Shown: positions 1-64,000 of the stretch, one piece after another
Layout: every line of letters starts with the position of its first letter
Position numbering within the stretch: the first letter of the stretch is position 1
Source of the DNA: Sanguibacter keddieii DSM 10542
Lineage (GTDB): Bacteria > Actinomycetota > Actinomycetes > Actinomycetales > Cellulomonadaceae
Assembly (NCBI RefSeq): GCF_000024925.1
Contig: NC_013521.1
Location: 1,426,001 to 1,490,000, forward strand
DNA: 64,000 nt
Direction: 5' to 3'
The notes under the pieces: model-generated
What the model saw: the letters and a program-made list of their open reading frames with translations, nothing else
What the model was told of the DNA's origin: nothing
Database searches by the model: none
Translations under genes and position numbers: made by a program

Positions 1-1
1 G

Positions 2-934
2 GTCTCGACGCTTCTCGGCACGCCGGCCGCGCTCCCGCTCGTGCACCGCGGCATCGTCCAGAGCGGACCGCACCGCGCCGTCTCCCGCGAGCAGGGGATC
101 GAGACCACCGACCGGGTGCTCGACGCTCTCGGGCTCCGACGCGCGGACGCCGGCACGCTGCTCGGCGCGCCGGTCCGCGACCTGCTCCGGGCGCAGGGTG
201 CCGTGCTGGCAGACCTGGCGCGGAGCGCACCGAGCGAGCGGGTCGTGCCGTTCGTGCCGGTGATCGGCAGCGACCTCCTCCCCGCCGACCCGGCCGGAGA
301 CGGCACCCACTTCGCCGACGGCATCGACCTGCTCGCCGGGACGGCCCTCGACGAGGCAGCGCTCTTCCTCTTCGGAGCACGAGGGCGATCCGGCGAGGAC
401 AACCAACGGACCCTCGACGACCTGCTCGCCCGTCAGCCTGCCCCGGACGCCGCGGTCACCTGGGCGGCAGCCTTCGAGGCGGACACCAGGACCGCTGCGA
501 CCGGATACCCCGCGCTCGAGGCGTACCTCACCGACCTGTACTACAGGGCCGGTACGGACCGTCTGCTCGACTCCCGGGTGTCGGCGCAGGGGTCGACGTC
601 GGCGTACCTGTTCACCTGGCGCAGCGACGCCGTGCCGGAGCTGGGTGCCGCGCACTCGATCGAGACGCCGTTCGTCTTCGGCCACCTCGACCGCGGCACC
701 ACCCGGGACCTCGTCGGTCCGGACGCCCCGCGTGACCTCTCGCAGGCGATGACGGAGGCGTGGGCGACCTTCGTGCACACCGGGCGGCCCGCCGCCGCAG
801 GCCTCCCGGACTGGCCCGAGCACGACCCACGGCGACGCGCGACGATGCTGCTCGGCAGCGAGAGCACGGTCGTCGACGACCCCCGACCGCACCTGCGCCG
901 GTGGTGGCGGGAGGCGGAGGTGCCGCGGGTCTGA
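2..934 (+). CDS. Type-B carboxylesterase, C-terminal part (cut by window edge)
   Basis: The frame is open from the left edge without a start, so the N-terminal part with the nucleophilic serine elbow lies outside the window. The first residues, ending in LVHRGIVQSG, match the stretch that directly follows the GESAG elbow in type-B esterases of the para-nitrobenzyl esterase kind. The acid of the catalytic triad is probably the Glu in GTALDEAALF and the base the His in AHSIETPFVFG; both fit family spacing. It should hydrolyse carboxylic esters; the substrate cannot be told. It converges on the flavin oxidoreductase ending 12 bases downstream, with no obvious terminator hairpin between them. Confidence 0.88.
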   Translation, partial: VSTLLGTPAALPLVHRGIVQSGPHRAVSREQGIETTDRVLDALGLRRADAGTLLGAPVRDLLRAQGAVLADLARSAPSERVVPFVPVIGSDLLPADPAGDGTHFADGIDLLAGTALDEAALFLFGARGRSGEDNQRTLDDLLARQPAPDAAVTWAAAFEADTRTAATGYPALEAYLTDLYYRAGTDRLLDSRVSAQGSTSAYLFTWRSDAVPELGAAHSIETPFVFGHLDRGTTRDLVGPDAPRDLSQAMTEAWATFVHTGRPAAAGLPDWPEHDPRRRATMLLGSESTVVDDPRPHLRRWWREAEVPRV

Positions 935-946
935 CCGGTCCGGGCC

Positions 947-1954
947 CTAGGCGGTGACGCTCGCGTGCGCGTCGGCGAGCAGCTCGACCGATCGCAGCCG
1001 GGCCGGCGTCGCGAGCGAGGCGTGCGCGACGATGACCTCGTCGGCGCCCACGCTCTCGCCGAAGCGGGCGACGTACTCGGCGACCTCGGGCCCCGTGCCG
1101 ACACCGGTGTAGGTCATCATGCTCGCGACCTGCGCACCGGCGGGGGAGTCGAGGAGCATGTCGAGCTCGTCGTCGCTGAACGTCTGGGTCACCGGGATCT
1201 GGCGGCTCTGGCGCAGCATCATGAGCAGACGTGCGCGCCGCGAGAGCAGCAGCTGCTGGGCGGCGTCGTCGTGGTCGTCAGCCGCGATCGCGTTGACACC
1301 GGCGATCACGTACGGCTGGTCGAGCTGCTTCGAGGGCCGGAACTCGGAGCGGTACGCGGCGACCGCGGCGTGCAGTGCGTCCGGGGCGAAGTGCGAGGCG
1401 AAGGCGTACGGCAGCCCGAGCGCAGCAGCGAGGTGCGCGCCGAACAGCGACGACCCGAGGATGTAGAGCGGCACTCGCGACCCGGCACCCGGGGTGGCAC
1501 CGACACCTGGCACGCGGGACTCGCCGGCCAGGAAGGCCTGGAGCTCGACGACGTCCTGCGGGAACTGGTCCGAGGCCGCAGGATCACGTCGCAGCGCGCG
1601 GAAGGTCGCCTGGTCGCCGCCCGGCGCTCGGCCGAGACCCAGGTCGATGCGCCCGGGGTGCAGGGCCTCGAGGGTCCCGAACTGCTCCGCGATGGTCAGC
1701 GGCGAGTGGTTGGGCAGCATCACGCCGCCTGCGCCGAGCCGGATGGTCGACGTCTGGCTCGCCACGTGCGCGATGAGCACCGACGTGGCGCTCGACGCGA
1801 TCGACGCCATGTTGTGGTGCTCGGCGTACCAGACACGGCGATAACCGCTCTTCTCCGCCTGCTGGGCGAGCGCGACGGAGGCCGCGAAGCTGTCGCTCGC
1901 CGTCTCTCCGGGGGCGATCGGGGCGAGGTCGAGGATCGAGAGTGGGAGCGTCAT
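947..1954 (-). CDS. LLM-class flavin-dependent oxidoreductase (luciferase-like)
   Basis: A 335-residue luciferase-like monooxygenase-fold protein. The N-terminal beta strand [13 protein letters not shown], the WYAEHHNM segment, [15 protein letters not shown] and [14 protein letters not shown] are typical of the bacterial-luciferase-like group with a YhbW/MsnO8 flavour, which uses reduced FMN. It is expected to be a cytoplasmic oxidoreductase or monooxygenase; the substrate is unknown. The start is ATG, with only a weak ribosome site before it. The gene is followed on the same strand by nothing close and is separated from the upstream transporter gene by 55 bases, so the two may be co-transcribed. 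Confidence 0.85.
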
Positions 1955-2009
1955 GCTCTGGACAACAGCCTGCGTGCAGGCACTGTTCCCGCCCGCGCCG
2001 TGCCGGGCG

Positions 2010-3017
2010 TCACGCCGTGGTGCTCTCCTGCCCCGCCGACCGTGACCTGGTCACCGTCAGGGACACCGAGGCCGCGATGATGAGCACGGACACGATGGTC
2101 GACCAGCTCGCACCGACGCCCCCGCCGATGTCGAGGACGAGCGCCATGACCAGCTGGCCTCCGACGATCGACAGGGTCAGGGCGAAGGTGCCGAGCGTCC
2201 GCACGGAGTAGGCCGCCGACACGGTGATGATCGCGCCGAGCGGCCCGCCGAGGTACACCCACCAGTCGGTGCTCAGCGGCGGCAGGGACACCTCCGACAG
2301 CCCGCCCACAGCCAGGGCCACCGCGCACACGACCGTGATGCCGAGCAGCCCGCCCACCACCGAGGCGACCGTCGGGACCAGGGGGTCGCCGGTCCGCGCG
2401 GCGACCACGCCGTTGCCGGCCGACTGCACCGAGAGGAGCAGACCGCCGACGAACAGGAACAGCCCCGTGCCCACGGCCGCGAGGACGGTCCCGGAGCTCG
2501 GGCCAGGGCTCGACAGGACCGCGACGACCAGCCCGAGCAGGGCGCCGAGCCCGGCGACCGCGCGCCGCACCGTCAACCGGATCGGCGCGTCGAGGCCGAC
2601 CCCGCGCGAGTCGAGCACCAGCCCGGACACGGTCTGGCCAGCGACCGAGCACACCGACGCGAGCGCCACACCGACGACCGGGATCCCGACAGCCATCGAC
2701 ATCACCAGGGGCACGCTGCACAGCCCGACCGCGAACCACCACCACCGCGCGTGGCGCAGCGCGCGCATCGCCGGACCGAGCCGGCCGAGCACGGCGAGCA
2801 GCAGCACGGCCATGACGAACGCACCGACGTAGGCGAACCACGACGAGACGAGCGCACCGGCGCCGCGCGTCGCGAGCTCTCCGTTGAGCTTGCCCTGCAC
2901 GGCGATCACCGCTCCGCTCGTGATCGCGACCGCGAGTGCCGTGCCGAACCGCGCCGAGCGGGCCGTGGGGGCGATGTCTGCGGGGCCTGGCGTCGGCGTC
3001 GAGGTCATGGCGCCCAT
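2010..3017 (-). CDS. DMT-superfamily membrane transporter (YdcZ/DUF606 type)
   Basis: About 335 residues forming roughly ten hydrophobic helices. Two halves resemble each other: each has a small-residue helix followed by a segment such as [14 protein letters not shown] or [16 protein letters not shown], the pattern of the duplicated YdcZ (DUF606) branch of the drug/metabolite transporter superfamily. It probably exports or imports a small molecule across the cytoplasmic membrane; the substrate is unknown. I chose the ATG at 3017 because GGAGGG lies just upstream; an in-frame ATG at 3008 is the alternative and the frame is also open further upstream without a ribosome site. Confidence 0.78.
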
Positions 3018-3130
3018 TGTGCCCTCCACGGACCGGCCCTCGTGCCCCCGCTGTGGCGGGCGATCAGCCGCGGGCACATGATGGTCGTCTAGCCACCATC
3101 CGCCCTACACCTCGACCGTCGGGAGACACC

Positions 3131-4009
3131 ATGCGCCTCGGGATCCACCTCTGGCGCTTCGACGCCGTCGAGCCGGCACGGCTGCGCGCCGAGCTGGCAG
3201 GGACCGCCGCCGAGGCCGAGACCGCCGGCGTCTCGTGGGTGTCGGTGATGGACCACTACTTCCAGATGGAGAGCGCAGGCTTCCCCGCCAGCGACCCGAT
3301 GCTCGAGGCGTACACGACCCTCGGGTTCCTCGCCGGCCGCACCGAGCAGGCTCAGATCGGCGCACTCGTCACCGGGGTGACCTACCGTCAGCCAGGCCTG
3401 CTCGCCAAGATCGCGACCACCCTCGACGTGCTGTCCGGTGGGCGCGCGACCCTCGGCCTCGGCGCAGCCTGGTACGAGCGCGAGCACCTCGCCCTCGGCG
3501 TCCCGTACCCGCCCCTCGCCGAACGGTTCGAGCGCCTCGAGGAGACGCTGCAGATCTGCCACCAGATGTGGGACCCGACCGACGACGGCCCCTTCGACGG
3601 GACGCACTACCAGCTCGCCGAGACGCTCTGCTCGCCGCAGCCCCTCAGCGCCCCGCACCCCGAGGTGATGGTCGGCGGCGGGGGAGAGCGCAAGACACTG
3701 CGGCTCGTGGCGCAGTACGCCGACGCCTGCAACCTCTTCGCGACCACCCCGGAGCAGGTGTCCCACAAGATCGACGTGCTCCGCCGGCACTGCGACGACC
3801 TCGGCCGCGACCCCGCCGAGATCCGCGTGACCATGATGCACGGCGGCGAGGAGCTCCACGCGGGCGACCCGGCCGCCTTCGCCGAGACGCTGCGACCCTA
3901 CGCAGCCCTCGGCGTCGAGACCGTAATCGTCGCCACGCCCTCGACCAGCGGCCCCGAGTGGGTCCGCGACCGGGTCGCCCCGGCCGTCCCGCTGCTGAGA
4001 GACCTCTGA
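3131..4009 (+). CDS. LLM-class F420-dependent oxidoreductase
   Basis: A 292-residue protein that starts MRLGIHLWRFD, with GGRATLGLGAAWYEREH in the middle and PEVMVGGGGERKTLRLVAQYAD further on. These are hallmarks of the F420-dependent luciferase-like family common in actinomycetes, where the deazaflavin F420 carries the hydride. The reaction is a two-electron transfer on an unknown substrate in the cytoplasm. GGGAG sits 7 bases before the ATG. The gene is divergent from the DMT transporter and stands alone; the AAA ATPase follows after about 210 bases. Confidence 0.87.
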   Translation: MRLGIHLWRFDAVEPARLRAELAGTAAEAETAGVSWVSVMDHYFQMESAGFPASDPMLEAYTTLGFLAGRTEQAQIGALVTGVTYRQPGLLAKIATTLDVLSGGRATLGLGAAWYEREHLALGVPYPPLAERFERLEETLQICHQMWDPTDDGPFDGTHYQLAETLCSPQPLSAPHPEVMVGGGGERKTLRLVAQYADACNLFATTPEQVSHKIDVLRRHCDDLGRDPAEIRVTMMHGGEELHAGDPAAFAETLRPYAALGVETVIVATPSTSGPEWVRDRVAPAVPLLRDL

Positions 4010-4222
4010 CCTGCGGCGACGGACCTGAGCCACCCGGCGGACCTCCTGCACGGTCGCCGTCCAGGGCTGCTCCGGTCGCTCGACCCGCCCGTCCGACACA
4101 CGCCACCCCCTGGGCCACGGTGCGGTCTCGGTGCCAGAATGAACCCCCGAGACCCGCCGACGCCTGCGCGCACCGTCGAGGCCGGCACCGTCCCCTGGTG
4201 CCCCGCCTCACCGAGGAGACCT

Positions 4223-6268
4223 GTGCCACCCCTTGTCCTGCCAGACCACCTCGCCGTCCTGCAGTCGACCCGGCCGCACCTCGACGTCATCGGCTCCGAC
4301 CCCTGGCCCGTGCCCGACGGCTGGTGGGAGGCCGCGCACGAGCGCGTGCGCGACCTCGTCGCCGACGACCGCGTGGGCCGGCGCACCACCGCCTGGAACG
4401 ACTGGCCCGTCGGCACCCCGCACATGGCCATCTACCTGCTGGTCCTCGGCGAACGGCTCGGCGGGTGGAGCGCGCTGCTGGCCGGGACCGAGCCGACCTT
4501 CCCGCAGAAGGTCATCGCCGAGCACCTCCCCGAGGTGTCCCGGCTCGGGGCGAGCCCGGTCTACCGCTACTTCCCGTCCGCGACCGACTGGCCGCTGCGG
4601 CTCCTCGACCACGCCGGCCAGGACGCCGAGGCACGCCTCGACGCCCTCGAGACCAGCGTCGACGCCATCGCCGTGTTCGACGACGTCGAGCCCTTCGCGA
4701 CCCGCAGGGACGCGCTCCGCGGGATCTTCGAGCGCGTCATGGACGACCGCGAGCTGCGCCTCCTGCACGCCTTCAGCCCGTACCCCGAGCTCGTCCGGCT
4801 CTGGCGCCACGACCTGCTGACCGACGACGAGCGCGCCGTGCTGCCCGAGCTCGGCGGCTGGACCGACACCTTCTCGTGGTCGGTCGCCGGCTTCACCGTC
4901 GTCCACGAGCACCTCGCCTCGACCCTCGAGCGGTCACAGAGCGCCGACGAGCTGCTCGCGTCGGTCGCGCTCGCGGACGGCCGCAGCGCGCTGCCCGCCG
5001 CTGCCGCCGCGGCGCTCGGACGCGAGCGGGCCGACACGGTGAACGCCGACATGGCCGACCGCCAGGCGTCCTTCGACAAGCAGGCGTGGCTCGGTGCGAC
5101 GCGCGACTGGGTGGCCCGCGGGCTGCTGCGCGGCGAGATCGAGGTGTGCCGGACGTGGCTCCAGACGGTGAGCCAGACCGCCGTGTCCCTCGCAGGCCTG
5201 CCGGGCGCCCCGGTCGCGTCGTCGACCCCCAGCCTGGTGGACTTCGTCCAGGACGTCGAGGAGACCTACACGGCCCGCAGCACGCGAGCCCGCAACCCGC
5301 TCATGGACGACTTCGCGCGGCGCATCAAGCCCGTCCGGACCCCGGCACCGGGGCGACCGATGCGGCTGCGCGACGGCGACGAGGAGATCGAGGACGACGC
5401 CGAGACGCTCGCCCCGGATGCCGTCGAGATCGGCGACCCGCAGGCCGAGCTGGCCGCGCTCGTCGGCCTCGCACCCGTCAAGACGCAGGTCCGCCGGCTC
5501 GAGGCCGAGGCGCGCGCCGACCGGCTGCGGGCCGAGGCCGGCATGCCCGACTCCGGGCGCTCACGGCACCTCGTGTTCACCGGCAACCCGGGGACCGCCA
5601 AGACGACGGTCGCGCGGCTGCTCGCCCGAACCTACGCCCAGCTCGGGCTGCTCTCGCGCGGTCACCTCGTCGAGGTCAGCCGCATGGACCTCGTGGGGGA
5701 GTACATCGGCCAGACCGCCCCCAAGGTCCGCAAGGTGTTCGAGCGTGCGTCGGGCGGGGTGCTGTTCATCGACGAGGCCTACGCGCTCATGCCGGCCGAC
5801 TCGCCGCGCGACTTCGGGGCCGAGGCGATCGCCACGCTCATCAAGCTCATGGAGGACCGCCGGGACGAGGTGGTCGTGGTCGTCGCGGGGTACCCGCACG
5901 AGATGACCAGGTTCTTGCAGTCCAACCCCGGGGTCGCCTCGCGATTCCCCAAGACGCTCGTGTTCGACGACTACTCCGACGACGACCTCCTCACCATCCT
6001 GCGGTCGATGGCGGCCGCGCAGGGGTTCGTGCTCGGCGACGGCGTCGAGGACCGGGTGCGGGCGATGCTCCCGCGGCCCCGACCCGCAGGTTTTGGCAAC
6101 GGCCGCTTCGTGCGGAACGTGCTCGAGGAGGCGGCGTCGATCCAGGCCGAGCGGGTCGTCGCCCTCGACGCGCCCACACCGGACGACGTCCGGACGGTCC
6201 TCGCGCGCGACGTGCCCGGCGACGTGCCTCCGGTCCCGGAGAGGCCCCGCCCGGGCATGTACCTCTGA
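4223..6268 (+). CDS. CbbX/SpoVK-type AAA+ ATPase with a long unassigned N-terminal region
   Basis: A 681-residue protein. The C-terminal third is an AAA+ module of the CbbX/SpoVK/EccA branch: Walker A GNPGTAKT at about 454-461, Walker B LFIDEA at about 514-519, then the VVVVAGYPHEM and LQSNPGVASRF segments that carry sensor 1 and the arginine finger. Residues 1-410 are mostly helical and not recognised, ending in an acidic linker. The architecture recalls EccA of type VII secretion, but no ESX gene is present. The GTG at 4223 is preferred over an upstream ATG at 4139 because GAGGAG lies at the right distance. Probably a remodelling ATPase of unknown client. Confidence 0.82.
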   Translation: MPPLVLPDHLAVLQSTRPHLDVIGSDPWPVPDGWWEAAHERVRDLVADDRVGRRTTAWNDWPVGTPHMAIYLLVLGERLGGWSALLAGTEPTFPQKVIAEHLPEVSRLGASPVYRYFPSATDWPLRLLDHAGQDAEARLDALETSVDAIAVFDDVEPFATRRDALRGIFERVMDDRELRLLHAFSPYPELVRLWRHDLLTDDERAVLPELGGWTDTFSWSVAGFTVVHEHLASTLERSQSADELLASVALADGRSALPAAAAAALGRERADTVNADMADRQASFDKQAWLGATRDWVARGLLRGEIEVCRTWLQTVSQTAVSLAGLPGAPVASSTPSLVDFVQDVEETYTARSTRARNPLMDDFARRIKPVRTPAPGRPMRLRDGDEEIEDDAETLAPDAVEIGDPQAELAALVGLAPVKTQVRRLEAEARADRLRAEAGMPDSGRSRHLVFTGNPGTAKTTVARLLARTYAQLGLLSRGHLVEVSRMDLVGEYIGQTAPKVRKVFERASGGVLFIDEAYALMPADSPRDFGAEAIATLIKLMEDRRDEVVVVVAGYPHEMTRFLQSNPGVASRFPKTLVFDDYSDDDLLTILRSMAAAQGFVLGDGVEDRVRAMLPRPRPAGFGNGRFVRNVLEEAASIQAERVVALDAPTPDDVRTVLARDVPGDVPPVPERPRPGMYL

Positions 6269-6308
6269 GGCGTCGCACGGTGCCCTGCACACCGGGCAGG
6301 TGTGCGGT

Positions 6309-6314
6309 GATACT
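6309..6314 (+). promoter_or_regulatory. Candidate -10 element, leaderless, for the YchJ-family gene
   Basis: GATACT lies exactly 6 bases before the ATG at 6321. In actinomycetes this spacing puts the transcript start on the start codon itself. No convincing -35 is visible and there is no ribosome site. Confidence 0.4.
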
Positions 6315-6320
6315 GGTGCC

Positions 6321-6740
6321 ATGAGCCCTGCACTCGACCTCACGAGCCCCTGCCCCTGCGGCACCGGACGTCTCGCCGCGGCGTGCTGCGCACCGGTGCA
6401 CTCCGGCGAGGAGCCAGCCCGCACCGCCGAGGCGCTCATGCGGTCGCGGTACTCGGCCTTCGCCGCGGGCGATGTCGACCACCTGCTCGCCTCGTGGCAC
6501 CCGCAGACCCGACCGGCGGACCTCGAGCTCGACCCGGACACCGTCTGGACGCGCCTGCGGGTCCTCGAGACCGTCGACGGCGGCGAGACCGACGACACCG
6601 GCACCGTCGCCTTCCGTGCGCACTCGCGCCACGACGGCGAGCGGAGCACGCAGACCGAGGTCAGCAGGTTCGTCCGCTCCGACGACGACGCCCGGCGCTG
6701 GCTCTACCTCGACGCCGTCGAGCAGCCGCCGCAGGAGTAG
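6321..6740 (+). CDS. YchJ family protein (UPF0225) with SEC-C zinc motif
   Basis: A 139-residue protein starting with a SEC-C-like metal site (PCPCGTGR, then ACCAPVH) followed by TAEALMRSRYSAF, the signature of the YchJ/UPF0225 family. The rest folds like a small NTF2-like domain in known members. The N-terminal cysteines and histidine probably bind zinc. Its cellular role is not established. It follows the AAA ATPase by 52 bases but appears to have its own promoter with a leaderless start. Confidence 0.88.
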   Translation: MSPALDLTSPCPCGTGRLAAACCAPVHSGEEPARTAEALMRSRYSAFAAGDVDHLLASWHPQTRPADLELDPDTVWTRLRVLETVDGGETDDTGTVAFRAHSRHDGERSTQTEVSRFVRSDDDARRWLYLDAVEQPPQE

Positions 6741-6751
6741 TGCTGCAGGGA

Positions 6752-6757
6752 TAGGTT
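6752..6757 (+). promoter_or_regulatory. Possible -10 element for the deaminase gene
   Basis: TAGGTT fits the actinomycete TANNNT -10 pattern and would give a leader of about 25 bases containing the ribosome site GAGAGGA. No -35 box can be assigned. Confidence 0.25.
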
Positions 6758-6788
6758 TGAGGGACCCCTGACCGAGAGGACCCTCCCT

Positions 6789-7817
6789 GTGGCACTGCCA
6801 GCCTCACCCACCCGCGACTTCGTCACCGGCCTGCCCAAGGCCGAGCTCCACCTGCACCTCGAGGGCACCCTCGAGCCCGACCTCAAGCTCGAGCTCGCGC
6901 GCCGCAACGGCGTGGAGCTCGCCCAGAGCACCGTCGAGGAGGTCCAGGCCAGCTACGTGTTCGACTCGCTCGCCAGCTTCCTCGCCGTGTACTACCCGGC
7001 GATGGACGTGCTCGTCACGGAGCAGGACTTCTACGACCTCGCGACCGCCTACCTGCGCCGCGCCGCGGCGGACGGCGTCACGCACGTCGAGATGTTCTTC
7101 GACCCGCAGGCGCACACCACCCGCGGCGTGCCCTTCGCCGACGTCGTCAACGGCTACCACCGCGCGGCTGTCGACGGTGCCGCGCTCGGCGTCGACGCGC
7201 ACCTCATCCTGTGCTTCCTGCGGGACCTCTCCGCCGAGAGCGCCGCCGAGACCCTCGAGGCCTCCGTGCCCTTCGCGGACAAGATCCTGGGTGTCGGACT
7301 CGACTCCGACGAGCGCGAGAACCCGCCGGCCAAGTTCGCGGCGGTCTTCGCCCGTGCCCGCGACCTCGGCTACCGCCTCACCATGCACTGCGACATCGAC
7401 CAGGTCGGCAGCATCGAGAACATCCGTCAGGTCCTCGAGGACATCGGCGTCGACCGCATCGACCACGGCACCAACGTCGTCGAGGACCCGGCGCTCGTCG
7501 AGCTCGTGCGCGAGCGTGGCCTCGGCCTCACGTGCTGCCCGGTGTCCAACTCCTTCGTCACCGACGACATGAAGGCCACCGAGATCGCCCAGCTGCTCCG
7601 GGCGGGCGTCAAGGTCACGGTGAGCTCGGACGACCCCGCGTACTTCGGCGGGTACGTGGCAGACAACTACGTCGCCCTCGTCGAGAAGGCCGGCCTGACG
7701 ACCGCCGAGGTCGTCACCCTCGCCAAGAACTCCTTCGAGGCGTCCTGGGTGTCCGACGCAGACCGCGCCCGGTTCCTCGCCGAGGTCGACGCGTACGTCG
7801 AGCGCTACGCGGGCTGA
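6789..7817 (+). CDS. Adenosine/adenine deaminase family protein lacking the usual HAGE motif
   Basis: A 342-residue amidohydrolase of the adenosine/adenine deaminase family (COG1816). Metal ligands are visible: H21 and H23 in HLHLEG, H200, and D281 in SSDDPAYFGGY. The YFGGY ending and the length fit the adenine-deaminase branch. The canonical HAGE, whose Glu is the proton donor, is replaced by H200-CDID, so position +3 is Ile. A related subgroup in pseudomonads acts on N6-substituted adenines (from memory), so the substrate may not be adenosine. The GTG start has GAGAGGA 8 bases upstream. A hairpin after the stop may end the transcript. Confidence 0.85.
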   Translation: MALPASPTRDFVTGLPKAELHLHLEGTLEPDLKLELARRNGVELAQSTVEEVQASYVFDSLASFLAVYYPAMDVLVTEQDFYDLATAYLRRAAADGVTHVEMFFDPQAHTTRGVPFADVVNGYHRAAVDGAALGVDAHLILCFLRDLSAESAAETLEASVPFADKILGVGLDSDERENPPAKFAAVFARARDLGYRLTMHCDIDQVGSIENIRQVLEDIGVDRIDHGTNVVEDPALVELVRERGLGLTCCPVSNSFVTDDMKATEIAQLLRAGVKVTVSSDDPAYFGGYVADNYVALVEKAGLTTAEVVTLAKNSFEASWVSDADRARFLAEVDAYVERYAG

Positions 7818-7824
7818 GGTGACG

Positions 7825-7867
7825 GTCGTGGCTGTGCCTCCTCTCTGGCGGGACGCACGGCCACGAC
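7825..7867 (+). terminator. Hairpin after the deaminase gene
   Basis: Arms 7825-7837 and 7855-7867 pair at 12 of 13 positions around a 17-base loop, directly after the deaminase stop. There is no T-run, as is usual for high-GC actinomycete terminators. Confidence 0.45.
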
Positions 7868-7933
7868 CCGCGTCGGCACCCCGGACCCGTGACCGGTGTG
7901 TGCCACGATGGTCGGCGACACAGGGGGTATGAC

Positions 7934-8269
7934 ATGACGTACGACCACGCAGAGGCAGCCGCGACGACGGACCGCCGACCAGCGCTCGAGGCAGCGGCCC
8001 GATGGTGCGGCCGCCTGGCGGCGGTGGCGGGGCTCTTCGCCGCAGGTTTCCTCGTCCAGTGGGGCAACCGCTACTACATCTCCGAGGTCTTCGTCTCGCC
8101 AGGTCCCGCCGTGACCGTCGACGAGGGCCAGTACGCCTACGACCTGCTCGCCTCCGCCCACGATGCGCTCCTCAGCGCGGTCGTCGCGATGCTGCTCGTC
8201 GGTGTCCTGCTCGTGGCACGAGCCTGGCTGCGCAGCAGCGACGGGCCGCGAGCGTCGTACGTCGGGTGA
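7934..8269 (+). CDS. Small membrane protein, unknown function
   Basis: 111 residues, not recognised. Two hydrophobic segments are clear: LAAVAGLFAAGFLVQWGN near residues 31-48 and a second near 75-95 rich in Ala, Val and Leu. Between them is a polar stretch of about 30 residues (YYISEVFVSPGPAVTVDEGQ). The predicted shape is a two-helix inner-membrane protein with an outside loop. GGGGG lies about 8 bases before the ATG chosen here. The TPR gene follows after 20 bases on the same strand and may share its transcript. Confidence 0.6.
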   Translation: MTYDHAEAAATTDRRPALEAAARWCGRLAAVAGLFAAGFLVQWGNRYYISEVFVSPGPAVTVDEGQYAYDLLASAHDALLSAVVAMLLVGVLLVARAWLRSSDGPRASYVG

Positions 8270-8289
8270 GACGGGAGCACAGAGGGCCC

Positions 8290-8817
8290 ATGGACCAGGA
8301 GCTGTACGAGGAGCTGGACAGGATCTTCGCGGCCCGTGATCGCGCGGACATGGCACCGACGATCGAGGCCTTGCAGGTGCTGTACCAGGAGCACCCCCAC
8401 GATGCGCGGGTGCTCTACGAGATCGGTGGGGCCTACGACACCGCCGGGGAGGAGTTGACGGCCCTGGGCTTCTACGAGCGCGCCGTGGCGGCAGGCCTCC
8501 ACGGCGACCTCCGGCGGCGCTGCTACCTCCAGCACGGGAGCACGCTGCGCAACCTCGGACGCGTCGACGACTCCCTCTCCCTGTTCTCGAGGGCTCGTGC
8601 GGAGTTCCCCGACTCCGTCGCCCTCGGCGCCTTCGAGGCTCTGAGCCTGCACGCCGCCGGAAGGACGAGCACCGCGTTGGCGAGCGCGCTCCTCCTGCTG
8701 GCGGAGCACGTCGACTCGGAGGACCTGAACCGCTACAAGCCTGCGGTGCGCGGCAACGCGGAGTACCTCGCCTCGCTCGACGAGACCGGCCCCGTCGAGT
8801 CGTCCGACCAGGCCTAG
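8290..8817 (+). CDS. Tetratricopeptide-repeat protein (TPR_5-like)
   Basis: 175 residues, all predicted helical, with helix pairs that follow the TPR rhythm: RVLYEIGGAYDTAGEELTAL, CYLQHGSTLRNLGRVDDSL and a third pair. The whole resembles the single-domain TPR_5 proteins of Gram-positive bacteria, which are thought to mediate protein contacts. No signal peptide or membrane segment, so cytoplasmic. AGAGGGCCC precedes the ATG. Its partner is unknown; the only close neighbour is the small membrane protein upstream. Confidence 0.75.
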   Translation: MDQELYEELDRIFAARDRADMAPTIEALQVLYQEHPHDARVLYEIGGAYDTAGEELTALGFYERAVAAGLHGDLRRRCYLQHGSTLRNLGRVDDSLSLFSRARAEFPDSVALGAFEALSLHAAGRTSTALASALLLLAEHVDSEDLNRYKPAVRGNAEYLASLDETGPVESSDQA

Positions 8818-8890
8818 CCCGCGCCGGCGTCAGACGGCTCCGGCGTACGCTTGCCCGCAGCAGCTCTGCCCGGCCGGGGGAGCCTCACCT

Positions 8891-8908
8891 GCCGTCGCAC
8901 CCGACGGC
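8891..8908 (+). other. Short perfect hairpin in the leader of the DUF1304 gene
   Basis: Seven-base perfect arms (GCCGTCG and CGACGGC) with a 4-base loop sit just before the ribosome site of the DUF1304 gene. It could end upstream transcription from the TPR gene or form part of the 5' leader. Confidence 0.35.
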
Positions 8909-8926
8909 GTCCACGAAGGAATCACC

Positions 8927-9328
8927 GTGCTCGAGAACCTGCCTGTCGCCGCCGCCGTCTTCGCCGTCCTGGCAGGGCTCGTGCACGTCTACATCTTCGT
9001 GCTCGAGAGCCTGCGCTGGACGGCCCCCGCGACGCGCCGGACCTTCGGGACCTCCGAGGAGGAGGCGCTCGCCACCCGCTCGATGGCCTACAACCAGGGC
9101 TGGTACAACCTGTTCCTGGCGGTCGGTGCGATCGGCGGCACCGTGCTCGCGCTCGCCGGCTCCGGCACGGCCGCCGTGGCCGGGGCGTCGATCCTGCTCT
9201 TCGCGACCGGGTCGATGGTCGCCGCCGCCCTCGTGCTCGTCACGAGCGACAGCACCAAGCTCCGCGCGGGCTCCGTGCAGGGCTTCTGCCCGCTCGTCGC
9301 GATCGTCCTCGCCCTGCTGCTCGGCTGA
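8927..9328 (+). CDS. DUF1304 family membrane protein
   Basis: 133 residues with four hydrophobic helices and short loops. The AGLVHVYIFVLESLRW segment, the RSMAYNQGWYNLFLA segment and the late VQGFCPLVAI are the conserved landmarks of DUF1304. Members are small polytopic inner-membrane proteins of unknown function. GAAGGA precedes the GTG start. Its gene converges on the PEP-mutase-like gene, which ends 40 bases away. Confidence 0.85.
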   Translation: MLENLPVAAAVFAVLAGLVHVYIFVLESLRWTAPATRRTFGTSEEEALATRSMAYNQGWYNLFLAVGAIGGTVLALAGSGTAAVAGASILLFATGSMVAAALVLVTSDSTKLRAGSVQGFCPLVAIVLALLLG

Positions 9329-9368
9329 CCTGCGCCTGCTGGTCTGACGTGCGCCCTGGGCAGGACCG

Positions 9369-10184
9369 TCAGCGCGCCTCTGCGAGAGCGTTGAGGGCCG
9401 ACCACCCGAGGGTCGGAGCAGGTCCGGGAGCGGCTGCGGAGTCGCCGAGCATGGTCGCGGCCATCTCACCCACCAGGCTGTAGGCGGCCTCCGCGATCGA
9501 CGACCCGGCACTGACCCGGTGCGCACCGGCGGAGGCGAGCTGGCCGACGGTCAGGGTGCCCGGCCCGTACGCCACGTTCACCGGCACCGGGGACGCGGCG
9601 ACGAGCGCCCGGACCACGTCGGCCTCGAGCGCACCGAGCACGAAGATGCCGCTCGCGCCCGCGGCTGCGTAGGCGAGGGCGCGCTCGACGGTCTCGTCGA
9701 ACCACGCGAGGGTCCCGACACCACCGAGGCGGTGCGTGTCGATCCGCGCGTTGACGAACAACGGGACGCCCGCGTCGTCCGCGGCAGCCCGGGCGGCGGT
9801 CAGACGCGCGACCTGCTCGGTGACCGGGCGCAGCGAGTCCTCGATGTTGACGCCGACGGCCCCCGCCTCGATCACCTCCGCGACGGTGCGTGCGACGTCG
9901 GTCGCTGACTCGCCGAACCCGCCCTCGACGTCTGCCGTCACGGGGACGTCGACCGCGCGGGCGATCGCCGCGACCGCACCGACGGCCTGGGCGCGGGGGA
10001 GACGGTGACCGTCCGCGGAACCGTGCGCCCACGCGACGCCGGCGCTCGTGGTGGCCACAGCCCGTGCGCCCGCCGCCACCACGACGCGGGCTGACGCGAC
10101 GTCCCAGGCGTTGGGCAGGACGAGCGGTGCCCCGGAGACGTGGAGCGAGGCGAAGGACCGGGCGAGGTCGACCTGAGAGTGCAT
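9369..10184 (-). CDS. Isocitrate lyase/PEP mutase family protein
   Basis: 271 residues forming a PEP-mutase-type TIM barrel. Landmarks are LPNAWDVASARVV near the start, TADVEGGFG carrying metal-binding acids, GVNIEDS, and NARIDTHRLGG. Family members make or break C-C or C-P bonds next to a carboxylate (2-methylisocitrate lyase, oxaloacetate hydrolase, carboxyphosphonoenolpyruvate synthase). The lyase KKCGH loop is not visible, so the reaction cannot be named. The ATG at 10184 is chosen because the residues before it have no family similarity. The gene is divergent from an AraC-type regulator, a possible controller. Confidence 0.82.
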   Translation of the reverse strand: MHSQVDLARSFASLHVSGAPLVLPNAWDVASARVVVAAGARAVATTSAGVAWAHGSADGHRLPRAQAVGAVAAIARAVDVPVTADVEGGFGESATDVARTVAEVIEAGAVGVNIEDSLRPVTEQVARLTAARAAADDAGVPLFVNARIDTHRLGGVGTLAWFDETVERALAYAAAGASGIFVLGALEADVVRALVAASPVPVNVAYGPGTLTVGQLASAGAHRVSAGSSIAEAAYSLVGEMAATMLGDSAAAPGPAPTLGWSALNALAEAR

Positions 10185-10342
10185 GCCGACAGTGGACCAC
10201 GAATGGTGGCGTCGACACGGCCGGGCGCGCGTCGGCGAGACGGGAGCCTCTTGTGGTCCGTGCACGGCGTCGGCATGATGGACATCATGGGACAGACCGG
10301 GCGGCACAACGGCGGGGACGTGCGGCGCAGCGGGGTGGGCAG

Positions 10343-11095
10343 ATGTACCTGACCATCGTCAGCGCCGCCAGGTTCCTCGTCGAGCACTCCGACGAGCCTG
10401 TCACGCTGCACGACCTCGCCGACCACGTCGGGTACAGCCCGTTCCACGTCGCGCGGTCCTTCGAGAAGTTCGTCGGCATGCCGCCGGGGCAGTTCCTCGC
10501 GGCGCACCGGTTCCAGCGCGCCAAGCAGATGCTGCTGTCCGGTGAGGACAAGGTGGTCGACATCTGCAACGCGGTGGGTTTCAGCTCGGTCGGCACCTTC
10601 ACCACCCGGTTCGTCAAGGTGGTCGGACTCAGCCCGACCGAGTTCCGCAGGCTCCCGCACACCCTCGCCGAGCGCAAGCCACGGCCGGTGAGCAACCGTG
10701 GGCCCGCGCGGGACGGGACGGTGATCACCGGGTCGGTCCACCTGAGCCCCGCCGCCGAGGCTGCCGTAGGACTCGAGCCCGCGGTCTACGTCGGGCTGTT
10801 CCGTCGTCGGGCCGCGCAGGGTGTCCCGATCGCCGGGACCCTCATGGGCCCCGAGGGGTACTTCATCCTCATGGACGTCCCACCGGGAGCGTTCTGGTTG
10901 CTGGTCTCGGCGCTCCCCTCGCGTGAGGACGCCCCGGGTCAGCTGGTCCCGGCGACCCAGGTGGTCGGGGCCGCGACGCGTCCCGTGCTCGTCCCCGCAC
11001 GTCCGACGTCGCTGGTGCGTGACGTGAGCATCGACGTGGCCCCCGACTGGGGCGCGCCGGTGCTCGTCGCGTTGCCGCCGCTCGCAGCCGTGTGA
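10343..11095 (+). CDS. AraC-family transcriptional regulator
   Basis: 250 residues. The first 100 form the double helix-turn-helix of AraC/XylS proteins: VTLHDLADHVGYSPFHVARSF for the first HTH and VVDICNAVGFSSVGTFTTRF for the second, then GLSPTEFRR. Residues 125-250 are a separate beta-rich region that may sense a ligand. Here the DNA-binding domain is N-terminal, the reverse of classic AraC. It is divergent from the PEP-mutase-like gene with a 158-base shared intergenic region and may control it. Confidence 0.85.
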   Translation: MYLTIVSAARFLVEHSDEPVTLHDLADHVGYSPFHVARSFEKFVGMPPGQFLAAHRFQRAKQMLLSGEDKVVDICNAVGFSSVGTFTTRFVKVVGLSPTEFRRLPHTLAERKPRPVSNRGPARDGTVITGSVHLSPAAEAAVGLEPAVYVGLFRRRAAQGVPIAGTLMGPEGYFILMDVPPGAFWLLVSALPSREDAPGQLVPATQVVGAATRPVLVPARPTSLVRDVSIDVAPDWGAPVLVALPPLAAV

Positions 11096-11105
11096 CTGGT
11101 GGTCG

Positions 11106-11585
11106 TCAGGCGTCGACGGCCGTCGACGCCGTGATGAGCGAGTGCAGCGCCTGCCCGTAGGCCTCGGCGGCCACCTCCGCGCGGAACTCGACCGGCTCGC
11201 CGTGCAGTGTGATGGTCACGACGAAGGACCCGGGATCCTCGCTCCGCTCGTCGTCCCCCTGAGAAGGCTCGGCGGCGGTCGCGGGGACGTCCGCGCCGTC
11301 GCGCACGAGCGACCGGAAGGTCGCACCGAGCAGCGTCCGCAGCTGTTCCTCGGAGGGCAGCCACAGCGTCTGGTCCATGTCCACGGAGTCCAGGGCCCAC
11401 TCCGTGGTGCCGTTGAAGCCGAGGATCGTCCCGGTCGGGTACTCGTGGACCTCGACGATGAGCTCGCTCACCGTGTAGACCACCTGGTCGAGGTCCTCGG
11501 CCTCGATGGTGAACCGGTCACCGGGGACGGGGTGCCAGCGCAGGCCGGCGAGGGCGAGGGCGCGGGCGAGATCGGCGGAGATCAT
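11106..11585 (-). CDS. Conserved actinobacterial protein, unknown function
   Basis: 159 residues, acidic, no membrane segment. The core GLRWHPVPGDRFTIE, then IVEVHEYPTGTILGFNGTTEWALDSVDMD and LWLPSEEQLRTLLG recurs in many actinomycetes in my recollection, sometimes carrying an unsupported 'pilus assembly' label; nothing here indicates pili. The ATG at 11585 is chosen since the similarity begins there. It lies divergent to the acetyltransferase at 11672 and converges on the AraC gene. Confidence 0.65.
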   Translation of the reverse strand: MISADLARALALAGLRWHPVPGDRFTIEAEDLDQVVYTVSELIVEVHEYPTGTILGFNGTTEWALDSVDMDQTLWLPSEEQLRTLLGATFRSLVRDGADVPATAAEPSQGDDERSEDPGSFVVTITLHGEPVEFRAEVAAEAYGQALHSLITASTAVDA

Positions 11586-11659
11586 CGCCCCAGTCTCGCC
11601 GCTCGGGGCGCGCCGCGCACCCGGACGAAAATGCCGTGCCGACCTCCCCGGGGCCTCGG

Positions 11660-11665
11660 TAGGGT
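11660..11665 (+). promoter_or_regulatory. Candidate leaderless -10 element for the acetyltransferase gene
   Basis: TAGGGT ends exactly 6 bases before the ATG at 11672, and no ribosome site is present; this is the leaderless arrangement. Confidence 0.45.
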
Positions 11666-11671
11666 CGCGGC

Positions 11672-12268
11672 ATGCCTGGAACACGGACCTCCGGTCAGAC
11701 CTCCGCCACCCGTCGCCCGACCTCGCCGGTGACGCTCACCCTCGTCGACCTGCCCGAGGACGGCCCGGCGCTCGTCGACCTCGTCTCCTCGCACGAGTAT
11801 CCCTTCCACGTGCGACGCCACCCCACGCGAGCCGACGTCGAGTCGCGGCTGGTCGACGGGAGCTACCTCGACGAGGACCACGCCACCTACTGGGTGGACC
11901 ACGCGACCGAGGGGCGCATCGGCGTCGTGACCCTCGAGGACCTCTCCGACGACACCCCCATGCTCGACCTGCGGCTGGTGACCGAGGCCCGCGGCCTCGG
12001 GCTCGGCCAGGTGGTCCTCGAGGCGGTGACCGACCTGGTCTTCACGACCATGCCGGAGGCCCGCAGGTTCGAGGGGCAGACGCGCGAGGACAACGTCGCG
12101 ATGCGGAAGACCTTCCTGCGGTCGGGGTTCCTCAAAGAGGCGCACTACCGCGAGGGGTGGCCTGTCGACGGCGGTGCGCCGCTCGCGTCGGTGGCCTACG
12201 CGATCCTGCGCCGGGACTGGGAGTCGGGGACCACCACGCCGTTCGTGTGGGAAGACCTCGAGGCGTAG
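11672..12268 (+). CDS. GNAT-family N-acetyltransferase
   Basis: 198 residues. The acetyl-CoA-binding region is visible as LRLVTEARGLGLGQVVLEAVTD followed by EGQTREDNVAMRKTFLRSGF, the layout of RimJ/RimL-type acetyltransferases. It should move an acetyl group from acetyl-CoA to an amine, protein N-terminus or antibiotic; the acceptor is unknown. The first 20 residues are Ser/Thr/Arg-rich and probably disordered. No operon partners. Confidence 0.85.
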   Translation: MPGTRTSGQTSATRRPTSPVTLTLVDLPEDGPALVDLVSSHEYPFHVRRHPTRADVESRLVDGSYLDEDHATYWVDHATEGRIGVVTLEDLSDDTPMLDLRLVTEARGLGLGQVVLEAVTDLVFTTMPEARRFEGQTREDNVAMRKTFLRSGFLKEAHYREGWPVDGGAPLASVAYAILRRDWESGTTTPFVWEDLEA

Positions 12269-12397
12269 CCGACCACCGGTTCACGGCGTAGCCGTCCACA
12301 GGCCTGGTGCGCCGTGGGCGCGAGGGGCACACTGGTAGGTTCAGGAGCACCGGCCCGGTCGTGCGACCCAGGGCCCACTGCGGACGAGAGGGAGACG

Positions 12398-13036
12398 GTG
12401 AGCGACTGCGGCTTCGGCGACTTCGAGTTCGAGCGGCGCTTCTACGTCGACGAGCTCCCGCCGGCTGTGCTCACCGAGCCCGACCCGGTGCTCATCGTCC
12501 AGAGCTACTACCTCGCTGCTGAGGGGTACGCGATGCGGATGCGCGTGCAGTCGAGCACGGTGCTCCTGCCGCTCGACGGCACCGAGGACGAGCTCCAGGT
12601 GCTCGGCGACTTCGCGAGCGAGTTCGAGTTCTGCGCCATCACCGTCAAGGGCCCCATGAACGGTGGCACCCGCTACGAGGCCGAGCGCGAGATCGACGTC
12701 AACGTCGGCCTCGACATGATCCGGCTCGGCGGCAAGCGCATCATCAAGAACCGCTACGCCCTGTGGCTCGGCGGCGACGGCTGGGTGGTCGACGTGTTCG
12801 GCGGAGCGAACCGCCCTCTCATCGTGGCCGAGTGCGAGCGGGGTGGTCCGGTCACCGACCTCACCATCCCCTCGTTCTGCGTCACCGAGGTCACCGAGGA
12901 CCGCAGGTTCTCCAACGAGTCCCTCTCGCACGCGCCCTTCGCCGGATGGTCGCGGCAGTTCGCCGGCGAGCTCGCGGTCGACGGGCCCCGGTTCCTGCAG
13001 GGCTTCGGCCACAACACCCTCGAGACCGACGCCTGA
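12398..13036 (+). CDS. CYTH-domain protein (triphosphate tunnel enzyme family)
   Basis: 212 residues. FEFERRFYVDELPP at the N-terminus is the ExExK-like opening of CYTH proteins (here E-F-E-R-R), followed by strands ending TVKGPMNGGTRYEAEREID, IIKNRYAL, WVVDVF and EVTEDRRFSNESL, which line the triphosphate tunnel in the family. Members act on triphosphates such as thiamine triphosphate or inorganic tripolyphosphate, or make cAMP. The third residue of the opening motif is Arg-rich, so activity cannot be assumed. GAGAGGGAG precedes the GTG start. Confidence 0.8.
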   Translation: MSDCGFGDFEFERRFYVDELPPAVLTEPDPVLIVQSYYLAAEGYAMRMRVQSSTVLLPLDGTEDELQVLGDFASEFEFCAITVKGPMNGGTRYEAEREIDVNVGLDMIRLGGKRIIKNRYALWLGGDGWVVDVFGGANRPLIVAECERGGPVTDLTIPSFCVTEVTEDRRFSNESLSHAPFAGWSRQFAGELAVDGPRFLQGFGHNTLETDA

Positions 13037-13140
13037 CCTCTCGGCCGACGCTCGAGTCAGCAGACTTGATGGACTCGATGGAGACCTCTCCCCGTGCCTC
13101 CACGTGGCGCTGCTGCCCTGCGCCGGGTCACCATGGCCTC

Positions 13141-13581
13141 ATGAACCTCACCCGTCGCGCCACCGCTGCAGCCCTGGGCTGCCTCGTGCTCGTCACCTCG
13201 GCCGCGTGCTCCGACGACTCCCCAGACAGCTCGAGCGCAGGCTCGACGGCCGGAGCCGACCCCTCCGCAGGTGCCGCAGACTTCTGCGACGTGGCGGTCG
13301 AGTCACGCGAGGCCACGTCCTCGGCCGGCGACCAGACCACCGAAGAGGCCGCGACCTCGTGGACCACGGCGGGTGCCGCCATGGAGTCGGTCGTGGCGCC
13401 CGACGAGATCGCCGAGCAGTGGGAGACCGTCACCTCCACCGTCGTCGAGGTCGGGGAGATCTTCTCCAGCGGCACCGACGCCGAGAAGGCCGGCGAGACG
13501 CAGCGACTGGTCCTCGCGGAGGACTTCCAGGCCGCGCGCTCCGCGGTCGACGACTACGTGGCGCAGAGCTGCGGCTCCTGA
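13141..13581 (+). CDS. Small secreted lipoprotein, unknown function
   Basis: 146 residues. The start MNLTRRATAAALGCLVLV is a short signal peptide ending in TSAAC, a slightly degenerate lipobox, so the protein is probably a lipid-anchored outer-face protein. A Ser/Asp-rich linker follows, then about 100 residues with two further Cys (FCDVA and near the C-terminus QSCGS) that may pair. The pattern is common in actinomycete lipoproteins, but I recognise no family. It converges on the esterase gene. Confidence 0.7.
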   Translation: MNLTRRATAAALGCLVLVTSAACSDDSPDSSSAGSTAGADPSAGAADFCDVAVESREATSSAGDQTTEEAATSWTTAGAAMESVVAPDEIAEQWETVTSTVVEVGEIFSSGTDAEKAGETQRLVLAEDFQAARSAVDDYVAQSCGS

Positions 13582-13602
13582 CCCGCTGACAGCCCGAGAG
13601 GT

Positions 13603-14238
13603 TCAGCCGGGCAGCACGCTGGTGAGGAACCTGTCGACGTCGACGAGCTCCTGCTGCGAGATGCCGTGCGCGAGGCCCGGGTAGACGACGTCGGTGAGCG
13701 TCGTGTGCTCCGGCAGCCACGCGCTGGTCCGGGCGAAGGCCTCGGGCATGATGATCGGGTCGACGTCGCCCCGGCCGAAGAACACCGGCGGCGCGATCTG
13801 TGCGAGCGCCGCGTCGCCCGGGAGCTCGACGTCGGCGGTGAAGCCTGAGAGCACGACCCCGGCGAAGAACCTCTCAGGACGCGAGCGCAGCAGGTGCGTC
13901 ACCATGAGACCGCCCTGCGAGAAGCCGAGCAGCGCGACCGGGGCGCTGGCCGGGACGTGCTCGTCGAGCCACGTCAGGACGGCGTCGGCCGCGTCCTGGG
14001 TCGCGGCAGGTTCGGGGCGGCCGGGGTCGACGATCGGCACCCAGGCGTACCCGGGTCCGGCGGCGAGGGGCGCGCGGACGGAGACTGTGCGGAACGCGCT
14101 CGGCAGGTGCGGCACGAGCCCGACGAGGTCGTGCTCGTGCGACCCGTACCCGTGCATGAGCAGCAGGAGCGGCGCGTCCTGCTCGGTCGTGGCGGACGGT
14201 GACCAGACGGCGGCGGACGCCTCGAGGCTCAGAGTCAT
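13603..14238 (-). CDS. Alpha/beta-hydrolase, phospholipase/carboxylesterase (YpfH/LYPLA-like)
   Basis: 211 residues, single-domain esterase. LLLMHGYGSHEHDL forms the oxyanion region, GFSQGG holds nucleophile S107, GRGDVDPII the acid and YPGLAHGIS the base. This is the arrangement of the small phospholipase/carboxylesterase family that cleaves acyl or acetyl esters. No signal peptide, so cytoplasmic. Its promoter seems leaderless, with the -10 hexamer 6 bases before ATG. Confidence 0.87.
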   Translation of the reverse strand: MTLSLEASAAVWSPSATTEQDAPLLLLMHGYGSHEHDLVGLVPHLPSAFRTVSVRAPLAAGPGYAWVPIVDPGRPEPAATQDAADAVLTWLDEHVPASAPVALLGFSQGGLMVTHLLRSRPERFFAGVVLSGFTADVELPGDAALAQIAPPVFFGRGDVDPIIMPEAFARTSAWLPEHTTLTDVVYPGLAHGISQQELVDVDRFLTSVLPG

Positions 14239-14244
14239 CCCGTC

Positions 14245-14250
14245 ACCCTA
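14245..14250 (-). promoter_or_regulatory. Candidate leaderless -10 element for the esterase gene
   Basis: Read on the minus strand, TAGGGT ends 6 bases before the ATG at 14238. No ribosome site is present. Confidence 0.45.
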
Positions 14251-14336
14251 GTGCTGCTGAGCGCCGTGCCGAGCCTGTGCGTCGCTGGTCGGCGCGGGCG
14301 TGGAGCATGCCGGACCTGGGGGTCTCGTCGGGCCCC

Positions 14337-14891
14337 TCAGACCAGGGGCCTGAGGATCGCAGCCACGTCGGGACCTTCTGCCGAGCCCTCCGAGCGTGTC
14401 CCGCCCTCGGTCTCGAGGTGGTCGGAGACAGCCGTGAGGAAGTCGACCACGGCCTGCCGGGACTCGGGCGGCACCGTCGCGGCGAGCTCGCGGAGCCGGC
14501 GGTGCATGCCGGTCATCCGGGCCTGCAGCTCGTCGTGCGCGTGCTGCGTCGCGGTGATGACCAGGCCGCGCCTGTCTGTCGGGTGCGGGTGGCGCTCGAG
14601 GTACCCGGAGGCGGACAGCCGGTCGAGGAGCTTGGTGGTCGACGCGCTCGAGATCCCGAGGAACCGTGCGAGGTCCCGGGGCGTGGCCTGCTGGCCGTTG
14701 CTGGTGGAGATGACGACGTGCTGGAGGGCCTGCATGTCGGACTCGTTCATGGCCATGTCGACGCTCATGCGGCGGCGCATGCCCTGGTCGCTCTGGCGGA
14801 AACGTCTCAGGGCGTGCAGGATCTCGACCACGGAGTCACTGTTGTCGTACCAGTATCCCGTGGGCCTCTCCGGTTGCTCCGAGGTGGTCAT
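14337..14891 (-). CDS. crtR: MarR-family regulator of carotenoid synthesis (CrtR-like)
   Basis: 184 residues with a MarR winged helix: DMQALQHVV, ATPRDLARFLGISSASTTKLLDRLSASGYLERHPHPTDRR with the basic wing. It lies divergent to the carotenoid operon, as CrtR does in Corynebacterium glutamicum, where the protein represses crtE and its own gene and is released by geranylgeranyl diphosphate. The assignment rests on position and family. An imperfect inverted repeat at 14901-14916 overlaps this gene's candidate -10 and the spacer region of the opposite promoter, so one bound dimer could shut off both directions. The start appears leaderless. Confidence 0.82.
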   Translation of the reverse strand: MTTSEQPERPTGYWYDNSDSVVEILHALRRFRQSDQGMRRRMSVDMAMNESDMQALQHVVISTSNGQQATPRDLARFLGISSASTTKLLDRLSASGYLERHPHPTDRRGLVITATQHAHDELQARMTGMHRRLRELAATVPPESRQAVVDFLTAVSDHLETEGGTRSEGSAEGPDVAAILRPLV

Positions 14892-14897
14892 GACATT

Positions 14898-14903
14898 ATG
14901 TTA
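14898..14903 (-). promoter_or_regulatory. Candidate leaderless -10 element for crtR
   Basis: Minus-strand TAACAT ends 6 bases before the ATG at 14891; its upstream edge overlaps the inverted repeat, which would allow autorepression. Confidence 0.45.
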
Positions 14904-14916
14904 CCTTGTGAAGTAA
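14901..14916. promoter_or_regulatory. Candidate CrtR operator between crtR and idi
   Basis: TTACCTTGTGAAGTAA is an imperfect 16-base inverted repeat with half-sites TTAC(C/T)T in an AT-rich island between divergent genes. MarR proteins bind dyads of this size. Confidence 0.55.
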
Positions 14917-14917
14917 G

Positions 14918-14923
14918 TAGTTT
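14918..14923 (+). promoter_or_regulatory. Candidate -10 element of the carotenoid operon
   Basis: TAGTTT fits TANNNT and lies directly downstream of the inverted repeat, giving a leader of about 50 bases that carries the idi ribosome site. The -35 is not clear. Confidence 0.4.
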
Positions 14924-14979
14924 GGCTAGCGATCCACCGACCGACCGCACAGGTCCTCGCAGACTCCAGGAGGTCAACC

Positions 14980-15570
14980 GTGACGACAGCCACGTCGGCC
15001 CAGGGCGCAGACTCCGCCCCCCAGACCGCACAGGTCGACGACCACGTGATCCTCCTCGCCGAGGACGGCACCCGGATCGGCCACACCCCGCGGGCCACGG
15101 TCCACGGGCTCGACACCCCGCTCCACCTCGCCTTCTCGTGCTACCTGCTGCGCGCCGACGGACAGGTGCTGCTCACGCGCCGTGCCCTCGCCAAGCGCAC
15201 GTGGCCGGGCGTCTGGACCAACTCCTTCTGCGGGCACCCTCGCTTCGGCGAGGAGATGTCGGATGCCGTCCGCCGCCACGCGGCCCACGAGCTCGGCCTC
15301 GAGGTCGACGGCATCGAGCTCGTGCTCCCGGACTTCCGGTACCGCGCCGTCGACGCCTCCGGCGTCGTCGAGAACGAGATCTGCCCCGTCTTCTTCGCGA
15401 CCACCACCCAGGACCCTCAGCCCAACCCGGACGAGGTCATGGACCTCGCCTGGACGAGCATGCAGGACCTCGGCACCGCCATCACGGCGACCCCCTGGGC
15501 CTTCAGCCCGTGGATGGTCAGCCAGCTCAACCAGCTCGGCGAGATCGACCTGGGGGCCGGGGACGCATGA
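14980..15570 (+). CDS. idi: Isopentenyl-diphosphate delta-isomerase, type I
   Basis: 196-residue Nudix-fold isomerase that interconverts isopentenyl and dimethylallyl diphosphate, the starter for prenyl chains. Catalytic C84 lies in NSFCGHPRFGEE, and ENEICPVFF carries the second active-site acid region. A perfect AGGAGG stands 6 bases before the GTG. As first gene of the carotenoid operon it should raise supply of starter units; crtE begins inside its stop codon (ATGA overlap). Confidence 0.95.
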   Translation: MTTATSAQGADSAPQTAQVDDHVILLAEDGTRIGHTPRATVHGLDTPLHLAFSCYLLRADGQVLLTRRALAKRTWPGVWTNSFCGHPRFGEEMSDAVRRHAAHELGLEVDGIELVLPDFRYRAVDASGVVENEICPVFFATTTQDPQPNPDEVMDLAWTSMQDLGTAITATPWAFSPWMVSQLNQLGEIDLGAGDA

Positions 15571-16652
15571 CGAGCGGCACGACGGAGGGCGTCGTCGCCT
15601 CGGGGCCGCGTGTCGGCTCCGACGTGACCGTCGACAGCGTCCTCGACGACTTCTTCGCCGAGGCGATCGACCGGTCTGACGCCTACGGCTCCGACTACAC
15701 CCAGCTCTGGACCTCGCTGCAGTCCGCGTCCCAGGGCGGCAAGCGCCTGCGACCCCTCCTGCTCACCGGCGTCTACGACCAGCTCGGCGGGACCGACACC
15801 GCCCTCGCCGCGACCATCGGCGCCGCCGTCGAGCTGCTGCACACCGCCTTCGTGGTGCACGACGACGTCATCGACCACGACGTCGTCCGGCGCGGCCGGC
15901 TCAACGTCTCCGGCACCTTCGCGCAACGCGCGCGGGCCGAGGGCGCTGACGACGAGCGTGCCGAGAACCTGGGTGCCGCCGCAGGCATCCTGGCCGGGGA
16001 CCTCGCTCTCACGGGAGCCCACCGGCTCGTCGCCTTCAGCGACGCCCCGGCCTCGACCCGGCGCGACCTCGTGCACCTGTTCGACCACGCGGTCTACGTC
16101 ACGGCTGCCGGCGAGCTCTCGGACGTGCGGTACAGCCTCGACCTCGCACCCGTCGGGCTCGCGGACATCGTCGCGATGGCTGCCCACAAGACGGCCGTGT
16201 ACTCCTTCGAGCTGCCGCTCCAGGCCGGGGCGGTCCTCGCCGGGGCCGACCCGCGCACGGTCGAGTGGCTCAGCCACGTCGGTCGCCTCGTCGGCACCGC
16301 CTTCCAGCTCCTCGACGACATCGACGGGGTGTTCGGCGACGAGCAGACCACCGGCAAGAGCGTCCTCACCGACCTGCGCGAGGGCAAGCTCACGCCGCTC
16401 ATGGCGCACGCCCGCCAGACCGACGCCTGGCCGACCATCAGCCGGTTCGTCGGCGACGCCAGCCTCACGCACGAGGGCGTCGACGCCGTCCGGCAGGCGC
16501 TCGAGGAGGCCGGGTCGCGCAGCTTCATCGAGGACTTCGCCGCCGAGCACCTCGCCTCCGCCCGACGCCTGGCCGACGAGATCTCGCTGCCCGAGGGCTT
16601 CACCGGGTGGTTCGAGTCCGTGACGCGCGACGTCGCCCGACGAGCAGCATGA
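15567..16652 (+). CDS. crtE: Geranylgeranyl diphosphate synthase
   Basis: 361-residue all-helical trans-prenyltransferase. The first aspartate-rich motif is DDVIDHD (about 99-105) and the second DDIDGVFGD (from 250). GGKRLRPLLL binds diphosphate. It condenses isopentenyl units onto an allylic primer up to C20, the substrate of phytoene synthase and of the C50 elongase. Start ATG overlaps the idi stop by 4 bases; phytoene synthase follows at once. In the CrtR model its product also acts as the inducer. Confidence 0.94.
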   Translation: MTSGTTEGVVASGPRVGSDVTVDSVLDDFFAEAIDRSDAYGSDYTQLWTSLQSASQGGKRLRPLLLTGVYDQLGGTDTALAATIGAAVELLHTAFVVHDDVIDHDVVRRGRLNVSGTFAQRARAEGADDERAENLGAAAGILAGDLALTGAHRLVAFSDAPASTRRDLVHLFDHAVYVTAAGELSDVRYSLDLAPVGLADIVAMAAHKTAVYSFELPLQAGAVLAGADPRTVEWLSHVGRLVGTAFQLLDDIDGVFGDEQTTGKSVLTDLREGKLTPLMAHARQTDAWPTISRFVGDASLTHEGVDAVRQALEEAGSRSFIEDFAAEHLASARRLADEISLPEGFTGWFESVTRDVARRAA

Positions 16653-16666
16653 GAAGGACCGCACCC

Positions 16667-17560
16667 GTGACCTCAGCCGACCACCCGTCGGACGACCTGC
16701 ACCCCGTCCCGCACGACCCTCGCTACGACGCCGTCGCCCAGGCGAGCGCCGCGGTGGTCATCGACGGGTACTCCACCTCTTTCGGCTGGGCCTGTCGCCT
16801 GCTCCACCGCCCGGTCCGCGGGCACGTCCGCAACATCTACGCCCTCGTGCGGCTGGCCGACGAGATCGTCGACGGCCCGCTCGCCGCAGCCGACCCGACG
16901 CGCAGCGCCCGCCTGCTCGACGACCTCGAGCGCGAGACGTACGACGCCGTCGCGAGCGGGTACAGCACCAACCTCGTGGTGCACGCCTTCGCGATCACCG
17001 CCCGACGCTTCGACCTCGACCACGACCACGTCCGGGCCTTCTTCGCCTCGATGCGCACCGACCTCACGCGCTCGGTCCACACCGCCGACTCCCTCGACGA
17101 GTACATCTACGGCTCGGCCGAGGTGGTCGGGCTCATGTGCCTCGACGTGTTCCTCGGGGCGGCCGGCCGCACGGACGTCGCAGACCTGACCCCCGGGGCC
17201 CGCAGCCTCGGTGCGGCCTTCCAGAAGATCAACTTCCTGCGCGACCTCGGCGCCGACCACGACGACCTCGGCCGCGCGTACTTCCCCGGGGTCGACCTCG
17301 CCGCCTTCACCGACGCCGACCGCGACGTCCTGGTCGCCGACGTGCGCGCCGACCTGGACCGCGCGGCTACGGTGATCCCACGGCTCCCGGCGAACAGCCG
17401 GGTAGCCGTCGCAGCAGCCCACGGGCTCTTCGCCGAGCTCACCCGGCGGGTCGCCGCGGTCCCGGCCGCCGAGCTGCTCACCACCCGGGTGCGGGTCCCC
17501 GCACCCGCCAAGGCCCGGATCGTCGCGGCCGCACTGAGAAGCAGAGGGTCTTCCGTATGA
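16667..17560 (+). CDS. crtB: Phytoene synthase
   Basis: 297 residues. D65-EIVD-69 is the first and D193-LGAD-197 the second aspartate motif of squalene/phytoene synthases; FQKINFLRDLGADHDDLGRAYFP is diagnostic. It joins two geranylgeranyl diphosphates head to head to give C40 phytoene. I prefer the GTG at 16667, which has AGAAGGA 8 bases upstream, though an in-frame ATG at 16649 overlaps the crtE stop and would add six residues. Its own stop overlaps the crtI start. Confidence 0.93.
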   Translation: MTSADHPSDDLHPVPHDPRYDAVAQASAAVVIDGYSTSFGWACRLLHRPVRGHVRNIYALVRLADEIVDGPLAAADPTRSARLLDDLERETYDAVASGYSTNLVVHAFAITARRFDLDHDHVRAFFASMRTDLTRSVHTADSLDEYIYGSAEVVGLMCLDVFLGAAGRTDVADLTPGARSLGAAFQKINFLRDLGADHDDLGRAYFPGVDLAAFTDADRDVLVADVRADLDRAATVIPRLPANSRVAVAAAHGLFAELTRRVAAVPAAELLTTRVRVPAPAKARIVAAALRSRGSSV

Positions 17561-19155
17561 GCAGGGTCGTCGTCATCGGCGCAGGGATCGCAGGGCTGGC
17601 CACGGCGGCGCTCCTCGCCAGGGACGGGCACGACGTGGCCGTCCTCGAGAAGAACGACGTCACGGGCGGGCGCACCGGCTCCTGGGAGTCGGACGGCTTC
17701 CGCTTCGACACCGGACCCTCGTGGTACCTCATGCCCGAGGTCTTCGACCACTACTTCCGCCTGCTCGGCACGACGGCCGCCGAGCAGCTCGACCTGACCG
17801 TCCTCGACCCCGGGTACCGGGTGTTCGCCGAGGGTGCCGACGCGCCCGTCGACGTGAGCCCCGACCTCGAGACCAACGTCGCGACCTTCGAGTCGGTCGA
17901 GCCCGGGGCGGGGGAGCAGCTGCGGCGCTACCTCGAGTCCGCGCGCGAGACCTACGACGTCGCGACCGAGACCTTCCTCTACACCTCGTTCCAGTCCAAG
18001 GTGACCCTCGTCCGCAAGGACGTCGTCGCCCGGGCCGGACGCCTCGTGTCTCTGCTGCTGCGCCCGCTCGAGGGCTTCGTCGCGAAGTCCTTCCAGCACC
18101 GGACGCTCCGGCAGATCCTCGGCTACCCGGCCGTGTTCCTCGGCTCGTCGCCGGACCGCGCGCCGAGCATGTACCACCTGATGAGCCACCTCGACCTCGC
18201 CGACGGCGTCCAGTACCCGCAGGGCGGCTTCACGACGATCATCGACGCGATCGAGCGGCTCGCCCTCGCGGAGGGGGTCCAGGTCCGGACGGGCGCGACC
18301 GTCACGGAGATCGTCACCGCTCCGCTCGGCACGGCCGTCTCCGGGCGGCGCAGGACCGCCGGTCGACGCGGCCGTGCCGCCGTCAGCGCCGTCCGGTACA
18401 CGCTCGCCGACGGCACCGAGAAGACCGTCGACGCCGACGTCGTCGTGAGCGCCGCCGACCTGCACCACACCGAGACGGCACTCCTGCCCGCAGGGCTCCA
18501 GACGTACCCGGAGCGCTGGTGGGACTCGCGCGAGTCCGGCCCGGGCGCCGTGCTGGTCTACCTCGGGGTCGACGGCGAGCTCCCCGGGCTCGCGCACCAC
18601 TCGCTGTTCTTCACCGCCGACTGGCAGAAGAACTTCGACAGCATCTTCGGCGACCACCCCGTGGTGCCCGACCCGGCCTCGATCTACGTGTGCCGGCCCT
18701 CCGCGACCGACGCGTCGGTCGCCCCGGCGGGCTCTGAGAACCTCTTCATCCTGGTGCCGGTCCCGCCCGACCCGACCATCGGGGCGGGCGGCGTCGGCGG
18801 TGCCGGCGACCCGCTCGTCGAGAAGGCCGCTGACGCGGCGATCGCCCAGGTGGCTGAGTGGGCCGGTGTCCCGGACCTCGCCTCTCGCATCACGGTGCGC
18901 CGCACCGTCGGCCCCGCGGACTTCGTGTCCGACTTCAACTCGTGGTCCGGCGGTGCGCTCGGTCCTGCGCACACCTGGAAGCAGAGCGCCTTCCTGCGCG
19001 GCAGCAACGCCTCCGCGCTGGTCGACGGCCTGCTGTACGCCGGCGGGACCACCATCCCCGGCATCGGGCTGCCGATGTGCCTCATCAGCGCCGAGATCGC
19101 GCTCAAGAGGCTGCGCGGTGACACCTCGACGGGACCGCTGGCGGAACCGCTGTGA
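17557..19155 (+). CDS. crtI: Phytoene desaturase (CrtI type)
   Basis: 532 residues. The N-terminus VVVIGAGIAGLATAALLA with the following acidic residue and GGRTGS is the FAD-binding site; the C-terminus LLYAGGTTIPGIGLPMCLIS is the CrtI-family signature. The enzyme removes hydrogens from phytoene in four steps to give lycopene, at the membrane surface. A Gly/Arg-rich loop around residue 260 is longer than usual. AGAGG lies before the ATG, which overlaps the crtB stop; the crtYe GTG overlaps this stop. Confidence 0.94.
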   Translation: MSRVVVIGAGIAGLATAALLARDGHDVAVLEKNDVTGGRTGSWESDGFRFDTGPSWYLMPEVFDHYFRLLGTTAAEQLDLTVLDPGYRVFAEGADAPVDVSPDLETNVATFESVEPGAGEQLRRYLESARETYDVATETFLYTSFQSKVTLVRKDVVARAGRLVSLLLRPLEGFVAKSFQHRTLRQILGYPAVFLGSSPDRAPSMYHLMSHLDLADGVQYPQGGFTTIIDAIERLALAEGVQVRTGATVTEIVTAPLGTAVSGRRRTAGRRGRAAVSAVRYTLADGTEKTVDADVVVSAADLHHTETALLPAGLQTYPERWWDSRESGPGAVLVYLGVDGELPGLAHHSLFFTADWQKNFDSIFGDHPVVPDPASIYVCRPSATDASVAPAGSENLFILVPVPPDPTIGAGGVGGAGDPLVEKAADAAIAQVAEWAGVPDLASRITVRRTVGPADFVSDFNSWSGGALGPAHTWKQSAFLRGSNASALVDGLLYAGGTTIPGIGLPMCLISAEIALKRLRGDTSTGPLAEPL

Positions 19156-19487
19156 CGGGGTGGGAGTACTTCGGTGCGCTGCTGCTGTCCCTCGGTGCCA
19201 TGGTCCTCATGGACTACCGCTGGAAGCTGTTCTTCTGGGCCGACGCGCGCCGCGCCGGGATCGTGCTCGGCACGGGGATCGTCATGTTCTTGCTCTGGGA
19301 CGTCTCCGGGATCCTCTCGGGAGTGTTCTACCGGGGTGACAGCCCGGGGATGACCGGGCTCGAGATCGCCCCGGACTTCCCGCCCGAGGAGCTCGTGTTC
19401 ATCACCTTCCTCTGCTATCTCACGATGGTGCTGTTCTGCCTCGTGCGACGCTTCTTCATCACACCCGCAGGGGAGGGACGATCGTGA
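19152..19487 (+). CDS. crtYe: C50-carotenoid cyclase subunit, CrtYe/CrtYg type
   Basis: 111 residues with three membrane helices and the conserved DFPPEELVFITF stretch of the heterodimeric lycopene-cyclase domain family. With the next gene it forms the cyclase that closes the end rings of the C50 carotenoid after elongation. Whether rings are epsilon (decaprenoxanthin) or gamma (sarcinaxanthin) cannot be read from sequence alone. GTG start overlaps crtI by 4 bases; the partner start overlaps its stop. Confidence 0.86.
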   Translation: MTGWEYFGALLLSLGAMVLMDYRWKLFFWADARRAGIVLGTGIVMFLLWDVSGILSGVFYRGDSPGMTGLEIAPDFPPEELVFITFLCYLTMVLFCLVRRFFITPAGEGRS

Positions 19488-19840
19488 GCTACGCGCAGCT
19501 CAACCTCGTGTTCCTCGTGGTGGTCGCCGTCGCGACCGTGGTCCTCACCCGGCGCGCAGGCGTCGGCCCGCGCTGGTGGCAGGCGGTCGCCCTCGGCATC
19601 GTCGTGCTGTCCGTGCTGACGGTCATCTTCGACTCGCTGATGATCATGGCCGACCTGTTCCGGTACGAGGACGACCTCATGGTCGGGATCGTGCTGTGGT
19701 TGACGCCGGTCGAGGACCTCGCCTGGCCGATCGCCGCCGGTCTCCTGCTGCCGGCGCTGTGGACGTGGCTGGGGCGCAGAGGCACCCGAGAGGACACCCC
19801 GGGGCAGCAGGTCGAGCCAGGACGAGAGGACGCACGGTGA
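19484..19840 (+). CDS. crtYf: C50-carotenoid cyclase subunit, CrtYf/CrtYh type
   Basis: 118 residues, three membrane helices; LTPVEDLAWPI is the second-subunit counterpart of the Pro-Glu-Glu motif in its partner. Both subunits are needed for a working cyclase in known C50 producers. Its C-terminal 20 residues are polar and cytoplasmic. The GTG start overlaps the crtYe stop by 4 bases and the following elongase GTG overlaps its own stop, so translation of the set is probably coupled. Confidence 0.85.
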   Translation: MSYAQLNLVFLVVVAVATVVLTRRAGVGPRWWQAVALGIVVLSVLTVIFDSLMIMADLFRYEDDLMVGIVLWLTPVEDLAWPIAAGLLLPALWTWLGRRGTREDTPGQQVEPGREDAR

Positions 19841-20793
19841 GCACCCCGACGAGCAGCACCCCGCAGACGCCCAGCGCCGCGCGCGCATCGGCCGGGTCGG
19901 TCGTCGCCTCGGTGGTCGGGTCCTCTCGACCGATCAGCTGGATCAACACGGCCTACCCCTTCGCCGCCGCGTACCTCATGAGCGGTGGCGGCATCACGGC
20001 GACCTTCGTCGTCGGGACGCTGTACTTCCTCATCCCGTACAACCTGCTCATGTACGGGATCAACGACGTGTTCGACTACGAGTCCGACCTCCGCAACCCG
20101 CGGAAGGGCGGCGTCGAGGGGATCGTCCTCGACCGGCGCATGCACCGGGTGACCCTGTGGTCGGCCGTGCTGAGCAACCTGCCGTTCCTGGTGTTCCTGG
20201 TCGCCGTCGCGCTCGCCTGGCCGGGCCTGGGCGCGCCGGACGAGATCAGCCCGGTCGCCTGCCTCGTCACCCTCGCGGTGAGCGTCTTCGCGGTCGTCGC
20301 GTACTCCGCGCCCGGCCTGCGGTTCAAGGAGCGACCGGTCCTCGACTCGCTCACCTCCAGCACGCACTTCGTCAGCCCTGCTGTCGTCGGGCTGGTGTAC
20401 GCGGGCTCGTCGTTCTCCGCACCCGTGGTCTTCACGCTCGCCGCGTTCTTCCTGTGGGGCGTCGCCTCGCAGGCCTTCGGAGCCGTCCAGGACATCGAGG
20501 CAGACCGCGAGGCGGACATCGCCTCGATCGGCACCGTGTTCGGCGCGTCGAGGACCGTGCTCTTCGCGATGGCCGCCTACGCCGCGTCGGCGCTGCTGAT
20601 GACCGGCGCCGGCTGGCCGGGCGTGCTCGCAGCCGTGGTGCCCGTGCTCTACCTGGTGAACATCGCGCCGTACCGGTCGCTGAGCGACGCGGACTGCGAG
20701 CGGGCCAACGCGGGGTGGAAGCGGTTCCTGTGGCTCAACATCGTCTCCGGGTTCCTCATCACCCAGTTGCTCATCTGGATCGCCCTCCGGTAG
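19837..20793 (+). CDS. crtEb: Lycopene elongase, UbiA-type prenyltransferase
   Basis: 318 residues, about eight membrane helices. The two Asp-rich motifs of UbiA prenyltransferases are N76-DVFDYESD and D219-IEADREAD. In C50 pathways this enzyme adds C5 dimethylallyl units to both ends of lycopene, giving flavuxanthin-like products that the CrtYe/CrtYf cyclase then closes. It is the last gene of the overlapping series; the TRIC-like gene begins only 10 bases later and may be co-transcribed. Confidence 0.9.
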   Translation: MSTPTSSTPQTPSAARASAGSVVASVVGSSRPISWINTAYPFAAAYLMSGGGITATFVVGTLYFLIPYNLLMYGINDVFDYESDLRNPRKGGVEGIVLDRRMHRVTLWSAVLSNLPFLVFLVAVALAWPGLGAPDEISPVACLVTLAVSVFAVVAYSAPGLRFKERPVLDSLTSSTHFVSPAVVGLVYAGSSFSAPVVFTLAAFFLWGVASQAFGAVQDIEADREADIASIGTVFGASRTVLFAMAAYAASALLMTGAGWPGVLAAVVPVLYLVNIAPYRSLSDADCERANAGWKRFLWLNIVSGFLITQLLIWIALR

Positions 20794-20803
20794 ACCTGCG
20801 TCC

Positions 20804-21439
20804 ATGCCCTCCGCCACGACCGTCCTGGTGTCCCTCGACCTCGTGGGGACCGCGGCCTTCGCCATCAACGGCGCGATGACCGCGGTACGCACGGCACGGC
20901 TCGACATCGTCGGGATCGTCACCCTCGGCATGATCACCGCGCTCGGTGGCGGGTTCATCCGCGACATCCTGCTCGACGACCTGCCGCCGACCACCTTCCT
21001 CGACGGGCGGTACCTGGCGGTCGCGGCGTGCGGCGGGCTCATCGCCTTCGTGCTCGGGCAGCGGCTCGAGAAGCTCGCGACGCCCATCAACGTCCTCGAC
21101 GCCGCAGGGCTGAGCCTCTTCGCGGTGACCGGCACCCTCAAGGGCCTCGAGTGGGGGCTCGGGGCGACGCAGGCCATCATCCTCGGCGGTGTCACCGCCG
21201 TCGGTGGTGGCACGCTGCGCGACATCATGGTGCGGCAGGTCCCCGCCGTGCTGCACTCCGGGCTCTACGCCATCCCCGCGCTCGTCGCCGCCGGGCTGAC
21301 AGCGGCCTTCGACGCCGGCGGCCTCGCCCTGCTCCCGTGGACCGTGGTCGCCGCGGCCGTCTGCTTCGCGATCCGTCTGGTCGGCGTCCGCTACGACCTG
21401 CACGCACCCCGCCCCCGGGACATGAAGAGCCGCGACTGA
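20804..21439 (+). CDS. TRIC-type cation channel family protein (YadS/UPF0126)
   Basis: 211 residues with seven predicted helices. Two repeats each contain a Gly-rich kinked helix: GGGFIRD at 48-54 and GGGTLRD at 134-140, the fingerprint of the trimeric intracellular cation channel fold found in bacteria. Prokaryotic members conduct potassium and sodium in vitro; their physiological role is unclear. The gene follows crtEb at 10 bases, so it may ride on the carotenoid transcript without a functional link. Confidence 0.87.
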   Translation: MPSATTVLVSLDLVGTAAFAINGAMTAVRTARLDIVGIVTLGMITALGGGFIRDILLDDLPPTTFLDGRYLAVAACGGLIAFVLGQRLEKLATPINVLDAAGLSLFAVTGTLKGLEWGLGATQAIILGGVTAVGGGTLRDIMVRQVPAVLHSGLYAIPALVAAGLTAAFDAGGLALLPWTVVAAAVCFAIRLVGVRYDLHAPRPRDMKSRD

Positions 21440-21466
21440 GATCTCCCGCAGGGTACGGTCGTGCGG

Positions 21467-21472
21467 TAGTGT
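21467..21472 (+). promoter_or_regulatory. Possible -10 element for the ABC permease gene
   Basis: TAGTGT fits TANNNT and would place the transcript start a few bases before the ATG at 21484. No ribosome site is seen. Confidence 0.25.
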
Positions 21473-21483
21473 GACCGGTCCTC

Positions 21484-22287
21484 ATGCACCCCTGGAGCAC
21501 GTACACCGTCTTCGCCGCGCTCGGTTTCCGGCGCTATTCGGCGTACCGTCTGGCGACCGCGGCGGGGGCCTTCACCAACACGGTCTTCGGGCTGCTGCGG
21601 GCCCCGATCACCATGGCCGTCATCGGTGCCGCAGGCGGAGAGCTCGCGGGGTACGGGGCTCTCGAGGGCGCCACCTACGCCTGGCTCACGCAGGCCGTGC
21701 TCACCCCGGTCAACGTGTGGACGTGGGACGAGCTCGCGCAGCGCATCCGCAGCGGTGACATCGCCGTCGACCTCGCCCGCCCGGTCGACCTCCAGGGGGC
21801 CTACCTCGCGGCCGACCTCGGGCGCGCCGCCTTCCAGGTGCTGCCGCGCGGCCTCCCGCCGCTGCTCGTCGGGGCCCTCGTCACCGGGCTCGCGATGCCC
21901 ACGACCGCGCTCCCGTACGTCCTCGGGCTCCTCGCGCTGACGCTCGGCGTCTGCGTCTCCTTCGCCCTGCGGTGGTTGGTGAACCTCGCGGCCTTCTGGC
22001 TCGTCGAGCTGCGCGGTGTGCTGACGCTCCACATGGTCGCGGTCGGCGCGCTGAGCGGGCTGACAGTGCCGGTGCACTGGTTCCCGGACTGGCTCGCGCG
22101 CATCGCGGCGGCGTCGCCCTTCCCGTCGATGATCCAGGCGCCGGTCGACGTGCTGACCGGTCGGGTCGAGGGTGTCGAGGCCCTCGGTGTCATCGGCGTG
22201 CAGGCCGCGTGGTGCCTCGGGCTGCTGCTCGTGGGGCGTGCGGTCCTGGCACGCGGTGTCCGCAGGCTGGTGGTGCAGGGTGGCTGA
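21484..22287 (+). CDS. ABC-2 family transporter permease (first subunit)
   Basis: 267 residues with six predicted membrane helices. The short cytoplasmic stretch WDELAQRIRSGDIAVDLARPVD after the second helix is characteristic of the ABC2_membrane_6 permeases that work as pairs with one ATPase. The substrate of this exporter type is unknown, though some relatives move lipids, drugs or daunorubicin-like compounds. First of three genes, permease-permease-ATPase; the second overlaps its end by 8 bases. Confidence 0.82.
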   Translation: MHPWSTYTVFAALGFRRYSAYRLATAAGAFTNTVFGLLRAPITMAVIGAAGGELAGYGALEGATYAWLTQAVLTPVNVWTWDELAQRIRSGDIAVDLARPVDLQGAYLAADLGRAAFQVLPRGLPPLLVGALVTGLAMPTTALPYVLGLLALTLGVCVSFALRWLVNLAAFWLVELRGVLTLHMVAVGALSGLTVPVHWFPDWLARIAAASPFPSMIQAPVDVLTGRVEGVEALGVIGVQAAWCLGLLLVGRAVLARGVRRLVVQGG

Positions 22288-23080
22288 TCTCGCCCCGTAC
22301 CGCGCGCTCCTCTCGTCGCGGATCCGCTCGCAGCTCGCGTACCGGAGGTCCTTCGCGCTCGACGTCGCCGGGTCGGCCGGGGTCGGGCTCCTCGAGTTCC
22401 TCGCGGTGTACGTGATCTTCACGAACGTCACCGAGCTCGGTGGGCTCGACTTCGCCGCCGCGGCGCTCGTCTTCGCCTTCGCGAACCTCGGGTTCTCGCT
22501 CGCGGACATCGTCGTCGGGCACGTGGACGCGCTGCCCACCTACCTGCGCTCGGGGACGCTCGACGCCTTCCTGCTGCGGCCGCTGTCCGTCCTGGGGCAG
22601 CTGGTGACCAGCGACGTCCAGCTCCGCAGGCTGGGGCGCTGCGCGGTGGGTGTCGCGATCCTCGCGGTCGCGCTGCCGCAGGCCGGGATCGACTGGGACT
22701 GGCAGGCGGTGCTGCTCGTGGTGGCGATCCCGCTCGTCGGGGCCGCGATCTTCGCGGCGGTGTTCGTCGCGGCGGCGGCCGCCCAGTTCTGGCTCGTCGA
22801 CGGCGCCGAGTTCACCAACGCCTTCGTCTACGGGGGCTCGAACGCCGCGTCGTACCCGACGTCGGTCTTCACCACGCCCCTGCGCGCGGTCGTGACCCTC
22901 GTGCTGCCCGCGGCATTCACCGCCTACCTGCCGACGCTGCTGCTGATCGGCGAGCCCGGCCCCGCGTGGACGCCCGCGTGGCTCGGGTGGTTCGCCCCGC
23001 TGGCCGCGGTCCTCGCCTGGGCCGTCGCCCTCACCGGCTGGAAGGCCGGCCTCCGCCACTACACAGGGACAGGATCATGA
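22280..23080 (+). CDS. ABC-2 family transporter permease (second subunit)
   Basis: 266 residues, about six membrane helices. HVDALPTYLRSGTLDAFLLRPLSVLGQL matches the RSGxLDxxLLRP segment found in the second subunit of this transporter type. It should form a heterodimeric channel with the preceding permease. GTG start lies inside the end of the first permease gene; its own stop overlaps the ATPase start by 4 bases. Confidence 0.82.
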   Translation: MADLAPYRALLSSRIRSQLAYRRSFALDVAGSAGVGLLEFLAVYVIFTNVTELGGLDFAAAALVFAFANLGFSLADIVVGHVDALPTYLRSGTLDAFLLRPLSVLGQLVTSDVQLRRLGRCAVGVAILAVALPQAGIDWDWQAVLLVVAIPLVGAAIFAAVFVAAAAAQFWLVDGAEFTNAFVYGGSNAASYPTSVFTTPLRAVVTLVLPAAFTAYLPTLLLIGEPGPAWTPAWLGWFAPLAAVLAWAVALTGWKAGLRHYTGTGS

Positions 23081-24102
23081 CCGAGCCGATCATCGACGTC
23101 GCCGGGCTCTCGCGGGACTTCCGCGTCCGGACCCCGGCAGGGCGCCTGCGCCGGACGACCCGTACCGTCCACGCAGTCCGCGACCTCACCTTCTCCGTGG
23201 CCGAGGGGGCTGCCGTCGGGTACATCGGTGCGAACGGCGCCGGGAAGTCGACGACCATCAAGATGCTCACCGGGATCCTCGTGCCGACCGCCGGGACGGC
23301 CCGCACCTGCGGGAGGGTGCCGCACCAGGAGCGGCGCGACCTCGCCCGCGAGATCGGTGTCGTGTTCGGGCAGCGGACCCAGCTGTGGTGGGACCTCCCG
23401 CTGCACGAGTCGTACCGGGCGCTGGCTGCCGTCCACCGGCTGCCCGCGGACCGTGCGGCTCGGCGGCAGGCCGAGCTGGTCGACCGGCTGGACCTCGGGG
23501 AGTTCCTCGAGACACCCGTCCGCCAGCTCTCGCTCGGGCAGCGGATCCGTGGCGAGATCGCGGCGGCGCTGCTGCACTCGCCGCGGCTGCTGGTCCTCGA
23601 CGAGCCGACCATCGGCCTCGACGTGCTCAGCAAGGAGCGGCTCCGCGGGTTCCTCGTCGAGGAGCGTGCCGCGCACGGCACGTCGCTGCTGCTCACCACG
23701 CACGACATGGACGACGTCCAGCGGCTCACCGAGCGGGTCCTCGTGGTCGACCGCGGGAGCATGGCCTTCGACGGGACGCTCGCCAGGCTCGTCGACAGGG
23801 TCGGGGCGCAGCGGGTCGTGGTGGTGGACCTCGTCAGCGGGGCAGGCGGGTCCGGTGCCGGCGCTGCCGGTGCCGGGAGCAGCGGTGGCGTTCCGGGGGT
23901 GCCGGACCTGCAGGGGATCCCGGGGACCGAGCTCGTGTCGGTCGAGGCGGACGGCCTGCGCCAGCGGCTCGCCTTCGCGCCCGGGATCACGACGGCTGCC
24001 GAGGTGATCGCGGAGGTGGCTGCGCGAGCGACGATCCGCGACGTCGCCATCGAGGAGCCCGACATCGAGGACGTGGTCCGGAGGCTGTACCTGTCGCAGT
24101 GA
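23077..24102 (+). CDS. ABC transporter ATP-binding protein
   Basis: 341 residues. Walker A GANGAGKST at 51-59, the Q-loop region FGQRTQLWWDLP that marks partners of paired ABC-2 permeases, signature LSLGQRIRGE and Walker B LLVLDEPT, followed by the H-loop TTHDMDDV. The C-terminal 90 residues are an accessory domain with a Gly/Ala/Ser-rich insert (about 255-275). It powers the two permeases encoded just upstream. Confidence 0.92.
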   Translation: MTEPIIDVAGLSRDFRVRTPAGRLRRTTRTVHAVRDLTFSVAEGAAVGYIGANGAGKSTTIKMLTGILVPTAGTARTCGRVPHQERRDLAREIGVVFGQRTQLWWDLPLHESYRALAAVHRLPADRAARRQAELVDRLDLGEFLETPVRQLSLGQRIRGEIAAALLHSPRLLVLDEPTIGLDVLSKERLRGFLVEERAAHGTSLLLTTHDMDDVQRLTERVLVVDRGSMAFDGTLARLVDRVGAQRVVVVDLVSGAGGSGAGAAGAGSSGGVPGVPDLQGIPGTELVSVEADGLRQRLAFAPGITTAAEVIAEVAARATIRDVAIEEPDIEDVVRRLYLSQ

Positions 24103-24158
24103 CCGAGGGTGTGCGATGCGGCGGGAGGATCTTCGACCGACGCCGCACTCCACTAGAT

Positions 24159-24176
24159 CGTAGAAACGTTCTGACG
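24159..24176. promoter_or_regulatory. Dyad, candidate operator for the HTH regulator
   Basis: CGTAGAAACGTTCTGACG is symmetric at 12 of 18 positions (CGT, 3 bases, AACGTT, 3 bases, ACG) and abuts the candidate -10 of the regulator gene, as expected for an autoregulated repressor. Confidence 0.45.
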
Positions 24177-24182
24177 TAGCGT
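24177..24182 (+). promoter_or_regulatory. Candidate leaderless -10 element for the HTH gene
   Basis: TAGCGT ends 6 bases before the ATG at 24189; the dyad lies immediately upstream. Confidence 0.45.
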
Positions 24183-24188
24183 GGTGGC

Positions 24189-24755
24189 ATGGCACACGAC
24201 ATGGACGCGCTGCTGCGCACCCTCCAGGCACTCGACGACAGGGTCTCCGCGCTCGAGCGCGCGCCCCGGCCCACCGCGGAGGCCGGGCCTGCGCACGAGG
24301 TCGGGACGGCAGGCGTCGGTGCGACGCCCGGACCCTCCGACACCTTCTGGGCTCTCGACGGGCTGCGTGCTCGCCGCCCAGAGCACCCCACCACCGAGGA
24401 CGGGTCCGTGATGCTCACCGGCTCCGTGACCCTGCCCGACGGCACCCCCGTCGAGTGGCAGCAGGGCGCAGGCACCGCAGGCCTCCTGGAGGTCGACTGG
24501 ACCGACCGCGCCGCGGCCCTCGCGGCCCTCGGCCACCCGGTGCGGGTCGAGCTGCTGCGCCACGTGCTCTCCGGCACCCGGGCGACCGCCGACCTCGCCG
24601 CGATCGACTCCCTCGGCACGACCGGTCAGCTGCACCACCACCTGCGCCAGCTGCTCACTGCCGGATGGTTGCGGCAGGCAGGGCGAGGGACGTACGAGGT
24701 GCCGCCGAGGCGCGTCGTCCCGCTCCTCGTCTGCCTCGTGGCGGTCGAGCGATGA
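24189..24755 (+). CDS. ArsR-like winged-helix regulator
   Basis: 188 residues. The C-terminal 85 form an ArsR-like winged helix: AALAALGHPVRVELLRHVL, ATADLAAIDSLGTTGQLHHHLRQLLTAGWL and a short wing. The N-terminal half starts with a short coiled-coil-like stretch (DALLRTLQALDDRVSALER) and then a mostly strand-like region of unknown fold. The M23 peptidase gene starts in its stop codon, so the two are translated together and probably work on one process, such as sensing and remodelling of the wall. Autoregulation is suggested by the upstream dyad. Confidence 0.8.
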   Translation: MAHDMDALLRTLQALDDRVSALERAPRPTAEAGPAHEVGTAGVGATPGPSDTFWALDGLRARRPEHPTTEDGSVMLTGSVTLPDGTPVEWQQGAGTAGLLEVDWTDRAAALAALGHPVRVELLRHVLSGTRATADLAAIDSLGTTGQLHHHLRQLLTAGWLRQAGRGTYEVPPRRVVPLLVCLVAVER

Positions 24756-25597
24756 GCGCGGCCCTGGCGGTCTACAGGGTCCGCATGCCGCTCCTGCTCG
24801 GTTCGGCGGTGACGATCATCGCGGCGACCGTGCTGTCCCTCGCGCTGCCGGACGGCCCCGTCGCCTCCGTGGTCGGGGTGCTGCCACTGGTGGGAGTGGT
24901 CGGGATGCTGGTCGCGTTCTCATCCTCCCTACCTGCCGCCCGTCATCTTCCGGCAGGGGAGCCCGTCGTGGTGCGGTCGCCCGTCGTCGGACGGTGGGCT
25001 GCACTCAACAGCCCGGCGACCAAGGTCCCGAGCCACGGGGTGCGCGCCTACGGCCAGGCCTACGCGATCGACCTCGTCCACGAGCCTCTCGACCAGGACC
25101 GCCCGGAGTTCGGCTCCGGTGCCGCGATGCGCGACGTCGCGGACTACCCGGCCTTCGGGCAGGACGTGCGGGCGATGGTCGACGGCGTCGTCGTCACCGC
25201 GCACGACCGTCAGCGGGACCACCGCGCACGCTCCTCGATGGCCGCGGTCGTCTACATGATGGCCGAGGGGATGCTGCGCGAGCTCGGCGGGCCGCGGTTC
25301 ATCATCGGCAACCACGTGGTGATCCGCACCGACGACGGCGTGTTCGCCCTCGTCGCCCACCTGCAGCGCGGCTCCGTGGCCGTGCGGGAGGGGGAGAGGG
25401 TGCAGGCCGGTCAACGCATCGGGTCGTGCGGGAACTCGGGCAACAGCAGCGAGCCGCACGTCCACGCCCACCTCATGGACCGCAGGTCCGCATGGACCGG
25501 TCAGGGGCTCCCGATCGCGTTTACCGACGTGGCCGTCGAGGACGCCGCACCGGGCGTCGGGCTCCCGGGCAACGGCGAGCACATGACGGTCCGGTAG
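24752..25597 (+). CDS. Membrane-anchored M23-family metallopeptidase
   Basis: 281 residues. Two membrane helices occupy residues 12-60; the rest should lie outside. Zinc ligands are visible as the His and Asp of SHGVRAYGQAYAID and the last His of EPHVHAHLMD, after GNSGNSSEPH, the usual LytM/M23 layout. It probably cleaves peptide bridges in peptidoglycan or a similar peptide. It overlaps the HTH gene by 4 bases. No cell-wall-binding domain is present. Confidence 0.86.
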   Translation: MSAALAVYRVRMPLLLGSAVTIIAATVLSLALPDGPVASVVGVLPLVGVVGMLVAFSSSLPAARHLPAGEPVVVRSPVVGRWAALNSPATKVPSHGVRAYGQAYAIDLVHEPLDQDRPEFGSGAAMRDVADYPAFGQDVRAMVDGVVVTAHDRQRDHRARSSMAAVVYMMAEGMLRELGGPRFIIGNHVVIRTDDGVFALVAHLQRGSVAVREGERVQAGQRIGSCGNSGNSSEPHVHAHLMDRRSAWTGQGLPIAFTDVAVEDAAPGVGLPGNGEHMTVR

Positions 25598-25711
25598 CGG
25601 CGAGCACCGTGGTGCGGAGGTGCCGTCGTCGTCCTGGTGACGCCTTGCGGCCTCGGCGGACCCGGGCGATCCTGGGAAGCCCCCACCGCCACACCCGACG
25701 GACGGAGACCC

Positions 25712-25951
25712 GTGGACCTGGCCGAGATCTTCCGCTGGCTCGGCGCTGCCGTGCTGCTCGTGGTCACCGTCGTGCTCGTCGTCAAGGGCGTGCGGCTGAT
25801 GTCGCGGGCAGGCCGCTCTGACTTCGCCGAGCAGTTCCCGGACCGTGAGCGGCTCGACGTCCAGGGGGAGGGGTTCCGCACGCTCATGCTCGCCGCCTTC
25901 GCGCTCCTCGCGTCAGCCGGGGTGGCCGTGCTGCCGGGCCTTGCGGCCTGA
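25712..25951 (+). CDS. Small two-helix membrane protein, unknown function
   Basis: 79 residues, not recognised. Hydrophobic segments lie at about 12-28 and 58-78, joined by a charged loop (RSDFAEQFPDRERLDVQGEG), so both ends probably face outside. The GTG at 25712 is chosen because ACGGAGA precedes it; the frame is open further upstream. It converges on the next gene with a shared hairpin. Confidence 0.55.
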   Translation: MDLAEIFRWLGAAVLLVVTVVLVVKGVRLMSRAGRSDFAEQFPDRERLDVQGEGFRTLMLAAFALLASAGVAVLPGLAA

Positions 25952-25960
25952 CCTCAGCTC

Positions 25961-26001
25961 CTGAGGGTCTCAGCGGCGCTACTCGCCCTGGTGACCCTCA
26001 G
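25961..26001. terminator. Candidate two-way terminator between convergent genes
   Basis: Perfect 9-base arms CTGAGGGTC (25961-25969) and GACCCTCAG (25993-26001) flank the ends of the two convergent small genes. A nested smaller hairpin starts at 25952. Confidence 0.4.
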
Positions 26002-26272
26002 ACGCCGGCCAGGGCCGGCGCTGCTCCGCGATCCGACGCTCCCGTGCCTGGCGGTCCTGCTCCTCGCCGCGCCGCCGGAGCTCGGCACCCATCATGGACG
26101 CACCGAACGTGACGCAGGTCAGTCCCAGGAACCAGGCCGCGACCGGACCGTCGAAGAAGATGTAGAGCACGGTGACCCCGACCCCGACGGCGAACAGCAG
26201 GGCACCGAGCCGCACCCGTGCGCGTGGGGACAGCTGTGCGTACCGCTCTCTCAGCGGCGTCGTCGTGCTCAT
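25979..26272 (-). CDS. Small membrane protein, unknown function
   Basis: 97 residues. A basic N-terminus (RERYAQLSPRARVRLG) leads into two hydrophobic helices at about 22-40 and 44-63, followed by a highly charged tail (RRRGEEQDRQARERR) that is probably helical and cytoplasmic. No family recognised. GGGAGGAC precedes the ATG at 26272, which fixes the start. Confidence 0.6.
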   Translation of the reverse strand: MSTTTPLRERYAQLSPRARVRLGALLFAVGVGVTVLYIFFDGPVAAWFLGLTCVTFGASMMGAELRRRGEEQDRQARERRIAEQRRPWPASEGHQGE

Positions 26273-26509
26273 GGTCGTCCTCCCCCCCGTGCGGAGCTCG
26301 TGGTGCGGCGGACCGTCAGCCGGCGTCTGCCCCGGGCGTCCGCCCCCCGCGGTCATGAGTCGTCGACGCTACCGAAGTCTGCGGGGCATGTCGCGGCGAG
26401 CAGCACCGGGTGCCCGGTCGGCATGCCAGCGCCCACGAGCCGTCAGGACCTGACGCCTCGGCCCTCGATGTGATGGGATGTCCGTCGACCGCTTCACGAG
26501 AGGGACCCG

Positions 26510-27118
26510 ATGGCAAAGCTGTACTTCCGGTACGGGGCGATGAACAGCGGCAAGAGCACGGCTCTGCTGCAGGCCGCGTACAACTACGAGGAGCGGGGCC
26601 ACCAGGTCCTCCTCGCGAAGCCGGGCATCGACACCAAGGCCGGCCGGGCGATCCAGTCGCGCCTGGGGTTCGACCGCGACGTCGACTTCATGGTGGGGGA
26701 GGGGCAGGACGCCTACGCCCTGTTCCAGCAGCACCGCGCGCACGTGCAGACCGAGTCGGGCCGGGACGTGAGCTGCCTGCTCGTCGACGAGTCGCAGTTC
26801 CTCTCGGCCGGCCAGGTCAACGACCTGCTGCGCATCGCGACCCTCGACTCGATCCCGGTGATCTGCTACGGCATCCGCACCGACTTCCAGACGGCGGCCT
26901 TCCCTGGCAGCCGGCGCCTCCTCGAGATCGCGCACAGCCTCGAAGAGCTCAAGACCATCTGCCGCTGCGGGCGCAAGGCGATCTTCAACGCGCGGTCCGT
27001 CGACGGCGTCTTCACCTTCGACGGGGCCCAGGTCGCGATCGACGGCGTCGAGGTCGGCTACGAGTCGTTGTGCGCCGCCTGCTACCTCCGCGAGAGCGGC
27101 GGGCACCTCACCCGCTGA
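26510..27118 (+). CDS. tdk: Thymidine kinase
   Basis: 202 residues, type II thymidine kinase. P-loop GAMNSGKS at 9-16, LLVDESQFL as the Walker-B-like acid site, and two Cys pairs (CRCG and CAAC) that bind structural zinc. It phosphorylates thymidine (and deoxyuridine) with ATP in the salvage pathway. GAGAGGGA precedes the ATG. It stands alone, with a hairpin after its stop at 27160-27180. Confidence 0.94.
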   Translation: MAKLYFRYGAMNSGKSTALLQAAYNYEERGHQVLLAKPGIDTKAGRAIQSRLGFDRDVDFMVGEGQDAYALFQQHRAHVQTESGRDVSCLLVDESQFLSAGQVNDLLRIATLDSIPVICYGIRTDFQTAAFPGSRRLLEIAHSLEELKTICRCGRKAIFNARSVDGVFTFDGAQVAIDGVEVGYESLCAACYLRESGGHLTR

Positions 27119-27159
27119 CGGGTCGTGCGCGGCTCGGACGTCTGACCTGCGGTGGCACA

Positions 27160-27180
27160 GCAGGCCCTGGCGTGGCCTGC
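27160..27180 (+). terminator. Hairpin after tdk
   Basis: Perfect 7-base arms GCAGGCC and GGCCTGC with a 7-base loop, 41 bases after the tdk stop and before the next promoter. Confidence 0.4.
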
Positions 27181-27190
27181 GTCACAGTCC

Positions 27191-27196
27191 TACGGT
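27191..27196 (+). promoter_or_regulatory. Candidate leaderless -10 element for the DUF2277 gene
   Basis: TACGGT ends 6 bases before the ATG at 27203. The 6 bases between, GAGGGT, also resemble a ribosome site, so the case is less clean than others. Confidence 0.35.
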
Positions 27197-27202
27197 GAGG
27201 GT

Positions 27203-27532
<330 letters not shown>

Positions 27533-27567
27533 GTCGCGTCGGGGTGGCTGCGGCCTGAACGGTGCCG

Positions 27568-27798
27568 TCAGGTGAAGCGGCGCAGGTTCCGCGGGTGGTT
27601 CTTGGCGACGCGCTCGTTGCCACGCTTGTAGTTCCCGGTCACGGTCGCCATGAGCAGCTGCGGGTCGCCGGTCTCGACGTCTCGCAGGAAGTCGCGGGCG
27701 GCTTCGCCGCGCAGCCGGGCGGCCGTGCGGCCGTGGTGGGTCACGACGACCAGAGCGTCGCCGCGGACGGTGTACTCGAATCCCTCTGCGTCGGCCAT
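27568..27798 (-). CDS. Small conserved actinobacterial protein, unknown function
   Basis: 76 residues, basic at the C-terminus. VVVTHHGRTAARLRGEAARDFL and then MATVTGNYKRGNERVAKNHPRN are, to my recollection, a widely shared pattern among actinomycete small proteins without known function. The Lys/Arg/Asn-rich end might bind nucleic acid (inference). The ATG at 27798 is the natural start for this pattern. It converges on the DUF2277 gene. Confidence 0.65.
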   Translation of the reverse strand: MADAEGFEYTVRGDALVVVTHHGRTAARLRGEAARDFLRDVETGDPQLLMATVTGNYKRGNERVAKNHPRNLRRFT

Positions 27799-27898
27799 CA
27801 GACCAGTCTGTCTGCTGGGCGACGCGAACGGGAGCGTCGAGAGCCCCTGGCCTGCAGGTTCACCCGCACCGCCGTCCGCGTCACCTGACCGGGGCTCG

Positions 27899-28891
27899 TC
27901 ACCAGCGGTCGTGGACGTGGGTCCGGATCGACTGGTCGTAGATCTCCTCGAACCGCGCGAGCTGCTCGTCCGTGAGCGGCGGGAGGTCGGCCGCGGCCGC
28001 GTTGCCCTCCGCCTGGGAGGCGTTCCGTGCACCGGGGATCACCGTCGTCACGCCGGGCTGGTCGAGGATCCACCGCAGCGCGAGCTGCGACGTGGTCGCG
28101 GTCGAGCCCTCGGGCAGGATCGCGGCGACTTCGCGGGCTGCGGCCACCCCCACCTCGAAGGGCACGCCGGCGAAGGTCTCGCCGACGTCGAAGGCGGCGC
28201 CGGCACGGTTGAAGGTGCGGTGGTCGTCGGCCGCGAAGGTCGTCGACTCGTCGTACTTGCCAGACAGCAGGCCGCTCGCGAGCGGCACGCGCGCGATGAT
28301 CGCGACCCCGGCCTCGCGTGCGGCGGGCAGCACCTCTTCGAGGGGCTTGCGACGGAAGGCATTGAGGATGATCTGGACGCTCGCCACGTTCGGGCGCGCG
28401 ATCGCGGTGAGTGCCTCGGCGCAGGTCTCGACCGAGACGCCGTACGCGCCGATCGCACCGTCGGCCACGAGGGTGTCGAGGGCGTCGTAGACCGCGTCGT
28501 CGGAGAACACCGGCGTGGGCGGGCAGTGCAGCTGGACGAGGTCGAGGGTGTCGACACCCAGGTTCCGTCGGCTGCGGTCGGTCCACTCGCGGAACGCGTC
28601 GAGGGTGAAGGCGCTCGGCTCGTGCGGGTCGGCCCGGCGGCCCATCTTGGTGGCGACGCGCACGTCGTCGACGCCGCGCGCGTCGAGGAACGACCCGACG
28701 AGGCGCTCGCTTCGACCGTCGCCGTAGACGTCCGCGGTGTCGAAGAACGTGACGCCCGCGTGGGCGGCGGCGCCGAGCACGCCGTGCGCCGAGCCCTCGG
28801 TGACCTCACCCCAGTCGCCGCCGAGCTGCCAGCAGCCGAGGCCGACGGAGCTGACGGAGAAGGGGAGGCGTGACGCTGTCCTGATGTCCAT
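27899..28891 (-). CDS. Aldo/keto reductase
   Basis: 330 residues, AKR TIM barrel. The catalytic tetrad is visible: D51 and Y56 in FDTADVYGDGR, Lys in VATKMGRR, and His in DLVQLHCPP. GVSVETCAEA and VTTVIPGARNASQ contribute to the NADPH site. It should reduce aldehydes or ketones with NADPH; the substrate is unknown. Leaderless-type promoter upstream. Confidence 0.92.
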   Translation of the reverse strand: MDIRTASRLPFSVSSVGLGCWQLGGDWGEVTEGSAHGVLGAAAHAGVTFFDTADVYGDGRSERLVGSFLDARGVDDVRVATKMGRRADPHEPSAFTLDAFREWTDRSRRNLGVDTLDLVQLHCPPTPVFSDDAVYDALDTLVADGAIGAYGVSVETCAEALTAIARPNVASVQIILNAFRRKPLEEVLPAAREAGVAIIARVPLASGLLSGKYDESTTFAADDHRTFNRAGAAFDVGETFAGVPFEVGVAAAREVAAILPEGSTATTSQLALRWILDQPGVTTVIPGARNASQAEGNAAAADLPPLTDEQLARFEEIYDQSIRTHVHDRW

Positions 28892-28897
28892 CGCCCC

Positions 28898-28903
28898 AGC
28901 CTA
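28898..28903 (-). promoter_or_regulatory. Candidate leaderless -10 element for the aldo/keto reductase
   Basis: Minus-strand TAGGCT ends 6 bases before the ATG at 28891. No ribosome site. Confidence 0.45.
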
Positions 28904-28915
28904 GGGGGTGCGAGG

Positions 28916-29950
28916 TCAGCGGGCCCGGTGACGGTCGCGGAGGTGCTCCCGCCAGGTCTGGGTGGCCATCCCCACGAACAGCGCCACCGCGACGCACCGC
29001 CAGACGACGCCCCACGTCCCGGTCCCGTCGTCGAGGACCGCCGTGACCGCGTTGTACCCGCAGAGCCCGGCGAATGCCGTGTAGAACCACGCCGTCGCGA
29101 GCCTCTGCCGCCGCCTGGGTGCCGGTGAGTCGTCGAGCAGCTCGAGGGCGTACACCTCGGGGGAGCCGAACTCGTCGTGCGGGTGCGGTGCGCCGCTGTC
29201 CTCCCAGTGAGCGCGGGCGTCGGCGACCTGGTGCCGGACGGTCGCGCGAGATTGGTAGTAGCGGCCGCGAAGGAGACCGCCGAGGCGCTCGAACCATGCG
29301 TCTGCGGGGAGGTCGCGCGACGTGTCCTCGGCCGATGCCGGGGGTTTGAGGTTGACCGCGACGACGGTGAGGGCGACGCCGAACGCGAGGACGACGAGCA
29401 CCGGCACGTCGACGAGCGGGTCGCGGTCGCGGAGCGACACCGCGACGGTCGACGACGCGACGATGCCGAGCGCACCGGCAGTCCACCAGCCCCAGCCGCG
29501 TCGCAGCAGCCCGGCTCGGCGGTCGAGGAGGCCCCAGAGGATCGCGACCCACGAGAGCAGGACGCCGGCGAAGAGCGCGACGTGCGCGGGAGACGCGGGT
29601 GCGGTCCAGCCGGAGGTGAGCAGCAGGGTGATGCCCACGACCGTGACGCTCGCCCCGGCGGTCAGCAGGAGGAGGGTCCAGCGGCTGCGCGGCGTGCCGC
29701 CCGCGAGGTCGACGCTGGCGCGGTCCTCGACCGGTACGCGGTCGCGGACGACCTCGTGCGCGTAGGTGTCAGCGTCGCCGAAGAGCTCGACGGCCGGTCG
29801 TCCGGACTCGAGGCACGCGGTGCGGGCGTCGGCGACGGCCTCGTCGGCCGTCCCTGCGGGAACTGCGCCGTCGAGCCCCAGGCGAAGCCGCAGCCGGTCA
29901 CCCCACGCCTGGTCGTCGGCGCTGGGCCACTGTGTCGTCGTGTCGGTCAT
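28916..29950 (-). CDS. Multi-pass membrane protein partnered with PadR
   Basis: 344 residues. Two similar soluble segments, one N-terminal (AVELFGDADTYAHEVV) and one near residue 250 (DEFGSPEVYALELLDD), resemble the HAAS/DUF1700-like helical domain that sits beside PadR regulators; each is followed by a group of membrane helices (about six in total). The function is unknown. Its ATG overlaps the PadR stop by 4 bases, the regular arrangement for PadR-controlled membrane proteins, so PadR probably controls both. Confidence 0.7.
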   Translation of the reverse strand: MTDTTTQWPSADDQAWGDRLRLRLGLDGAVPAGTADEAVADARTACLESGRPAVELFGDADTYAHEVVRDRVPVEDRASVDLAGGTPRSRWTLLLLTAGASVTVVGITLLLTSGWTAPASPAHVALFAGVLLSWVAILWGLLDRRAGLLRRGWGWWTAGALGIVASSTVAVSLRDRDPLVDVPVLVVLAFGVALTVVAVNLKPPASAEDTSRDLPADAWFERLGGLLRGRYYQSRATVRHQVADARAHWEDSGAPHPHDEFGSPEVYALELLDDSPAPRRRQRLATAWFYTAFAGLCGYNAVTAVLDDGTGTWGVVWRCVAVALFVGMATQTWREHLRDRHRAR

Positions 29951-30333
29951 GGCAGGTCTCCCGCGGAGATCGTGGTCGGTGAGGAGGATGTGGCCGGGGT
30001 GTCCGGCGCGTCGAGCAGACCGGCGACGGTCTGGGCGAACGGCCCCCACCCGTCGCGCAGCGACTCGAGGTGGGCTCGACCGTCAGGGGTCAGCGTGAAG
30101 ACCTTGCGTCCCGGCCCGCCCTCGCCCTCACGCCACTCGGCGGTGACGGCTCCGTCGCGCTCGAGCCGGTTGAGCACCGGGTACAGCGCACCGCCCTTGA
30201 TGGGGCCGAGGCCTGCGGCCTGCAGCTGCTGCACCACGGCGTACCCGTGCGCGCTGCCCCGGGCGAGCACCGCGAGGGCGCAGGTGCCGAGGAGCCCGCG
30301 CAGCCACTCCCCGGTGAGGTCGATGTCGTCCAT
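29947..30333 (-). CDS. PadR-family transcriptional regulator
   Basis: 128 residues. LRGLLGTCALAVLARGSAHGYAVVQQL and GPIKGGALYPVLNRLERDGAVTAEW form the winged helix of PadR proteins, followed by GRKVFTLTPDGRAHL and a short helical tail. PadR proteins repress stress or efflux genes and are released by small ligands. A start at 30369 is possible but would lie inside the upstream palindrome, so the ATG at 30333 is preferred. First gene of a two-gene operon. Confidence 0.87.
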   Translation of the reverse strand: MDDIDLTGEWLRGLLGTCALAVLARGSAHGYAVVQQLQAAGLGPIKGGALYPVLNRLERDGAVTAEWREGEGGPGRKVFTLTPDGRAHLESLRDGWGPFAQTVAGLLDAPDTPATSSSPTTISAGDLP

Positions 30334-30350
30334 GCGCTCATCGTGACACG

Positions 30351-30374
30351 GACTAGTCGGAATATCCACTAGTC
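30351..30374. promoter_or_regulatory. Candidate PadR operator
   Basis: Perfect 7-base arms GACTAGT and ACTAGTC separated by 10 AT-richer bases, 18 bases upstream of the PadR ATG. ACTAGT is itself a palindrome. Confidence 0.6.
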
Positions 30375-30473
30375 GTCTGCCTGGATCGTCCGCAGGTACC
30401 AGCCACGGCTCATGGGCTTGGTCGATGCCGCGAGGTCTGCCTGCATGGCCAGGTCCTGTGGGAAGGTGGCCTC

Positions 30474-30695
30474 ATGGGGACGACGACGCCGGACAGCGGC
30501 ACACGGTTCAAGGTGATCATCGCGGGAGCTCTCGCGCTCTTCGTGTGGCAGGCGGTCTCGCTGCTCACCACCGACCGCATCGCCGGTCCGCTGCTCAGCA
30601 TGACGGGCATGGTCCTCGTCGTGTGCGCCTGCGCACAGAGCCTGCGGAAGCGGTCGAGTGCACGGGACGACAGGCCCGCTGCAGACCGTCCCTGA
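30474..30695 (+). CDS. Small membrane protein, unknown function
   Basis: 73 residues with two hydrophobic helices at about 14-31 and 41-54 and a basic, polar C-terminus. Not recognised. It begins about 100 bases from the PadR palindrome on the opposite strand, so it may share that control region. GGAAGGTGG lies just before the ATG. Confidence 0.5.
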   Translation: MGTTTPDSGTRFKVIIAGALALFVWQAVSLLTTDRIAGPLLSMTGMVLVVCACAQSLRKRSSARDDRPAADRP

Positions 30696-30721
30696 GGAAC
30701 GGGACCAACGCGAGCACGAGC

Positions 30722-30727
30722 TAGCCT
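30722..30727 (+). promoter_or_regulatory. Candidate leaderless -10 element for the small kinase gene
   Basis: TAGCCT ends 7 bases before the GTG at 30735; no ribosome site. Confidence 0.4.
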
Positions 30728-30734
30728 TACGGGC

Positions 30735-31238
30735 GTGGGCTTACGGAACTTCCTCGTCGAGGGTGTGTCAGGCACTGGCAAGACTGCGGTCTGCGACGAG
30801 CTGCAGCGGCGGGGCTTCCACGCTGTCCACGGCGACCGTGAGCTGGCCTACCGAGGCGATCCGGTCACGGGCGACCCCACGGTCGACGGAGGCCACGAGC
30901 ACCACCTCTGGGACGTGGACGCGGTCCGAGCCCTGATCGCGGACCAGACCCGTCCGGTGACGTACCTCTGCGGTGGGTCCCGGAACTTCGCGCAGTTCGT
31001 CGCCGATCTCGACGCGGTCTTCGTCCTCGACGTCGATGTCGAGACCCTTGTCCAGCGCCTCGACCAGCGTCCCATGGACGAGTGGGGTCACCGGCCCGAG
31101 GAGCGTCAGCTGGTCCTCCGGCTCCATGCGACTCGAGAGGACGTCCCGCGCGACGGGATCGTCATCGATGCGACAGGGCCGCTGGCCGACGTCGTCGACA
31201 CCATCCTGCGTCTGAGCGTGCAGGATCCCCGGCGGTAG
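30735..31238 (+). CDS. P-loop nucleotide kinase-like protein (AAA_18 type)
   Basis: 167 residues. The P-loop GVSGTGKT lies at about 10-17, then HGDRELAYRGDP, GGSRNFAQF and a lid-like Arg/Glu-rich stretch. The shape is that of a small adenylate-kinase-like phosphotransferase. Substrate unknown; nucleosides, sugars or shikimate-like metabolites are possible. It converges on the GrpB-like gene. Confidence 0.75.
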   Translation: MGLRNFLVEGVSGTGKTAVCDELQRRGFHAVHGDRELAYRGDPVTGDPTVDGGHEHHLWDVDAVRALIADQTRPVTYLCGGSRNFAQFVADLDAVFVLDVDVETLVQRLDQRPMDEWGHRPEERQLVLRLHATREDVPRDGIVIDATGPLADVVDTILRLSVQDPRR

Positions 31239-31247
31239 ATCTCCCGG

Positions 31248-31853
31248 TCAGCGGCGAGGCGTCGCCTGCCAGCGGTCGAGCTCCCCTTGGACGCGGTCGA
31301 AGTAGGCCGTCTTCGCCCGGGTGTACTCGTCGTAGTCGGGCTTGCCTGCGTTCGCAGCACTGAGCTCGTGCTTCGTCGCCTGGTAGAGCTCGCGTTCCTC
31401 CGGGTGGGCGCGGAGCCAGTCTCGGAAACGGGTCGTGTACAGGCCCCACGGCGAGTCGGCGCGCCTGATGTGGAGGACGATCGAGGGTGCCGAGCTGACG
31501 AAGAGCGACTTCTCCCAGACGGCATCCTCGACCTCCACCGGACCACGGGGGATGTCGCGGTAGACACCCGGGGAGTCGGCCCGCGATCCTCGAGCCCGGC
31601 GAAAGCCCAGGTCCGCGAGCCTCTCGGCAACATCCTCGTCTGACGGGAGGGGAAGGATCCTCACCTGGAGGTCGATGGTGGGCTTCGCATCGAGGCCTGG
31701 GACAGATGTCGATCCGATGTGGTCGTAGAGAGCACCGGAGGCGCCAGGGAGGTCGACGAGGCGGAGCTGGATGTCAGCGAGGACCTCGGCAGCCCGGACC
31801 GGCCACGTGTCGTCGTAGCGAGCAAGGCGTGCGGGGTTGTCGGGGGCTGTCAT
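31248..31853 (-). CDS. GrpB/UPF0157 family protein
   Basis: 201 residues. DHIGSTSVPGLDAKPTIDL is the GrpB signature, a nucleotidyltransferase-fold active site with GS and paired acids (D and D in AKPTIDLQV). In some organisms the domain is fused to dephospho-CoA kinase. Enzymatic activity is not known for stand-alone members. It follows the GyrI-like gene by 3 bases on the same strand and is probably co-transcribed. Confidence 0.85.
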   Translation of the reverse strand: MTAPDNPARLARYDDTWPVRAAEVLADIQLRLVDLPGASGALYDHIGSTSVPGLDAKPTIDLQVRILPLPSDEDVAERLADLGFRRARGSRADSPGVYRDIPRGPVEVEDAVWEKSLFVSSAPSIVLHIRRADSPWGLYTTRFRDWLRAHPEERELYQATKHELSAANAGKPDYDEYTRAKTAYFDRVQGELDRWQATPRR

Positions 31854-31856
31854 GTC

Positions 31857-32303
31857 TCACCGTGCGTCGACGATGTGTCGGACCGGCACGAGGCAGTCGA
31901 CCTCGCCCTCGCGGCGGTAGTGCTCGATGTGCGGCCGCGAGGTGTCGTGGTCGGCGTGCGCGAAGAGCTCGTCGAAGGCCGGGCCGATCTGCCCGTAGAT
32001 CTCGGGTGCCGTCCCGCGCAGGCGTAGCCGGAGGTAGGTGCCTCCGGGGATGACGGTCTCGTCGAGGTCGAGCGGGTTGTCGTCGTCCCGGTCGAGACGG
32101 ACGGACGACAGCCGGTACACCCCGTCGTAGACCAGCCCCATCATCGCGCGTCCCTGCAGCGAGTCGAACTCCCCCTCGAAAGCGGGCCAGGCCGCTTGCA
32201 CCGTCACCAGGTCACCCGGCACGTCGCGACTCAGGGCCGAGGCGTCCTCGCGTTCCACGACGTCGATCCGGCCGAGCTCGTGCACCACGGGGTAGTCCGT
32301 CAT
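31857..32303 (-). CDS. GyrI-like/AraC effector-binding-domain protein
   Basis: 148 residues, stand-alone effector-binding domain. RLSSVRLDRDD, TYLRLRLRGTAPEIYGQIGPAFDELFAHAD and HIEHYRREGEVDCLVPV match the GyrI/SOUL-like fold that binds small hydrophobic ligands; family members protect gyrase or bind drugs. No DNA-binding domain is attached. The gene seems leaderless, and GrpB-like follows directly. Confidence 0.72.
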   Translation of the reverse strand: MTDYPVVHELGRIDVVEREDASALSRDVPGDLVTVQAAWPAFEGEFDSLQGRAMMGLVYDGVYRLSSVRLDRDDDNPLDLDETVIPGGTYLRLRLRGTAPEIYGQIGPAFDELFAHADHDTSRPHIEHYRREGEVDCLVPVRHIVDAR

Positions 32304-32310
32304 GCCTGCC

Positions 32311-32316
32311 ACCGTA
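32311..32316 (-). promoter_or_regulatory. Candidate leaderless -10 element for the GyrI-like gene
   Basis: Minus-strand TACGGT ends 7 bases before the ATG at 32303. Confidence 0.4.
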
Positions 32317-32337
32317 CGGGGGTGGGAGGATGTGCGG

Positions 32338-32757
32338 GTGGATCTGGACCTGTACACGCTCGTGAGCGAGCCGCCGACCCTGGACGACTACCTGCGGCTG
32401 CGGGAGGTGTCCGGGCTCACGCCGAAGCGTGCGGACCAGGCCGGACCTGCGCTGGCGAACAGCTGGGCGTGGCGGTCCGTCCGGACGCGTGACGGGGAGA
32501 CCGTCGCGATGGGACGCCTCGTCGGTGACGGTGGCTGGTACTTCCTCGTGGCCGACATGGCGACGCTGCCCGACCACCAGCAGCGCGGGCTGGGCCGGGC
32601 GGTCCTCACGGACCTGCTCGACGAGATCCGCGACCGGGCACCGGAAGGCGCCTTCGTGACCCTCATGGCCGACCTGCCCGGTCAGCGGCTCTACGAGCAG
32701 CTGGGCTTCGAGCGACCGACCAACGGGTCGATCACCATGTCGCAGCGGCTCCGCTGA
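32338..32757 (+). CDS. GNAT-family N-acetyltransferase
   Basis: 139 residues. DMATLPDHQQRGLGRAVLTDLL is the acetyl-CoA pyrophosphate-binding motif A, and LPGQRLYEQLGFERP is motif B. Acceptor unknown. GGAGGA lies 7 bases before the GTG at 32338, which sets the start over an upstream ATG at 32302. Divergent from the GyrI-like gene with a very short shared promoter region. Confidence 0.88.
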   Translation: MDLDLYTLVSEPPTLDDYLRLREVSGLTPKRADQAGPALANSWAWRSVRTRDGETVAMGRLVGDGGWYFLVADMATLPDHQQRGLGRAVLTDLLDEIRDRAPEGAFVTLMADLPGQRLYEQLGFERPTNGSITMSQRLR

Positions 32758-32796
32758 TCCTTCTCCAGCCCTGCCGACGACCGGTCGCCTCAGACG

Positions 32797-34158
32797 TCAG
32801 CTGCGCTCGTCGTCCGTGAGCAGCCCCGCTCCGGGGGTCGCGGCGGGGACGGCGGCCACGAGAGCGTGCTCGCGCACCTCGGTGCGCTGCTCCGCAGCGC
32901 TGCCCGGCGTGAGGTCGTCGCCGCCGTCGACGTCCTCGGAACCACGCTCACGACGCTCGATCACGACGTTGACCACCCCGAGCAGCACGAGCACCACCGC
33001 GGCGACCACCGGGATCGACATCGCGGCGGTGACCGAGACGCGCTCGGCGACGGCGCCCGTGCTGGCCGAGGACAGCGCCTGGGCGAGCGTCAGGGCCGAG
33101 GCGAGCATCGTCATCGTCGTGGTCGAGCGGCCCACGGGGCTGCGGTTCCCGGCGAGCGAGAAGATGGTCACGAGGGCCGGGCCCACGCCCAGGCCCATGA
33201 CGAGCAGCGCGACGACCATCGCCGGGCGCCCGTCGAGCGCGGTGTAGGCGACCGAGCCGACCACCATCACGGCGGAGAAGGCGACCCAGCGCCAGCGGTG
33301 CGCGAAGCCCAGCGGCAGTGCGGCGGCCGCGAGGGCGAGCACGGCCGAGCCGATGCCCATCATCCCGTAGAGCAGCCCCGCCTGGGACCCCTCGCCGCGA
33401 GCCTCCATGAAGGCCGTGAGCGAGGTGAGGACCCCACCGAAGAAGAACCCGACCGCGAAGGTCGCTGCGACGAGCACCATGACGCGCGGGCTCAGCACCG
33501 CCGAGAACGGTGCGCGCTCGGGCGTCTCGTCCGCCTCGGAGCTCGCAGCCCGCGCGGTGGGGTGCAGGGCGAAGGCCGTGACGAACACGAGGCTCAGGAC
33601 GGCCGCGATCGCGATCGGTGCCCAGGGGGCGAGGAACGACGCGAAGATGCCGACGAGGAACGGGCCGATGACGAAGGCCGTCTCGTCCGCCGCGGACTCG
33701 TAGGACATGGCGCGGGCGTAGGTGCGGGTGCGCTGCTCGGGGAGCAGCCTGTCGCGGATGATCGCGATGACGCGGCTGCGGCTCATGGCGGCGGCCTGCG
33801 GTGCGCTGAGCCCGATGAGCGCGGCGAGCGTCATCACCAGGGCCGTCGGGGCGCCGGCGAGGACCACGAGCGGGAAGGCCGCTAGCAGGACGCCGTTGAC
33901 CAGCCCGACGGGGACCAGCACCCGGCGCTGGCCGAACCTGTCGACCACGTCGCCGATCACCGGTCCGGCGACGACCACGCCGATGCCGACGGCGGCCGAG
34001 GCGAGCCCGCCGAGGGCCACCGAGCCGTGCACGTGGGTGACGAGGGTCAGCACGCCGACGACCATCATGGCGAAGGGGAGCCTGGCGACGAACGCGACCG
34101 GGAAGTACCACCGGCCAGTGTGCTGGATCAGGGTGAGGGGTGATGTCTGCTGTGCCAC
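32797..34158 (-). CDS. MFS transporter (drug-efflux type)
   Basis: 453 residues with twelve predicted helices; the loop GDVVDRFGQRRVLVPVG between helices 2 and 3 is the MFS motif A. The protein resembles actinomycete efflux pumps of the 12-helix group. The C-terminal 60 residues are acidic and cytoplasmic. I chose the GTG at 34158 because GGAGG stands 5 bases before it; an in-frame GTG at 34212 is less likely. A hairpin and a small overlapping reading frame lie in its leader and may control translation. Confidence 0.82.
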   Translation of the reverse strand: MAQQTSPLTLIQHTGRWYFPVAFVARLPFAMMVVGVLTLVTHVHGSVALGGLASAAVGIGVVVAGPVIGDVVDRFGQRRVLVPVGLVNGVLLAAFPLVVLAGAPTALVMTLAALIGLSAPQAAAMSRSRVIAIIRDRLLPEQRTRTYARAMSYESAADETAFVIGPFLVGIFASFLAPWAPIAIAAVLSLVFVTAFALHPTARAASSEADETPERAPFSAVLSPRVMVLVAATFAVGFFFGGVLTSLTAFMEARGEGSQAGLLYGMMGIGSAVLALAAAALPLGFAHRWRWVAFSAVMVVGSVAYTALDGRPAMVVALLVMGLGVGPALVTIFSLAGNRSPVGRSTTTMTMLASALTLAQALSSASTGAVAERVSVTAAMSIPVVAAVVLVLLGVVNVVIERRERGSEDVDGGDDLTPGSAAEQRTEVREHALVAAVPAATPGAGLLTDDERS

Positions 34159-34214
34159 GAGAGCCTCCACGGCAGCTGGGTGCCGCCTTGCTCCGTCAGC
34201 AGGTAGTTGCACAT
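34128..34214 (-). CDS. Possible 28-residue leader peptide overlapping the MFS start
   Basis: ATG at 34214 opens MCNYLLTEQGGTQLPWR and continues to a TGA at 34128, 30 bases past the MFS start in another frame. Ribosomes translating it would melt the hairpin at 34170-34185 and cover or expose the MFS ribosome site, the logic of translational attenuation for drug pumps. No clear ribosome site precedes it, so coding is uncertain. Confidence 0.3.
   Translation of the reverse strand: MCNYLLTEQGGTQLPWRLSWHSRHHPSP
34170..34185 (-). promoter_or_regulatory. Hairpin next to the MFS ribosome site
   Basis: CGGCA and TGCCG arms with a 6-base loop lie directly upstream of GGAGG of the MFS gene. Confidence 0.3.
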
Positions 34215-34277
34215 CGGACCGTCACGAGCCCGCAGGCCCGGGTGCTCGACCAGGAGGACCTGGGAGCGCCGCAGAAA

Positions 34278-34283
34278 ACGATA
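34278..34283 (-). promoter_or_regulatory. Candidate -10 element for the MFS gene
   Basis: Minus-strand TATCGT in the only AT-rich patch upstream; it would give a leader of about 110 bases, long for this genome. Confidence 0.35.
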
Positions 34284-34319
34284 GCACCAGCACGCCCGTC
34301 CGGGAGGGTGAGTCCTGTC

Positions 34320-34895
34320 TCAGATCTCCCGGTGCATCACGTGCAGCCCGACGAACCCTGCAGTCGGGTGCGCGAAGGCGGCCGGGACCGTCGTGAGGAC
34401 GTCGAAGCCGAGCGACTGCCAGAGCCGGACGGCCGCCTCGTTGGTCTCGACGACGGCGTTGAACTGCATGGCCCGGAACCCGTCGGTCCGGGCGCTGTCG
34501 ACGGTCGCCTCGGCGAGGGCGCGTCCGACGCCGCGGCCGGCCGCGTCACCGGACACCACGAAGCTGGCGTTCGCGACGTGCGAGCCGGCACCCGGGTGGT
34601 TGGGCAGGTACTTGGCGGTCCCGAGGACCCGACCGTCGGTCGGGTCCTCGGCGACGAGCACCTGGACGTGCGGGACGCCGGTCCACGCGGCCCGGGCCTC
34701 GGCCTCGCTGATGTCCCGCGGGTACGTGTACGTCTCGCCCGCGCGGAACACCGGTTCGAGGGCCTGCCAGATCTCCGGCCAGTCCGCGTCGGTCGCCGCG
34801 CGCACCAGGACCGGCAGACGGTCCTCGGTGGTCAGCGTGGCGTCAGTGGTCACCTGGGCGTCGGTGATCGGTCCGACCTCGTGCAGCGTGCTCAT
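34320..34895 (-). CDS. GNAT-family N-acetyltransferase
   Basis: 191 residues. VRAATDADWPEIWQALEPVF opens the domain, FVVSGDAAGRGVGRALAEATVD is the acetyl-CoA motif and NEAAVRLWQSLGFDVLTTVP follows. This is the phosphinothricin/YhhY-like group with unknown acceptor. It begins 1 base after the mqo stop on the same strand, so it is almost surely translated from the mqo transcript. Confidence 0.88.
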   Translation of the reverse strand: MSTLHEVGPITDAQVTTDATLTTEDRLPVLVRAATDADWPEIWQALEPVFRAGETYTYPRDISEAEARAAWTGVPHVQVLVAEDPTDGRVLGTAKYLPNHPGAGSHVANASFVVSGDAAGRGVGRALAEATVDSARTDGFRAMQFNAVVETNEAAVRLWQSLGFDVLTTVPAAFAHPTAGFVGLHVMHREI

Positions 34896-34896
34896 G

Positions 34897-36396
34897 TCAG
34901 GCGCTCGGCTGGAAGTCCGCGTCGTCGGCCTGGAGCTCTGCGAAGGCCTCCTCGGAGTCCCACTGCTGCGGGGCGAGGCTCGGCATCATCGTGGCGAGCT
35001 CGCGGTGCCAGGCGGGGAACTGCTGCGGGAAGCAGCGCTCGAGCAGGTCGATCATCGCGGGGACAGCCGTCGACGCACCGGGGGAGGCCCCGAGCAGGCC
35101 GGCGATGGTGCCGTCCTCGGCGGTGATGAGCTCCGTGCCGAACTCGAGGACACCGTGCTTCTCGGGGTGGCTCTTCATCACCTGGACGCGCTGCCCGGCG
35201 GTGATGAGCTCCCAGTCCTTGGGGTCGGCCGTCGGCATGAAGGTGCGCAGCGTCTTGAACTTGCTCCAGCGCGACTTCGTGACCTCGCTGATCAGGTACT
35301 TGGTGAGGTCCATGTTGTCCTTGGCGACCGCGAGCATCGTGACGATGTTGCTCGGGCGGATCGACAGGAACAGGTCGAGCAGCGAGCCCTTCTTGAGGAA
35401 CTTGGTGCTGAAGCCCGCGTACGGGCCGAAGAGCAGCGAGGTCTCGCCGTCCACGACACGGGTGTCGAGGTGCGGCACGGACATGGGCGGTGAGCCGACG
35501 TCGGCCTTGCCGTAGACCTTCGCCTGGTGCTGGGCGACGAGCTCCGGGTTGGTGGTCCGCAGGAACTGCCCGCTGATGGGGAAGCCGCCGTAGCCCTTGG
35601 CCTCGGGGATCCCGGCCTTCTGCAGCAGCGGCAGGGCGCCACCGCCGGCACCGATGAACACGAACCTCGCGTCGACCGTGCTGCGGCGCTCGGGGGCGTT
35701 CCAGGAGCGGTCGGCGACCTTGAGGCGCCACGAGCCGTCCTTGCGCTGACGCAGCGACGTGACCTCGTGCTCGAGGTGCAGCTGTGCACCGGTCGAGACC
35801 AAATAGTCGGTGAGCTTGTGGGTGAGCGCGCCGAAGTTCACGTCGGTGCCCGAGGTCGCGCGCGTCGCAGCGACGGGCTCGTCACCCGACCGCTCGGCCA
35901 TGAGCAGCGGTGCCCACCCGCCGACGACGGCGGGGTCGTCGCTGAACTCCAGGTCGCTGAAGAGCGGGTGCGCGACGAGGGCGGCGTGCCGACGACGCAG
36001 GTAGTCGACGTTCGCGGCGCCGCGGACGAAGGTCATGTGCGGGGTCGAGGCGATGAAGCCCTCGGGCTCGGGCAGCAGGTCAGCGGTGACCAGGTGCTGC
36101 CAGAACTCGCGCGACGTCTGGAACTGCTCGTTGATCGCCACCGCCTTGGTGATGTCGATCGAGCCGTCGGCCTTCTCAGGCGTGTAGTTGAGCTCGCACA
36201 GGGCGGCGTGCCCGGTGCCCGCGTTGTTCCACGCGTTGGAGCTCTCCTGCGCCACCTCGTCGAGGCGCTCGTAGATGCGGATCGTCCACGTCGGCTCGAG
36301 CAGCCGGATGATGGATCCGAGCGTCGCGCTCATGATTCCGCCACCGACCAGGACGACGTCGACCGGGGTGCTGGGGGATGCTGTGCTGTCTGCCAC
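34897..36396 (-). CDS. mqo: Malate:quinone oxidoreductase
   Basis: 499 residues. VDVVLVGGGIMSATLG is the FAD-binding N-terminus, NNAGTGHAALCELNYTP the conserved Mqo stretch, and LLGASPGASTAVP lies near the C-terminus. It oxidises malate to oxaloacetate and passes electrons to the quinone pool at the inner face of the membrane, replacing or supplementing malate dehydrogenase in the TCA cycle, as in many actinomycetes. The GTG at 36396 is chosen by family length and a leaderless-type -10. The acetyltransferase follows with a 1-base gap. Confidence 0.95.
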   Translation of the reverse strand: MADSTASPSTPVDVVLVGGGIMSATLGSIIRLLEPTWTIRIYERLDEVAQESSNAWNNAGTGHAALCELNYTPEKADGSIDITKAVAINEQFQTSREFWQHLVTADLLPEPEGFIASTPHMTFVRGAANVDYLRRRHAALVAHPLFSDLEFSDDPAVVGGWAPLLMAERSGDEPVAATRATSGTDVNFGALTHKLTDYLVSTGAQLHLEHEVTSLRQRKDGSWRLKVADRSWNAPERRSTVDARFVFIGAGGGALPLLQKAGIPEAKGYGGFPISGQFLRTTNPELVAQHQAKVYGKADVGSPPMSVPHLDTRVVDGETSLLFGPYAGFSTKFLKKGSLLDLFLSIRPSNIVTMLAVAKDNMDLTKYLISEVTKSRWSKFKTLRTFMPTADPKDWELITAGQRVQVMKSHPEKHGVLEFGTELITAEDGTIAGLLGASPGASTAVPAMIDLLERCFPQQFPAWHRELATMMPSLAPQQWDSEEAFAELQADDADFQPSA

Positions 36397-36403
36397 GGCT
36401 TCG

Positions 36404-36409
36404 ATGCTA
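36404..36409 (-). promoter_or_regulatory. Candidate leaderless -10 element for mqo
   Basis: Minus-strand TAGCAT ends 7 bases before the GTG at 36396. Confidence 0.42.
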
Positions 36410-36446
36410 GGCCTCCTCCCGCGCCCGCCTGGGGTCGAGTGATCAA

Positions 36447-36484
36447 GATCACGGCCCTCGCGAGACGCTGCGAGGGCCGTGATC
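36447..36484 (-). terminator. Strong terminator hairpin after the CotH gene
   Basis: Perfect 15-base arms (36447-36461 and 36470-36484) with an 8-base loop, 14 bases past the CotH stop and upstream of the mqo promoter. Confidence 0.75.
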
Positions 36485-36498
36485 AAGGGACCCAGGTC

Positions 36499-38109
36499 CT
36501 ATGCCGGGAAAGCGCTTGCGATGCTCTCCGACTCCGACGTGATGGTCGCCGGGTCGACGAGGTCGCTCGCCTCGTCGGTGAGCAGCGCGGTCCACCGGTC
36601 GAGGATCTCCTGCGCCGTCCCGCTCGTGACCAGGGACGACGTGAGGTCGGCGGTCGCCTGGTCGACGAGGGCGGCGAAGTCGTCGTCGGCGAGGAACCGG
36701 GTGACGAGGATGTTGTCGCCGCCCATGCCGCCTCCCATGCCGCCGCCGGGGCGCTGGCCGTCGGCAGCCTCGGCGGTGCCCTCGTCCGCCGTGGTCCCGT
36801 CGTCCGTGGAGGCCGCCCCGGTGCCGGGTCCTGCGCCGCGGTCCGGGCGCTGACCGGCGTCGGTGCCGTCGGGCGGGGTCATGCCGTCGGGTGGGGTCAT
36901 GCCCTCCGGCAGCCCGGCGCCGTCGGGTGCCGTCGCCCCGTCCGGGGGAGTGAACCCCTCGGGCAGGTCTGCGCCGTCCGGTACGGCACCCGCGGCTCCC
37001 TCGGGCATCGCGCCTGCGGCCCCGCCCGGCATGCCGCCGCCGTTCATCTGCCCGAAGGCCAGGTTGAGGTCCCAGCTCACCACCGTGAACGCCCCCGTCT
37101 CGGAGTCGTACCGCAGGAACGAGTTGTTGCCCGGCCCGTCGATGTCGTCGAAGTTCCCCACGATGTCCTGCATGGCGAGGTACGTCGCGAAGGCATCGAC
37201 GTCGAGGTGCTCGCCGAGCTCGGCCGCGAAGGTCTCGTCGTCCGACTCGTCGAGGAACTTCAAGAACGCGATGAGAGGCGTGAGGTCGTCCTCGCCCGAG
37301 GGGCTCTTCTGGCTGAACACGTCCGTGTACGACGCCGGGTCGTCGCCGCGGTAGCTGTAGTCGCCGTCGGACTGGGCCTTGTAGAGGATGCCCTCGGTGT
37401 CGAAGCTCGCCGCGTCCCACGCGTCGTCCGGGTCCTCGATGGTCAGGCGCAGCGCCTCCTCCGAGCCGTTGACCGAGAACCTCGTCGCGATCGCCTGCTC
37501 CGTCGCGAGGCCTGCTGCCCCGAGCATCTCGAGGGCGACCGCCTCGTTGAGCGAGGTCTCGGAGGTGTTCGACCGGACCACGAAGTCCGTCGACCCGTCG
37601 AGCTCCTGCCCGTCGACGAACTTGTCGAGGCGGATCAGCCACGGGATGTCCTGGGCGTCGGTGTCCGTCCCGACCGACCGCAGCGACGAGTTGCCCTTGA
37701 GGCGCAGCCCGACGTCCTCGAAGGTCTGACCGTCGATGGTCACCGTCGCGGTGAGCCACTCCTTGCTGTCCTCCGCGGAGTACGTCTCGATCATCGCGGC
37801 GAGCTCGTCCTCGTCGACCTCGACCGAGATCGTGTGGACGGTCGAGGAGTCCCAGACGGTGCCGTCGACGTCGCTCGCGGTCCGGACCGACGAGTCGCCC
37901 CAGGTACCGGTCGAGGTGGTCCCCGTCACCGACGACGCGCTCGCGGTCCCCGAGGTGTCGCAGGCCGCGAGCGACCCGACCGCGAGCACCGACCCGACGA
38001 CGAGCGCCGTCGCCCGGTACCACCGGGAGGGGAGGGCGCCGGCGCGGCGGGTCGAGGGCTGTCCCGGGCGACCTGCGGAGCTGGTCGGCTGGATCTGAGA
38101 GGTGGGCAT
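36499..38109 (-). CDS. CotH-kinase family lipoprotein
   Basis: 536 residues. A long Ser/Arg-rich N-terminus leads to a hydrophobic stretch ending LAVGSLAAC, a lipobox, so the protein should be lipid-anchored outside. The CotH domain runs from about residue 85: SVEVDEDELAAMI, VGLRLKGNSSLR, PWLIRLDKFVDGQ, and VVSWDLNLAFG near residue 355, corresponding to the catalytic region of spore-coat CotH kinases. A Pro/Asp/Gly-rich low-complexity insert (TPPDGMTPPDG repeats and GGGMGGGMGG) spans about 365-450. Divergent from DUF4956 and VTC-domain genes, a recurring trio. Acts outside on an unknown protein. Confidence 0.85.
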   Translation of the reverse strand: MPTSQIQPTSSAGRPGQPSTRRAGALPSRWYRATALVVGSVLAVGSLAACDTSGTASASSVTGTTSTGTWGDSSVRTASDVDGTVWDSSTVHTISVEVDEDELAAMIETYSAEDSKEWLTATVTIDGQTFEDVGLRLKGNSSLRSVGTDTDAQDIPWLIRLDKFVDGQELDGSTDFVVRSNTSETSLNEAVALEMLGAAGLATEQAIATRFSVNGSEEALRLTIEDPDDAWDAASFDTEGILYKAQSDGDYSYRGDDPASYTDVFSQKSPSGEDDLTPLIAFLKFLDESDDETFAAELGEHLDVDAFATYLAMQDIVGNFDDIDGPGNNSFLRYDSETGAFTVVSWDLNLAFGQMNGGGMPGGAAGAMPEGAAGAVPDGADLPEGFTPPDGATAPDGAGLPEGMTPPDGMTPPDGTDAGQRPDRGAGPGTGAASTDDGTTADEGTAEAADGQRPGGGMGGGMGGDNILVTRFLADDDFAALVDQATADLTSSLVTSGTAQEILDRWTALLTDEASDLVDPATITSESESIASAFPA

Positions 38110-38399
38110 GCTGGAGTCCTTCGGGTGGGGATCAGGTGCTGGCGACCACTCCACCCCGGACGCCTTCGACCGAGGTAGGCGCCCCCTGTGCGCAGCCTGT
38201 GGCTCGGCGGGCCAAGAGGTGGCCAGCCCGGCGCGGTGCGCCTCGCGGACCAGTCCACCTGCTGTCCACCGGCTGTCCGCGCCCCGGCAACCCTGCGTTC
38301 CTCGGCTGTTCTTACGGTCCGCACAGCCAGGCCATAGGTCCGCTGCCTAGACATGTCCCATCACCTCAGCACCACCGTCTGCACGCACCTGGAGCCCTC
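38110..38399. other. 290-base divergent intergenic region
   Basis: No gene seen. It separates the CotH gene from the DUF4956-VTC pair. Near 38330-38352 are CATAGGT and TAGACAT, possible -10 elements for the right-hand pair. No strong dyad or riboswitch was noticed. Confidence 0.4.
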
Positions 38400-39167
38400 A
38401 TGCCGAACCTGTGGATCGTCGCCGTCGACCTCGTCGCCATCCTCGTCCTCACCTATGCCGTCTACTTCCGCCGTCACCGTCGCAGCGAGATGCTCCTCGC
38501 GTACATCGGTCTCAACGTCGGGGTGCTGGCCGTGACGAGCGTGCTCGCGACGTCGACGGTCGGCGCGGGCCTCGGCCTCGGGCTGTTCGGGGTGCTGTCG
38601 ATCATCCGGCTGCGCTCCTCCGAGCTCGCCCAGGAGGAGGTCGCGTACTTCTTCGCCTCGCTGGCCCTCGGACTCATCGCCGGTCTGCAGCCCGACCCGT
38701 GGTGGATCGCACCGCTGTTCAGCGCGGCGCTCATCCTCGTGATGCTGCTCGTCGACTCGAACCCCAAGACCGCGGGATACCGCCGCCAGGTGGTCACCCT
38801 CGACACCGTCTACCCCGACGAGGTCCAGCTCACCGCCCGTCTCGAGCAGCTGCTCGGCGGCACGGTCCGCCGCGTGATCGTCCAGGAGACCGACCTGGTG
38901 CGCGACATGCAGCGCGTCGACGTGCGGTACGTCGTCCGGTCGGGCGGGTCCCCGCGGTCTGCCCTGCTCGCTGCCACCACCACCCGCACGACGACGACCA
39001 CTCCCGCAGGCCTCGTGCACCGTCCCGGAGACGACGCCGTGCCGCTCGGCGCAGGGACCGGTGCCGGTGCCTACGCGTCGGACGTCCCCGAGTCCTTGCG
39101 CCCCGCGCTGCGGCGCGCCGGTCACGCGGCGCAGGTTCCCCAGGTCGACGTGCAGGCCCGCTCGTGA
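38400..39167 (+). CDS. DUF4956 family membrane protein
   Basis: 255 residues. Four membrane helices at about 3-20, 30-50, 52-70 and 85-125, with GLFGVLSIIRLRSSELAQEEVAYFFASL, the DUF4956 landmark, between helices three and four (split here: FGVLSIIRLRS and EEVAYFFAS). The C-terminal 130 residues are cytoplasmic. Function unknown; it is regularly found next to VTC-domain polymerases and CotH. Its GTGA-type overlap with the next gene couples translation. Confidence 0.85.
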   Translation: MPNLWIVAVDLVAILVLTYAVYFRRHRRSEMLLAYIGLNVGVLAVTSVLATSTVGAGLGLGLFGVLSIIRLRSSELAQEEVAYFFASLALGLIAGLQPDPWWIAPLFSAALILVMLLVDSNPKTAGYRRQVVTLDTVYPDEVQLTARLEQLLGGTVRRVIVQETDLVRDMQRVDVRYVVRSGGSPRSALLAATTTRTTTTTPAGLVHRPGDDAVPLGAGTGAGAYASDVPESLRPALRRAGHAAQVPQVDVQARS

Positions 39168-39943
39168 GCGCCGTCGTCGACGCGCAGGTCGATCCGTTGC
39201 TCGCCGGCTTCGCCCCGGTGTCTCTCACCGAGATCCAGGAGCTCGCCGACCTGCAGACCCGCGTCGACCGCAAGTACGTGGTCCCCGTACGGGTCTTCGC
39301 GGAGCTGCTCGCCGACCAGGAAGGCCTGCGGGTCCTCGAGATCGACGGTCGCCGCCGCTTCCGGTACGAGTCCGTCTACTTCGACACCCCGTCGCTCGAG
39401 GCGTACCGCAGCGCTGCGCACGGCCGACGCCGCCGTTTCAAGGTCCGCACCCGCACCTACGCGGACTCCGGCGAGTGCGTCTTCGAGGTCAAGGTCAAGG
39501 GCGGTCGCGGCGAGACGGTCAAGGAGCGCCTCGCCTACGAGCGGTCGTCCGCGGCGGCCCTCGACTCGCAGGCCCGCGCCTTCGCGGAGGCCGTCCTCGT
39601 CCAGGCGCGACCTGACGCGCAGAGCGTCGTAGAGGTCCTCGAGCCGACCCTCCTCACCACCTACGACCGCACGACCTTCGTCGACCCCGTCGCCGGGACG
39701 CGGCTCACCTGCGACTCGTCGTTGCTGTGCACCCCGGTGGGGACGCAGGGGAGCGCCAGCCTCGGCGACCAGGTGGTCCTCGAGAGCAAGTCGCCCGGTA
39801 CCGCCACGGCGGTCGACCGGTGGCTGTGGGCCCGCGGCCACCGCCCGGTGAGCCTCAGCAAGTACTGCGTGGGGCTGGCCGCCCTCGACGACGCGCTGCC
39901 CTCCAACCGGTGGAGCCGCACGCTGCGACGGCACGTGGTCTGA
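39164..39943 (+). CDS. VTC-domain (polyphosphate polymerase-like) protein
   Basis: 259 residues. LQTRVDRKYVVP at the N-terminus, YESVYFDTP, RRFKVRTRTYADSGECVFEVKVK and VVLESKS followed by SLSKYCVG line the VTC tunnel, a triphosphate-tunnel fold that in yeast makes polyphosphate from ATP. The acid and basic tunnel residues look intact. With the membrane protein DUF4956 it may couple phosphate polymer synthesis to an outside process involving CotH (inference). Start overlaps the DUF4956 stop. Confidence 0.83.
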   Translation: MSAVVDAQVDPLLAGFAPVSLTEIQELADLQTRVDRKYVVPVRVFAELLADQEGLRVLEIDGRRRFRYESVYFDTPSLEAYRSAAHGRRRRFKVRTRTYADSGECVFEVKVKGGRGETVKERLAYERSSAAALDSQARAFAEAVLVQARPDAQSVVEVLEPTLLTTYDRTTFVDPVAGTRLTCDSSLLCTPVGTQGSASLGDQVVLESKSPGTATAVDRWLWARGHRPVSLSKYCVGLAALDDALPSNRWSRTLRRHVV

Positions 39944-39982
39944 GCTGAGCACCTCTGAGCCGGGCGCGTCCGAGCGGCCGCG

Positions 39983-42541
39983 TCAGGCGTCCTCGCGGAC
40001 CACGTCGCCCGGCGCCTTGTCGCTGCGCCACCCGCGCCACACGGGGTGGCGCAGCCGCCCCTGGTCCGTCCACCCGGCGTGCGCGACCTCGCCCACCCGG
40101 TCGGCCCGGACCCAGTGCGCGTCGCCCGCGTCGGCCGCGGGGACGTCGTCGACCGGAGGGGTCTGGCGGGGGTTCCGGGCCAGCTCGGTCGCGAGACGCT
40201 CGAGCGTCGCGTCGGTGAACCCGGTGCCGACGCGTCCGGCGTAGCGCAGCGTCCCCGTGGCGTCGGGCACGGCGACCAGCAGGGAGCCGAGGGTCTGGGC
40301 CCGCGCCCCATTGCCGGTGCGCCAGCCGACGACCACCACCTCCTGTGTCTGCACGTGCTTGACCTTGACCCAGGTGTGCGCCGGACGGCCCGGGCGGTAG
40401 GTGCTCGACCGGCGCTTGGCGACGATGCCCTCGAGCCCGAGCTCCTTGCTGGCCGCGAGGGCCGAGGCCGCGTCGGAGGTGAAGGCCGGTGGTACGTGCA
40501 CCGGCCCCGACTCCGTCACGAGCTCCTCGAGAGCCGCCCGGCGGCCGTCGTAGCCGACCCGCGTGGTCCGGCGCCCCGACCGCTCGACGAGGTCGAAGGC
40601 CATGTACACGACACCCTGAGCCTTCTGCGCGGCGGCGACGTCGCGTCGTGCCGTGAGGTTCATCCGGCTCTGCAGCCGGCCGAAGCTCGGGCGGCCACCC
40701 TGGTCGAGCGCGACGATCTCACCGTCGAGCACCACGTCCTCGGCCACGCACCCGGACAGGGCCGCGAGCTCGGGGTAGGACGCCGTGAGGTCGTTGCCGT
40801 TGCGGCTGGTCAACCGGACCGACCCGGGGGAGCCGTCACGGTCGGCCACCACGGTGGCGACCGCGCGGATGCCGTCCCACTTCATCTCGAAGGCCCAGTC
40901 GTCCTCGTCGAGGTCGTCGACGGTCCCCGGCGTCGCGAGCATCGGGGTGAGCGGGCGGTCGCGCGACCCGGACGACGAGGCGCTGCCCTCCCCGGGCGCA
41001 GACCCGGCGACCTCCGCCTTGTCGTCCTCCTCGCCCGACGCGCCTGCAGCCCCGCCGCCTGAGTGCCCGTCGTCCTTCATCCGGTGCACGAGCCACGACG
41101 TCCCACCCCCGGTGTGCGCCGTGTGGATGAGTGCGATGCGCCGCGACCCGCGGTCTGTGCCGCCCGAGCCGTCACTGTGCAGCGTGACGATGACCTCTTC
41201 GCCCTCGCGCCACTTGTGCAGGTCGTAGGTGCCGCGGTCCCAGATCGACACGGTGCCCGCGCCGTACTCGCCCCTCGGGATCGTCCCCTCGAAGCTCCCG
41301 TACTCGAGGGGGTGGTCCTCCGTCTGGACGCCGAGCCGGTTGTGCGTCGTGTCCACCGGCTCGCCCTTGGGCAGAGCCCAGCTGACGAGCACGCCGTCGT
41401 GCTCGAGCCGGAAGTCGTAGTGCAGAGCCCGGGCGTGGTGCTCCTGGATGACGAAGGTCGGGGCGGCCGGGTCCGCAGAGCCGGCCGGCCCGTCGCCGGG
41501 GGACGCCTCGGTCGGAGAGGCCTCAGGGACCGGCTCGGGGGTCTTCGACGCATCGCGCTTCGACCGGTAGACCTCCAGCCGGTCCGTCCGCTCGAAGCCC
41601 GCCATCCGCGCAGTGGTCGGCTCGAGCGCGGCATGACCGCCCGTGAGCAGCGGGGCGAGCAGGTCACCGTCGCGCTCGAGCCGGGCGACCACCTCGTCGG
41701 CCTCGAGGTGGGTGAGCCCGCCCGCCTCGAGCTCTGCCCACGAGCGCGGTGCGGCGACGTAGGGGCGGTCCCGGCCGCGCAGCGAGTACGGGCTGATGGT
41801 CGTCTTGTTGCGGTTGTTCTGCGACCAGTCGACGAGCACCTTGCCCTCGCGCAGCGACTTCTTCATGTCGGACACCACGAGGTCGGGGTGGTCGGCCTGG
41901 AGCGCACGGGCCAGCTCGTGCGCGACGGCGCTCACCGCGTCGGAGTCGTGCGCTCCGTCCAGGGCCGCGTAGAGGTGGATCCCCTTGGACCCGCTCGTCA
42001 CGGGGAAGGGCTCGAGGTCCATGCCGGTGAGGATCTCCCGTGCCCACAGCGCCACCTGCACGCACTCGTCGAGCCCTGTGCCGGGCCCGGGGTCGAGGTC
42101 GAGCACCAGGCGGTCGGGCCGGTGCTCGACCCCGGTCCGGCCGAACCGCCACTGCGGCACGTGGATCTCGAGCGCCGCCACCTGACCGAGCCACGTGAGC
42201 GTCGCGAGGTCGTCGACCAGCGGGTACGTGTTGACGTGGTCGGAGTGCTGGATGTCCCGCCGGTGCACCCACGTGGGGGCGGAGTCCTCGAGGTTCTTCT
42301 GGAAGAACACCGGCCCGCCGGTGCCGTGCACCCACCGCTTGCGGGTCGCCGGGCGCCCGGTCACGTGCGCCACGAAGGGCTGCGCGACGGCCGCCAGGTA
42401 GGCCAGCACGTCGGCCTTGGTGGTCCCGGTCTCCGGGTAGATCACCTTCGACAGGTTCGTCAGCGTCACCCGGTGCCCGTCGACGGTGACTGTCTCGCGC
42501 TGAGCGGCGCGACTGGGCGCCCCTGTGTCGTCGTCTGGCAC
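39983..42541 (-). CDS. ligD: Multifunctional ATP-dependent DNA ligase LigD
   Basis: 852 residues in the mycobacterial order polymerase-phosphoesterase-ligase. Polymerase/primase domain 20-300 with catalytic D148 and D150 in LVLDLDPGPG; 3'-phosphoesterase domain 360-490 with QEHHARALHYDFRLEHDG and GEYGAG; ligase domain from 530 with nucleophile K554 in FEMKWDGIR. It fills, trims and seals double-strand breaks in non-homologous end joining with Ku. GGAGG precedes the GTG. The linkers at 330-360 and 490-530 are Gly/Ser/Glu-rich. Confidence 0.95.
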   Translation of the reverse strand: MPDDDTGAPSRAAQRETVTVDGHRVTLTNLSKVIYPETGTTKADVLAYLAAVAQPFVAHVTGRPATRKRWVHGTGGPVFFQKNLEDSAPTWVHRRDIQHSDHVNTYPLVDDLATLTWLGQVAALEIHVPQWRFGRTGVEHRPDRLVLDLDPGPGTGLDECVQVALWAREILTGMDLEPFPVTSGSKGIHLYAALDGAHDSDAVSAVAHELARALQADHPDLVVSDMKKSLREGKVLVDWSQNNRNKTTISPYSLRGRDRPYVAAPRSWAELEAGGLTHLEADEVVARLERDGDLLAPLLTGGHAALEPTTARMAGFERTDRLEVYRSKRDASKTPEPVPEASPTEASPGDGPAGSADPAAPTFVIQEHHARALHYDFRLEHDGVLVSWALPKGEPVDTTHNRLGVQTEDHPLEYGSFEGTIPRGEYGAGTVSIWDRGTYDLHKWREGEEVIVTLHSDGSGGTDRGSRRIALIHTAHTGGGTSWLVHRMKDDGHSGGGAAGASGEEDDKAEVAGSAPGEGSASSSGSRDRPLTPMLATPGTVDDLDEDDWAFEMKWDGIRAVATVVADRDGSPGSVRLTSRNGNDLTASYPELAALSGCVAEDVVLDGEIVALDQGGRPSFGRLQSRMNLTARRDVAAAQKAQGVVYMAFDLVERSGRRTTRVGYDGRRAALEELVTESGPVHVPPAFTSDAASALAASKELGLEGIVAKRRSSTYRPGRPAHTWVKVKHVQTQEVVVVGWRTGNGARAQTLGSLLVAVPDATGTLRYAGRVGTGFTDATLERLATELARNPRQTPPVDDVPAADAGDAHWVRADRVGEVAHAGWTDQGRLRHPVWRGWRSDKAPGDVVREDA

Positions 42542-42595
42542 GGTGGGCCTCCCTTGCTGGTGCCGGCCGGTGACGGCCTCGTCCGAGCGCCATCT

Positions 42596-42611
42596 GGACG
42601 CGCGGGCGTCC
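42596..42611 (-). terminator. Candidate terminator after the AAA ATPase gene
   Basis: Perfect 6-base arms GGACGC and GCGTCC around a GCGG loop, 70 bases past the ATPase stop and before the ligD ribosome site. Confidence 0.35.
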
Positions 42612-42680
42612 GCGGACCTACCCCCATCTTGGTGAGGCGCGGGCCGGTCGGCATCTGGAGCTCACCGCGGGTGCTCGCAC

Positions 42681-43811
42681 TCAGCGCGTGGCCTGACGGG
42701 CTGAGAGCCCGTAGCGGGTCGCATGCTCTCTGAGGTACTCTCGCAGGTACGGGATCGTGAAGTCGACGTAGCCGTGGCGGACCGCAGCGATCACCCCGGC
42801 GGCGATCAGACGTCGCCGGTACGTCGAGGCGTAGAACGGTGTCACCCCGAGCCGTCGGGCGATCTCCCCCGTCGAGGACTCCTCGTCGTCATGAGCCATC
42901 GCGACCAGGTAAGTCCGGTCCACGGCAGAGAGGTCCGCGAGCGCGGTGGCGTGCACGAGAGACCCGAGCCTTGTCCGCGCCGCGGCAGTACCGTCCAAGA
43001 CCGCCTCGAGCGTGATCTGATCCTGGCTGTGGCGCCAGAGGTGGTACCCCACGAGCTGGATCATGAAGGGGTAGCCGCCGGTCGCAGCGGTCGCTTCCTG
43101 GAGCGCTTCTTCGTCGATGGTCCGGCCATGGTCTGAGATCGTCGCTCGAAAGGCCTGGGAGACCCGGTCCAGGGGCACGTCGTCGAGCTCGAACCGCGCT
43201 GCTCGGCGAAGGAAGGTCAGGACGTGGTCGTTGAGGAGATCAGAGACGGAGGACGGCAGTCCTGCCATGACCAGCGCGACGTCTCGGTCTTCGCGGACGA
43301 GGTGCTGCACAGTCGCAGCGAGATCACGGAGCTCGTCTCGTGCGGTGGCGTGTACCTCGTCGACCGTGATCATCAGCCCGGTGCCGCGACGCTCGAGCAC
43401 GTCGAGCAGACGACCTAGGTCGTGCCGCCACTCCACGACGGACGCCGGCGGAGACGAGACGGTCAGGCCTCCGCCGATCACCGGCAGGGTGATGCCGGTG
43501 ATCGATGCTCCCGGAGCCGCGGAAGGATCCAGCTCGCGGAGGGTTCTCGATGTCGAGTGTCGGAGGCGCGAGACCATCCCAGGGGTGGCTGTCTCCGCCA
43601 GCGTGACCCAGCCACGCTGCAAGGCATGGTCACCTGCCTCGCTGAGCATGACGGTCTTGCCGACGCCCCGCGGGCCTGTGAACAGAGCAAGACGGCCGGG
43701 GGCGCCAGGGCCGTCGTCGAGCGACTCGGCGAGCTCTTCCAAGGTGTCGTCACGGCCCACGAGAAGCGGCGGGGATGCGCCGGCTGTCGGCCGGAAGGGG
43801 TTGCGTCCCAT
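42681..43811 (-). CDS. Orc1/Cdc6-like AAA ATPase with C-terminal winged helix
   Basis: 376 residues. Walker A GPRGVGKT at about 46-53, Walker B LMITVDEVH near 147, sensor region VALVMAGLPSSV, then the lid ATGGYPFMIQLVGYHLW. The last 90 residues form a winged helix (STGEIARRLGVTPFYASTYRRRLIAAGVI). The layout is that of the orc1/cdc6-like or ATPase_2-type stand-alone ATPases, some encoded in genomic islands. Function unknown. It lies between ligD and ku, with three phased TTTGCA-like repeats directly upstream of its start. Confidence 0.75.
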   Translation of the reverse strand: MGRNPFRPTAGASPPLLVGRDDTLEELAESLDDGPGAPGRLALFTGPRGVGKTVMLSEAGDHALQRGWVTLAETATPGMVSRLRHSTSRTLRELDPSAAPGASITGITLPVIGGGLTVSSPPASVVEWRHDLGRLLDVLERRGTGLMITVDEVHATARDELRDLAATVQHLVREDRDVALVMAGLPSSVSDLLNDHVLTFLRRAARFELDDVPLDRVSQAFRATISDHGRTIDEEALQEATAATGGYPFMIQLVGYHLWRHSQDQITLEAVLDGTAAARTRLGSLVHATALADLSAVDRTYLVAMAHDDEESSTGEIARRLGVTPFYASTYRRRLIAAGVIAAVRHGYVDFTIPYLREYLREHATRYGLSARQATR

Positions 43812-43814
43812 TCT

Positions 43815-43839
43815 TTTGCACCCCTTTGCAATCTTTGTA
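43815..43839. promoter_or_regulatory. Three phased TTTGCA-like repeats before the AAA ATPase gene
   Basis: TTTGCA at 43815 and 43825 and TTTGTA at 43834 lie 10 and 9 bases apart, one helical turn, starting 4 bases from the ATPase ATG. They stand out in composition from their surroundings. Confidence 0.45.
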
Positions 43840-44019
43840 AGCGACCGCCTGCGTCGGGAGACGACGCGGCAAACCTACAGAGATCTCCGCCTGCGCGACG
43901 GTTGTCCACAGGGCCGATCACCAGATGTCTGGCGCTCTGAGCTGCTCTGCGGGCCCAGGGGCACCGACGCCAGCCGCGCAAGGCGTGCGTGCTCCGGCAT
44001 CCGGGGGAATGATGGGGCC

Positions 44020-45018
44020 ATGCGCGCTATCTGGAAAGGTGCCGTGACCTTCGGGCTCGTCAACGTGCCCGTGAAGCTCTACAGCGCCACCGAGGACCAC
44101 GACGTCGGCCTGCACCAGGTCCACGACACCGACGGCGGACGCATCCGCTACCAGCGGCGCTGCGAGGTGTGCGGCAAGGTCGTCGACTACGGGCACATCG
44201 CCAAGGCGTACGACGACGGCGAGCGCACCGTGGTGCTCACCCCCGACGACCTCGACGCGCTGCCCGTCGAGCGCAGCCGCGAGATCGACGTGGTCGAGTT
44301 CGTGCCGCGCGACCAGATCGACCCGATCATGTACGAGCACGCGTACTACCTCGAGCCCGACTCCAAGTCCGTGAAGTCCTACCGGCTGCTGGTCCGCGTC
44401 CTCGAGGAGAGCGACCGCGTGGCCGTCGTGTCCTTCTCGCTGCGTCAGCGCACCCGCCTCGCGGCACTGCGCGTCCGCGGCGACGTCCTGCTGCTGCAGG
44501 TGCTGCGCTGGGACGACGAGGTGCGCGAGCCCGAGTTCCCGTCGCTCGACGAGACCCCGCGGATCACCGCGAAGGAGCTCGAGATGGCCTCCGCGCTCGT
44601 CGCGAGCTTCGAGAGCGACTTCGAGCCCGAGAAGTTCACCGACGACTACCAGGTGCAGCTCCGCACCCTCATCGACGCCAAGCTCGAGCACGGCGACGCC
44701 GTCGACACCGCCGCGACCTTTGGCGAGGAGCCAGAGGAGGACAGCGGCGGCGACGCCGAGGTCGTCGACCTCATGGAGGTCCTGCGCCGCAGCGTCGAGA
44801 GGTCTCGCGGCGGGTCAGAGGAGAAAGACGGCGCGGGTACGAGGTCCGGGGCGGGGGAGAAGGCCACGTCGACGAAGAAGGCCACCGCGCGCAAGCCCCC
44901 GGCGAAGAAGACCCCGGCGAGCAAGACCCCGGTCAAGAAGACCTCCGACCGGGCCACCGCGAAGAGGACCACTGCGAAGAAGAGCACGTCGGCGAAGGCC
45001 GCCGACAAGGCGAGCTGA
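44020..45018 (+). CDS. ku: Non-homologous end-joining protein Ku
   Basis: 332 residues. MRAIWKGAVTFGLVNVPVKLYS is the bacterial Ku opening (Ile4-Trp5-Lys6 visible); CEVCGKVVDYG, DDGERTVVLT and KSYRLLVRVLEE follow, forming the ring that binds DNA ends. The last 60 residues are Lys/Ala/Thr-rich with AKK repeats, an extended tail seen in actinomycetes that helps DNA binding. Ku recruits LigD, encoded about 1.5 kb away on the other strand. The region upstream is shared with the AAA ATPase gene. Confidence 0.94.
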   Translation: MRAIWKGAVTFGLVNVPVKLYSATEDHDVGLHQVHDTDGGRIRYQRRCEVCGKVVDYGHIAKAYDDGERTVVLTPDDLDALPVERSREIDVVEFVPRDQIDPIMYEHAYYLEPDSKSVKSYRLLVRVLEESDRVAVVSFSLRQRTRLAALRVRGDVLLLQVLRWDDEVREPEFPSLDETPRITAKELEMASALVASFESDFEPEKFTDDYQVQLRTLIDAKLEHGDAVDTAATFGEEPEEDSGGDAEVVDLMEVLRRSVERSRGGSEEKDGAGTRSGAGEKATSTKKATARKPPAKKTPASKTPVKKTSDRATAKRTTAKKSTSAKAADKAS

Positions 45019-45034
45019 CCGGAGCGTCGAGCGG

Positions 45035-46813
45035 CTACTCCTCGGCGTCGGCCGTCCCGCTGTCGTCCAGCTCCGGCGGGATGTTCCGGTTGGGGCCGGC
45101 CTCGGCCGGGCGCGGCTGGTCCTGCGGGTAGGCGCGCACCACCACCAGGGCGATGTCGTCCTCGGCCCGTGACGGGACGAGCGTCCGCAGCACGTGCTCG
45201 CACAGACCGTCGAGGTCCTCGTCCTGACGGCCCTCGAGCGTGCTCACCAGCGCCTCGACGCTCGCCGTCATCGTCCTGTTGCGACGCTCGATGAGGCCGT
45301 CCGTGTAGAACAGCAGCGTGTCGTTGTCGTTGAGCGTGATGGTGAAGTCGTGCCGGTCGTGGTCCGGGATGATCCCCAGGATCAGGTCGTTCTGACGACG
45401 CAGCACCTCGACGGAGCCGTCGGCCCGCAGGATCACGGGCGGCGGGTGCCCGGCGTTCGACCACCGGATGGTCCGCGTGCGGTCCTTGAGGTCGCAGTGG
45501 TCCTGCTCGATGCGGGCGACGATGGCGCTCGCGGTCGCGTTCTGGCCGAGGTTGAGCCCGTGGATCGCGTTGTCGGCCCGGGTGAGCACCCGGGACGGCA
45601 CCTCCCCGCGGTCGTAGGCGATCGCGCGGATGATGCCGCGGATCTGCCCCATCGCCGCGGCGGCGTGGTGGTCGTGGCCGGTGACGTCGCCGATGACGAT
45701 CATCGTCGAGCCGTCCTCGGTCATGAAGGAGTCGTACCAGTCGCCGCCGATCTCGAGGTGGTCGGAGGCCGGGTGGTACCGCACCACGATGTGCAGGTGG
45801 TCGGGCTCCGGCGGGGCGGTGAGCAGGGAGTGCTGCAGCGTCACCGAGGACTCGCGGCTGCGCTCGGCGTCCCGGGCGATGAGCTCGGCGTGGGCGTCGA
45901 GGAGGTCGATCTCGCGCCGCAGGTCCGTCGCCGCGCCCAGGGCAGCGCTGACGGACGACGCCACGAGCATGAGGAACGACCGCTGGGCGGCGTCGTAGGG
46001 CCGTCGGGGGTTTCCCTCGAGCACCAGGACCCCGCGGGCGATCGCGTCCTCGGCCCGTGCGAGCGGCGCGACGAGCGTGGGGCGCGACGACACCGGGGTC
46101 CGCGAGGACCATGCCTTGTGCACCACGTGCGGCGCCGCGAGGCTCCCGCGGTCGTGGTGGGTGCGTCCGGCGAGCACGAGGTCGCCGCCCTCGGTGAGGT
46201 GGAGCTCCGCCCCGGCGATGTCTGCGCTCTCGCGCAGGACGTGCAGCACGGCGTCGGCGAGCGCGTCGATGTCGGCGCGGTGGTCGGTCATGGCTGCGTG
46301 CAGCTGGTCGATGGTCTGCAGGCGGCGGCGGTCGACCACCGACGCCGTGGTCTCCGAGGTGATGTTGAGGATGCCGAGGACGGTGCCGGTCTCGTCGGTG
46401 ATCGGGCTGTACGAGAAGGTGAAGTTGGTCTCCTCCTCGAACCCGGACCGGTTCATGAGGAGCGGCTGGTCGAGGGCGCCGGTCGACTGCCCGGTCTCCT
46501 CGACCTCGGCGAACAGGCCGCCGACGTAGTCCCAGATCTCTGCCCAGACCTCTTTCGACGGCCGCCCCATCGCGTTGAGCCGCTTGTCGGTGCCGAGCAT
46601 GTCCCGGTAGCCGTCGTTGTAGATCATCGTGTGCTCGGGGCCCCAGGCGATCATCATGGGGAAGGTCGTCGAGAAGCACAGCTGCACGGCCTGCCGCAGC
46701 GCAGGGTGCCAGGTCGAGGGTCGCCCCAGCGGCGTCTGGTCCCAGGCGAGCTCTCTGGCCGCCATACCCATCACGCTGTTCTTCGTCGCCTCGGCGAACC
46801 ACAGGGAATCCAC
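45035..46813 (-). CDS. PAS-GAF-SpoIIE (PP2C) serine phosphatase
   Basis: 592 residues. A PAS domain (about 15-150) with FPMMIAWGPEHTMIYNDGYRD and NFTFSYSPI, a GAF domain (about 175-320), and a SpoIIE/PP2C phosphatase (about 340-560) with metal-binding Asp in GGDWYDSF, VIGDVTGHDHHAAA and AEDDIALVVVRA. Such proteins dephosphorylate STAS anti-anti-sigma proteins, here probably the one at 49204. Start at GTG 46813 is supported by a TACTGT hexamer 6 bases upstream; an in-frame ATG at 46771 is possible. It converges on ku with only 16 bases between. Confidence 0.87.
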   Translation of the reverse strand: MDSLWFAEATKNSVMGMAARELAWDQTPLGRPSTWHPALRQAVQLCFSTTFPMMIAWGPEHTMIYNDGYRDMLGTDKRLNAMGRPSKEVWAEIWDYVGGLFAEVEETGQSTGALDQPLLMNRSGFEEETNFTFSYSPITDETGTVLGILNITSETTASVVDRRRLQTIDQLHAAMTDHRADIDALADAVLHVLRESADIAGAELHLTEGGDLVLAGRTHHDRGSLAAPHVVHKAWSSRTPVSSRPTLVAPLARAEDAIARGVLVLEGNPRRPYDAAQRSFLMLVASSVSAALGAATDLRREIDLLDAHAELIARDAERSRESSVTLQHSLLTAPPEPDHLHIVVRYHPASDHLEIGGDWYDSFMTEDGSTMIVIGDVTGHDHHAAAAMGQIRGIIRAIAYDRGEVPSRVLTRADNAIHGLNLGQNATASAIVARIEQDHCDLKDRTRTIRWSNAGHPPPVILRADGSVEVLRRQNDLILGIIPDHDRHDFTITLNDNDTLLFYTDGLIERRNRTMTASVEALVSTLEGRQDEDLDGLCEHVLRTLVPSRAEDDIALVVVRAYPQDQPRPAEAGPNRNIPPELDDSGTADAEE

Positions 46814-46819
46814 CTCGTC

Positions 46820-46825
46820 ACAGTA
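46820..46825 (-). promoter_or_regulatory. Candidate leaderless -10 element for the PAS-GAF phosphatase
   Basis: Minus-strand TACTGT ends 6 bases before the GTG at 46813. Confidence 0.42.
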
Positions 46826-46915
46826 GTGGAGCCGGGGGACAGCAGCGACGCGGCAGGTCGTGCCACGCCGTACGCCGTCCACAGGTGCCCGGTCGCGTGG
46901 CAGGCGGGCCAGGCC

Positions 46916-46921
46916 TAGCGT
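46916..46921 (+). promoter_or_regulatory. Candidate -10 element for the diiron protein/CDGSH operon
   Basis: TAGCGT fits TANNNT; transcription would start near 46928, giving a 30-base leader that contains CGGAG before the GTG at 46958. Confidence 0.35.
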
Positions 46922-46957
46922 CATGAACAACGTCCGCCCACCTCACCGGAGATCTCA

Positions 46958-48040
46958 GTGAACCCTGCAGCACCCACCGTCCGCGGCGGGGCGAGCCGCC
47001 ACCCGCTCCCCGCCCCCCGTGGGCCGGTCAGCGAGGCGCTGCTCGCGCTCCTCGTGCTCGACCCCACTGACGGCGCCGACACCGGGGCCGCGAGCGAGCG
47101 GCTGCGGCAGGCCGTGGACGCAGCTCCGTCGCTGTCCGACCCGGAGGTCCACCTGACCGAGGACGACGACGTCCAGATCACCCTGCTCTGCCTCTACGAG
47201 CTGCACTACCGCGGGCTGGTGGGTGTCTCCGACACCTGGGAGTGGGAGCCAGGGCTCCTCGCGGTCCGGGCGCGGCTCGAGTCGGTCTTCGAGGCCGAGC
47301 TCCGTCGTCGCGTGCCGGTGCCCGGGCTGCCTGCGGCCGACCGTGCTTCCGTCGCCGAGGCGCTGTTCGCGATGACCTCGGAGGACTCGGGCCCGGGGCT
47401 GTCGCACTACGTGGCCCGCAAGGCGACGGTCGAGCAGCTCCGTGACCTCCTCGTCCACCGGTCGCTCTACCAGCTCAAGGAGGCCGACCCGCACACCTGG
47501 GCGATCCCGCGGCTGGGCGGAGCGCCCAAGGGGGCGCTCGTCGAGATCCAGACCGACGAGTATGGCGGGGGAGACCCGGTCGCCGCGCACGCCGCCCTGT
47601 TCGCGCAGACGATGCGCGGCGCGGGTCTCGACGACACCTACGGGGCCTATGTCGATGTCGTCGACGCCTCGACCCTCGCCTCGGTGAACATGATGTCGAT
47701 GTTCGGGCTGCACCGTCGGCTCCGCGGGGCGATCGTCGGTCACCTCGCGGCCTTCGAGATGACCTCGTCGATCCCCAACCGGCTCTACGGCAACGGCTTC
47801 CGGCGGACCGGTCACGACGCCGAGACCACACGGTACTTCGACGAGCACGTCGAGGCCGACGCGGTGCACGAGCAGATCGCCGGCCGTGACCTCGCCGGAC
47901 GCCTCGCCGAGGACGACCCGGACCTGCTGGCCGACATCATGTTCGGTGCCGCAGCCTGCCTCGCCGTCGACGGGTGGGCCAGCGCCCGGCTCCTCGAGGC
48001 CTGGCAGCGAGGCGAGGTCGCGCTCGGGTCCGCCGCGTGA
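46958..48040 (+). CDS. Iron-containing redox enzyme, heme-oxygenase-like diiron fold
   Basis: 360 residues, helical. Putative metal ligands sit at ELHYRG (81-86), LVHRSLYQLKEAD (166-177), QTDEYGGG (198-205), HLAAFEMTS (262-270) and HVEADAVHE (297-305), the pattern of the heme-oxygenase-like diiron oxidases annotated as iron-containing redox enzymes. Relatives oxidise or cleave small substrates; this member's substrate is unknown. It is not a classic heme oxygenase. The CDGSH gene starts within its stop codon, suggesting that protein feeds it electrons. Confidence 0.82.
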   Translation: MNPAAPTVRGGASRHPLPAPRGPVSEALLALLVLDPTDGADTGAASERLRQAVDAAPSLSDPEVHLTEDDDVQITLLCLYELHYRGLVGVSDTWEWEPGLLAVRARLESVFEAELRRRVPVPGLPAADRASVAEALFAMTSEDSGPGLSHYVARKATVEQLRDLLVHRSLYQLKEADPHTWAIPRLGGAPKGALVEIQTDEYGGGDPVAAHAALFAQTMRGAGLDDTYGAYVDVVDASTLASVNMMSMFGLHRRLRGAIVGHLAAFEMTSSIPNRLYGNGFRRTGHDAETTRYFDEHVEADAVHEQIAGRDLAGRLAEDDPDLLADIMFGAAACLAVDGWASARLLEAWQRGEVALGSAA

Positions 48041-48351
48041 GCGGCGACGCTCAGCCGAGGGCGCTGGGCGACGCTCAGCCGAGGGCGCTGGGCGACGCCC
48101 AGCCTGAGGCGCTGAGCGACGCAGCCGGTGCGGAGACGTCCGGTGCGCTCGTCGGGCACGACGTGACGATCACGCTGTGCCCGGACGGCCCGCTGCTGCT
48201 GCGTGGCCCCGCGACGCTGCTCGGCGCGGACGGGCGCGAGGTGCCCCGGGGCCGCAACGTCGTCGCGCTCTGCCGGTGCGGAGGCTCGGCCATCAAGCCG
48301 CTCTGCGACGGTACCCACAAGGTCAACGGCTTCCGGTCCGAGGACGGCTGA
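48037..48351 (+). CDS. CDGSH iron-sulfur domain protein with N-terminal tandem repeats
   Basis: 104 residues. CRCGGSAIKPLCDGTH holds the Cys-Cys-Cys-His ligands of a CDGSH [2Fe-2S] cluster; the preceding GPLLLRGPATL and RNVVALCR strands complete the fold. It should carry one electron, likely to the diiron protein encoded just upstream with a 4-base overlap. The first 27 residues are three 8-residue repeats of the type GDAQPRAL, encoded by 24-base direct repeats, and look disordered. Confidence 0.87.
   Translation: MSGDAQPRALGDAQPRALGDAQPEALSDAAGAETSGALVGHDVTITLCPDGPLLLRGPATLLGADGREVPRGRNVVALCRCGGSAIKPLCDGTHKVNGFRSEDG
48043..48114 (+). repeat. Three 24-base direct repeats in the CDGSH gene
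   Basis: Units 48043-48066 and 48067-48090 are identical; 48091-48114 differs at a few bases (GDAQPEAL). In frame, encoding eight residues each. Confidence 0.9.
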
Positions 48352-48396
48352 GGCCTCGCCGGGGCGGCACGCGGTGCGGCACGAGGCGGAGGTCAG

Positions 48397-48444
48397 ACAG
48401 CAGGCGAGCCCGCCACCCTCGAGGGTGGCGGGCTCGCCTGCTGT
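48397..48444. terminator. 48-base perfect palindrome, two-way terminator
   Basis: A perfect palindrome centred on CTCGAG between 48420 and 48421, with 24-base arms and no mismatch. It lies between the convergent CDGSH and RsbW-like genes, 45 and 15 bases from their stops. A hairpin this strong should stop transcription from both sides. Confidence 0.8.
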
Positions 48445-48459
48445 GGCGTCGTGGGTTCC

Positions 48460-48939
48460 TCAGGACTGCTGGAGCGACTCCGGGCTGTCAGGTGCTCCAG
48501 CCGCCGGGGTCTCCTCGGCGGAGAACCGCGCCCAGATGTGCTTGGTGGTCTCGTTGACGTACCAGCCGACGTCGAGGGCGAGCTGCTGGGCGAGCAGCAG
48601 GCCGAAGCCGCCCTCACCGGGCTCGCGGCCCTCGGCGAGCGCGGGGACGCTCGAGACGTCGTGGTCGGCGACGTCGAGGAGGTGCTCGCCGTCGTGCGCC
48701 ATGAGCGTGACGATCGTCGGCGGCTTGCCGTGACGCAGGGCGTTGGTGGCGAGCTCGCTCGTGACGAGCACCATCTTCTCGGGGACCTCGTCGAGGGACG
48801 AGCTGCCGATGTACGGCGTCCCGGTGAGCTCGTGGAACAGCGAGCCGCGCAGCTTCGCCAGACCGTCGACAGAGTCGAGGACCCAGTGGTTCACCTCGGT
48901 GAACTCCGCTGGTGGGCGGGCAGACTTGATCTCGCTCAC
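48460..48939 (-). CDS. RsbW-like anti-sigma factor/serine kinase (HATPase)
   Basis: 159 residues, GHKL ATPase fold of the RsbW/SpoIIAB group. N-box SELATNALRHG at 61-71, DVADH (G1-like) near 89-93, and the G2-like EGGFGLLLAQQL at 109-120. In partner switching such a kinase holds a sigma factor and phosphorylates the STAS antagonist. The antagonist gene is divergent, 264 bases away; no sigma factor gene is in view. GAGGGG precedes the GTG. Confidence 0.85.
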   Translation of the reverse strand: MSEIKSARPPAEFTEVNHWVLDSVDGLAKLRGSLFHELTGTPYIGSSSLDEVPEKMVLVTSELATNALRHGKPPTIVTLMAHDGEHLLDVADHDVSSVPALAEGREPGEGGFGLLLAQQLALDVGWYVNETTKHIWARFSAEETPAAGAPDSPESLQQS

Positions 48940-49203
48940 GTGGATGCCCCTCTTGGTGTGTCGGTCTGTCTGGTGGTCGCGGTGCGCGGTCCGGGCTGTC
49001 GGCACCGTGCCTCTGCCTGGCAAGACAGCCATCTTGCCATCGCCACGGCGGGAGTGCGCGCTCAACCCGAGTGAGGTGTGTCGTCGCAGGTCAGCGGGTG
49101 ATATGAGCTCGTGACGCTCACGGGCTCGTGCCTCGTGTGGTCGGCTCGTCGCAGGTCTGAGATAGTTGTCTGCCGAGCACTCATCGCGACTGGGAGACTT
49201 CAT

Positions 49204-49548
49204 ATGGACGACCGCAAGGCCACGAGCGGAACCTTCTCGCTCGACGAGGCTCAGCCGCACCAGTGGGCGCTCGCCGGAGAGATCGACGTGGTGGTCAACG
49301 CGCGGTTCCGTGAGGAGTGGCCGGCAGACCGCCGGTCGACCGAGCCCGTCGTCGTCGACATGGCAGGTGTGACCTTCATCGACTCGAGCGGTCTGCGCAT
49401 CCTCTACGAGGCGCTCAAGTCCACGCCGGACGGGGAGCGTCCTGTCCTGGTCGACGTGCCCGAGCGGGCCCAGTGGATCATCGACGTGACGGGTCTGACC
49501 TCGCGCTTCGACTTCCGGACGAGCGCGCCCGCAGACCACGAAGCCTGA
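49204..49548 (+). CDS. STAS-domain anti-sigma factor antagonist (RsbV-like)
   Basis: 114 residues. VVVDMAGVTFIDSSGLRILYEA is the STAS core, with phosphorylatable Ser61/Ser62 in DSSGLR. Unphosphorylated, it would bind the RsbW-like kinase and free its sigma factor. Likely kinase: 48460-48939; likely phosphatases: the two SpoIIE proteins in this window. GGGAGACTTC precedes the ATG. The gene converges on the phytochrome-phosphatase gene with a hairpin between. Confidence 0.87.
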   Translation: MDDRKATSGTFSLDEAQPHQWALAGEIDVVVNARFREEWPADRRSTEPVVVDMAGVTFIDSSGLRILYEALKSTPDGERPVLVDVPERAQWIIDVTGLTSRFDFRTSAPADHEA

Positions 49549-49592
49549 CCACCCGGCTCCCGGTCCGTCAGACCGCACGGTCTCCTGACGCA

Positions 49593-49635
49593 GACGCCCG
49601 GCAGGACGAGCCACGAGGCTCGCCTGGCGGGCGTC
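49593..49635. terminator. Terminator hairpin between STAS and phytochrome genes
   Basis: Arms 49593-49612 and 49617-49635 pair with one mismatch and one bulge around an ACGA loop. It lies between two convergent genes and can serve both. Confidence 0.65.
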
Positions 49636-49666
49636 CGTGCGTCCGGCACGCACGACGTCGAGCAGC

Positions 49667-51985
49667 TCAGTCCCGGCAGAGCAGCAGCAGCGTCGCGTCG
49701 TCGTTCGAGTCCGTGGCGTGCGACAGCGCCATCGCGCCGTCGACGCCGGCGCCGGAGGCGAGCGCCGACTGCAGCCGCTCGACGCCGGTCAGGATCGACT
49801 CTGAGCGGCGTTCGACGAGGCCGTCGCTGAACAGCGCGATGCCCCCGCCCGCAGGCACGGTGACGCGCCGGGTGGCCGGGGTCGAGTCGAGCACCCCGAG
49901 CGGGGGAGTCCCGAGCGGGCGGTCCCACGTCGAGCTGTTGTCGGCGGCGAGCAGGAGCGGCGGGAGGTGGCCCGCCGAGGAGTACTCGACCTCCCCGGTG
50001 GTCAGGTCGAGCACCGCGACGAGGACCGTCGCGTACTGGTCGGGGAGCGTCCAGCGCGCCACGGTGTCGAGCTCGGCGATCGAGCGCGACGGGGACTCCG
50101 AGCCGACGAGGATCGCCCGCAGCGCGTTGCGCAGCTGGCCCATCGAGGCCGCGGCGACGTGCCCGTGCCCCGCCACGTCACCGACGACGGCGGCGAGACG
50201 TCCGCTCGGCAGCACGAGGGCGTCGTACCAGTCGCCGCCCACGCGTCCGCCGTCGGCGGGCTCGTACCGCGCGGTCACCGCCCAGCCGGAGGGCTGGGGC
50301 AGCGACGCGGGCAGCATGCTGCGCTGCATGGCCTGCGCCGACCGCAGGTCGCGCTGCCCGCGCAGGTAGAGCGCCTCGACGAGGTGCCCGCGGAGGGCCG
50401 TCGCGGAGGCGATGACCTCCTCCTGCCACGGGACGCTGTGGTCCTTGACGACCTCGCGCCAGCGCTCGAAGGACTTGCGGGGGCTCAGGCGCACGGACTC
50501 GTCCTCGAGCCGCTCGATCGTCTTGTTGTGCGGGTCGCCGCCCCAGTCGACGTCGCGCGTCGCCTCGTGGCGCAGCCACACGACCACCTGACCGTCGGGC
50601 AGCGTCACGGCGAGCAGGCCTGCGGCCGGAGAGGGCTCGTCAGGCTCGGTGCCTGCGACCGTGGCACCTGCGGCGCCCGCGACCGAGCGCGGGAGCGTCG
50701 CGACGAGGCTGTCCGTCGCGACCACGTCGTCGTCCTGCTCGAGCACCCACTGCACCAGCGCCCGGCAGCCAGGCTCGTCGGGAGTCTCGCCCGAGGTCGC
50801 GAGGTCGTCCTCGGCCAGCACGACCACACCGTCCGCCTGGACGAGGTCGAGCAGCGAGCCGCTCGCGGTGAGCGCCTGGGCGAGCGGGAGCTCCTCGTCG
50901 CGGCTGCGTGCCACGAGCTCGGCGAGCATGCCGGCGGCACGCTGCGACGCGGCGAGGCGGTCTTCCTCGACCTGGGCGACCAGGCGCAGCGACAGGGTCG
51001 AGCCGAGGAACTCGGCCGCGGCGCGCACACCGAACGGCGGCTCGTGCGGTCCGGAGTAGTGGTGGCAGGCGATGAGCCCCCAGAGCTTGCCGTCGCGCAG
51101 CAGCGAGATCGACATGGAGGCGCGCACGCCCATGTTGCCGAGGTACTCGAGGTGGATGGGCGAGACGCTGCGCAGCGTCGCGTGCGTGAGGTCGAGGGGC
51201 TGACCGGTGAGCGGGTTCGCCGTCGGGACGATCGGCGACGGGACGTAGTCGACGTCCGAGATCAGCCGGATCCAGTTCTTCTCGTACAGGGCGCGGGCCT
51301 GCGCGGGGATGTCGGTCGCCGGGTAGTGCAGACCGAGGAAGGAGTTGAGGCCCGTGCGGTGCACCTCGGAGACGACCTCGCCGTTGTAGTCCTCGTCGAA
51401 GGCGTAGATCATCACGCGGTCGAACCCGGTGAGGTCGCGCACGTGGCGGGCGGCGGTGTCGAAGACGTCCGTGAGGGACTGGACCCGGTTGAGGTCGGAG
51501 ACGGCGTCGCGGACGGCCTGGTAGGTGTTGGCGAAGGTGAAGGGGCGCGGGCCGTCGGCGACCTCCAGCTCGACGACCACCAGGGAGTCGCCGGCTGCGG
51601 CGGCCTCGCTGCCCTCAGGCAGCGGGATGCGGTGCAGGATCGCGTCCATCTCGAGCGGGGTCCCCTGGACCTCGACGGTCACCAGGAGCGGGTTGCGGTC
51701 GTGGAGACGCGGGCCGGCCTGGAGGTGGCGGCGGACGGTGCCCTCGAAGCCGGCGCCGAGCCCGTCGCGCAGCGTCGCGCCGAGCAGGTCGTCGCTCGGA
51801 CGTCCCAGCAGCTCCGCGACGTTCACCGAGCACTGCACGACGGTGAGGTCGCTCGCACGCACCACGAGCAGACACCCGCGAGGCTGCACGAGCCCAGGGA
51901 TGTGGATCGGCTCGCGCGCGCAGTTGTCGAGGTCGACCGGGGTGTCGGGGGTGAGGAGCGTCTGCCGTGGCGGGAGGCCCGTCAC
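49667..51985 (-). CDS. Bacteriophytochrome fused to SpoIIE (PP2C) phosphatase
   Basis: 772 residues. Domains: PAS 15-135 with C22 in NCAREPIHIPG, the biliverdin-attachment cysteine of bacteriophytochromes; GAF 160-340 with PATDIP (222-227), SPIHLEYLGNMGV (H278) and GLIACHH (H308/H309), all chromophore-pocket residues; PHY 345-540; SpoIIE phosphatase 548-772 with GGDWYD, GDVAGHG and DDATLLLL. It should sense red/far-red light and alter phosphatase output towards a STAS partner, probably that at 49204. Start at GTG 51985 is moderate; the frame stays open to 52093. Confidence 0.9.
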   Translation of the reverse strand: MTGLPPRQTLLTPDTPVDLDNCAREPIHIPGLVQPRGCLLVVRASDLTVVQCSVNVAELLGRPSDDLLGATLRDGLGAGFEGTVRRHLQAGPRLHDRNPLLVTVEVQGTPLEMDAILHRIPLPEGSEAAAAGDSLVVVELEVADGPRPFTFANTYQAVRDAVSDLNRVQSLTDVFDTAARHVRDLTGFDRVMIYAFDEDYNGEVVSEVHRTGLNSFLGLHYPATDIPAQARALYEKNWIRLISDVDYVPSPIVPTANPLTGQPLDLTHATLRSVSPIHLEYLGNMGVRASMSISLLRDGKLWGLIACHHYSGPHEPPFGVRAAAEFLGSTLSLRLVAQVEEDRLAASQRAAGMLAELVARSRDEELPLAQALTASGSLLDLVQADGVVVLAEDDLATSGETPDEPGCRALVQWVLEQDDDVVATDSLVATLPRSVAGAAGATVAGTEPDEPSPAAGLLAVTLPDGQVVVWLRHEATRDVDWGGDPHNKTIERLEDESVRLSPRKSFERWREVVKDHSVPWQEEVIASATALRGHLVEALYLRGQRDLRSAQAMQRSMLPASLPQPSGWAVTARYEPADGGRVGGDWYDALVLPSGRLAAVVGDVAGHGHVAAASMGQLRNALRAILVGSESPSRSIAELDTVARWTLPDQYATVLVAVLDLTTGEVEYSSAGHLPPLLLAADNSSTWDRPLGTPPLGVLDSTPATRRVTVPAGGGIALFSDGLVERRSESILTGVERLQSALASGAGVDGAMALSHATDSNDDATLLLLCRD

Positions 51986-52111
51986 GACCGTGGCCCGTCG
52001 TCGGTGCCGGGGTGCATGCGAGAACGATACCCACCCCGGGTGCGGATCGTCGCAGGGCGAGCCCGGTGCGTCGTCGGGAGACCGACGGCGCACCGGGCAC
52101 CCCGGGTGCGG

Positions 52112-53899
52112 CTACTGCTCCTCGTGCCCGAGGTCGAGCCCGTCCACGAAGACCGGCACCTCGTCGAGGCCGTCGAGGGTCAGCACCAGCACGGTGTTGC
52201 GTCCGGGCACCAGGAGCGGCCCCGGGACGTAGAGCGTCTGCTGCGGGCCGGCGCTCCAGTAGCGGCCGAGGTTGAAGCCGTTGACCCACACGACACCCTT
52301 GCCCAGGCGCGCGGCCGACAGGAAGAGGTCGGCCGGCTCGTCGAGCTCGATGCTGCCGGACACGAAGGCCGGCCCGGCCACGGCGCCGCCCTTGACCACG
52401 GGAGCGCCGACCGCCCGGACGGCGTCGACGAGCGGGGTCACGTCGTCGAGGTCCAGCGGCAGGATCTCCCACCCGGTGACCTCGGCGCCCCCGACCGTCA
52501 CGGGCCCGACGAGCCCCTTGTGCTCGCCCAGGCGCGGACCGTAGTTCACCCGCCCCTGGTCCTCGACGAGGAGGGTGAGCAGGGCCTCCGGGCCGCCGGG
52601 GAGCGTCAGCGTCCGCTCGTGCCGGGCCCGGTCGAGGGTGCCCACCGGCGCCCGGTCGAGCAGCGCGAGCGCCCGGTCGCGGACCTCGCCGACCGACAGG
52701 ACCCGCTCCTGCGCGGCCGCGAGCGTCGTGCGGTACAGCGCGAAGCCCGTGAACGAGTCGACCTCGTCGGTCGTCGGGACGTGCTCGGACGCCGTCCACG
52801 ACCCGAGCCGCTCGGCGGCGTCGAGCACGGGGAGCGAGAACTCCAGCTCGACCGTCGGGAGGGGCGCCGGCCTGCGCTCGGGCAGCGGCTCGTCGGGCAC
52901 CGGTGCGTACCGGGCGATCACCTCGCGGAAGGCGAAGAACTTCTCCGTCGGGTAGCCGTCCTCGGCGAGCGGGGCGTCGTAGTCGTACGAGGTGGTCGTC
53001 GGCTGGTAGACGCCCTTGTCGTTCGCTCCGCTCGTGAAGCCGAAGTTCGTGCCGCCGTGGAACATGTAGATGTTGACCGACGCCCCGGCGGCGAGCAGCT
53101 CGTCGAGCTCGCGGGCCGCGTCCTGCGCCGACGTGGTGTGGTGGTGCGCACCCCAGTGGTCGAACCACCCGTCCCAGAACTCCGCGCACATGAGCGGACC
53201 CGTCGGCTGGTGCTCGCGCAGGGTCGCGAGCCGCTCGGCGCTGCGGGACCCGAAGGACCCCGTCCGGTGCAGCCCGTCGATGCTCCCGTCGGCGAGCATG
53301 GTGCCGCTCGGCTGGTCGATGCTGGTCAGCGGCACCGTGATGCCGTGCGACCGGGTGAGCGCCATGAGCTTCTCGAGGTACACGTGGTCGGAGCCGTACG
53401 CGCCGTACTCGTTCTCGACCTGCACCAGCACCACCGGCCCGCCGCGGTCCACCTGGAACGGCGCCACGAGGTCGAGGACCGTCCCGAGGTACTCCGAGAC
53501 CGCCTCCATGTAGAGGGGCTCGTCGCGTCGCACGCCGACCGCAGGGTCGCGGAACAGCCAGCCCGGGAGCCCGCCGTTGTCCCACTCCGCGCAGATGTAC
53601 GGCCCGGGGCGGACGATCGCGAGCATGCCCTCGGCCTCGACCAGCCGCAGGAACCGCTCGAGGTCGAGCGCGCCGTCCGTCCGGAACTCCCCGCGCTGCG
53701 GCGCGTGCGCGTTCCACGGCACGTAGGTCTCGATGGTGTTGAGGCCCATGAGGCGGGCCTTGTGGATCCGGTCGGCCCACAGGTCCGGGTGGACCCTGAA
53801 GTAGTGCAGCGCCCCCGAGAGGATGCGGAAGGGCTTGCCGTCGAGGAGGAAGTCGGTCTCGCCGATCTCCATGGACCGGGGCGCAGTCGTGCCGGTCAT
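52112..53899 (-). CDS. Beta-galactosidase, glycoside hydrolase family 35
   Basis: 595 residues. The barrel opens LLDGKPFRILSGALHYFRVHP and contains acid/base E164 in VENEYGAYG and nucleophile E240 in MCAEFWDGWFDHWG; GGTNFGF and a C-terminal jelly-roll (VWVNGFNLGRYW) complete the GH35 layout. It releases terminal beta-galactose from oligosaccharides. No signal peptide, so cytoplasmic, acting on imported sugars. Its start overlaps the stop of the F420/PPOX gene by 4 bases, an odd pairing. Confidence 0.94.
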   Translation of the reverse strand: MTGTTAPRSMEIGETDFLLDGKPFRILSGALHYFRVHPDLWADRIHKARLMGLNTIETYVPWNAHAPQRGEFRTDGALDLERFLRLVEAEGMLAIVRPGPYICAEWDNGGLPGWLFRDPAVGVRRDEPLYMEAVSEYLGTVLDLVAPFQVDRGGPVVLVQVENEYGAYGSDHVYLEKLMALTRSHGITVPLTSIDQPSGTMLADGSIDGLHRTGSFGSRSAERLATLREHQPTGPLMCAEFWDGWFDHWGAHHHTTSAQDAARELDELLAAGASVNIYMFHGGTNFGFTSGANDKGVYQPTTTSYDYDAPLAEDGYPTEKFFAFREVIARYAPVPDEPLPERRPAPLPTVELEFSLPVLDAAERLGSWTASEHVPTTDEVDSFTGFALYRTTLAAAQERVLSVGEVRDRALALLDRAPVGTLDRARHERTLTLPGGPEALLTLLVEDQGRVNYGPRLGEHKGLVGPVTVGGAEVTGWEILPLDLDDVTPLVDAVRAVGAPVVKGGAVAGPAFVSGSIELDEPADLFLSAARLGKGVVWVNGFNLGRYWSAGPQQTLYVPGPLLVPGRNTVLVLTLDGLDEVPVFVDGLDLGHEEQ

Positions 53900-54357
53900 G
53901 CGAGCCGCGCCGGGAAGCCGCCCGAGGCGAGCGGGCCCCACGAGGTGATGGTCACCCGGATGAGCGACTTGTCCTGCGCGCGCATCGCGTCGCGGTACTC
54001 GTCCCAGTCCGGGTGCTCCCCGGCGATCACCCGGAAGTACTCGACGAGCGGCTCCAGGGCCGCGGGCATGTCGAGCACCTCGGCGGTCCCGTCGACCTGC
54101 ACGTACGGGCCGTCCCAGTCGTCGGACAGGATGCAGAGGGTGACGCGGGCGTCGCGGCGGGCGTTGGCCGCCTTCGCGCGCTCCGGGTAGGTCGACACCA
54201 CGACCCGGCCCTCGGCGTCGAGGCCGCAGGCGACCGGCGACGTCTGCAGCGAGCCGTCCTTCTTGTAGGTGGTGAGTATCGCGCGGTGGCGCGGACGGAC
54301 GAAGTCGAGCAGCTGCTCGCGGGTGGCGCGCTCGGCGCGCGCGACGGTTCTGGCCAT
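53896..54357 (-). CDS. PPOX-class F420-dependent oxidoreductase
   Basis: 153 residues, split-barrel flavin fold. RPRHRAILTTYKKDGSLQTSPVAC at the N-terminus (key: R, DG and SPV), GRVVVSTYPERAKAANARRD and VTLCILSDDWDGPYVQVDG match the F420-binding PPOX group. Such proteins reduce biliverdin, quinones or other substrates; one known branch is F420-dependent biliverdin reductase, of interest because a biliverdin-binding phytochrome is encoded nearby, but this is only a hint. First gene of an operon with GH35. Confidence 0.83.
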   Translation of the reverse strand: MARTVARAERATREQLLDFVRPRHRAILTTYKKDGSLQTSPVACGLDAEGRVVVSTYPERAKAANARRDARVTLCILSDDWDGPYVQVDGTAEVLDMPAALEPLVEYFRVIAGEHPDWDEYRDAMRAQDKSLIRVTITSWGPLASGGFPARLA

Positions 54358-54483
54358 GCGACGAGCCTGCCCGGAACGACGCGCCGGGGCAAGCGCTCTC
54401 ACCAGCGTCTCAGCAGCACAGGCGCCTCTCCGGAACCCCGCGCAGCGCCCCTCGCGCACCCTGCGCGGAGGGCACCTCCACGT

Positions 54484-54489
54484 TAGGAT
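54484..54489 (+). promoter_or_regulatory. Candidate -10 element for lsr2
   Basis: TAGGAT fits TANNNT and would give a leader of about 45 bases. A perfect 8-base-arm hairpin (54438-54468) lies just upstream. Confidence 0.35.
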
Positions 54490-54539
54490 CGGTGGGCTCC
54501 TCAGTCCGGGGAGCGGCAGGACAGGCTGGGAGAGCACGC

Positions 54540-54872
54540 GTGGCACAACACACCAAGGTCGTCCTGACAGACGACGTCGACGGGGGCCCCGCGACCGAGA
54601 CCGTGCGCTTCGGCGTGGACGGCGTCGAGTACGAGATCGACCTCGCCGCGGGCAACGCCCGCGCGCTGCGCGACCTCCTCGACGGACCCGTGCGCCACGG
54701 CCGCAAGGTCGGCTCCCTCGGCTCCACCCGTACCTTCACCCGCGTCGTCACCGACTACGACCCCACCGCCCTGCGCGCCTGGGCCGGGGCCCGCGGCATC
54801 GAGGTGCCCACCGACGGACGCAGCCGGATCCCGGACGACGTCGTCGCCCAGTACCGCGCTGCGGGGAACTGA
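54540..54872 (+). CDS. lsr2: Lsr2-family nucleoid-associated protein
   Basis: 110 residues. N-terminal dimerisation strands (KVVLTDDVDGG, ETVRFGVDGVEYEIDL) then NARALRDLL and a C-terminal AT-hook-like helix region (LRAWAGARGIEVPTDGRSRIP) ending VVAQYRAA. The Arg-Gly-Arg type minor-groove motif appears here as D-G-R. Lsr2 binds AT-rich DNA and silences foreign genes in actinomycetes. GGGAGA precedes the GTG. The next gene starts at its stop. Confidence 0.92.
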   Translation: MAQHTKVVLTDDVDGGPATETVRFGVDGVEYEIDLAAGNARALRDLLDGPVRHGRKVGSLGSTRTFTRVVTDYDPTALRAWAGARGIEVPTDGRSRIPDDVVAQYRAAGN

Positions 54873-56779
54873 TGTCGGCAGCGCTCGACTCGGTCCGCCG
54901 CTGGTTCGCCCACCTTCCCGTCCCGGCGCGGTGGGTCCGGTACACCCTCCTCTCCGTCCTCGCCGTGCTCTCCTGCCTCTGGTTCGGCCTCACGACGGCC
55001 TCGACCGAGGCCAGCCTCGGCCCGCACAACGCACGCTACGAGGTGACCACCAGCTCTCTCGTCACGGTCGACCTCGGGCCCCTCGGCACCGTCCAGCTCG
55101 AGTCCCCGCTCCCGCTGATGCTCGGTGTCCGGGTGACCATCGAGGAGATCCCCGCAGACCTCACGGCCGTCGACTCGGCGACGACCCTCAACGCGCTCGC
55201 GGGCGACGTCGACGGCTACCTGCAGTTCTTCTCCGGCCCTGACGCCACGATCTCGTACGTCGCACGCGAGCTGCTGACCGACGCCGCGTGGCGTGCCGCC
55301 GGTGCGCTCGGCGCGCTGCTGGTGGTCGGGGGAGCGGGCTACCTGGCGCTCGGTGCTACGAGGCGCCGCGAGCTCGGCGAGCCGCTCGCCCGTTCGACCG
55401 TGCTCGTCGCGAGCGGCGTCGCGGTCGCGCTCGTGGTCTCGACCGTCGTGGTCACCAGCCGGGCCAGCACCGCCCTCGACCGGGTCGACGCGCAGGCGTC
55501 GCCGGTCTTCGTCGGTACGGCTCTCGAGGGGGCGCGCATCACCGGGCGCCTGTCGGGGGTCATCGACACCTATGGCGGCCAGCTGGTCGACGTGTACCGC
55601 TCCAACGAGTCCTTCTACGAGACGGCCGACCGCAACCTCGTGACGGCCTGGGCCGACCGCGAGGCCCTCGACGAGCAGCGGACCGCGCTGCTGTGGGACA
55701 ACGGGGTCTCGGGACGCGCCGAGCTGCTCGCCTCGGCCGCCGGGGAGGATGCGGGCGAGGGTGACGGGGCGTCGTCCGACGAGACGTCGACCGACCCGGG
55801 CTCCGACCCGAGCAGCGCCGACGCCGACGCGGGCAGCGGCGAGGAGGGGGCCGACGTGACCTCCGAGCCGACGCCGAGCACGGAGCCGTCCGACCCGGAC
55901 GACGTCGTGACGATGCTCATGGTCTCGGACCTGCACTGCAACACGGGCATGAGCCCGCTCATCACGACCGCGGCGACGCTCTCCGGCGCGTCGATCGTCA
56001 TCAACGGCGGCGACTCGACCATCAACGGCACGGCCGTCGAGCGCTTCTGCGTCGACTCCTTCGTCAACGCCGTCCCGGACGGCGCCGCGTCGGTCCAGTC
56101 GGACGGCAACCACGACAGCTCGATCACCTCGGACCAGGCCCGAGCGGCGGGCTCGACCGTGCTCGACGGGTCGGTCGTCGAGATCGACGGCGTCCGGTTC
56201 CTCGGCGACTCCGACCCCAAGGAGACCCGGATCGGTCAGGAGTCCGTCTCCGTCGCCGGCGAGACCTACGAGGAGGCCGGGACCCGGCTGCGGGACGTCG
56301 CCTGCGCCGAGGACGACCCCGCCGACATCCTGCTCATCCACACCCCGGGCGTCGGAGAGCCCGTCATGGCCTCGGGCTGCGTGCCCGTCCAGCTGTCGGG
56401 GCACATGCACTACCGCTCCGGTCCGCTGCAGTTCGGCAAGGGGATCCGGTACATCAGCTCGACGACGGCGGGAGCCGCCTCGGGCCAGCCGACCATCGGC
56501 CCGCTGAACGGCACGGCGGAGATGACCGTCTTCCGCTTCGACCGCGAGCGTCGCGTGATGCTCGACTACCGCGTGATCGCGGTCCAGCCGGACCGCTCGG
56601 TCCAGGTCGGCGAGCGCATGGCCTTCCCGCCGCGGCCCGCCGCCGCGAGCGGCGGCTCGGCCTCGAGCGCGACTGACGCGCCGACCGACGCTGCCACCGA
56701 CGCGTCGACCGACGTGCCGGGGGACACCCCGACGGCGCCGGCCAGCACCGGTCCCGAGGACGAGGCCGGCACGGACTGA
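54872..56779 (+). CDS. Membrane-anchored metallophosphoesterase
   Basis: 635 residues. Membrane helices at about 25-45, 145-162 and 175-195, then a Ser/Asp/Glu-rich linker (about 300-345) and a calcineurin-like phosphoesterase domain with D353-LH-355, GGD at 379-381, GNHD at 412-415 and GHMH at 510-513. A Thr/Asp-rich tail (DAPTDAATDAST) ends the protein. The catalytic domain should lie outside. Substrate unknown. It overlaps the lsr2 stop by 1 base, an unexplained pairing. Confidence 0.85.
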   Translation: MSAALDSVRRWFAHLPVPARWVRYTLLSVLAVLSCLWFGLTTASTEASLGPHNARYEVTTSSLVTVDLGPLGTVQLESPLPLMLGVRVTIEEIPADLTAVDSATTLNALAGDVDGYLQFFSGPDATISYVARELLTDAAWRAAGALGALLVVGGAGYLALGATRRRELGEPLARSTVLVASGVAVALVVSTVVVTSRASTALDRVDAQASPVFVGTALEGARITGRLSGVIDTYGGQLVDVYRSNESFYETADRNLVTAWADREALDEQRTALLWDNGVSGRAELLASAAGEDAGEGDGASSDETSTDPGSDPSSADADAGSGEEGADVTSEPTPSTEPSDPDDVVTMLMVSDLHCNTGMSPLITTAATLSGASIVINGGDSTINGTAVERFCVDSFVNAVPDGAASVQSDGNHDSSITSDQARAAGSTVLDGSVVEIDGVRFLGDSDPKETRIGQESVSVAGETYEEAGTRLRDVACAEDDPADILLIHTPGVGEPVMASGCVPVQLSGHMHYRSGPLQFGKGIRYISSTTAGAASGQPTIGPLNGTAEMTVFRFDRERRVMLDYRVIAVQPDRSVQVGERMAFPPRPAAASGGSASSATDAPTDAATDASTDVPGDTPTAPASTGPEDEAGTD

Positions 56780-56791
56780 CCTGGTCGTCCT

Positions 56792-56823
56792 CCCGCGGTG
56801 CGCGTCAGGGTGCGCACCGCGGG
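56792..56823 (+). terminator. Terminator after the metallophosphoesterase gene
   Basis: Perfect 12-base arms (56792-56803 and 56812-56823) with an 8-base loop, 12 bases past the stop. Confidence 0.7.
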
Positions 56824-56861
56824 GACGGTCGCGCCGCGAACTAGACAACCCACCTGTCCGG

Positions 56862-57866
56862 ATGCGAAAGTTCGGTATGCCGAACTTCAAGATTCGACGG
56901 GCCGTGGTCGCCGCGGTGGTCGCCAGCCTCGGGCTCCTCGCCACCGCTGCCTGCGCGCCGACCTCGAGCCCTCGTGAGGAGGCCGGGGACCGGCTCCTGG
57001 TGCTCACCACCTTCACCGTGATCGCGGACATCGCCCGCGAGGTGGGCGGCGAGCACGTCTACGTCGAGTCGGTCACCAAGGTCGGCGCCGAGATCCACGG
57101 CTACGAGCCCACGCCGGACGACCTGCGCCGCGCAGCGGACGCCGACATCATCCTCGAGAACGGGCTCGGGCTCGAGGCCTGGTTCGAGCGCTTCGTGGCG
57201 GGCCTCGACGTCCCCACGGTCACGCTGTCCGACGGTGTCGAGCCGCTGCCCATCGTCGAGTCCGCCGGGACCGAGGGAGAGTCCCTGCCCGACGACGTCG
57301 CGGGCTCGCCCAACCCCCACGCCTGGATGTCACCCGAGGTGGGCGCGCAGTACGCGCGCACCACCGCGGAGGCCCTCGCGGAGGCCGACCCCGACAACGC
57401 GGCGGACTACCGGGCGAACGCCGAGCGCTATGCCGACGAGCTGCTCGCCATCGGGGAGACCCTCTCCGAGGCCCTCGAGCAGATCCCGCAGGAGGCACGG
57501 GTGCTCGTCACCTGCGAGGGAGCGTTCTCGTACCTCGCCCGCGACGCAGGCCTCGACGAGGTCTACCTCTGGCCTGTCAATGTCGACGGCCAGGCCAGCC
57601 CGCGCCGCATGGAGGCCGCGATCTCCGCGGTGCGTGACCGCGAGGTCCCCGCCGTGTTCTGCGAGTCCACGGTCTCGGCCGACGCCCAGAAGCAGGTGGC
57701 GCGCGAGTCGGGCTCGACCTACGCCGGGGTGCTCTACGTCGACTCGCTCTCCGAGCCGGACGGTCCGGTCCCCACCTACAAGGACCTGCTGACGCACGAC
57801 GTCGAGGTCATCATCGCCGGGCTCACCGGCACCCCGCTCCCGGACGCCCAGGAGGTCGGACGGTGA
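56862..57866 (+). CDS. Manganese/iron-type ABC transporter substrate-binding lipoprotein
   Basis: 334 residues. The signal peptide ends LLATAAC, a lipoprotein cleavage site. Metal ligands: H79 in EIHGYEPTP, H153 in NPHAWMSP, the Glu in TCEGAFSYLARDAG and the Asp in YVDSLSEPDG. Glu in place of the third His is typical of manganese or iron receptors rather than zinc ones. It delivers metal to the permease at 58648. A perfect inverted repeat overlaps codons 3-9, so the true start may be the ATG at 56877. Confidence 0.9.
   Translation: MRKFGMPNFKIRRAVVAAVVASLGLLATAACAPTSSPREEAGDRLLVLTTFTVIADIAREVGGEHVYVESVTKVGAEIHGYEPTPDDLRRAADADIILENGLGLEAWFERFVAGLDVPTVTLSDGVEPLPIVESAGTEGESLPDDVAGSPNPHAWMSPEVGAQYARTTAEALAEADPDNAADYRANAERYADELLAIGETLSEALEQIPQEARVLVTCEGAFSYLARDAGLDEVYLWPVNVDGQASPRRMEAAISAVRDREVPAVFCESTVSADAQKQVARESGSTYAGVLYVDSLSEPDGPVPTYKDLLTHDVEVIIAGLTGTPLPDAQEVGR
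56868..56887. promoter_or_regulatory. Candidate DtxR/MntR operator at the start of the metal transport operon
   Basis: AAGTTCGG and CCGAACTT are perfect 8-base arms with a 4-base centre. The dyad covers the start codon region of the first gene, where a DtxR-family repressor would block initiation. Confidence 0.6.
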
Positions 57867-58651
57867 GCGCCCGCCGCCAGCGCACGCAGGAGTGGTCGTC
57901 CAGCGCCGACGCCGTGGTCGTCGACTCCCTGAGCTACACCTACCCCTCGCCGTCCGGTCGCGGACGTGCCGCCCGCCCGGCCCTCGACCAGGCCTCGCTC
58001 ACGGTGCGCGCGGGGTCGATCACCGGGCTCGTCGGCGTCAACGGCGCCGGCAAGTCGACCGTCTTCAAGGCGCTCATGGGCATCGTCGAGCCTGAGGGCG
58101 GCCGGCTGAGCATCCTCGGCCAGCCGCCCCAGGTCGCCCGTCGTGCCGGCCTCGTCGGGTACGTCCCGCAGGCCGAGGAGATCGACGACACCTTCCCGCT
58201 CACCGTCCGTGACGTCGTGTCCATGGGGCGCTACGGCCGTCTCGGGACCACGCGGCGGCTCGGCCGCACCGACCGGGCCGCGGTCGACGCCGCGCTCGCC
58301 CAGGTGCAGCTCACCGAGCTCGCCGACCGGCAGATCGGCCGGCTCTCCGGCGGTCAGCGCCGCCGCGTCTTCGTCGCCCGCAGCCTGTGCCAGGAGGCCC
58401 AGGTGCTCCTGCTCGACGAGCCCTTCGCCGGGGTCGACCGCCGGTCCGAGGCGCTCGTCGTCGGGGTCCTGCGGGACCTCGTCGCCCGCGGCGGCGCCGT
58501 GCTGGTCTCCACCCACGACCTCGTCGCGCTCCCTGCCCTCGCCGACCACGTGGTGCTCGTGCACCACACCGTGCTCGCCGCCGGTCCTCCCGGCGACGTG
58601 CTCACCGCCGAGAACCTCGCGCGTGCCTTCGGCGGGGAGGAGACCCGATGA
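57863..58651 (+). CDS. Manganese/iron-type ABC transporter ATP-binding protein
   Basis: 262 residues. Walker A GVNGAGKST, signature LSGGQRRRV, Walker B LLLLDEPFAGVD and the H-loop STHDLVALP are all intact. YVPQAEEIDDTFPLTV is the usual Q-loop stretch of metal-uptake ATPases. It powers uptake by the permease encoded next. GTG start overlaps the receptor stop by 4 bases and its stop overlaps the permease start. Confidence 0.92.
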   Translation: MSARRQRTQEWSSSADAVVVDSLSYTYPSPSGRGRAARPALDQASLTVRAGSITGLVGVNGAGKSTVFKALMGIVEPEGGRLSILGQPPQVARRAGLVGYVPQAEEIDDTFPLTVRDVVSMGRYGRLGTTRRLGRTDRAAVDAALAQVQLTELADRQIGRLSGGQRRRVFVARSLCQEAQVLLLDEPFAGVDRRSEALVVGVLRDLVARGGAVLVSTHDLVALPALADHVVLVHHTVLAAGPPGDVLTAENLARAFGGEETR

Positions 58652-59478
58652 CCGTCCTCACCTTTTTGACCGACCCCTTCGCCTACGAGTTCATGCAGCG
58701 CTCGCTGCTCGTCACGGTCGTCGCGAGCATCGTCTGCGCGCTGCTCAGCTGCTGGCTCGTCCTCATCGGCTGGTCGCTCCTCGGCGACGCCGTCTCCCAC
58801 GCGGTCCTGCCGGGCGTCGTGCTCTCGTACGTGGTGGGGATCCCGTTCGCCGCCGGGGCCCTCGTCTTCGGGTTCGGCGCGGTGGCCCTCATCGGCGCGG
58901 TCCGGGACACCACGCGCCTCAAGGAGGACGCGGTCATCGGCGTGGTCTTCACCTCGCTGTTCGCGCTCGGGATCGTCCTGGTCTCGGTGACCCCCAGCCA
59001 CATCGACCTCACGCACATCTTGTTCGGCAACCTGCTCGGGGTGACCGACCTCGACATCGGGCAGGTCCTGGTCCTGGGCACCCTCACCGCCGTGGTGCTC
59101 GTGGTGAAGCGCCGCGACCTCACGCTGCTCGCCTTCGACCCCGTGCACGCCCACGCCATCGGGCTCTCGCCGCGGCGCCTGCGCGCCCTGCTGCTCGCGG
59201 CCCTCGCCGTCACGGTGGTCGTCGCGCTGCAGGCCGTCGGCGTGATCCTCGTGGTCGCGATGGTCATCACGCCCGGCGCGACGGCCTTCCTGCTCACGGA
59301 CCGCATCTCGCGGATGCTCGTCGTCGCCCCCGTGGTCGCGGCGCTCTGCGCGGTCGCCGGGATGTACGCGAGCTATTACCTCGACGCGTCGAGCGCCGGG
59401 ATGATCGTCCTCGCCCAGGGGCTCGCCTTCGGGCTGGCCTACGCGGCGACCTGGCGCAGCCGCAGCCGGCGGGCGTGA
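58648..59478 (+). CDS. Manganese/iron-type ABC transporter permease (ABC-3 family)
   Basis: 276 residues, eight to nine helices. WSLLGDAVSHAVLPGVVLSY near residue 45 is the ABC-3 motif, and FDPVHAHAIGLSP and MVITPGATAFLLTDR follow. It forms the membrane channel of the importer, as a homodimer. The genes are in the order receptor, ATPase, permease, then a regulator after a terminator. Confidence 0.92.
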   Translation: MTVLTFLTDPFAYEFMQRSLLVTVVASIVCALLSCWLVLIGWSLLGDAVSHAVLPGVVLSYVVGIPFAAGALVFGFGAVALIGAVRDTTRLKEDAVIGVVFTSLFALGIVLVSVTPSHIDLTHILFGNLLGVTDLDIGQVLVLGTLTAVVLVVKRRDLTLLAFDPVHAHAIGLSPRRLRALLLAALAVTVVVALQAVGVILVVAMVITPGATAFLLTDRISRMLVVAPVVAALCAVAGMYASYYLDASSAGMIVLAQGLAFGLAYAATWRSRSRRA

Positions 59479-59512
59479 TGGAGGTCTCAGGGTGCCGGCC
59501 GAGACCGTCCCA

Positions 59513-59546
59513 GAACCGCAGGAGCGCCTCGTGAGGCGCGCGGTTC
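59513..59546 (+). terminator. Terminator after the metal ABC operon
   Basis: A two-part hairpin: outer 7-base arms GAACCGC/GCGGTTC and inner 7-base arms GCGCCTC/GAGGCGC, with a 4-base bulge on the left side. It separates the operon from the regulator gene. Confidence 0.6.
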
Positions 59547-59584
59547 CGCGCGAGACGGCCGTCCGCACGCCGGCGACGGTGCCC

Positions 59585-59590
59585 TAGGCT
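59585..59590 (+). promoter_or_regulatory. Candidate leaderless -10 element for the DtxR-family gene
   Basis: TAGGCT ends 6 bases before the GTG at 59597. Confidence 0.45.
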
Positions 59591-59596
59591 GGTCCG

Positions 59597-60289
59597 GTGA
59601 CAGGTGAACTCGAGCTGACCTCCGTGGCGCAGGACTATCTCAAGGTGGTCTGGAGCGCCCAGGAGTGGTCGGACGAGCCCGTCACCACCAAGCTGCTCGC
59701 CGAGCGCATCGGCGTCGGGGCCTCCACGGTCTCCGAGACGGTCCGGCGGCTGTCGGCCCAGGGGCTGCTCGAGCACCCGCGCTACGGCTCGGTCGAGCTG
59801 ACGGACCTCGGGCGCGCGCACGCCCTGCAGATCGTGCGGCGCCACCGGCTCATCGAGACCTTCCTCGTGTCCGAGCTCGGGTACACCTGGGACGAGGTGC
59901 ACGACGAGGCCGAGGTCCTCGAGCACGCCGTCTCCGACCTCATGGTCGACCGCATCGACGCCCGCCTCGGGCACCCGGTCCGCGACCCGCACGGCGACCC
60001 GATCCCCGCGCCCGACGGCAGCGTCCCGACGCCGCCCGCGGTGACGCTCGCCGTGCTCGACGCCGGGACCACGGGCTCGGTCGCGCGCATCTCTGACGCG
60101 GACGGCGAGGTGCTCCGGTACTTCGCCGACCTCGGCTTCGGTCTCGACGCCCGCCTGCGGGTGGTCGAGCGCCGCGACTTCGCCGGTGTCCTGTGCATCG
60201 AGTGGGCACCGGCCGACGCCCCCGGGTCGACCAGCACGGTCGACCTCGGGCTCCGGGCCGCCGACGCGGTCTGGGTCGTGACCGAGTGA
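59597..60289 (+). CDS. DtxR/MntR-family metal-responsive repressor
   Basis: 230 residues. N-terminal winged helix AQDYLKVVWSAQEW, TTKLLAERIGVGASTVSETVRRLSAQGLLEH; then the dimerisation domain with metal ligands in RHRLIETFLVSELGYTWDEVHDEAEVLEHAVSD (key: the His, Glu and Asp there) and a C-terminal SH3-like FeoA domain. It should repress metal-uptake genes when metal is plentiful, most simply the importer just upstream through the dyad at 56868. MntR-like role is inferred from context. The MFS gene overlaps its stop. Confidence 0.88.
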   Translation: MTGELELTSVAQDYLKVVWSAQEWSDEPVTTKLLAERIGVGASTVSETVRRLSAQGLLEHPRYGSVELTDLGRAHALQIVRRHRLIETFLVSELGYTWDEVHDEAEVLEHAVSDLMVDRIDARLGHPVRDPHGDPIPAPDGSVPTPPAVTLAVLDAGTTGSVARISDADGEVLRYFADLGFGLDARLRVVERRDFAGVLCIEWAPADAPGSTSTVDLGLRAADAVWVVTE

Positions 60290-61557
60290 CCGGGCCCGAG
60301 ACCCAGCCTGCGACCACGCGCCCGACCACGGCGACTCCTCCTGCTGCGGCTGCTCGCCCGGGCCTGGCGCTGCTGGCCCTCGCCCTCGGCGGCTTCACCA
60401 TCGGCACCACCGAGTTCGCGACGATGGGCCTGCTCACCGACATCGCGACCGACCTCGACGCCTCGATCCCCGCCGCCGGTCACACCATCACCGCCTACGC
60501 GCTCGGCGTCGTCCTCGGCGCACCGCTCATCACCGTGCTCGCCGCGAAGGTCGAGCGCAAGCGCCTCGTCGTGTGGCTCATGGTGGCCTACGCGATCGGC
60601 AACCTCCTCTCGGCCGCTGCGCCGAACCTCGAGACGCTCATGCTCGGACGCTTCCTCACCGGGCTGCCGCACGGCGTGTTCTTCGGGACCGGCGCGATCG
60701 TCGGCACCGCCGTCGTCGGGCACGCGCGGCGCGGCCACGCCGTCGCGATGATGATGGCCGGCCTCACCGTCGCGAACATCGTCGGAGTTCCGCTGTCCTC
60801 GTGGGTCGGGCAGAACCTCGGGTGGCGCGTCGCCTTCGTCGGCATCGGCGTCCTCGGGCTCGTCACGGTGGTGGGGCTGCTCGCCCTGCTGCCCCGGACG
60901 CCCGCCGCGACCGGAGCCTCGGCCCGCAAGGAGCTCGGCGCGCTGCGGAACGGCCCGCTGTGGATCGCCTTCGCCGGGTGCGCCATCGGCTTCGGCGGCA
61001 TGTTCGCCGTCTACTCCTACGTCAAGCCGACGCTCACCGAGGTGACCGGACTGTCCGTTGCGAGCGTCCCGGCGATCCTCGCGCTGTTCGGCATCGGCAT
61101 GACCCTCGGGGTGCTGGTCGGCGGACGGCTCGTGGACCGCGACGTCCTCAAGACGGTCTACCTCGGCTACGTGAGCACCGCCGTCGCGCTCGTGGCCTTC
61201 GGGCTCGTCGGGCACTCACCCGTGCCGGCCGTGATCGCGCTCTTCGCGATCGGCGTCACGTCGCAGATCCTCGGCATCGCGCTGCAGGCACGACTCATGG
61301 ACCTGTCCCCGGCGGCCCCGTCGCTCGGTGCAGCCCTGTGCCACTCGTCGCTCAACGCCGCCAACGCCAACGGCGCCTTCCTCGGCGGGCTCGTCATCGC
61401 CGCCGGGTGGGGCTACCTGTCCCTCGCCTGGGCAGGCGCCGTCCTCACGGTCCTCGGCCTCGCAGTCATCATGCTCTTCGGCCGGCAGAAGATCACCCGG
61501 GTCCCGCCCGAGCTGCTCGCGCAGCCGGCAGACCAGCCGGCGGACCAGCAGGGCTGA
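60286..61557 (+). CDS. MFS transporter (AraJ/YdhP-type, DHA1 family)
   Basis: 423 residues with twelve helices. ALGGFTIGTTEFATMGLLTDIA in helix one and HTITAYALGVVLGAPLITVLAAK leading to motif A are the AraJ/YdhP pattern. Exports drugs or sugars in known relatives. Its GTG overlaps the DtxR-family stop by 4 bases, so it may be metal-regulated and could even export a metal-linked compound (inference). Confidence 0.88.
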   Translation: MTGPETQPATTRPTTATPPAAAARPGLALLALALGGFTIGTTEFATMGLLTDIATDLDASIPAAGHTITAYALGVVLGAPLITVLAAKVERKRLVVWLMVAYAIGNLLSAAAPNLETLMLGRFLTGLPHGVFFGTGAIVGTAVVGHARRGHAVAMMMAGLTVANIVGVPLSSWVGQNLGWRVAFVGIGVLGLVTVVGLLALLPRTPAATGASARKELGALRNGPLWIAFAGCAIGFGGMFAVYSYVKPTLTEVTGLSVASVPAILALFGIGMTLGVLVGGRLVDRDVLKTVYLGYVSTAVALVAFGLVGHSPVPAVIALFAIGVTSQILGIALQARLMDLSPAAPSLGAALCHSSLNAANANGAFLGGLVIAAGWGYLSLAWAGAVLTVLGLAVIMLFGRQKITRVPPELLAQPADQPADQQG

Positions 61558-61638
61558 GCCTCGGCGGGGCGCCCAGGGCGCTCATGGCGGCGCGTCGGTG
61601 AGCGGCCGGGCGGCGAGTCTGGCAGTCTCAGGAAACAT

Positions 61639-61651
61639 CCAGCGTCGCTGG
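61639..61651. promoter_or_regulatory. Small palindrome in the VKOR promoter
   Basis: CCAGCG and CGCTGG arms around one T, just before the candidate -10, where a repressor or activator dimer could sit. Confidence 0.35.
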
Positions 61652-61652
61652 C

Positions 61653-61658
61653 TACGGT
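61653..61658 (+). promoter_or_regulatory. Candidate -10 element for the VKOR gene
   Basis: TACGGT fits TANNNT, giving a leader of about 30 bases with AGGAG before the GTG at 61695. Confidence 0.35.
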
Positions 61659-61694
61659 GAACCGCCCCGACCTTTCGTCGACCTAGGAGTCCGT

Positions 61695-62435
61695 GTGGCG
61701 ACCAAGAACGAGCACACAGCTCCCGGCACGTCCGACGGCCGCGGCGACCACGCCGCGACGGCGCTCGACCCCGACCTGAGCGACGACGACCTCACCGACG
61801 ACGAGCTCCTCGCCGCCGAGATGGCCGCGACCTCGGTCCGCGACAGGTCGCTCGGCGACCGCCGCTTCGGCTGGGTCCTCGTGGTGTTCGGCCTCGTCGG
61901 CTTCGCCGCGTCGCTCGCGCTCTCGATCGAGAAGGTCCTCAAGCTCGAGGACCCGAACCACGTCGCGAGCTGCAGCTTCAACATCTTCCTCGACTGCTCG
62001 GCGGCCATGGGGTCCTGGCAGGGGAGCCTGCTGGGCTTCCCCAACCCGTTCATCGGGGTCGCGGCCTTCCCCGTGGTGGTCACCTCGGGCGTGGTGCTGC
62101 TCGCCGGTGCCCGGCTCCCGGCCTGGTACTGGCGCTCGCTGCTCGGCGGCACGGTCGCGGCCCTCGGGCTCGTCCTGTTCCTCGTGTACACCTCCGTGCA
62201 CGAGCTCGAGAAGCTGTGCCCGTACTGCATGGTCGTCTGGTTCGCCGTGATCCCGCTGTTCTGGTACTCGTTCGTGTACGCCGTCCAGGGCCGCATGCTC
62301 GGCGTCTCGGACAAGGTCCGCGGCTTCGTGGTCCGCAACAGGTTCCTGCTGCTCCTGGTCCTCTACCTGGCCGTGACCGCCTGGGTGGTCCTCGGGATGG
62401 CCCCGGCGATCGCCGACCACCTGCGCTACTCCTGA
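61695..62435 (+). CDS. Vitamin K epoxide reductase-like membrane protein
   Basis: 246 residues. An acidic disordered N-terminus of about 55 residues, then five membrane helices. The redox Cys pair is C175-PYC-178, and the shuttle pair is C93 and C101; a Ser and Asn near C93 fit the VKOR fold. In actinomycetes VKOR reoxidises DsbA-like partners, moving electrons to menaquinone to make disulfides in secreted proteins. No thioredoxin domain is fused. AGGAG precedes the GTG. Confidence 0.92.
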   Translation: MATKNEHTAPGTSDGRGDHAATALDPDLSDDDLTDDELLAAEMAATSVRDRSLGDRRFGWVLVVFGLVGFAASLALSIEKVLKLEDPNHVASCSFNIFLDCSAAMGSWQGSLLGFPNPFIGVAAFPVVVTSGVVLLAGARLPAWYWRSLLGGTVAALGLVLFLVYTSVHELEKLCPYCMVVWFAVIPLFWYSFVYAVQGRMLGVSDKVRGFVVRNRFLLLLVLYLAVTAWVVLGMAPAIADHLRYS

Positions 62436-62497
62436 CCAGTGCTGACGGGGTTGGTCCGGTGCTGACGAGGCCGGACCGGCGGGTGGCGGTCGGGCGG

Positions 62498-62503
62498 TAA
62501 AGT
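62498..62503 (+). promoter_or_regulatory. Candidate leaderless -10 element for leuS
   Basis: TAAAGT, the best -10 match in this area, ends 7 bases before the GTG at 62511. No ribosome site is seen. Confidence 0.5.
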
Positions 62504-62510
62504 TGTCCGG

Positions 62511-64000
62511 GTGACCACTAGCACCCACGACCAGCCCCACCCGTCGAGCCCGACCGGACCGGGAGAGCCCTCGCAGCGCTACACCGCGGCTCTCGCGGGC
62601 GAGATCGAGCTCCGGTGGCAGGAGCGCTGGGCGGAGCTCGGCACGTTCCACGCGGCCAACCCCACCGGACCGCTGACCGACGGCAAGGGCCGCAACGCCG
62701 ACCCGTCGAGCCCGAGCTTCTTCGTCATGGACATGTTCCCGTTCCCCTCGGGAGCCGGCCTGCACGTGGGGCACCCGCTCGGCTACATCGCGACCGACGT
62801 GGTCGGGCGCTTCCGCCGCATGTCCGGCGACAACGTGCTGCACGCCCTGGGCTACGACGCCTTCGGCCTGCCGGCCGAGCAGTACGCCGTGCAGACGGGG
62901 CAGCACCCGCGCACCACCACCGAGGCGAACATCGCCAACATGCGCCGCCAGCTGCGCCGCCTCGGCCTCGCGCACGACGACCGCCGCTCCTTCGCGACCA
63001 CGGACTCCGAGTACGTGCGCTGGACGCAGTGGATCTTCCTCAAGATGTTCAACTCCTGGTACGACGTCGACGCCACGCGTCCCGACGGCGGTACCGGTCG
63101 CGCGCGTCCGATCGCCGAGCTCGAGGCCGAGTACGTCGCCGGGACCCGCGCGACCCCGGACGGGCGCGCCTGGAGCGAGCTGTCGGGCGCCGAGCAGCGC
63201 ACCGTGGTCAACGACCAGCGCCTCGCCTACGTCTCGAACGCCCCGGTCAACTGGTGCCCGGGCCTGGGCACTGTGCTGGCCAACGAGGAGGTCACCTCCG
63301 AGGGGCGCTCCGAGCGCGGCAACTTCCCGGTGTTCCAGCGCAACCTGCGCCAGTGGAACATGCGCATCACGGCCTACGCCGACCGCCTGGCCGACGACCT
63401 CGAGGACATCGACTGGCCCGACAAGGTCAAGGCGATGCAGCGCAACTGGATCGGCCGCTCCGAGGGCGCGCACGTCACCTTCGACGTGACCGGCGGGCGC
63501 GAGCCCGTGACGGTCTTCACCACCCGCCCGGACACGCTGTTCGGCGCCACCTTCATGGTCGTCTCGCCCGAGCACCCGCTGCTCGACGAGGTCCCGGCCG
63601 AGTGGCCCGACGGCACCTCCGCCGCGTGGACCGGCGAGCACGCGACCCCGGCCGACGCCGTCGCCGCGTACCGCGCGCTGGCCGCCGCCAAGACGGCCGT
63701 CGAGCGGCAGGCCGACGCGGGCAAGAAGACCGGTGTGTTCACCGGTCACCTCGCCACCAACCCGGCCAACGGCCAGCTGCTGCCGGTCTTCACGGCCGAC
63801 TACGTCCTCATGGGCTACGGCACCGGCGCCATCATGGCGGTCCCCGGCGGCGACGAGCGCGACTTCGCCTTCGCCGAGGCCTTCGGGCTTCCCGTCGTCT
63901 ACACGGTCGCGACGCCCGAGGGCTTCGAGGGCGGTGCGTGGACCGGCGACGGCGCGATCGTCGCCTCGTCCAACGACGAGGTCTCCCTCGACGGGCTCTC
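62511..64000 (+). CDS. leuS: Leucyl-tRNA synthetase, N-terminal half (cut by window edge)
   Basis: 496 codons are visible of a protein that is usually about 950 long. [17 protein letters not shown] contains the class I HIGH-like motif HVGH (H85 to H88); [15 protein letters not shown] and the editing (CP1) domain with [16 protein letters not shown] and [16 protein letters not shown] follow. It attaches leucine to its tRNAs and edits wrong products. The KMSKS loop lies beyond the window. The first 25 residues are a Pro/Ser-rich extension typical of actinomycete members. Confidence 0.96.

Follow-up and report, generated by a model that had tools for sequence, protein, structure and literature searches.

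Genes and domains at the locus

The window, that is the whole stretch of 64,000 nucleotides that was analysed, belongs to the genome of Sanguibacter keddieii, a single contig of 4,253,413 bp; strain ST-74T of this species was isolated from cow blood (PMC3035225). It contains a gene for a phytochrome joined to a SpoIIE-type PP2C phosphatase, which lies in a cluster with genes for a STAS protein, an RsbW-like HATPase and a second SpoIIE phosphatase, with a PF14518 gene beside the cluster (Table 1). Re-reading of the open reading frames returned the same coordinates and start codon for the phytochrome gene, and the same start of the STAS gene at 49204, as an earlier sequence-only reading of this DNA. 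The GTG at 51985 is the sole in-frame start noticed between an upstream GTG (52093) and the codon of Cys22 and, counting from it, the cysteine of NCAREPIHIPG does fall at residue 22, as that reading had proposed. The STAS gene is convergent with the phytochrome gene and stands outside its operon, while the HATPase gene begins with a GTG preceded by AAGAGGGG. The HATPase gene is absent from the sequence-only reading.

Table 1. Features of the phytochrome-phosphatase cluster of S. keddieii (positions in the window).
Feature	Position	Strand	Description and basis
Phytochrome-SpoIIE (PP2C) phosphatase gene	49667..51985	-	772 aa, GTG start; ORF reading, Pfam, full-length relatives
Cys22 codon, predicted biliverdin attachment site	51920..51922	-	Motif and family alignment
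PAS_2, residues 22-120	51626..51922	-	Pfam 1.7e-19
GAF, residues 171-330, bilin pocket	50996..51475	-	Pfam 1e-17
PHY with WGG/PRKSF tongue, residues 355-539	50369..50923	-	Pfam 4.9e-39
Continuous signalling helix from PHY to phosphatase, residues 522-557	50315..50422	-	AlphaFold2, family alignment
SpoIIE/PP2C phosphatase domain, residues ~561-771	49673..50305	-	Pfam SpoIIE match 593-771
STAS anti-sigma-antagonist-like protein, motif FIDSSGL, proposed substrate	49204..49548	+	STAS profile 2.5e-10
RsbW-like HATPase, proposed STAS kinase	48460..48939	-	Divergent from the STAS gene
Second SpoIIE phosphatase gene, same cluster	45035-46930		Profile match
PF14518 'Haem_oxygenas_2' gene beside the cluster	46958-48040		

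The four domains that had been expected, PAS_2, GAF, PHY and SpoIIE, were found in this order, each with a score exceeding the Pfam gathering threshold; the SpoIIE match (PF07228) reached 2.5e-36 and 125.9 bits, against a cut-off of 25. The protein is not a member of the BphP equivalog NF041576, whose profile scored 346.7 bits over residues 15-539 against a cut-off of 1040. Its closest named relative is that of S. inulinus (85%).

Distribution of the protein

Within the genus, a near full-length match occurs in four of six genomes, and in the family a match at E <= 1e-80 was found in 107 of 200 genomes, belonging to 13 of 25 genera; nearly the whole query is spanned in 102 of these. The other five matches are of different kinds: G138 is complete and has an extra GAF domain, G089 consists of two overlapping frames, G134 and G155 reach contig ends, as judged from their coordinates, and the match in G145 is without the N-terminus. 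The frame split of G089 shows that the gene is broken in some lineage or assembly. In a sample of the class, 21 of 296 genomes, counting the window and one member of the family, gave a match at E <= 1e-100. Among 60 loci from named genomes the phosphatase is carried by 21 (L036-L056), which come from Cellulomonas, Blastococcus, Parafrankia, Luteimicrobium, Aeromicrobium, Nocardioides, Geodermatophilus and other genera; in the remaining 39 the match stops by query residue 573, short of the phosphatase motifs. The genome of S. keddieii itself gives seven matching stretches for P0001, its own included, and thus holds several other SpoIIE phosphatases.

Bilin pocket and phosphatase active site

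The pocket motifs PATDIP, SPIHLEY and ACHH, on which the sequence-only reading relied, are all found in the protein, together with the tongue motifs WGG and PRKSF; the GAF domain presents D225, Y234, R240, R272, H278, Y281, S290, S292, H308 and H309, with DrBphP residue numbers used as labels in the family alignment. Photoconversion in phytochromes is mediated by tongue and pocket residues. Plant- and cyanobacterial-type phytochromes have C as the residue after SP; in SPIHLEY this position is occupied by I, not C, which places the S. keddieii protein with the biliverdin type. The phosphatase domain carries D585, D588, D603, D721, D762 and D763 within GGDWYD, GDVAGHG, FSDGL and NDDAT, so that all the pocket motifs and PP2C aspartates that were checked are present in this copy. 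By our reading of the motifs, these aspartates would correspond to those of Bacillus subtilis SpoIIE, of which D628, D746 and D795 have a metal-binding role (PMC5468089).

All 107 family matches were recovered as protein; 99 of them have a Cys at the position of C22 when gaps are scored as misses, and C22 and H278 are kept together in 99 of the 106 that could be scored; the six aspartates occur in every family copy that reaches them (103-104 of 107, the rest stopping earlier). A further set of 91 proteins, which overlaps with the first and contains all 21 named relatives, has both Cys and His in 85 cases; the six that deviate are the degenerate clade described below, and one protein of this set (L047) is without the final two aspartates. 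The replacement of the usual kinase by a PP2C output, as first read from the sequence, is well supported by the above-cut-off SpoIIE match and by the presence of the aspartates.

Predicted structure and linker

An AlphaFold2 model, obtained from a 36-row alignment of the protein with its relatives from named genomes, has a mean pLDDT of 87.8 and a standard phytochrome core, and its helix 522-557 runs unbroken between PHY and phosphatase. The top Foldseek matches are bacteriophytochromes in the Pr state (8u8z, 5i5l and 5mg1, with TM scores by target length of 0.84, 0.88 and 0.85, respectively); structure prediction, which had been proposed as a check, returned a normal phytochrome fold, and from its residues and the overall fold of the model the bilin pocket is predicted not to be blocked. 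For the phosphatase part, the nearest solved structure by sequence is that of Rv1364c (3ke6, 1.6e-28), followed by 3es2 and 3eq2, entries titled two-component response regulator, and by stage II sporulation protein E.

The region joining sensor and effector is nearly invariant in length. From the invariant W520 to the helix end there are 39 residues, and from the helix end to GGDWYD there are 24, in all 103 family copies measured (a count that excludes G155, G134, G089 and G138); the same spacing is found in all 21 named relatives, with identity down to 41%. The length of the segment between PHY and phosphatase is constant in 103 of the 104 copies having both domains in one frame, the sole exception being G138, in which the extra GAF domain lies between PHY and SpoIIE. 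Among 40-residue windows between PAS and GAF, the commonest length occurs in as few as 22 of 102 copies (these windows, as well as the pairwise comparison reported below, exclude G155, G134, G089, G138 and G145); the cores of GAF and phosphatase also show little change in length, so that a fixed length is not unique to the linker. Hydrophobicity along residues 522-558 is best fitted, among six periods tried, by a helix-like period of 3.6. These linker data fit the coiled-coil mechanism put forward for PPM phosphatases such as RsbU (PMC12143880).

STAS and HATPase genes near the phytochrome gene

Of the 106 family copies of the phytochrome gene checked, 46 have an RsbW-like HATPase gene at a distance of no more than 3 kb; a profile search placed one within this distance in at least 42 of the 107 family genomes, from at least eight genera, and four further neighbours are those of G140, G144, G084 and G102. 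A STAS gene adjoins the HATPase gene in 25 of the 26 loci L010-L035 and in the four Sanguibacter loci (profile search), and one or other of the two genes is mostly convergent with the phytochrome gene. In Luteimicrobium the STAS, HATPase and phytochrome genes are consecutive, in this order; in Geodermatophilus a STAS/HATPase pair of a different subfamily is found directly upstream of the phytochrome gene, and the phytochrome gene of G029 has directly downstream, on the same strand, a STAS gene with FIDSSG. The HATPase of the window has the E and N of the N-box as well as the GxGGFGL box, and scores 26.9 bits against a Pfam cut-off of 27.4; the HATPase neighbours in L044 and L051 are above this cut-off.

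By our count, in which two genomes are entered twice, DS(S/G)G is present in 45 of the 47 STAS sequences collected; a strict form of the motif is found in 43, L108 and L051 carrying it with a neighbouring difference, and the two sequences without it are distant matches. The Ser after D in DSSG is taken here to be the phospho-acceptor, as in SpoIIAA and RsbV. Many of the STAS neighbours have DSGG rather than DSSG.

The linkage does not extend through the whole family. Of the 61 copies with no counted HATPase neighbour, all but G155 were re-fetched with flanks of about 3.3 kb, shortened where a contig ended (for instance in G187, G129, G134, G199 and G195), and the HATPase subfamily was found in none of these 60 loci; those of g20 (44 of 44 copies), g4, g6, g9 and g25 have no HATPase of the subfamily within about 3.3 kb or up to the contig end, and the sole remote HATPase-fold matches in the re-fetched loci are in G138 (1.4e-5 and 2.7e-4).

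These gaps raise the alternative that the protein is indeed a light-regulated phosphatase, but that it acts on another STAS protein from a different locus, and that the pair next to it serves the second SpoIIE phosphatase of the cluster (45035-46930) or several phosphatases. The very presence of this second gene speaks in its favour, as do the 44 copies of g20 (of 107 in total), none of which has a HATPase of the subfamily nearby, and the genomes where the HATPase is found without the phytochrome, such as G005 and G124. The alternative is nevertheless unlikely, given that the HATPase gene lies within 3 kb in all 29 copies of g8, g11, g23 and g24, that the three genes are consecutive in Luteimicrobium, and that the HATPase neighbour is kept by all six full-length copies of the chromophore-less clade. 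The recurring HATPase/STAS linkage supports a pathway from light to a partner switch, and makes direct action of light on a STAS phosphoprotein, as put forward in the sequence-only reading, a sound inference.

A clade without chromophore pocket

Seven of the 107 family copies (G007, G084, G102, G140, G144, G155 and G158) are chromophore-less: the Cys and EPIHIPG are lost, the pocket His is changed to Tyr or Gln, and the equivalent of Tyr263 to Leu, Ile or Arg; in G145 the N-terminus is absent and the pocket His is present. All the phosphatase aspartates and the 39 + 24 linker are kept in the six full-length members. In a tree built from linker and phosphatase only (72 rows, with g8 and g20 thinned, and G155, G134, G089, G138 and G145 left out), these six are separated from the rest by a branch with SH-aLRT support of 93, obtained by a quick method, and are nested among intact lineages; pocket loss is one evolutionary event, not seven. 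The S. keddieii copy lies within the Sanguibacter group of this tree.

The clade differs from its intact relatives also in the occurrence of heme oxygenase. The PF01126 heme oxygenase is absent from six of the seven chromophore-less genomes, G102 being the one that has it, and from four of the 99 genomes with an intact pocket (G162, G184, G154 and G134), which gives a ratio of present to absent of 95/4 for intact versus 1/6 for chromophore-less genomes (Fisher p 8e-7, over 106 genomes including G155 and G134, treated as independent). Completeness of the six genomes without the enzyme is 100% for four of them, 86% for G155 and 74% for G158.

When g8 is compared with the intact g11, g23, g24 and S. 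keddieii copies, GAF is the most conserved domain, with 77-82% identity versus 52-58% for SpoIIE, whereas the chromophore-less clade shares with g8 42% identity in GAF and 68% in SpoIIE. The difference between GAF and SpoIIE identity has a mean of +21.8 points in intact-intact pairs (4560) and of -11.6 points in chromophore-less-intact pairs (576). GAF conservation has collapsed only in the chromophore-less clade and, as far as these comparisons indicate, strong conservation of this domain tracks the bilin site, with the S. keddieii protein on the conserved side; this natural control argues that the S. keddieii copy is retained for bilin binding.

Chromophore supply and nature of the sensor

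S. keddieii encodes one canonical PF01126 heme oxygenase (1.8e-58, G000:C1:3977219-3977818), distant from the locus. Across the family, PF01126 is present in 97 of the 107 genomes with a phytochrome match versus 47 of the 93 without (Fisher p 2e-10, uncorrected for relatedness). A role as source of biliverdin was also considered for the PF14518 gene next to the cluster, and the presence of such a gene in G162, G184 and G154, which have an intact pocket without PF01126, was initially suggestive; this role is unsupported, since PF14518 occurs in 120 of 200 family genomes, including the chromophore-less G007, G155 and G158, and in the phytochrome-bearing Sanguibacter genomes G001 and G004 it is far off or on another contig.

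The sensor might respond mainly to biliverdin or another ligand, as a signal of heme breakdown, redox state or temperature, with light being incidental. Such a role would be in line with the chromophore-less clade, which keeps the same phosphatase without a bilin pocket, and with the position of the heme oxygenase gene, which in just eight of the 107 family genomes is found 6 kb or less from the phytochrome gene; however, the tongue and pocket residues are intact and GAF is the most conserved domain among the intact lineages compared, and we consider a sensor of this kind improbable. A degenerate or constitutive sensor attached to what would simply be an active phosphatase, a state apparent in seven of 107 relatives, is very hard to reconcile with a copy that retains every pocket and tongue residue checked and groups away from the degenerate clade. 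The prediction of a chromophore-competent phytochrome, already made in the sequence-only reading, is instead well supported by the pocket motifs, the joint retention of Cys and His, the heme oxygenase in the genome, the phytochrome fold and the contrast with the chromophore-less clade.

Proposed mechanism and output

The reading that we favour, with a probability of about 0.65, is that of a biliverdin-binding phytochrome predicted to switch a PP2C phosphatase acting on the neighbouring phospho-STAS protein, with the HATPase as the kinase. We infer that the protein binds biliverdin, is controlled by light and dimerises: red or far-red light would isomerise biliverdin on Cys22, the PHY tongue would refold, and the dimeric helix of fixed length would relay the change straight into the phosphatase. 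The metal-dependent Ser/Thr activity of the latter, of the SpoIIE/RsbU type, would be raised or lowered, the sign of the response being either. Its likeliest substrate would be the phosphoserine within DSSG of the adjoining STAS protein, which the RsbW-like HATPase next door would phosphorylate; the HATPase may serve both as STAS kinase and as output of the switch. In this way light would control how far the partner switch is phosphorylated, with no histidine-aspartate relay involved, and a single protein would probably connect red light to a STAS switch. Against this reading stand the copies with no HATPase of the subfamily nearby, the HATPase genes that occur apart from the phytochrome, the other SpoIIE phosphatases of the genome, which bear on specificity, the four genomes that combine an intact pocket with the absence of PF01126, the score of the window HATPase just below threshold, and the split gene of G089.

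As for the output, no SigB/F/G sigma factor above the curated cut-off was found in the genome, the best match reaching 133 bits against 234 and sitting in an ORF that, by our reading, is primary-sigma-like; SigB/F/G as output was rejected on this basis, so that the proposed switch lacks its customary target. Of the sigma matches, L096 and L097 are primary-sigma-like, again by our reading, L098 is of the FliA/WhiG type and above cut-off, and L099 falls just under the FliA/WhiG cut-off; a link from the HATPase to WhiG would be a guess and is not claimed. A broader proposal, that one protein wires red/far-red light directly into a serine-phosphate partner switch other than that of SigB/F/G, and that one clade has shed the light input together with heme oxygenase but kept the remaining circuit, so that light-driven and light-blind versions coexist in the same family, is advanced tentatively, its odds being somewhat short of even.

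Relation to known systems

The canonical bacteriophytochromes DrBphP, Agp1 and PsBphP terminate in a histidine kinase. The S. keddieii protein resembles them in the PAS-GAF-PHY core, the N-terminal Cys, the DIP and PRxSF motifs and the fold, whereas its core ends in a PP2C phosphatase. The same architecture, a phytochrome core with a SpoIIE/PPM effector, defines a class of bacteriophytochromes with a SpoIIE/PPM-type phosphatase, which forms the grey group in the distance tree of Figure 2 of PMC9587094; there the class is shown as a coloured group of the tree, and gene neighbourhood, candidate substrate and chromophore-less branch come from the present analysis. The architecture is already in print, and the recurring partners, the near-invariant linker and the chromophore-less clade are added by the present analysis; in the open-licence full-text literature searched, no functional experiment on a phytochrome-SpoIIE protein was found.

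With RsbU, RsbP and other PPM phosphatases, the protein shares a SpoIIE-type PP2C domain, a helical and putatively dimeric linker, a swappable sensor and a role in a partner switch, proposed in the present case, but their sensors are RsbT-binding, PAS, GAF or receiver domains, here replaced by a phytochrome (PMC12143880); moreover, unlike in the general-stress systems of the RsbU/RsbP type, SigB/F/G is not found above cut-off in this genome. The PadC phytochrome-diguanylate cyclases also have a helical linker, of constrained length, leading to a catalytic output; however, this output makes c-di-GMP, and several linker lengths are described for them, versus a single one in 103 of 104 copies here (PMC9587094). 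The same source mentions HmPadC+14, a PadC homologue that lacks all essential motifs.

With a linker of almost constant length, a putative substrate and kinase, and a natural sister clade that is probably blind to light, the system opens two questions to experiment, namely how helical linkers of one kind can couple the same sensor to kinases, cyclases or phosphatases alike, and what becomes of a photoreceptor circuit once its chromophore supply disappears; the protein could, in addition, serve as a one-component optogenetic phosphatase responding to red and far-red light. Rv1364c of Mycobacterium tuberculosis, whose phosphatase is the nearest solved one by sequence, has a PAS sensor and fuses anti-sigma and anti-anti-sigma factors in one chain (PMC12143880), while in S. 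keddieii the corresponding proteins are encoded by separate genes. SpoIIE phosphatases have also been mentioned in combination with other light sensors, in LOV and BLUF proteins (PMC4844311).

Variation among the phytochrome-phosphatases of the family

In a clade of seven phytochrome-phosphatases the bilin pocket is gone, while the phosphatase is retained; the gene for the RsbW-like HATPase also remains as a neighbour in 6/6 full-length copies of this clade, and the canonical heme oxygenase (PF01126) is absent from six of the seven genomes. Three other surveyed genomes (G162, G184 and G154) have no PF01126 heme oxygenase either, yet their phytochrome pocket is intact. Among the family copies that span it, the segment that links PHY to SpoIIE deviates from its fixed length only in the G138 protein, which has an additional GAF domain placed between the two.

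Neighbouring genes

The gene cluster in the window codes for a second SpoIIE phosphatase, which is found also in S. inulinus (locus L036); its GAF matches are weak, and we read its N-terminus as PAS-like. The Nocardioides zeae SpoIIE phosphatase, whose gene is convergent with that of the phytochrome-SpoIIE protein, is about 37% identical to this second SpoIIE protein of the window. The PF14518 gene and the CDGSH ORF of the window overlap; among the matches listed, the family genomes G101, G114, G072, G162 and G192 likewise have PF14518 close to a HATPase of the subfamily seen in the window, at a distance of 1 to 6 kb. The Ku70/Ku80-domain protein probably acts in non-homologous end joining, and the true start of its gene is likely to be well inside the ORF.

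Features of the window and of other loci (L)
Feature	Location	Coordinates	Strand
Ku70/Ku80-domain protein (PF02735)	window	43117-45018	+
Second SpoIIE phosphatase, same gene cluster	window	45035-46930	-
PF14518 "iron-containing redox enzyme"	window	46958-48040	+
CDGSH iron-sulfur protein ORF	window	47974-48351	+
Second SpoIIE phosphatase, Nocardioides zeae	L055	10244-11902	-
Phytochrome-phosphatase with additional GAF, G138	L235	1480-4656	-
Bilin-pocket-less phytochrome-phosphatases (G007, G084, G102, G140, G144, G155, G158)	L107-L112, L175
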